Below, one piece after another: positions 1 through 8,756 of a stretch of DNA of 8,756 nucleotides (positions are counted from its first letter, which is position 1; each line of letters opens with the position of its first letter). The notes below the pieces were generated by a model. The model worked only from the letters and a program-made list of their open reading frames with translations. It searched no databases and was not told the DNA's origin. The stretch lies in the NCBI GenBank assembly GCA_017629415.1, contig JAGBXG010000190.1, forward strand, positions 1 through 8,756. The letters run 5' to 3'. The translations under genes and the position numbers were made by a program. The DNA is from Pseudomonadota bacterium. Lineage in GTDB: Bacteria; Myxococcota; Bradymonadia; UBA4248.

Positions 1-5
1 CCCCA

Positions 6-28
6 CCAAAGGAGCTGAGCTCCTTTGG
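6..28. repeat. Perfect inverted repeat (hairpin)
   Basis: CCAAAGGAG (6-14) pairs perfectly with CTCCTTTGG (20-28) around a 5-base loop, and the arms are complementary almost to the centre. No T-tract follows on either strand, so it is not a standard intrinsic terminator. It could be the stem of a terminator or structured RNA belonging to a gene left of the window, or a protein-binding palindrome. Confidence 0.5.
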
Positions 29-89
29 AATCCTGCAATTTTGAAGCGTTTTTCGTGGGTTGGACGGGTATTGACAGCTGACGTTTAGG

Positions 90-120
90 GGCGAAATGGG
101 ACCCTGTATCCCATTCCGCC
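90..120. repeat. Imperfect inverted repeat (hairpin)
   Basis: GGCG (90-93) and AATGGGA (95-101) pair with TCCCATT (109-115) and CGCC (117-120). One A-C mismatch (94/116) interrupts the stem, and the loop is 7 bases. This gives eleven Watson-Crick pairs. No T-tract follows on either strand. Its role is unknown. Confidence 0.5.
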
Positions 121-309
121 TTGGGGAAGCTTAACACTTCGTGAATGCGACTGTTTTTTGCCGCCAGTAGGATGCATATTTCGAGGAACCGACTGGAATG
201 ACGATGCTGGCATGGAATTCAGATATTCCATCAGGCAGAATGGAGACTATACGTTTTTTTTAAGTCTTATGTTTTGAATTTTTTGCGTGTTGCTTTGGAA
301 TTTTGCAGC

Positions 310-352
310 AAAAAAAAAGCTTTGCGTATTGCCGTCAGGCAATAGCAAAGCT
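310..352 (-). terminator. Intrinsic terminator of the lipoprotein gene
   Basis: Read on the minus strand, AGCTTTGC then TATTGCC pairs with GGCAATA then GCAAAGCT around a TGAC loop, with one bulged C between the two helical parts of the 3' arm. That is 15 pairs in all. Nine T follow directly (A at 310-318 on the plus strand, the last one inside the stem). This is a textbook Rho-independent terminator placed 62 bases after the stop codon at 415. It is the second of two tandem hairpins here and shares a bulged-C core with the hairpins at 357-391, 4537-4569 and 4571-4623. Confidence 0.88.
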
Positions 353-356
353 GTCA

Positions 357-391
357 GGCGTGCGTATCGGGCATATTGCCCGATAGCCGCC
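357..391 (-). repeat. Bulged-C hairpin A, 3' of the lipoprotein gene
   Basis: On the minus strand GGCG, GC and TATCGGGC pair with GCCCGATA, GC and CGCC. The loop is AATAT. A bulged C lies after ATA and a bulged A two pairs further out, for 14 pairs in total. It begins 23 bases past the lipoprotein stop codon and sits 4 bases before the terminator hairpin (318-352). It has no T-tract of its own. The core GC-TAT ... ATA-C-GC is the same as in three other hairpins of this window, while the inner stem bases differ and remain paired, which suggests selection on structure. Confidence 0.7.
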
Positions 392-414
392 CAAAAGAGA
401 GAAGGATGATGTCG

Positions 415-3400
415 TTATTCGACGGCTAATGAGCCAAATCCGTATTCCATCCAATCGATGAAGCAGAACACGCGTTGTTCTTTTTCGTTGGGATCGCTGG
501 GATTGTGCTTGAGATCGAACGAATAAGCGAATGCATAATTGTAGCGATAGTCGGTGCTGTTGGTAATGACCGTTTTGGCAATGTATTCATCATTGCTGGT
601 GCCCGTGTAGGCTTCGTTCAAGACGGCAGGTACGACTGTCCATTTGGTGGAAGTGATGGGCTCTCTGGAATTGATGGCATTGATGTAGTGGAAGTGTGAA
701 GCAACGACTTTATTGCAGTTGCCGTTATCCGTGCATCCGGGAATCCAGATTTGGCCGTAGTAGGCATTTTCTTTGCCACTTTCGGCATACATGTTGGCGA
801 AGTTTCTATCGATACCGCAGCTGTAATCGACGCCGCGGACAAATGCTGCGCCGGGGACAGGATCGGTGCCGGGGTCTTCGACCTGAACGGCTTCGACTTT
901 CATCTTGGCGGCTTTATTGATGTCAAAGGTTTCGCTACCAGCAAAGTCACAGTACGTCCAGTTCTGACCGTTATCAACGCTGAAGCGATAGACGACGTTG
1001 TAGGTGGTATCGACCGTATCGCTGCCGATGGTGAAGGTTGCGCCGTATTCGTCATTATTGTCATCGACATGTGCTTCGTTGTATTGGGCTGCAGTCCAAG
1101 TGTATTGTGTCATATCATCCCCCGTGCCATAACCGGCTTCGGCGATGACGGCGGCGCACTTGCTATCGTTTTCGGAGCAGTCTTTGACGAAGACTTGACC
1201 AAAGATGATTTCGCTTGTTTCGCCTTGTTTGACGGTGGTGGTTTCGGGGTGTTGGACGCGGCACCAACCGACTTTTGTGGCTTCAGGTTCGGCAACTTTC
1301 ACGATGCTGGCGGTTGTTTTGTCGAAAAGTTGATTATCGGTAACGCTTGTTGCGGTGTTGGTGCAATAGGTTTTGGTTGCGCCGCCATCGGTGCTGAATG
1401 CGAAGATGACCTGATATTCGCCGGCAGTTTCGGGCTTGAGGGTAGCAACGAATTCGTCGTTGTTGCCGACATCTTTGAAGTAAGTGGCAGATGTGAAGGT
1501 GAAATCTTCGACATTTTGATCAGCTTTGCCGTAGCCGACATATGCCGTCAAGTTTGCACATGCTTCGGTGCCGGATGTTTGGGTGCAATCGGCAACATAA
1601 GCTTGAGCATAAACTTTCTGTTCGGCGCCAAGAGCCATATTTTCTGTGATAGTGGACATAATTTGGCAATAGTCGACGGAAGCGGCTTCTTCTTCGCTGG
1701 GTTCGATGACATTGAGGATACCGGCATCGGCGATATCGAAGGGTTTGCTGCCGTTCATGGAGCAGAATTTACGTTTGCCGTCGGCCATGCTGAAGGCATA
1801 AACCACTTTGTATTCGCCGGCGTTTTCGGGGGTGATGCTGGCAGCAAATTCGTCATTGTAGCCCACATCTTTGACATACGTCGCCGGAACAAACTTGTAA
1901 TTCTGATAATTGTCATCTGTGCCGTAGCCGATTTCAGCTTTCAGTTCTTCGCAAGCGGCATCTGCAGCTTTTGCAGAGCAATCGGCGACAAAGACTTGGC
2001 CATAAATTTTGTCAGATTCCAGGCCTTTGGCAATGGTTTGGGGTGAGTTCATAAAGAACTGGCACCATTCGATGGGATCTTTAACGATCATGGTGGCCAT
2101 GTTCTCGGCTTTGAAACCGGCCTGGTCATCGGCATCGCAGATTTCCCATGTTTTGCCGTTATCGACGCTGAAGCGATAGGCGACTTTGTAGGTGCCGATA
2201 GCTTCGGGGCTGACAGAGGCCATGTATTCATCGTTATTACCGGTGGTCACGGCATCATTATATTCGGCATCTGTCCAATTGAAGGTTTCGATATCTGTGC
2301 CGTAGCCGATTTGTGCTTTAACGGAGCCGCATTTTTTGTCGCCTTCGGAGCAGTTTTCTACCCAGATTTGGCCGTAAGCATCGAGTTTACCGCCTTTGTG
2401 GACTTGCGAGCCATCGAGGATGGTGCGGCACCAAAGGATGTTATCCTTATCGGTGACGGTCAGCTTGGAAGCATTTTCCATTTTGAAGCCGTCTTCATTG
2501 TCATAGTCGCAGTATGTCCAAGTTTCGCCGTCATCGACGCTGAAACGGAAAGCCATGGCATAATCGCCGGCTTCAGTCGGTTTGACGTTGCCGACATATT
2601 CATCGTTGTTGCCGGTTTCGAGGGCTGCATTGTTATAGGTGGCGGCGGTGTATGTGAAGTTTTCGACTTTATCGGTGGCTTTACCGTAACCGACTTCGCC
2701 TTTCAGTCCGCTGCAGACTTTTCCGGCGCCGGTGCAGTTATCGATGTAAACTTGAGCGTAGACAGGGATTTCGGTGTTGATTTTGGCGTTGACGGCTTCG
2801 GGTGCAACGATGCGGCACCATTCGACTGTTTTTTCAGGGGTAGGCGGATTTTCGGGGTCAACGTCTGTATCGGTCACTGTCAGCTGTACGGCATCGTTCA
2901 GTGAGAAATAAACATCATCGGAGGTATCGCAGTATGTCCATGTTTCGCCGTTATCGACGCTCATACGGTACACGACGGAATAGTTGCCGGCTTTATCGGC
3001 TGTGACTTGAGCCATGAATTCATCATGTTTGTCGCCGCCGCTGCCGTCATAAGATGTATTGAGTTCGGCATCTGTCCATTTGAAGTCGTCATCGATAGCA
3101 GATTTGAACGAAGGTCCGTATCCGACTTGAGCTTTGAGCGTATCGCAATGGGTTTGGTAATGGGTGCAATCTTTGACAAAGGCTTGTGCATAGATGTGTT
3201 CGGACGGTTTGCCGGTTTTGGCGGCAATTCTCGTTTCGCCGTTCATGATGCGGCACCAGCCGACGGTTGCGGGTTCGGGGGCAGGTTCTTCGGCAACGTT
3301 GACGGTGCCTGCGTAATCGCCGCTGAAGCCGTCTTGTGAACCGTTGGTATCGCAATACTGCCAGTTGTTTCCATCCATGCTGAAGCGATAAGCAACGCGG

Positions 3401-4332
3401 TATTTACCTGTGCCAAGGACGACGTTTTCAGGCATAAATTCGTCGTTATTCGCGGCTGCCACATCGTTAAAGCTTTCGTTACGCTTGGCATCTACCCATG
3501 TGTAAGCGGCTGTATCATTCACGTTGCCATCGGCTTTAATGTAGCCGATTTGGCCGCGAAGATCGGCATGTGTGCCGCTGGTTCCGGTCACACCTTCTTC
3601 AAAAACTTGTGCATAAGCCTTCAAGGATTCGCCGGGTTTAATATTCGGTTCAACATGGGTCACCTGACACCAGTCGATTTCAGCCGCATTTTCACTGGCT
3701 TTTAAGTAGGTAAATGTGCCGGCTGTCAGACGCTTATCATCTACAACAACACCTACCATGACCATGCCGTTGAGTTCGGGTGCGGTGGCCACGACTTCGG
3801 TAGCTGTTGCCGAATCGACATTGACGATTTCAGATGCAAAAAAGACTTTGGCAATTTTGCTCAGATTTTCGCCTTTAATGGTGACTTTGGTGCCGGCCTT
3901 GCCGCTGACCGGCGAAATGCCTGTGACTTTGGGGGCAATCACATCGGTATTGGTGTTGTCATTCTTTTTACAGGAGTTGTAGGCACAGCCGTATTGGCAA
4001 TCAATTTTCATTTCCTGAGTGCCCACGCAGGTCAGTTGCTGTTTGCCGTCATCACTGCATTTCGAGCCGACATAATCACAAGTATTGCCTGTCGATTCCT
4101 GGATGCATTCTCCGTTCGCACAGCCGGCACCGCAGTATTTTTGAACGATGTTACCGTTTTGACATGTTTCCACATAACTGCCGTTGCACTGGCTGCCTGT
4201 GAACTCACAAGCTGCCCCATTTCCATTATTGTTGCCTCCATTCTGGTCGGGCGGTGTCTGGGTACCGCTGGCACAACCTGCCAAAACGAGACATGATGCC
4301 ATCAACGCAAAAACTGTTTTCCAGCTCTTCAT
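415..4332 (-). CDS. Large secreted lipoprotein: two six-Cys modules, IPT/TIG domain, eight tandem repeats
   Basis: A 1305-residue exported lipoprotein, probably anchored in the outer membrane facing out; no enzymatic function is visible. The start at 4332 is chosen over an upstream ATG at 4374 because AGGAG (4339-4343) lies six bases ahead of it and it gives a clean signal peptide: MKSWK, a hydrophobic run, and lipobox L-A-G-C with Cys20. Ala at +2 fits outer-membrane sorting. An Asn/Gly-rich tether (about 23-41) follows. Two six-cysteine modules (42-76 and 85-121) have near-identical Cys spacing. An IPT/TIG Ig-like domain spans about 133-210. Eight tandem repeats follow (219-1305), each with WC near the start, YxQV, GYG, NDE(F/Y) and YRFSVDxGxTWTYCD. 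From memory these resemble beta-sandwich repeats in extracellular nucleases and lamin-tail proteins. The gene is monocistronic, ended by the hairpins at 310-391 and divergent from the HD-GYP gene. A role in adhesion or surface layering is inference. Confidence 0.93.
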   Translation of the reverse strand: MKSWKTVFALMASCLVLAGCASGTQTPPDQNGGNNNGNGAACEFTGSQCNGSYVETCQNGNIVQKYCGAGCANGECIQESTGNTCDYVGSKCSDDGKQQLTCVGTQEMKIDCQYGCAYNSCKKNDNTNTDVIAPKVTGISPVSGKAGTKVTIKGENLSKIAKVFFASEIVNVDSATATEVVATAPELNGMVMVGVVVDDKRLTAGTFTYLKASENAAEIDWCQVTHVEPNIKPGESLKAYAQVFEEGVTGTSGTHADLRGQIGYIKADGNVNDTAAYTWVDAKRNESFNDVAAANNDEFMPENVVLGTGKYRVAYRFSMDGNNWQYCDTNGSQDGFSGDYAGTVNVAEEPAPEPATVGWCRIMNGETRIAAKTGKPSEHIYAQAFVKDCTHYQTHCDTLKAQVGYGPSFKSAIDDDFKWTDAELNTSYDGSGGDKHDEFMAQVTADKAGNYSVVYRMSVDNGETWTYCDTSDDVYFSLNDAVQLTVTDTDVDPENPPTPEKTVEWCRIVAPEAVNAKINTEIPVYAQVYIDNCTGAGKVCSGLKGEVGYGKATDKVENFTYTAATYNNAALETGNNDEYVGNVKPTEAGDYAMAFRFSVDDGETWTYCDYDNEDGFKMENASKLTVTDKDNILWCRTILDGSQVHKGGKLDAYGQIWVENCSEGDKKCGSVKAQIGYGTDIETFNWTDAEYNDAVTTGNNDEYMASVSPEAIGTYKVAYRFSVDNGKTWEICDADDQAGFKAENMATMIVKDPIEWCQFFMNSPQTIAKGLESDKIYGQVFVADCSAKAADAACEELKAEIGYGTDDNYQNYKFVPATYVKDVGYNDEFAASITPENAGEYKVVYAFSMADGKRKFCSMNGSKPFDIADAGILNVIEPSEEEAASVDYCQIMSTITENMALGAEQKVYAQAYVADCTQTSGTEACANLTAYVGYGKADQNVEDFTFTSATYFKDVGNNDEFVATLKPETAGEYQVIFAFSTDGGATKTYCTNTATSVTDNQLFDKTTASIVKVAEPEATKVGWCRVQHPETTTVKQGETSEIIFGQVFVKDCSENDSKCAAVIAEAGYGTGDDMTQYTWTAAQYNEAHVDDNNDEYGATFTIGSDTVDTTYNVVYRFSVDNGQNWTYCDFAGSETFDINKAAKMKVEAVQVEDPGTDPVPGAAFVRGVDYSCGIDRNFANMYAESGKENAYYGQIWIPGCTDNGNCNKVVASHFHYINAINSREPITSTKWTVVPAVLNEAYTGTSNDEYIAKTVITNSTDYRYNYAFAYSFDLKHNPSDPNEKEQRVFCFIDWMEYGFGSLAVE
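418..3678 (-). repeat. Eight tandem protein-coding repeats of the lipoprotein
   Basis: Approximate repeat units in gene order, as plus-strand positions: R1 3286-3678, R2 2863-3264, R3 2449-2826, R4 2077-2439, R5 1699-2073, R6 1291-1677, R7 892-1272, R8 418-834. Short acidic or Pro-rich linkers separate several units (after R1, R2, R5 and R7). R2-R8 each have four cysteines: WC (or YC/SC), a close pair 5-8 residues apart, and the Cys of YC/IC/FC near the end. R1 lacks only the close pair. R5 and R6 form a sub-group (KDVGxNDEF, wider inner Cys spacing, loss of the Trp before YC). R8 is the most diverged. Some DNA stretches are near-identical, for example at about 2508-2543 and 2928-2963, 420 bases apart. 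Confidence 0.9.
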
Positions 4333-4338
4333 GGGAAA

Positions 4339-4343
4339 CTCCT
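4339..4343 (-). promoter_or_regulatory. Ribosome binding site of the lipoprotein gene
   Basis: AGGAG on the minus strand, six bases (TTTCCC) before the ATG at 4332. It decides the start in favour of this ATG over the in-frame ATG at 4374, which would put 14 extra residues before the signal peptide. Confidence 0.85.
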
Positions 4344-4478
4344 GTTGTAAAATACAAAAAAAGCCGTTCTTCATGCATAAAATTCCATATTTTCTTTAAC
4401 CGCATGAATCACGGCAAAACCTGCAGCATATATAGCGAAATTATCCATAAACTGCCATAGTTCATTTGTAATCTTATG

Positions 4479-4487
4479 TGGTAAAAT
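4479..4487 (+). promoter_or_regulatory. Extended -10 promoter candidate for a small RNA or leader
   Basis: TG-G-TAAAAT, an extended -10 element (TG at 4479-4480, hexamer 4482-4487). No good -35 lies 16-18 bases upstream, which is tolerated for extended -10 promoters. Initiation would fall near 4494. The same TGTGGTA context recurs at the -10 of the downstream promoter (4653-4663). No plus-strand gene starts before 4741, so the immediate product would be a transcript running into the two hairpins and T-tract ending at 4636. Confidence 0.4.
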
Positions 4488-4536
4488 GTAGGTTTTAAGG
4501 GGACTGTTTTATGCAGTATGTGTTTGGGAATTTTTT

Positions 4537-4569
4537 GCTGTGCTATGGCGGAAACGCCATACGCACAGC
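4537..4569 (+). repeat. Bulged-C hairpin 1 with GAAA tetraloop
   Basis: GCTGTGC and TATGGCG pair with CGCCATA and GCACAGC, closed by a GAAA (GNRA) loop at 4551-4554 and with a single bulged C at 4562. The core GC-TAT ... ATA-C-GC matches the two minus-strand hairpins at 318-352 and 357-391. No T-tract follows directly; the next hairpin starts one base later. Confidence 0.75.
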
Positions 4570-4570
4570 C

Positions 4571-4636
4571 CGGCGATACTATTGGCGCCATGCACTTCGT
4601 GCGGCTGCCAATACGTATCGCCGAAAGGTTTTTTTT
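4571..4636 (+). terminator. Long bulged-C hairpin 2 followed by T8
   Basis: CGGCGATAC (4571-4579) pairs with GTATCGCCG (4615-4623). TATTGGC (4580-4586) pairs with GCCAATA (4607-4613), with C4614 bulged between the two helices. Inside, GCC and GCAC pair with GTGC and GGC around a TTC loop, with small bulges. Eight T follow at 4629-4636 after the spacer AAAGG, slightly longer than the ideal spacing. It looks like an intrinsic terminator for a transcript starting in the intergenic region, since no plus-strand gene precedes it here. Its T-tract runs into the -35 of the next promoter. Confidence 0.6.
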
Positions 4637-4663
4637 GGGAATAAAAGCGTAGTGTGGTATGAT
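4635..4663 (+). promoter_or_regulatory. Sigma70-type promoter of the HD-GYP operon
   Basis: -35 TTGGGA (4635-4640), a 17-base spacer, and -10 TATGAT (4658-4663) with an upstream TG (4655-4656) making an extended -10. This is the best promoter in the window. It would start transcription near 4670, giving a 5' leader of about 70 bases before the ATG at 4741. The first two bases of the -35 are the last two T of the upstream terminator-like T-tract. Confidence 0.65.
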
Positions 4664-4726
4664 TACCTACATAGGGTATAAAGTAAGCCCTTTGCTCGAC
4701 AGAATGGTGTGCTTTCATCATTATTT

Positions 4727-4731
4727 AGGAA
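4727..4731 (+). promoter_or_regulatory. Ribosome binding site of the HD-GYP gene
   Basis: AGGAA, nine bases before the ATG at 4741. It supports that ATG as the start. Confidence 0.65.
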
Positions 4732-4740
4732 TTTGGAAAT

Positions 4741-6537
4741 ATGCTTCAGCTTCAGGTCATATACGGCAAAGATGCAGGGAAATGCGTGCGTTTCCAGCAA
4801 AGTGTCGTGCATATTGGCTCTGATCCCGGCAATGATTTTCAGCTTAATGATGATGAAATCAGTGAATATCATGGCCGTTTTACGTGTCACCAGTCGGCCG
4901 GTCATTATGCATATTGTGATTTACAAAGTACGCGCGGATCGCGTGTGCGTTCTGCCAGCATCGATGTTTTGCTCTACAGTCATCAGATGCCGCAATCTGT
5001 GGCCATCGCTGGTGAGTGTGTCATTTCTTTAGGCCAGACGCTCATACAGTGTACCTATACAGCCAGAAATCCGGATAGTCCCAATCGTGTCCGCCGTGTA
5101 TCTGCCCTGTCGATGCATGCCATACCGCCATCGAATGATCCCGACATGCTGTCATTTCTTCTCGATGCTTCTTTGGCTTTGACAGCCAAAACGACCCATC
5201 AGGCAGTCATGTCACATTTGTCGATGTCTATTTTGCAGCGATTGCCGAATGCCTCACACGTTTCGATATGGCGTTTTGATTCAAGCCGTGATTGTTTTTC
5301 ATGCATTTATGAACGATCGCGCGGCAATTTGACGACCCCGTCTCTTCTGACAGATGCTGATTACCGTCAAGCCCTTAAATCACACAGTGTTGAGCTCTTT
5401 GTGTCTGAAGAGCAGCCGCATGTTGGATGTGCGCTTGTCGAACCGCTGGTGACAGCACGCCATGAACTCGGGGTGCTCGTTGTGGATTCTTTGCGGCCTG
5501 ATGGCATTCAGCCGGCCGACATCGAAGGATTGGCACGCCTGGGATCTGTGGCAGCTTATGCCATCGAACGCACCTTTATTAATGCCGATATCAGTGCGGT
5601 CTTTGACAGCTTTATCCGTTCAATCATCGCTGTGATGGATGCCCGTGATCCGGCTTCGGCAGGACATTCCAAGCGTGTGGCGAATTATGCGCTTTTTACA
5701 GCTCAAGCCATTCATGCCTCACAGGCACCGGCTTTCAGAAATATCCTGTTTTCGCATAATCACATGGATGAGCTTCGGTGTGCGGCGCTTCTCCATGATA
5801 TTGGCAAGGTCGTTCTCAGACGCGAAATTCTTCTCAAGTCTGCAAAGCTCACTCCTGGTGATCTCCAGCATTTGCTCGAACGTATCGAACTTTTTGCCGC
5901 CTGGTTTGCAACGCAAAATGCCGAAAAACTTGGCGCAGATTATCGCTCGCCTCAGCAGTTTGCGCATTATCGGGAAATCGTCACGCGAGTGCAGCAAGCA
6001 CAAGCTCGCGCGACAGCCGAGGATAAGTTTTATATTGATGAAATGGCTCGCACGTTCATCATTCCATGTCCTGGCCTGCCGCTGCTCAAGGCTGCTGAAC
6101 GCGATTCCTTGCTCATTGAACGCGGTACACTCAATGCTGACGAACGCCGCGAAATCCAAAAACATGCCCTGATTTCATGGCAGTATCTCTCTCAAATTGC
6201 ATGGCCACAACGTTGGGCCAATGTGCCGGTCTACGTCCTTCAGCATCATGAAAAATTAAATGGTACAGGATATCCCTACGGTATTCGAGGCGATCAAATC
6301 TTTCTTCAAAGCCGAATCATTACCATTTGTGATATTTTTGATGCCCTCACGGGAGGCGACAGATCGTATAAAACACGCCATTCTTTCGGAGATGCGGCGC
6401 AAATTCTGCTGCAAGATGCCAAAGCCGGGGCTCTTGACAAAGATATCGTCGATCTGTTTATTGAACAGGTCATTCCGCAAATTGTCGATGCTGAAGCCGT
6501 CTCAAGTGGATCGTCTCCTGCCGTTGTCAGCGGTTAA
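4741..6537 (+). CDS. FHA-GAF-HD-GYP signalling protein, probable cyclic-di-GMP phosphodiesterase
   Basis: A 598-residue cytoplasmic protein with no membrane segment. Residues about 1-105 form an FHA-like domain (IGSDPGNDFQL, then S41 and H44). About 135-280 is a GAF-like sensor domain, and about 285-585 is an HD-GYP domain that in this family hydrolyses cyclic-di-GMP. Visible catalytic-type residues are H309 (AGHSKRV), H352-D353 with GK (LLHDIGK), H475, H502-H503-E504 (HHEKLNGTGYP, the GYP signature with Asn in place of the usual Asp) and D531 (ICDIFDALTGGDRSYK). About 90 extra residues separate HDIGK from GTLNADERREIQKH, as in a long-insert HD-GYP subclass I recall from proteobacteria. The FHA part lacks the usual phosphate-binding Arg (Ser27) and the late Asn (Arg65 in STRG). 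It is first gene of a likely three-gene operon, with its own promoter at 4635-4663. The ligand of the GAF domain is unknown. Confidence 0.9.
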   Translation: MLQLQVIYGKDAGKCVRFQQSVVHIGSDPGNDFQLNDDEISEYHGRFTCHQSAGHYAYCDLQSTRGSRVRSASIDVLLYSHQMPQSVAIAGECVISLGQTLIQCTYTARNPDSPNRVRRVSALSMHAIPPSNDPDMLSFLLDASLALTAKTTHQAVMSHLSMSILQRLPNASHVSIWRFDSSRDCFSCIYERSRGNLTTPSLLTDADYRQALKSHSVELFVSEEQPHVGCALVEPLVTARHELGVLVVDSLRPDGIQPADIEGLARLGSVAAYAIERTFINADISAVFDSFIRSIIAVMDARDPASAGHSKRVANYALFTAQAIHASQAPAFRNILFSHNHMDELRCAALLHDIGKVVLRREILLKSAKLTPGDLQHLLERIELFAAWFATQNAEKLGADYRSPQQFAHYREIVTRVQQAQARATAEDKFYIDEMARTFIIPCPGLPLLKAAERDSLLIERGTLNADERREIQKHALISWQYLSQIAWPQRWANVPVYVLQHHEKLNGTGYPYGIRGDQIFLQSRIITICDIFDALTGGDRSYKTRHSFGDAAQILLQDAKAGALDKDIVDLFIEQVIPQIVDAEAVSSGSSPAVVSG

Positions 6538-6586
6538 TGATACCCTTTATTTCAGGTTTTGATGCCGTCTGCTTCTTCCTCGCGGA

Positions 6587-8047
6587 GTGTATTGTCTTTT
6601 GAAGAACTTACGAAATTCAGCCCTTATTTTGCTTCTGATGGCATTGGCTGCCATGGCCTTGAATATCAGTGTGCTAAGTCAGCGCGAAGATGGGGAAAAA
6701 ATCGCCATTGTCCGGAATGCCGACAAAGCTGTTTTCACTTTTTCGGAGCCTTCAGAAGTCTCTCTGTTCGTCTGCCTGCCCGATGCTGATGCCGAAAAAC
6801 TTGAGATCAATCAACCGCTTAAGTCAATGGAAATGCCGTCGAAAACCCTCGATGTGCTCCAAATGTCAGAACCCAGGCCGCTCGAAATCTCTCCGGCTTT
6901 CGCAAAAAAACATGATCTGGATACACATGTCATGTGTACGGTATCTCCCATGTTTAATGTGACACCAGGTGCTGCTGCGCAAGTTCAAAGCGAAAATTTG
7001 GACCCCAAACTTTTGCCCGGCGTCGTCGATTTGAAAGTTTCCGAAGCCGTGGTGGTGCCAGCCCCCGAAAATGCCTTTGTCGTAGCCGCCGTCTCCTCGG
7101 GACAATATCCACTGCTCGAAGTTTTTCTTTATTTTGTCTTTCTCGTAACGCTGTGGATGGCTGGCGCACAAGGTGCCAAAGCATGGTGGCAATGTAAATC
7201 CTCAAATCGGCCTCAAATCCTCAAAGACATGCGGTTTTATGATGCGCCTATCGCGTTTATCTGTGCGCTCTTTATCGCAGCCTGCCTGTCTGTATTCGTC
7301 GGGACTCGGGTGAATGCTCATACCAGTTCATTGCTGCCAGGATTTTGGGAAATGACTGTCATGCTGGCGGCGAATTTCGTCGCTTTTCTGCTGACAGCTG
7401 CATTTTATGCCTTAAAAAATTCTCGAAAAACGTCGAAAATCGTTTCAGAGGCAAACGCAACGCCTCCCACAGATGCAGAACAGACCAAAACAGAAGCCCA
7501 GAACATCCCATCGACAGATAAACCTGAACACGCTGAACCGAATGCGACCTGGAAAACCCATCTGACACACTTGTTTTTGCGTCCGGAAACGCCCGAACCT
7601 TTCCCCATTTGGCTGCCGCTTGCTTTGGGTATCGGGCTTTCATTGACAGCTGTGGTTGCGGTGATGTTTGCGCCTGTCCCTGGGCTGTCCACCGTTGAAA
7701 TGGCTTCACAGCTGACATCAACTTGTCTGCTGACTGCACATTTCGCCGTTTTCGCCGGTGTCTCCGAAGAATGCCTCTTCCGTGGGGTCATACAAAGCAG
7801 CCTGGAAGCTCGCCAGAACGCCCAAAAACCAGCCCTGATCAATGCTGTTGCCATTCTGATCACAACGTTTTTATTTGTCCTTATTCATGTGCCACAGTCC
7901 ATTGATCATCTTTGGGCGCTGATGCCTATCGGAATGGTTTCGATCGTGGCCGGATGGCTCAAACTACATTACAGATCCATTTTTCCGGCGATTCTGTTAC
8001 ACATGACTTACAATTCTGTGTTGCTGTTGCCGTCTATTCTTGCCTGA
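6587..8047 (+). CDS. CPBP-family intramembrane protease (Abi/Rce1-like) with extracytoplasmic N-terminal domain
   Basis: A 486-residue membrane protein. The last 150 residues carry the CPBP glutamic intramembrane protease motifs: E394-E395-C-L-F-R399 (EExxxR), F430xxxH434 and H472xxxN476, all in hydrophobic segments. Predicted membrane spans lie near 11-29, 175-195, 220-240, 255-276, 341-361, 378-392, 418-436, 443-458 and 464-485. Residues about 30-174 form a soluble domain, probably outside the membrane, with two cysteines (C63, C117) that could pair. Residues 280-335 are a polar, Pro/Thr/Glu-rich linker. It is clearly longer than the usual 200-300-residue CPBP proteins. The start is uncertain: GTG 6587 has no spaced ribosome binding site, whereas TTG 6599 has GGAG 11 bases upstream and would begin MKNLRNS, a better signal-anchor. 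It lies 49 bases after the HD-GYP stop and 19 bases before the kinase ATG. The substrate is unknown. Confidence 0.87.
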   Translation: MYCLLKNLRNSALILLLMALAAMALNISVLSQREDGEKIAIVRNADKAVFTFSEPSEVSLFVCLPDADAEKLEINQPLKSMEMPSKTLDVLQMSEPRPLEISPAFAKKHDLDTHVMCTVSPMFNVTPGAAAQVQSENLDPKLLPGVVDLKVSEAVVVPAPENAFVVAAVSSGQYPLLEVFLYFVFLVTLWMAGAQGAKAWWQCKSSNRPQILKDMRFYDAPIAFICALFIAACLSVFVGTRVNAHTSSLLPGFWEMTVMLAANFVAFLLTAAFYALKNSRKTSKIVSEANATPPTDAEQTKTEAQNIPSTDKPEHAEPNATWKTHLTHLFLRPETPEPFPIWLPLALGIGLSLTAVVAVMFAPVPGLSTVEMASQLTSTCLLTAHFAVFAGVSEECLFRGVIQSSLEARQNAQKPALINAVAILITTFLFVLIHVPQSIDHLWALMPIGMVSIVAGWLKLHYRSIFPAILLHMTYNSVLLLPSILA

Positions 8048-8053
8048 TGGATT

Positions 8054-8060
8054 GAGGGGG
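8054..8060 (+). promoter_or_regulatory. Ribosome binding site of the deoxynucleoside kinase
   Basis: GAGGGGG, six bases before the ATG at 8067. It decides this start over an in-frame TTG at 8040 that would overlap the preceding gene. Confidence 0.75.
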
Positions 8061-8066
8061 AAATTT

Positions 8067-8681
8067 ATGTCTGCACGTTTTATTGCCATTGCCGGAAATA
8101 TCGGCGCCGGAAAATCGACGATGGTCGGGTTCTTGTCACGCCGTTTTAATCTCAATCCGCTTTATGAACCGGTCGAAGACAATCCGTATATCGCGGATTT
8201 CTACGAAGATATGAAACGATGGGCATTCAATTCGCAGATTTTTTATCTGTCGCGGAAATTTGCTTTGCATCTCGAAGCACAAAAGATGAATCAGCGCGTC
8301 ATTTTGGATCGCACCATCTATGAAGATGCCGAAATTTTTGTCGAAAATTTACGCCGTCGCCGTGGAATTACCACACGCGATTACAACACATATATGGAGC
8401 TCTACAAAACTATTCGTTCGGAGCTTCAGCCGCCCGATCTCGTGATTTATCTGCGCTGTTCCGTGCGCGGTGTGCGCCGACGCATCAAAAAACGTGGCCG
8501 CGAATCCGAAATGGCCATTCCGTTGAGCTACATTCAGCGGCTGCATGCGCAATATGAAGCATGGTACGAAAATTACGATTTGGGTCCCAAAGCCGTCATC
8601 GAAACTGAAAATCTCGATTATCTCCGCGATACTATTCATCGCATGGATTTGATTCAGCAAATTGAAGATCTTTTGAAATAG
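8067..8681 (+). CDS. Deoxynucleoside kinase (dGK/dAK/dCK type)
   Basis: A complete 204-residue cytosolic kinase of the deoxynucleoside kinase family, which transfers the gamma-phosphate of ATP to a deoxynucleoside in the salvage pathway. Residues 10-18 form the P-loop (GNIGAGKST). E34-P35 sits where the family's catalytic Glu lies. Then come NPYIADFYEDM (39-49) and W52, and D81-R82-T83 is the DR(S/T) motif in DRTIYED. PPDLVIYLR (122-130) precedes an Arg-rich LID region (R137-R145, ending RGRE). Length and motif order are normal for the family. The substrate base cannot be told from sequence alone; bacterial relatives phosphorylate dG, dA or dC. The ATG at 8067 follows the CPBP stop by 19 bases, so co-transcription with the two upstream genes is likely. 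Confidence 0.93.
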   Translation: MSARFIAIAGNIGAGKSTMVGFLSRRFNLNPLYEPVEDNPYIADFYEDMKRWAFNSQIFYLSRKFALHLEAQKMNQRVILDRTIYEDAEIFVENLRRRRGITTRDYNTYMELYKTIRSELQPPDLVIYLRCSVRGVRRRIKKRGRESEMAIPLSYIQRLHAQYEAWYENYDLGPKAVIETENLDYLRDTIHRMDLIQQIEDLLK

Positions 8682-8756
8682 AATCGAACGATTTGGCTTT
8701 ATGGTCAACATGAGGCGGCACGGGGCGTTGCGGGGTGTCCCCGCAAAGGGGGTAGG
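8682..8756 (+). other. 3' flank of the operon with a GC-rich hairpin at 8728-8746
   Basis: TTGCGGGG (8728-8735) pairs perfectly with CCCCGCAA (8739-8746) around a TGT loop. It is followed by AGGGGGTAGG up to the edge. No T-tract is visible, so it is not a classic terminator within the window. A frame opened by ATG 8701 stays open to the edge but has no ribosome binding site. The block may be an intergenic repeat, a structured RNA start, or a terminator whose T-tract lies outside. Confidence 0.5.

Follow-up and report, generated by a model that had tools for sequence, protein, structure and literature searches.

The subject of this study is a pair of tandem hairpins in a stretch of 8,756 nucleotides, below called the window, together with related hairpins from other genomes. 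The pair lies between the gene of a 1319-aa protein (415-4374, minus strand), in which a TIG domain precedes six or more repeats of about 124-140 aa, and an HD-GYP gene, the product of which matches HD and FHA domains above the cut-off and a GAF domain below it. The window also carries a dNK gene whose nearest named relatives are found in Proteobacteria MAGs and then in one Bradymonadales and one Myxococcota MAG. An earlier note on this DNA had described two hairpins with the core C-TAT...ATA-[bulged C]-G and with arms which differ and are still paired, and folding of 4537-4646 confirmed this. Hairpin 1 has 7 outer pairs, the bulged C, 7 inner pairs and a GAAA loop, and hairpin 2, one base further on, has 23 pairs in all, 9 in the outer stem, 7 inside the bulged C and the rest in an additional apical part. 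The minimum free energy of the region is -60.1 kcal/mol (z = -9.27) and none of 200 shuffles folded equally well. The T8 tract reported 3' of hairpin 2 is present, and a T6 run on the other side of the pair can be added to it. Because of the T8 run this copy is a possible candidate for an intrinsic terminator on the plus strand; a consensus scan of 4300-4800, which requires a T-rich window starting 0-2 bases after the stem, reported no terminator-like site. The positions of all these features are collected in Table 1.

Table 1. Hairpins and neighbouring features of the window
Feature	Position	Strand	Description	Basis
T-run	310-317	-	follows the fourth hairpin and lies 3' of the 1319-aa gene	sequence
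Fourth hairpin (second of the second pair)	318-352	-	AGCTTTGC-TATTGCC-TGAC-GGCAATA-[C]-GCAAAGCT; G-strand loop c(GTCA)g	
Third hairpin (first of the second tandem pair)	357-391	-	GGCGGC-TATCGGGC...GCCCGATA-[C]-GCACGCC; one more bulge in the outer stem	
T6 run	4531-4536	+	next to hairpin 1; T6 refers to the C-bulge strand, with A6 on the G strand	sequence
Hairpin 1	4537-4569	+	GCTGTGC-TATGGCG-GAAA-CGCCATA-[C]-GCACAGC; strand given is the C-bulge strand	sequence + fold
Hairpin 2	4571-4623	+	CGGCGATAC-TATTGGC...GCCAATA-[C]-GTATCGCCG; longer apical part; head-to-tail with hairpin 1	
T8 run	4629-4636	+	five bases past the stem of hairpin 2	sequence
Promoter-like block of the HD-GYP gene	4653-4671	+	TGTGGTA-N4-TACCTACA; downstream of the hairpins, outside the element	
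Partial composite C-tagged copy (probable)	8716-8756	-	CCCCCTTTGCGGGG...CCCCGCAACGCCCC	by-eye comparison + fold

A second pair on the minus strand (318-391) sits after the 1319-aa gene and before a T-run, and its fold has a z of -7.95. All four hairpins of the window share C-TAT...ATA-[C]-G, while the remainder differs. At the far end, the window stops before the expected start of the bulged hairpin which belongs to the block at 8716-8756; a similar block adjoins a core hairpin in L003 and a variant hairpin without TAT in L052 (by eye). This composite, with C5/G5 tracts around a bulged hairpin (window 8716-8756; L003:1-130; L052 upstream of HD-GYP), occurs in several species, and its arms recur more than those of the tandem pairs. 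It may be a more recently mobile form.

Do the hairpins belong to the HD-GYP gene? The earlier note had placed them upstream of the HD-GYP operon; membership of the operon was not borne out. A promoter-like block, TGTGGTA-N4-T(A/G)CCTACA, precedes the HD-GYP orthologue in six of eight relatives (read by eye), and in the window it is placed between the hairpins and the HD-GYP start codon. Since this conserved block separates them from the gene, the hairpins are not its leader; they precede the gene's own promoter-like block and their location appears incidental. An HD-GYP leader or attenuator, like a plain terminator, was rejected on the position of the block 3' of the hairpins and on the orientation to the genes. 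A sigma-70-like site at 4635-4663 overlaps the block, two such sites having been found against 1.3 expected. A sequence related to the block, TGTGGTAAAATGTAGG, is present at 4477-4492, and the two blocks perhaps represent a shared type of promoter or operator. Within 330 nt upstream of HD-GYP, hairpin pairs stand in G001, G006 and G008 on the strand opposite to that of the window, those of G006 with imperfect outer stems (by eye). One hairpin lies about 325 nt away in G003 and a variant without TAT occurs in G004, and in G002, G005 and G007 no hairpins were visible in the same 330 nt (all by eye). In L002:1-240, tandem repeats of about 50 nt (TGGGCACACGCTTCGCCCGATACACGACGCACGCCGTGTTCACAATGCCT) take up the space before HD-GYP that holds hairpins in some other species.

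How general is the shared bulge? We scanned 349 kb of a relative for single-base 3'-bulged hairpins with at least 6 Watson-Crick pairs in the inner stem and at least 4 in the outer one. Forty-eight of the 59 hairpins found have C-TAT and the bulged C, so that the sharing goes well past what chance would give. Across 2.11 Mb of seven related MAGs, the base bulged in folded hairpins was C in 591 cases, T in 25, G in 3 and A in none, with no bulge in 162, and each of eleven other cores gave 6-52 folded hairpins. The arms were assessed by core-based counts without alignment. At 458 sites picked on the core and one outer pair only (duplicates kept), the remaining arm pairs are Watson-Crick in 66-94%, compared with 20-42% when the partner is slid by one. 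Pairing was 4-42% with another bulge base (n = 24), 17-34% with a scrambled core (n = 47) and 18-50% with an unbulged core (n = 34), the last in part exceeding the 15-35% of its own slid control. Several pair types occur at each of the tested arm positions, so the arms covary. Distinct inner hairpins number 88 of 97 in G001 and 100 of 103 in G007; in a C-tagged sub-family some arms recur. The hairpins form a family with an invariant core and with arms that stay paired yet vary. The proposal that they are chance structures or plain terminators with a coincidental bulge can point to the T-tract alone and is refuted by the bulge scan, by the number of bulged-C hairpins and by the arm pairing, and we give it practically no weight. 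A search for what would speak against the earlier note, that is a lack of further copies or loss of the bulge in relatives, had the opposite outcome, hundreds of bulged copies.

The family was reached through HD-GYP orthologues, which led to three MAGs titled Proteobacteria, two of them from deer omasum and buffalo rectum and the third presumably from termite gut, and from there to a bacterial family of eight genomes. The pattern GCTATN{8,38}ATACGC has 309-943 matches per genome in all eight, against 25-197 for the reversed pattern; G001 has 943 against 197 and G007 927 against 46. None of 49 other genomes of the class comes near these counts, most being at or below the control and a few slightly above, with the largest excess in G048 (26 against 9 in 11.4 Mb); the order contains one more genome, G009, in which 7 matches stand against 15. 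One version of the arms, allowing up to 2 mismatches, is present in 12-108 copies in each of the eight genomes, and elsewhere in the phylum it gives a single match each in 5 of 274 genomes. In viral contigs, one arm version gave no match and the unbulged control gave one. A relaxed pattern, CTAT...ATACGNNNNNNNC, was dropped as too unspecific. Among the genomes searched the hairpin family is restricted to one family of uncultured bacteria (Bradymonadales/Myxococcota relatives). The earlier note knew no named RNA family with this layout, and Rfam agrees with it: there were two sub-threshold matches in the window, neither at the hairpins, and none in 120 kb of relatives. We found no description of the hairpin family in the covered part of the literature search results, to which subscription papers are largely external.

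Strict detection gave 546 hairpins in 393 elements, 141 of them with at least two hairpins, and some of the single ones have an imperfect neighbour hairpin (by eye). The lists behind these layout counts, and behind the tag counts and the counts of GNA triloops below, come from the C strand folded as RNA. Neighbours within 60 nt have the same orientation in 167 of 174 cases and the opposite one in 7, and the most frequent spacing is 5 nt. According to gene calls from a simple codon-usage script, 17 of 323 elements (contig edges left out) lie inside genes, though 78% of the DNA was called coding. In the 141 tandem pairs the outer stem measures 4.63 bp in the hairpin which is first on the C strand and 6.50 bp in the second (p = 1e-12); the two members of a pair therefore differ. 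The layout is extragenic and head-to-tail, with unequal outer stems. Within about 257 nt after the dNK gene, G001 and G002 both have a tandem pair with an identical spacer and compensated stem changes, and no tandem pair was visible there in the other seven relatives (by eye). Judging by eye from two gene ends, units seem to come and go between species and stems seem to change at shared sites.

Could these elements be lineage-specific tandem intrinsic terminators, in which the C strand is the 3' end of an mRNA, with a termination factor or an RNA-end-binding factor reading the bulge? On the C strand, a T5 run follows within 20 nt in 62 of 393 elements, compared with 5.0% of intergenic 20-nt windows, and A5 runs are depleted, with 5 of 393 on the 5' side and 2 of 393 on the 3' side against a background of 5.2%. 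Elements with a 3' T5 run are sense to antisense in a ratio of 23:8, which suggests that the C strand of some copies is read as RNA. Convergent gaps are the densest in elements, with 1.36 per kb compared with 0.99 in co-directional and 0.49 in divergent gaps, and in G007 tandem elements with a 3' T-run are sense or convergent in 14 of 14 placeable cases. Hairpin clusters have been described as terminators in the accessible part of PMC8355165, and these resemble our elements in having two adjacent hairpins, sometimes a T-tract, and a place near stop codons. They differ, on the same partial account (PMC8355165), from a family that has an invariant bulge core, mostly no T-tract, and both orientations. 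Indeed, the 3' T-tract of intrinsic terminators is missing from 331 of the 393 elements, although the window pairs do have T-runs. In co-directional gaps 108 elements are sense and 92 antisense. T5+ runs are enriched on the 5' side too (49 of 393, or 12.5%, against 5.0%), and elements with a 5' run and no 3' run show no strand bias (13:11). Moreover, one of three placeable tandem elements with a T-run in G001 is antisense, and the window copy itself is missed by the terminator scan. Taking these points together with the strand evidence below, we consider it unlikely that the family is one of terminators, though copies with a 3' T-tract may act additionally in this way.

Which strand is it, then, that folds? 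We collected hairpins with exactly one internal mismatch, picked without folding and with duplicates removed (n = 90). Of the mismatches, 27 are G.T on the G strand against 3 on the C strand, and the purine-purine ones divide in the same way into 57 and 3; an earlier, looser count which included duplicates and stem ends was weak, 43 against 27. A recurrent imperfect class has TC/TC beside the core on the C strand, equivalent to a tandem 5'-GA-3' pair on the G strand. Such pairs beside the core number 62 (57 distinct) on the G strand and 1 on the C strand, and the reverse order is found on neither (0 and 0). A strand-biased mutation process could imitate part of this bias but hardly the tandem G-A pairs, and the sequences show a strong bias for folding of the strand with the bulged G. 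The absence of G.U tolerance on the C strand, the same 3 against 27, also argues against the terminator reading, and a C-strand RNA as the main form, first favoured for the T-tracts, was dropped after the tests on mismatches and loops. Energy models prefer the G strand whether RNA or DNA parameters are used (156:65 and 181:52 of 499), therefore energy cannot separate the two, and the choice of strand by energy model was set aside.

The bias would also fit a structured RNA from the G strand, such as an ncRNA or a UTR element; it would have the bulged G on its 5' side, linkers rich in A and G, G-A pairs and GNA or GNRA loops. Both RNA and DNA put up with G-A and G.T pairs. The mismatches and tandem G-A pairs suit RNA as well; the G-strand linkers are T-poor (6%), and the RNA energies favour this strand. 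The loops distinguish better. RNA favours GNRA and UNCG loops, and among ordinary T-run hairpins of the same genomes the loop cUUCGg is the most frequent one (5 of 36 tetraloops). In the core hairpins, C-G-closed tetraloops on the G strand (n = 77) are GNRA in 16 cases, GNYA in 14, GNAB in 16 and UNCG in none, and C-G-closed triloops (n = 203) are G..A in 83, swapped A..G in 5 and A..A in 28. The loop c(GNA)g accounts for 74 of 197 triloops on the G strand and 7 on the C strand, compared with 27 and 23 of 283 in other intergenic hairpins. Hairpins which come last before a T5 run still have DNA-type loops on the G strand (c(GNA)g in 8 against 0 of 23 triloops), a further point against terminators. 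Triloops outnumber tetraloops, 203:95, compared with 135:194 (8-bp stems) or 283:319 (7-bp stems) in other intergenic hairpins, the size of the excess varying with the control chosen. There are exceptions: G003 has no GNA bias (0 of 6 triloops), and hairpin 1 of the window, contrary to the family trend, has its GAAA loop on the C strand. Both GNA/GNNA and GNNA/GNAB are reported as stable DNA loops in the accessible parts of PMC4686876 and PMC8373063. With GNYA about equal to GNRA, GNAB common, UNCG absent and triloops in excess, the loops follow the stability rules of DNA rather than of RNA; in addition, the G strand is antisense to adjacent genes about as often as sense, and Rfam has no match. 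A G-strand RNA is in our opinion distinctly unlikely, and because of the DNA-type loops and the near-neutral orientation to genes, the folded strand is most likely DNA. What the earlier note had said of a recognised fold, and not mere termination, holds as far as the invariant bulge within compensated helices is concerned, but not for the plus-strand RNA which it took as the relevant molecule: loops, wobbles and mismatches indicate the complementary strand.

Among known systems, the ends of IS200/IS605 elements and PATE consist of two imperfect hairpins that share strand and orientation and have an unpaired stem base, and are read as single-stranded DNA. Our hairpins are alike in their paired, same-orientation arrangement and unpaired stem base, but they have no cargo between them (about 5 nt), their arms differ per copy, and tnpA is not consistently adjacent. 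In integron attC sites the folded strand is chosen by extra-helical bases and a conserved core is likewise combined with a variable stem; the core of our family appears to differ from the attC boxes. Similar in their distribution are the GTAG/CGTC REPs and BIMEs with their RAYT (the REPtron), which, in the accessible parts of PMC3733652 and PMC8266576, are also short extragenic high-copy palindromes, often paired, and densest downstream of and between convergent genes. From the same source in part (PMC8266576), E. coli REPs are read on one strand and likewise require a stem bulge for TnpA-REP activity. Might the hairpins then be a GTAG-REP family proper, mobilised by a RAYT (TnpA-REP)? Most GTAG REP families have the terminal GTAG at one foot in >90% of members (PMC3733652, accessible part). 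In our set GTAG on the G strand near the stem foot is found in 51 of 546 hairpins, all of them among the 101 with CCCCC close by and none among the 445 others, a split that is partly by construction since membership of the C-tagged sub-family required CCCCC at most about 25 nt away, a criterion that overlaps with the usual CTACCCCC context. The foot of CGTC REPs is likewise rare: 12 of 546 hairpins carry GACG close to the foot of the C strand. The family agrees with GTAG REPs in being extragenic and of high copy number, and departs from them in tag, dimer orientation and shared stem sequence: as far as the consulted parts of the two REP papers describe them, REPs form inverted dimers and conserve their stems within a family, whereas our hairpins are mostly without the tag, run head-to-tail, and have stems rewritten per copy around an invariant bulge. 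The members of our pairs are also unequal in outer stem.

Y1 transposase genes (Y1_Tnp) were detected in six of the eight family genomes, some IS200-type and some RAYT-like, and none in G002 and G007, which are element-rich MAGs of unstated completeness. The IS200-type call was made through NCBIfam for three of eight proteins and by eye for the rest. REP_Tyr_transpos scored above the cut-off in one of eight proteins scanned (G001) and below it in proteins of G003 and G004, one of them by 0.3 bits; the scan left out one fused candidate (L084, G005). These scores, together with the GTAG of the CCCCC sub-family and the bulge requirement of E. coli REPs, are what speaks for a REP family proper. 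No RAYT-type gene was seen in G002, G006, G007 and G008, half of the eight carriers (the type in G008 judged by eye), and with the tag so confined and the arms unconserved we regard this explanation as improbable. Core hairpins lie within about 260 nt at 4 of 8 IS200-type loci. All 7 hairpin groups downstream of Y1 genes have the C strand opposite to the gene (one is 1.1 kb away), a pattern noticed post hoc; one further group upstream of a Y1 gene has the other sense and other Y1 loci have no hairpins, and an association with Y1 genes was set aside on these grounds. GC skew shows no replication-strand bias (183:160), which counts against the reading preferred below, as single-strand transposition might leave one. 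In L031:166-1818, L084:58-2343 and L083:265-3291, Y1/RAYT-like domains stand in long frames which resemble restriction or DNA-methyltransferase proteins (by eye), and the short repeated peptide G-x-x-x-V-S-P-A in L031 and L084 would fit the in-frame entry of a repeat array into the gene.

Our preferred reading, which we hold to be probable though far from certain, is that the two hairpins form a head-to-tail unit belonging to a dispersed family of REP-like single-stranded DNA hairpins with a putative protein reader and hundreds of copies per genome. We say REP-like, and call the reader putative, because Y1 genes went undetected in G002 and G007 and because the tag, dimer and stem tests of REPs failed. 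The functional form would be a single DNA strand, opposite to the strand given here, folded in the order outer stem, unpaired G, TAT, free inner stem, ATA, outer stem. Many of the inner stems end in a loop that is stable in DNA, c(GNA)g for instance. A structure-reading protein would see the bulge and the neighbouring C-G, T-A, A-T and T-A pairs and ignore the sequence and length of the arms, and for this reason the arms could drift freely as long as pairing was kept. The hairpins are frequently paired about 5 nt apart, with members unequal in outer-stem length. We can only speculate that a Y1 HUH protein of the IS200/TnpA-REP kind acts as the reader. A bolder idea, which we put forward only tentatively, is that these are a new class of chromosomal element, tandem single-stranded DNA hairpins served by a dedicated protein, whose only heritable signature is the one-base bulge core and whose arms are continually renewed. 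Continual renewal would have copies at the same gene end in related species keep the core and swap stems, as appears by eye in G001 and G002 after dNK.

Repeats are usually detected through matching sequence. A family defined by its fold, by few invariant bases and by compensated arms is missed by similarity searches and by Rfam, even at hundreds of copies per genome. The strand-wise rules for loops and mismatches used here offer a test, from sequence only, of whether a bacterial hairpin acts as DNA or as RNA. The family also bears on the question of how copies multiply or persist without common stems, and it would give a natural mutational record of the features which a structure-reading protein requires.
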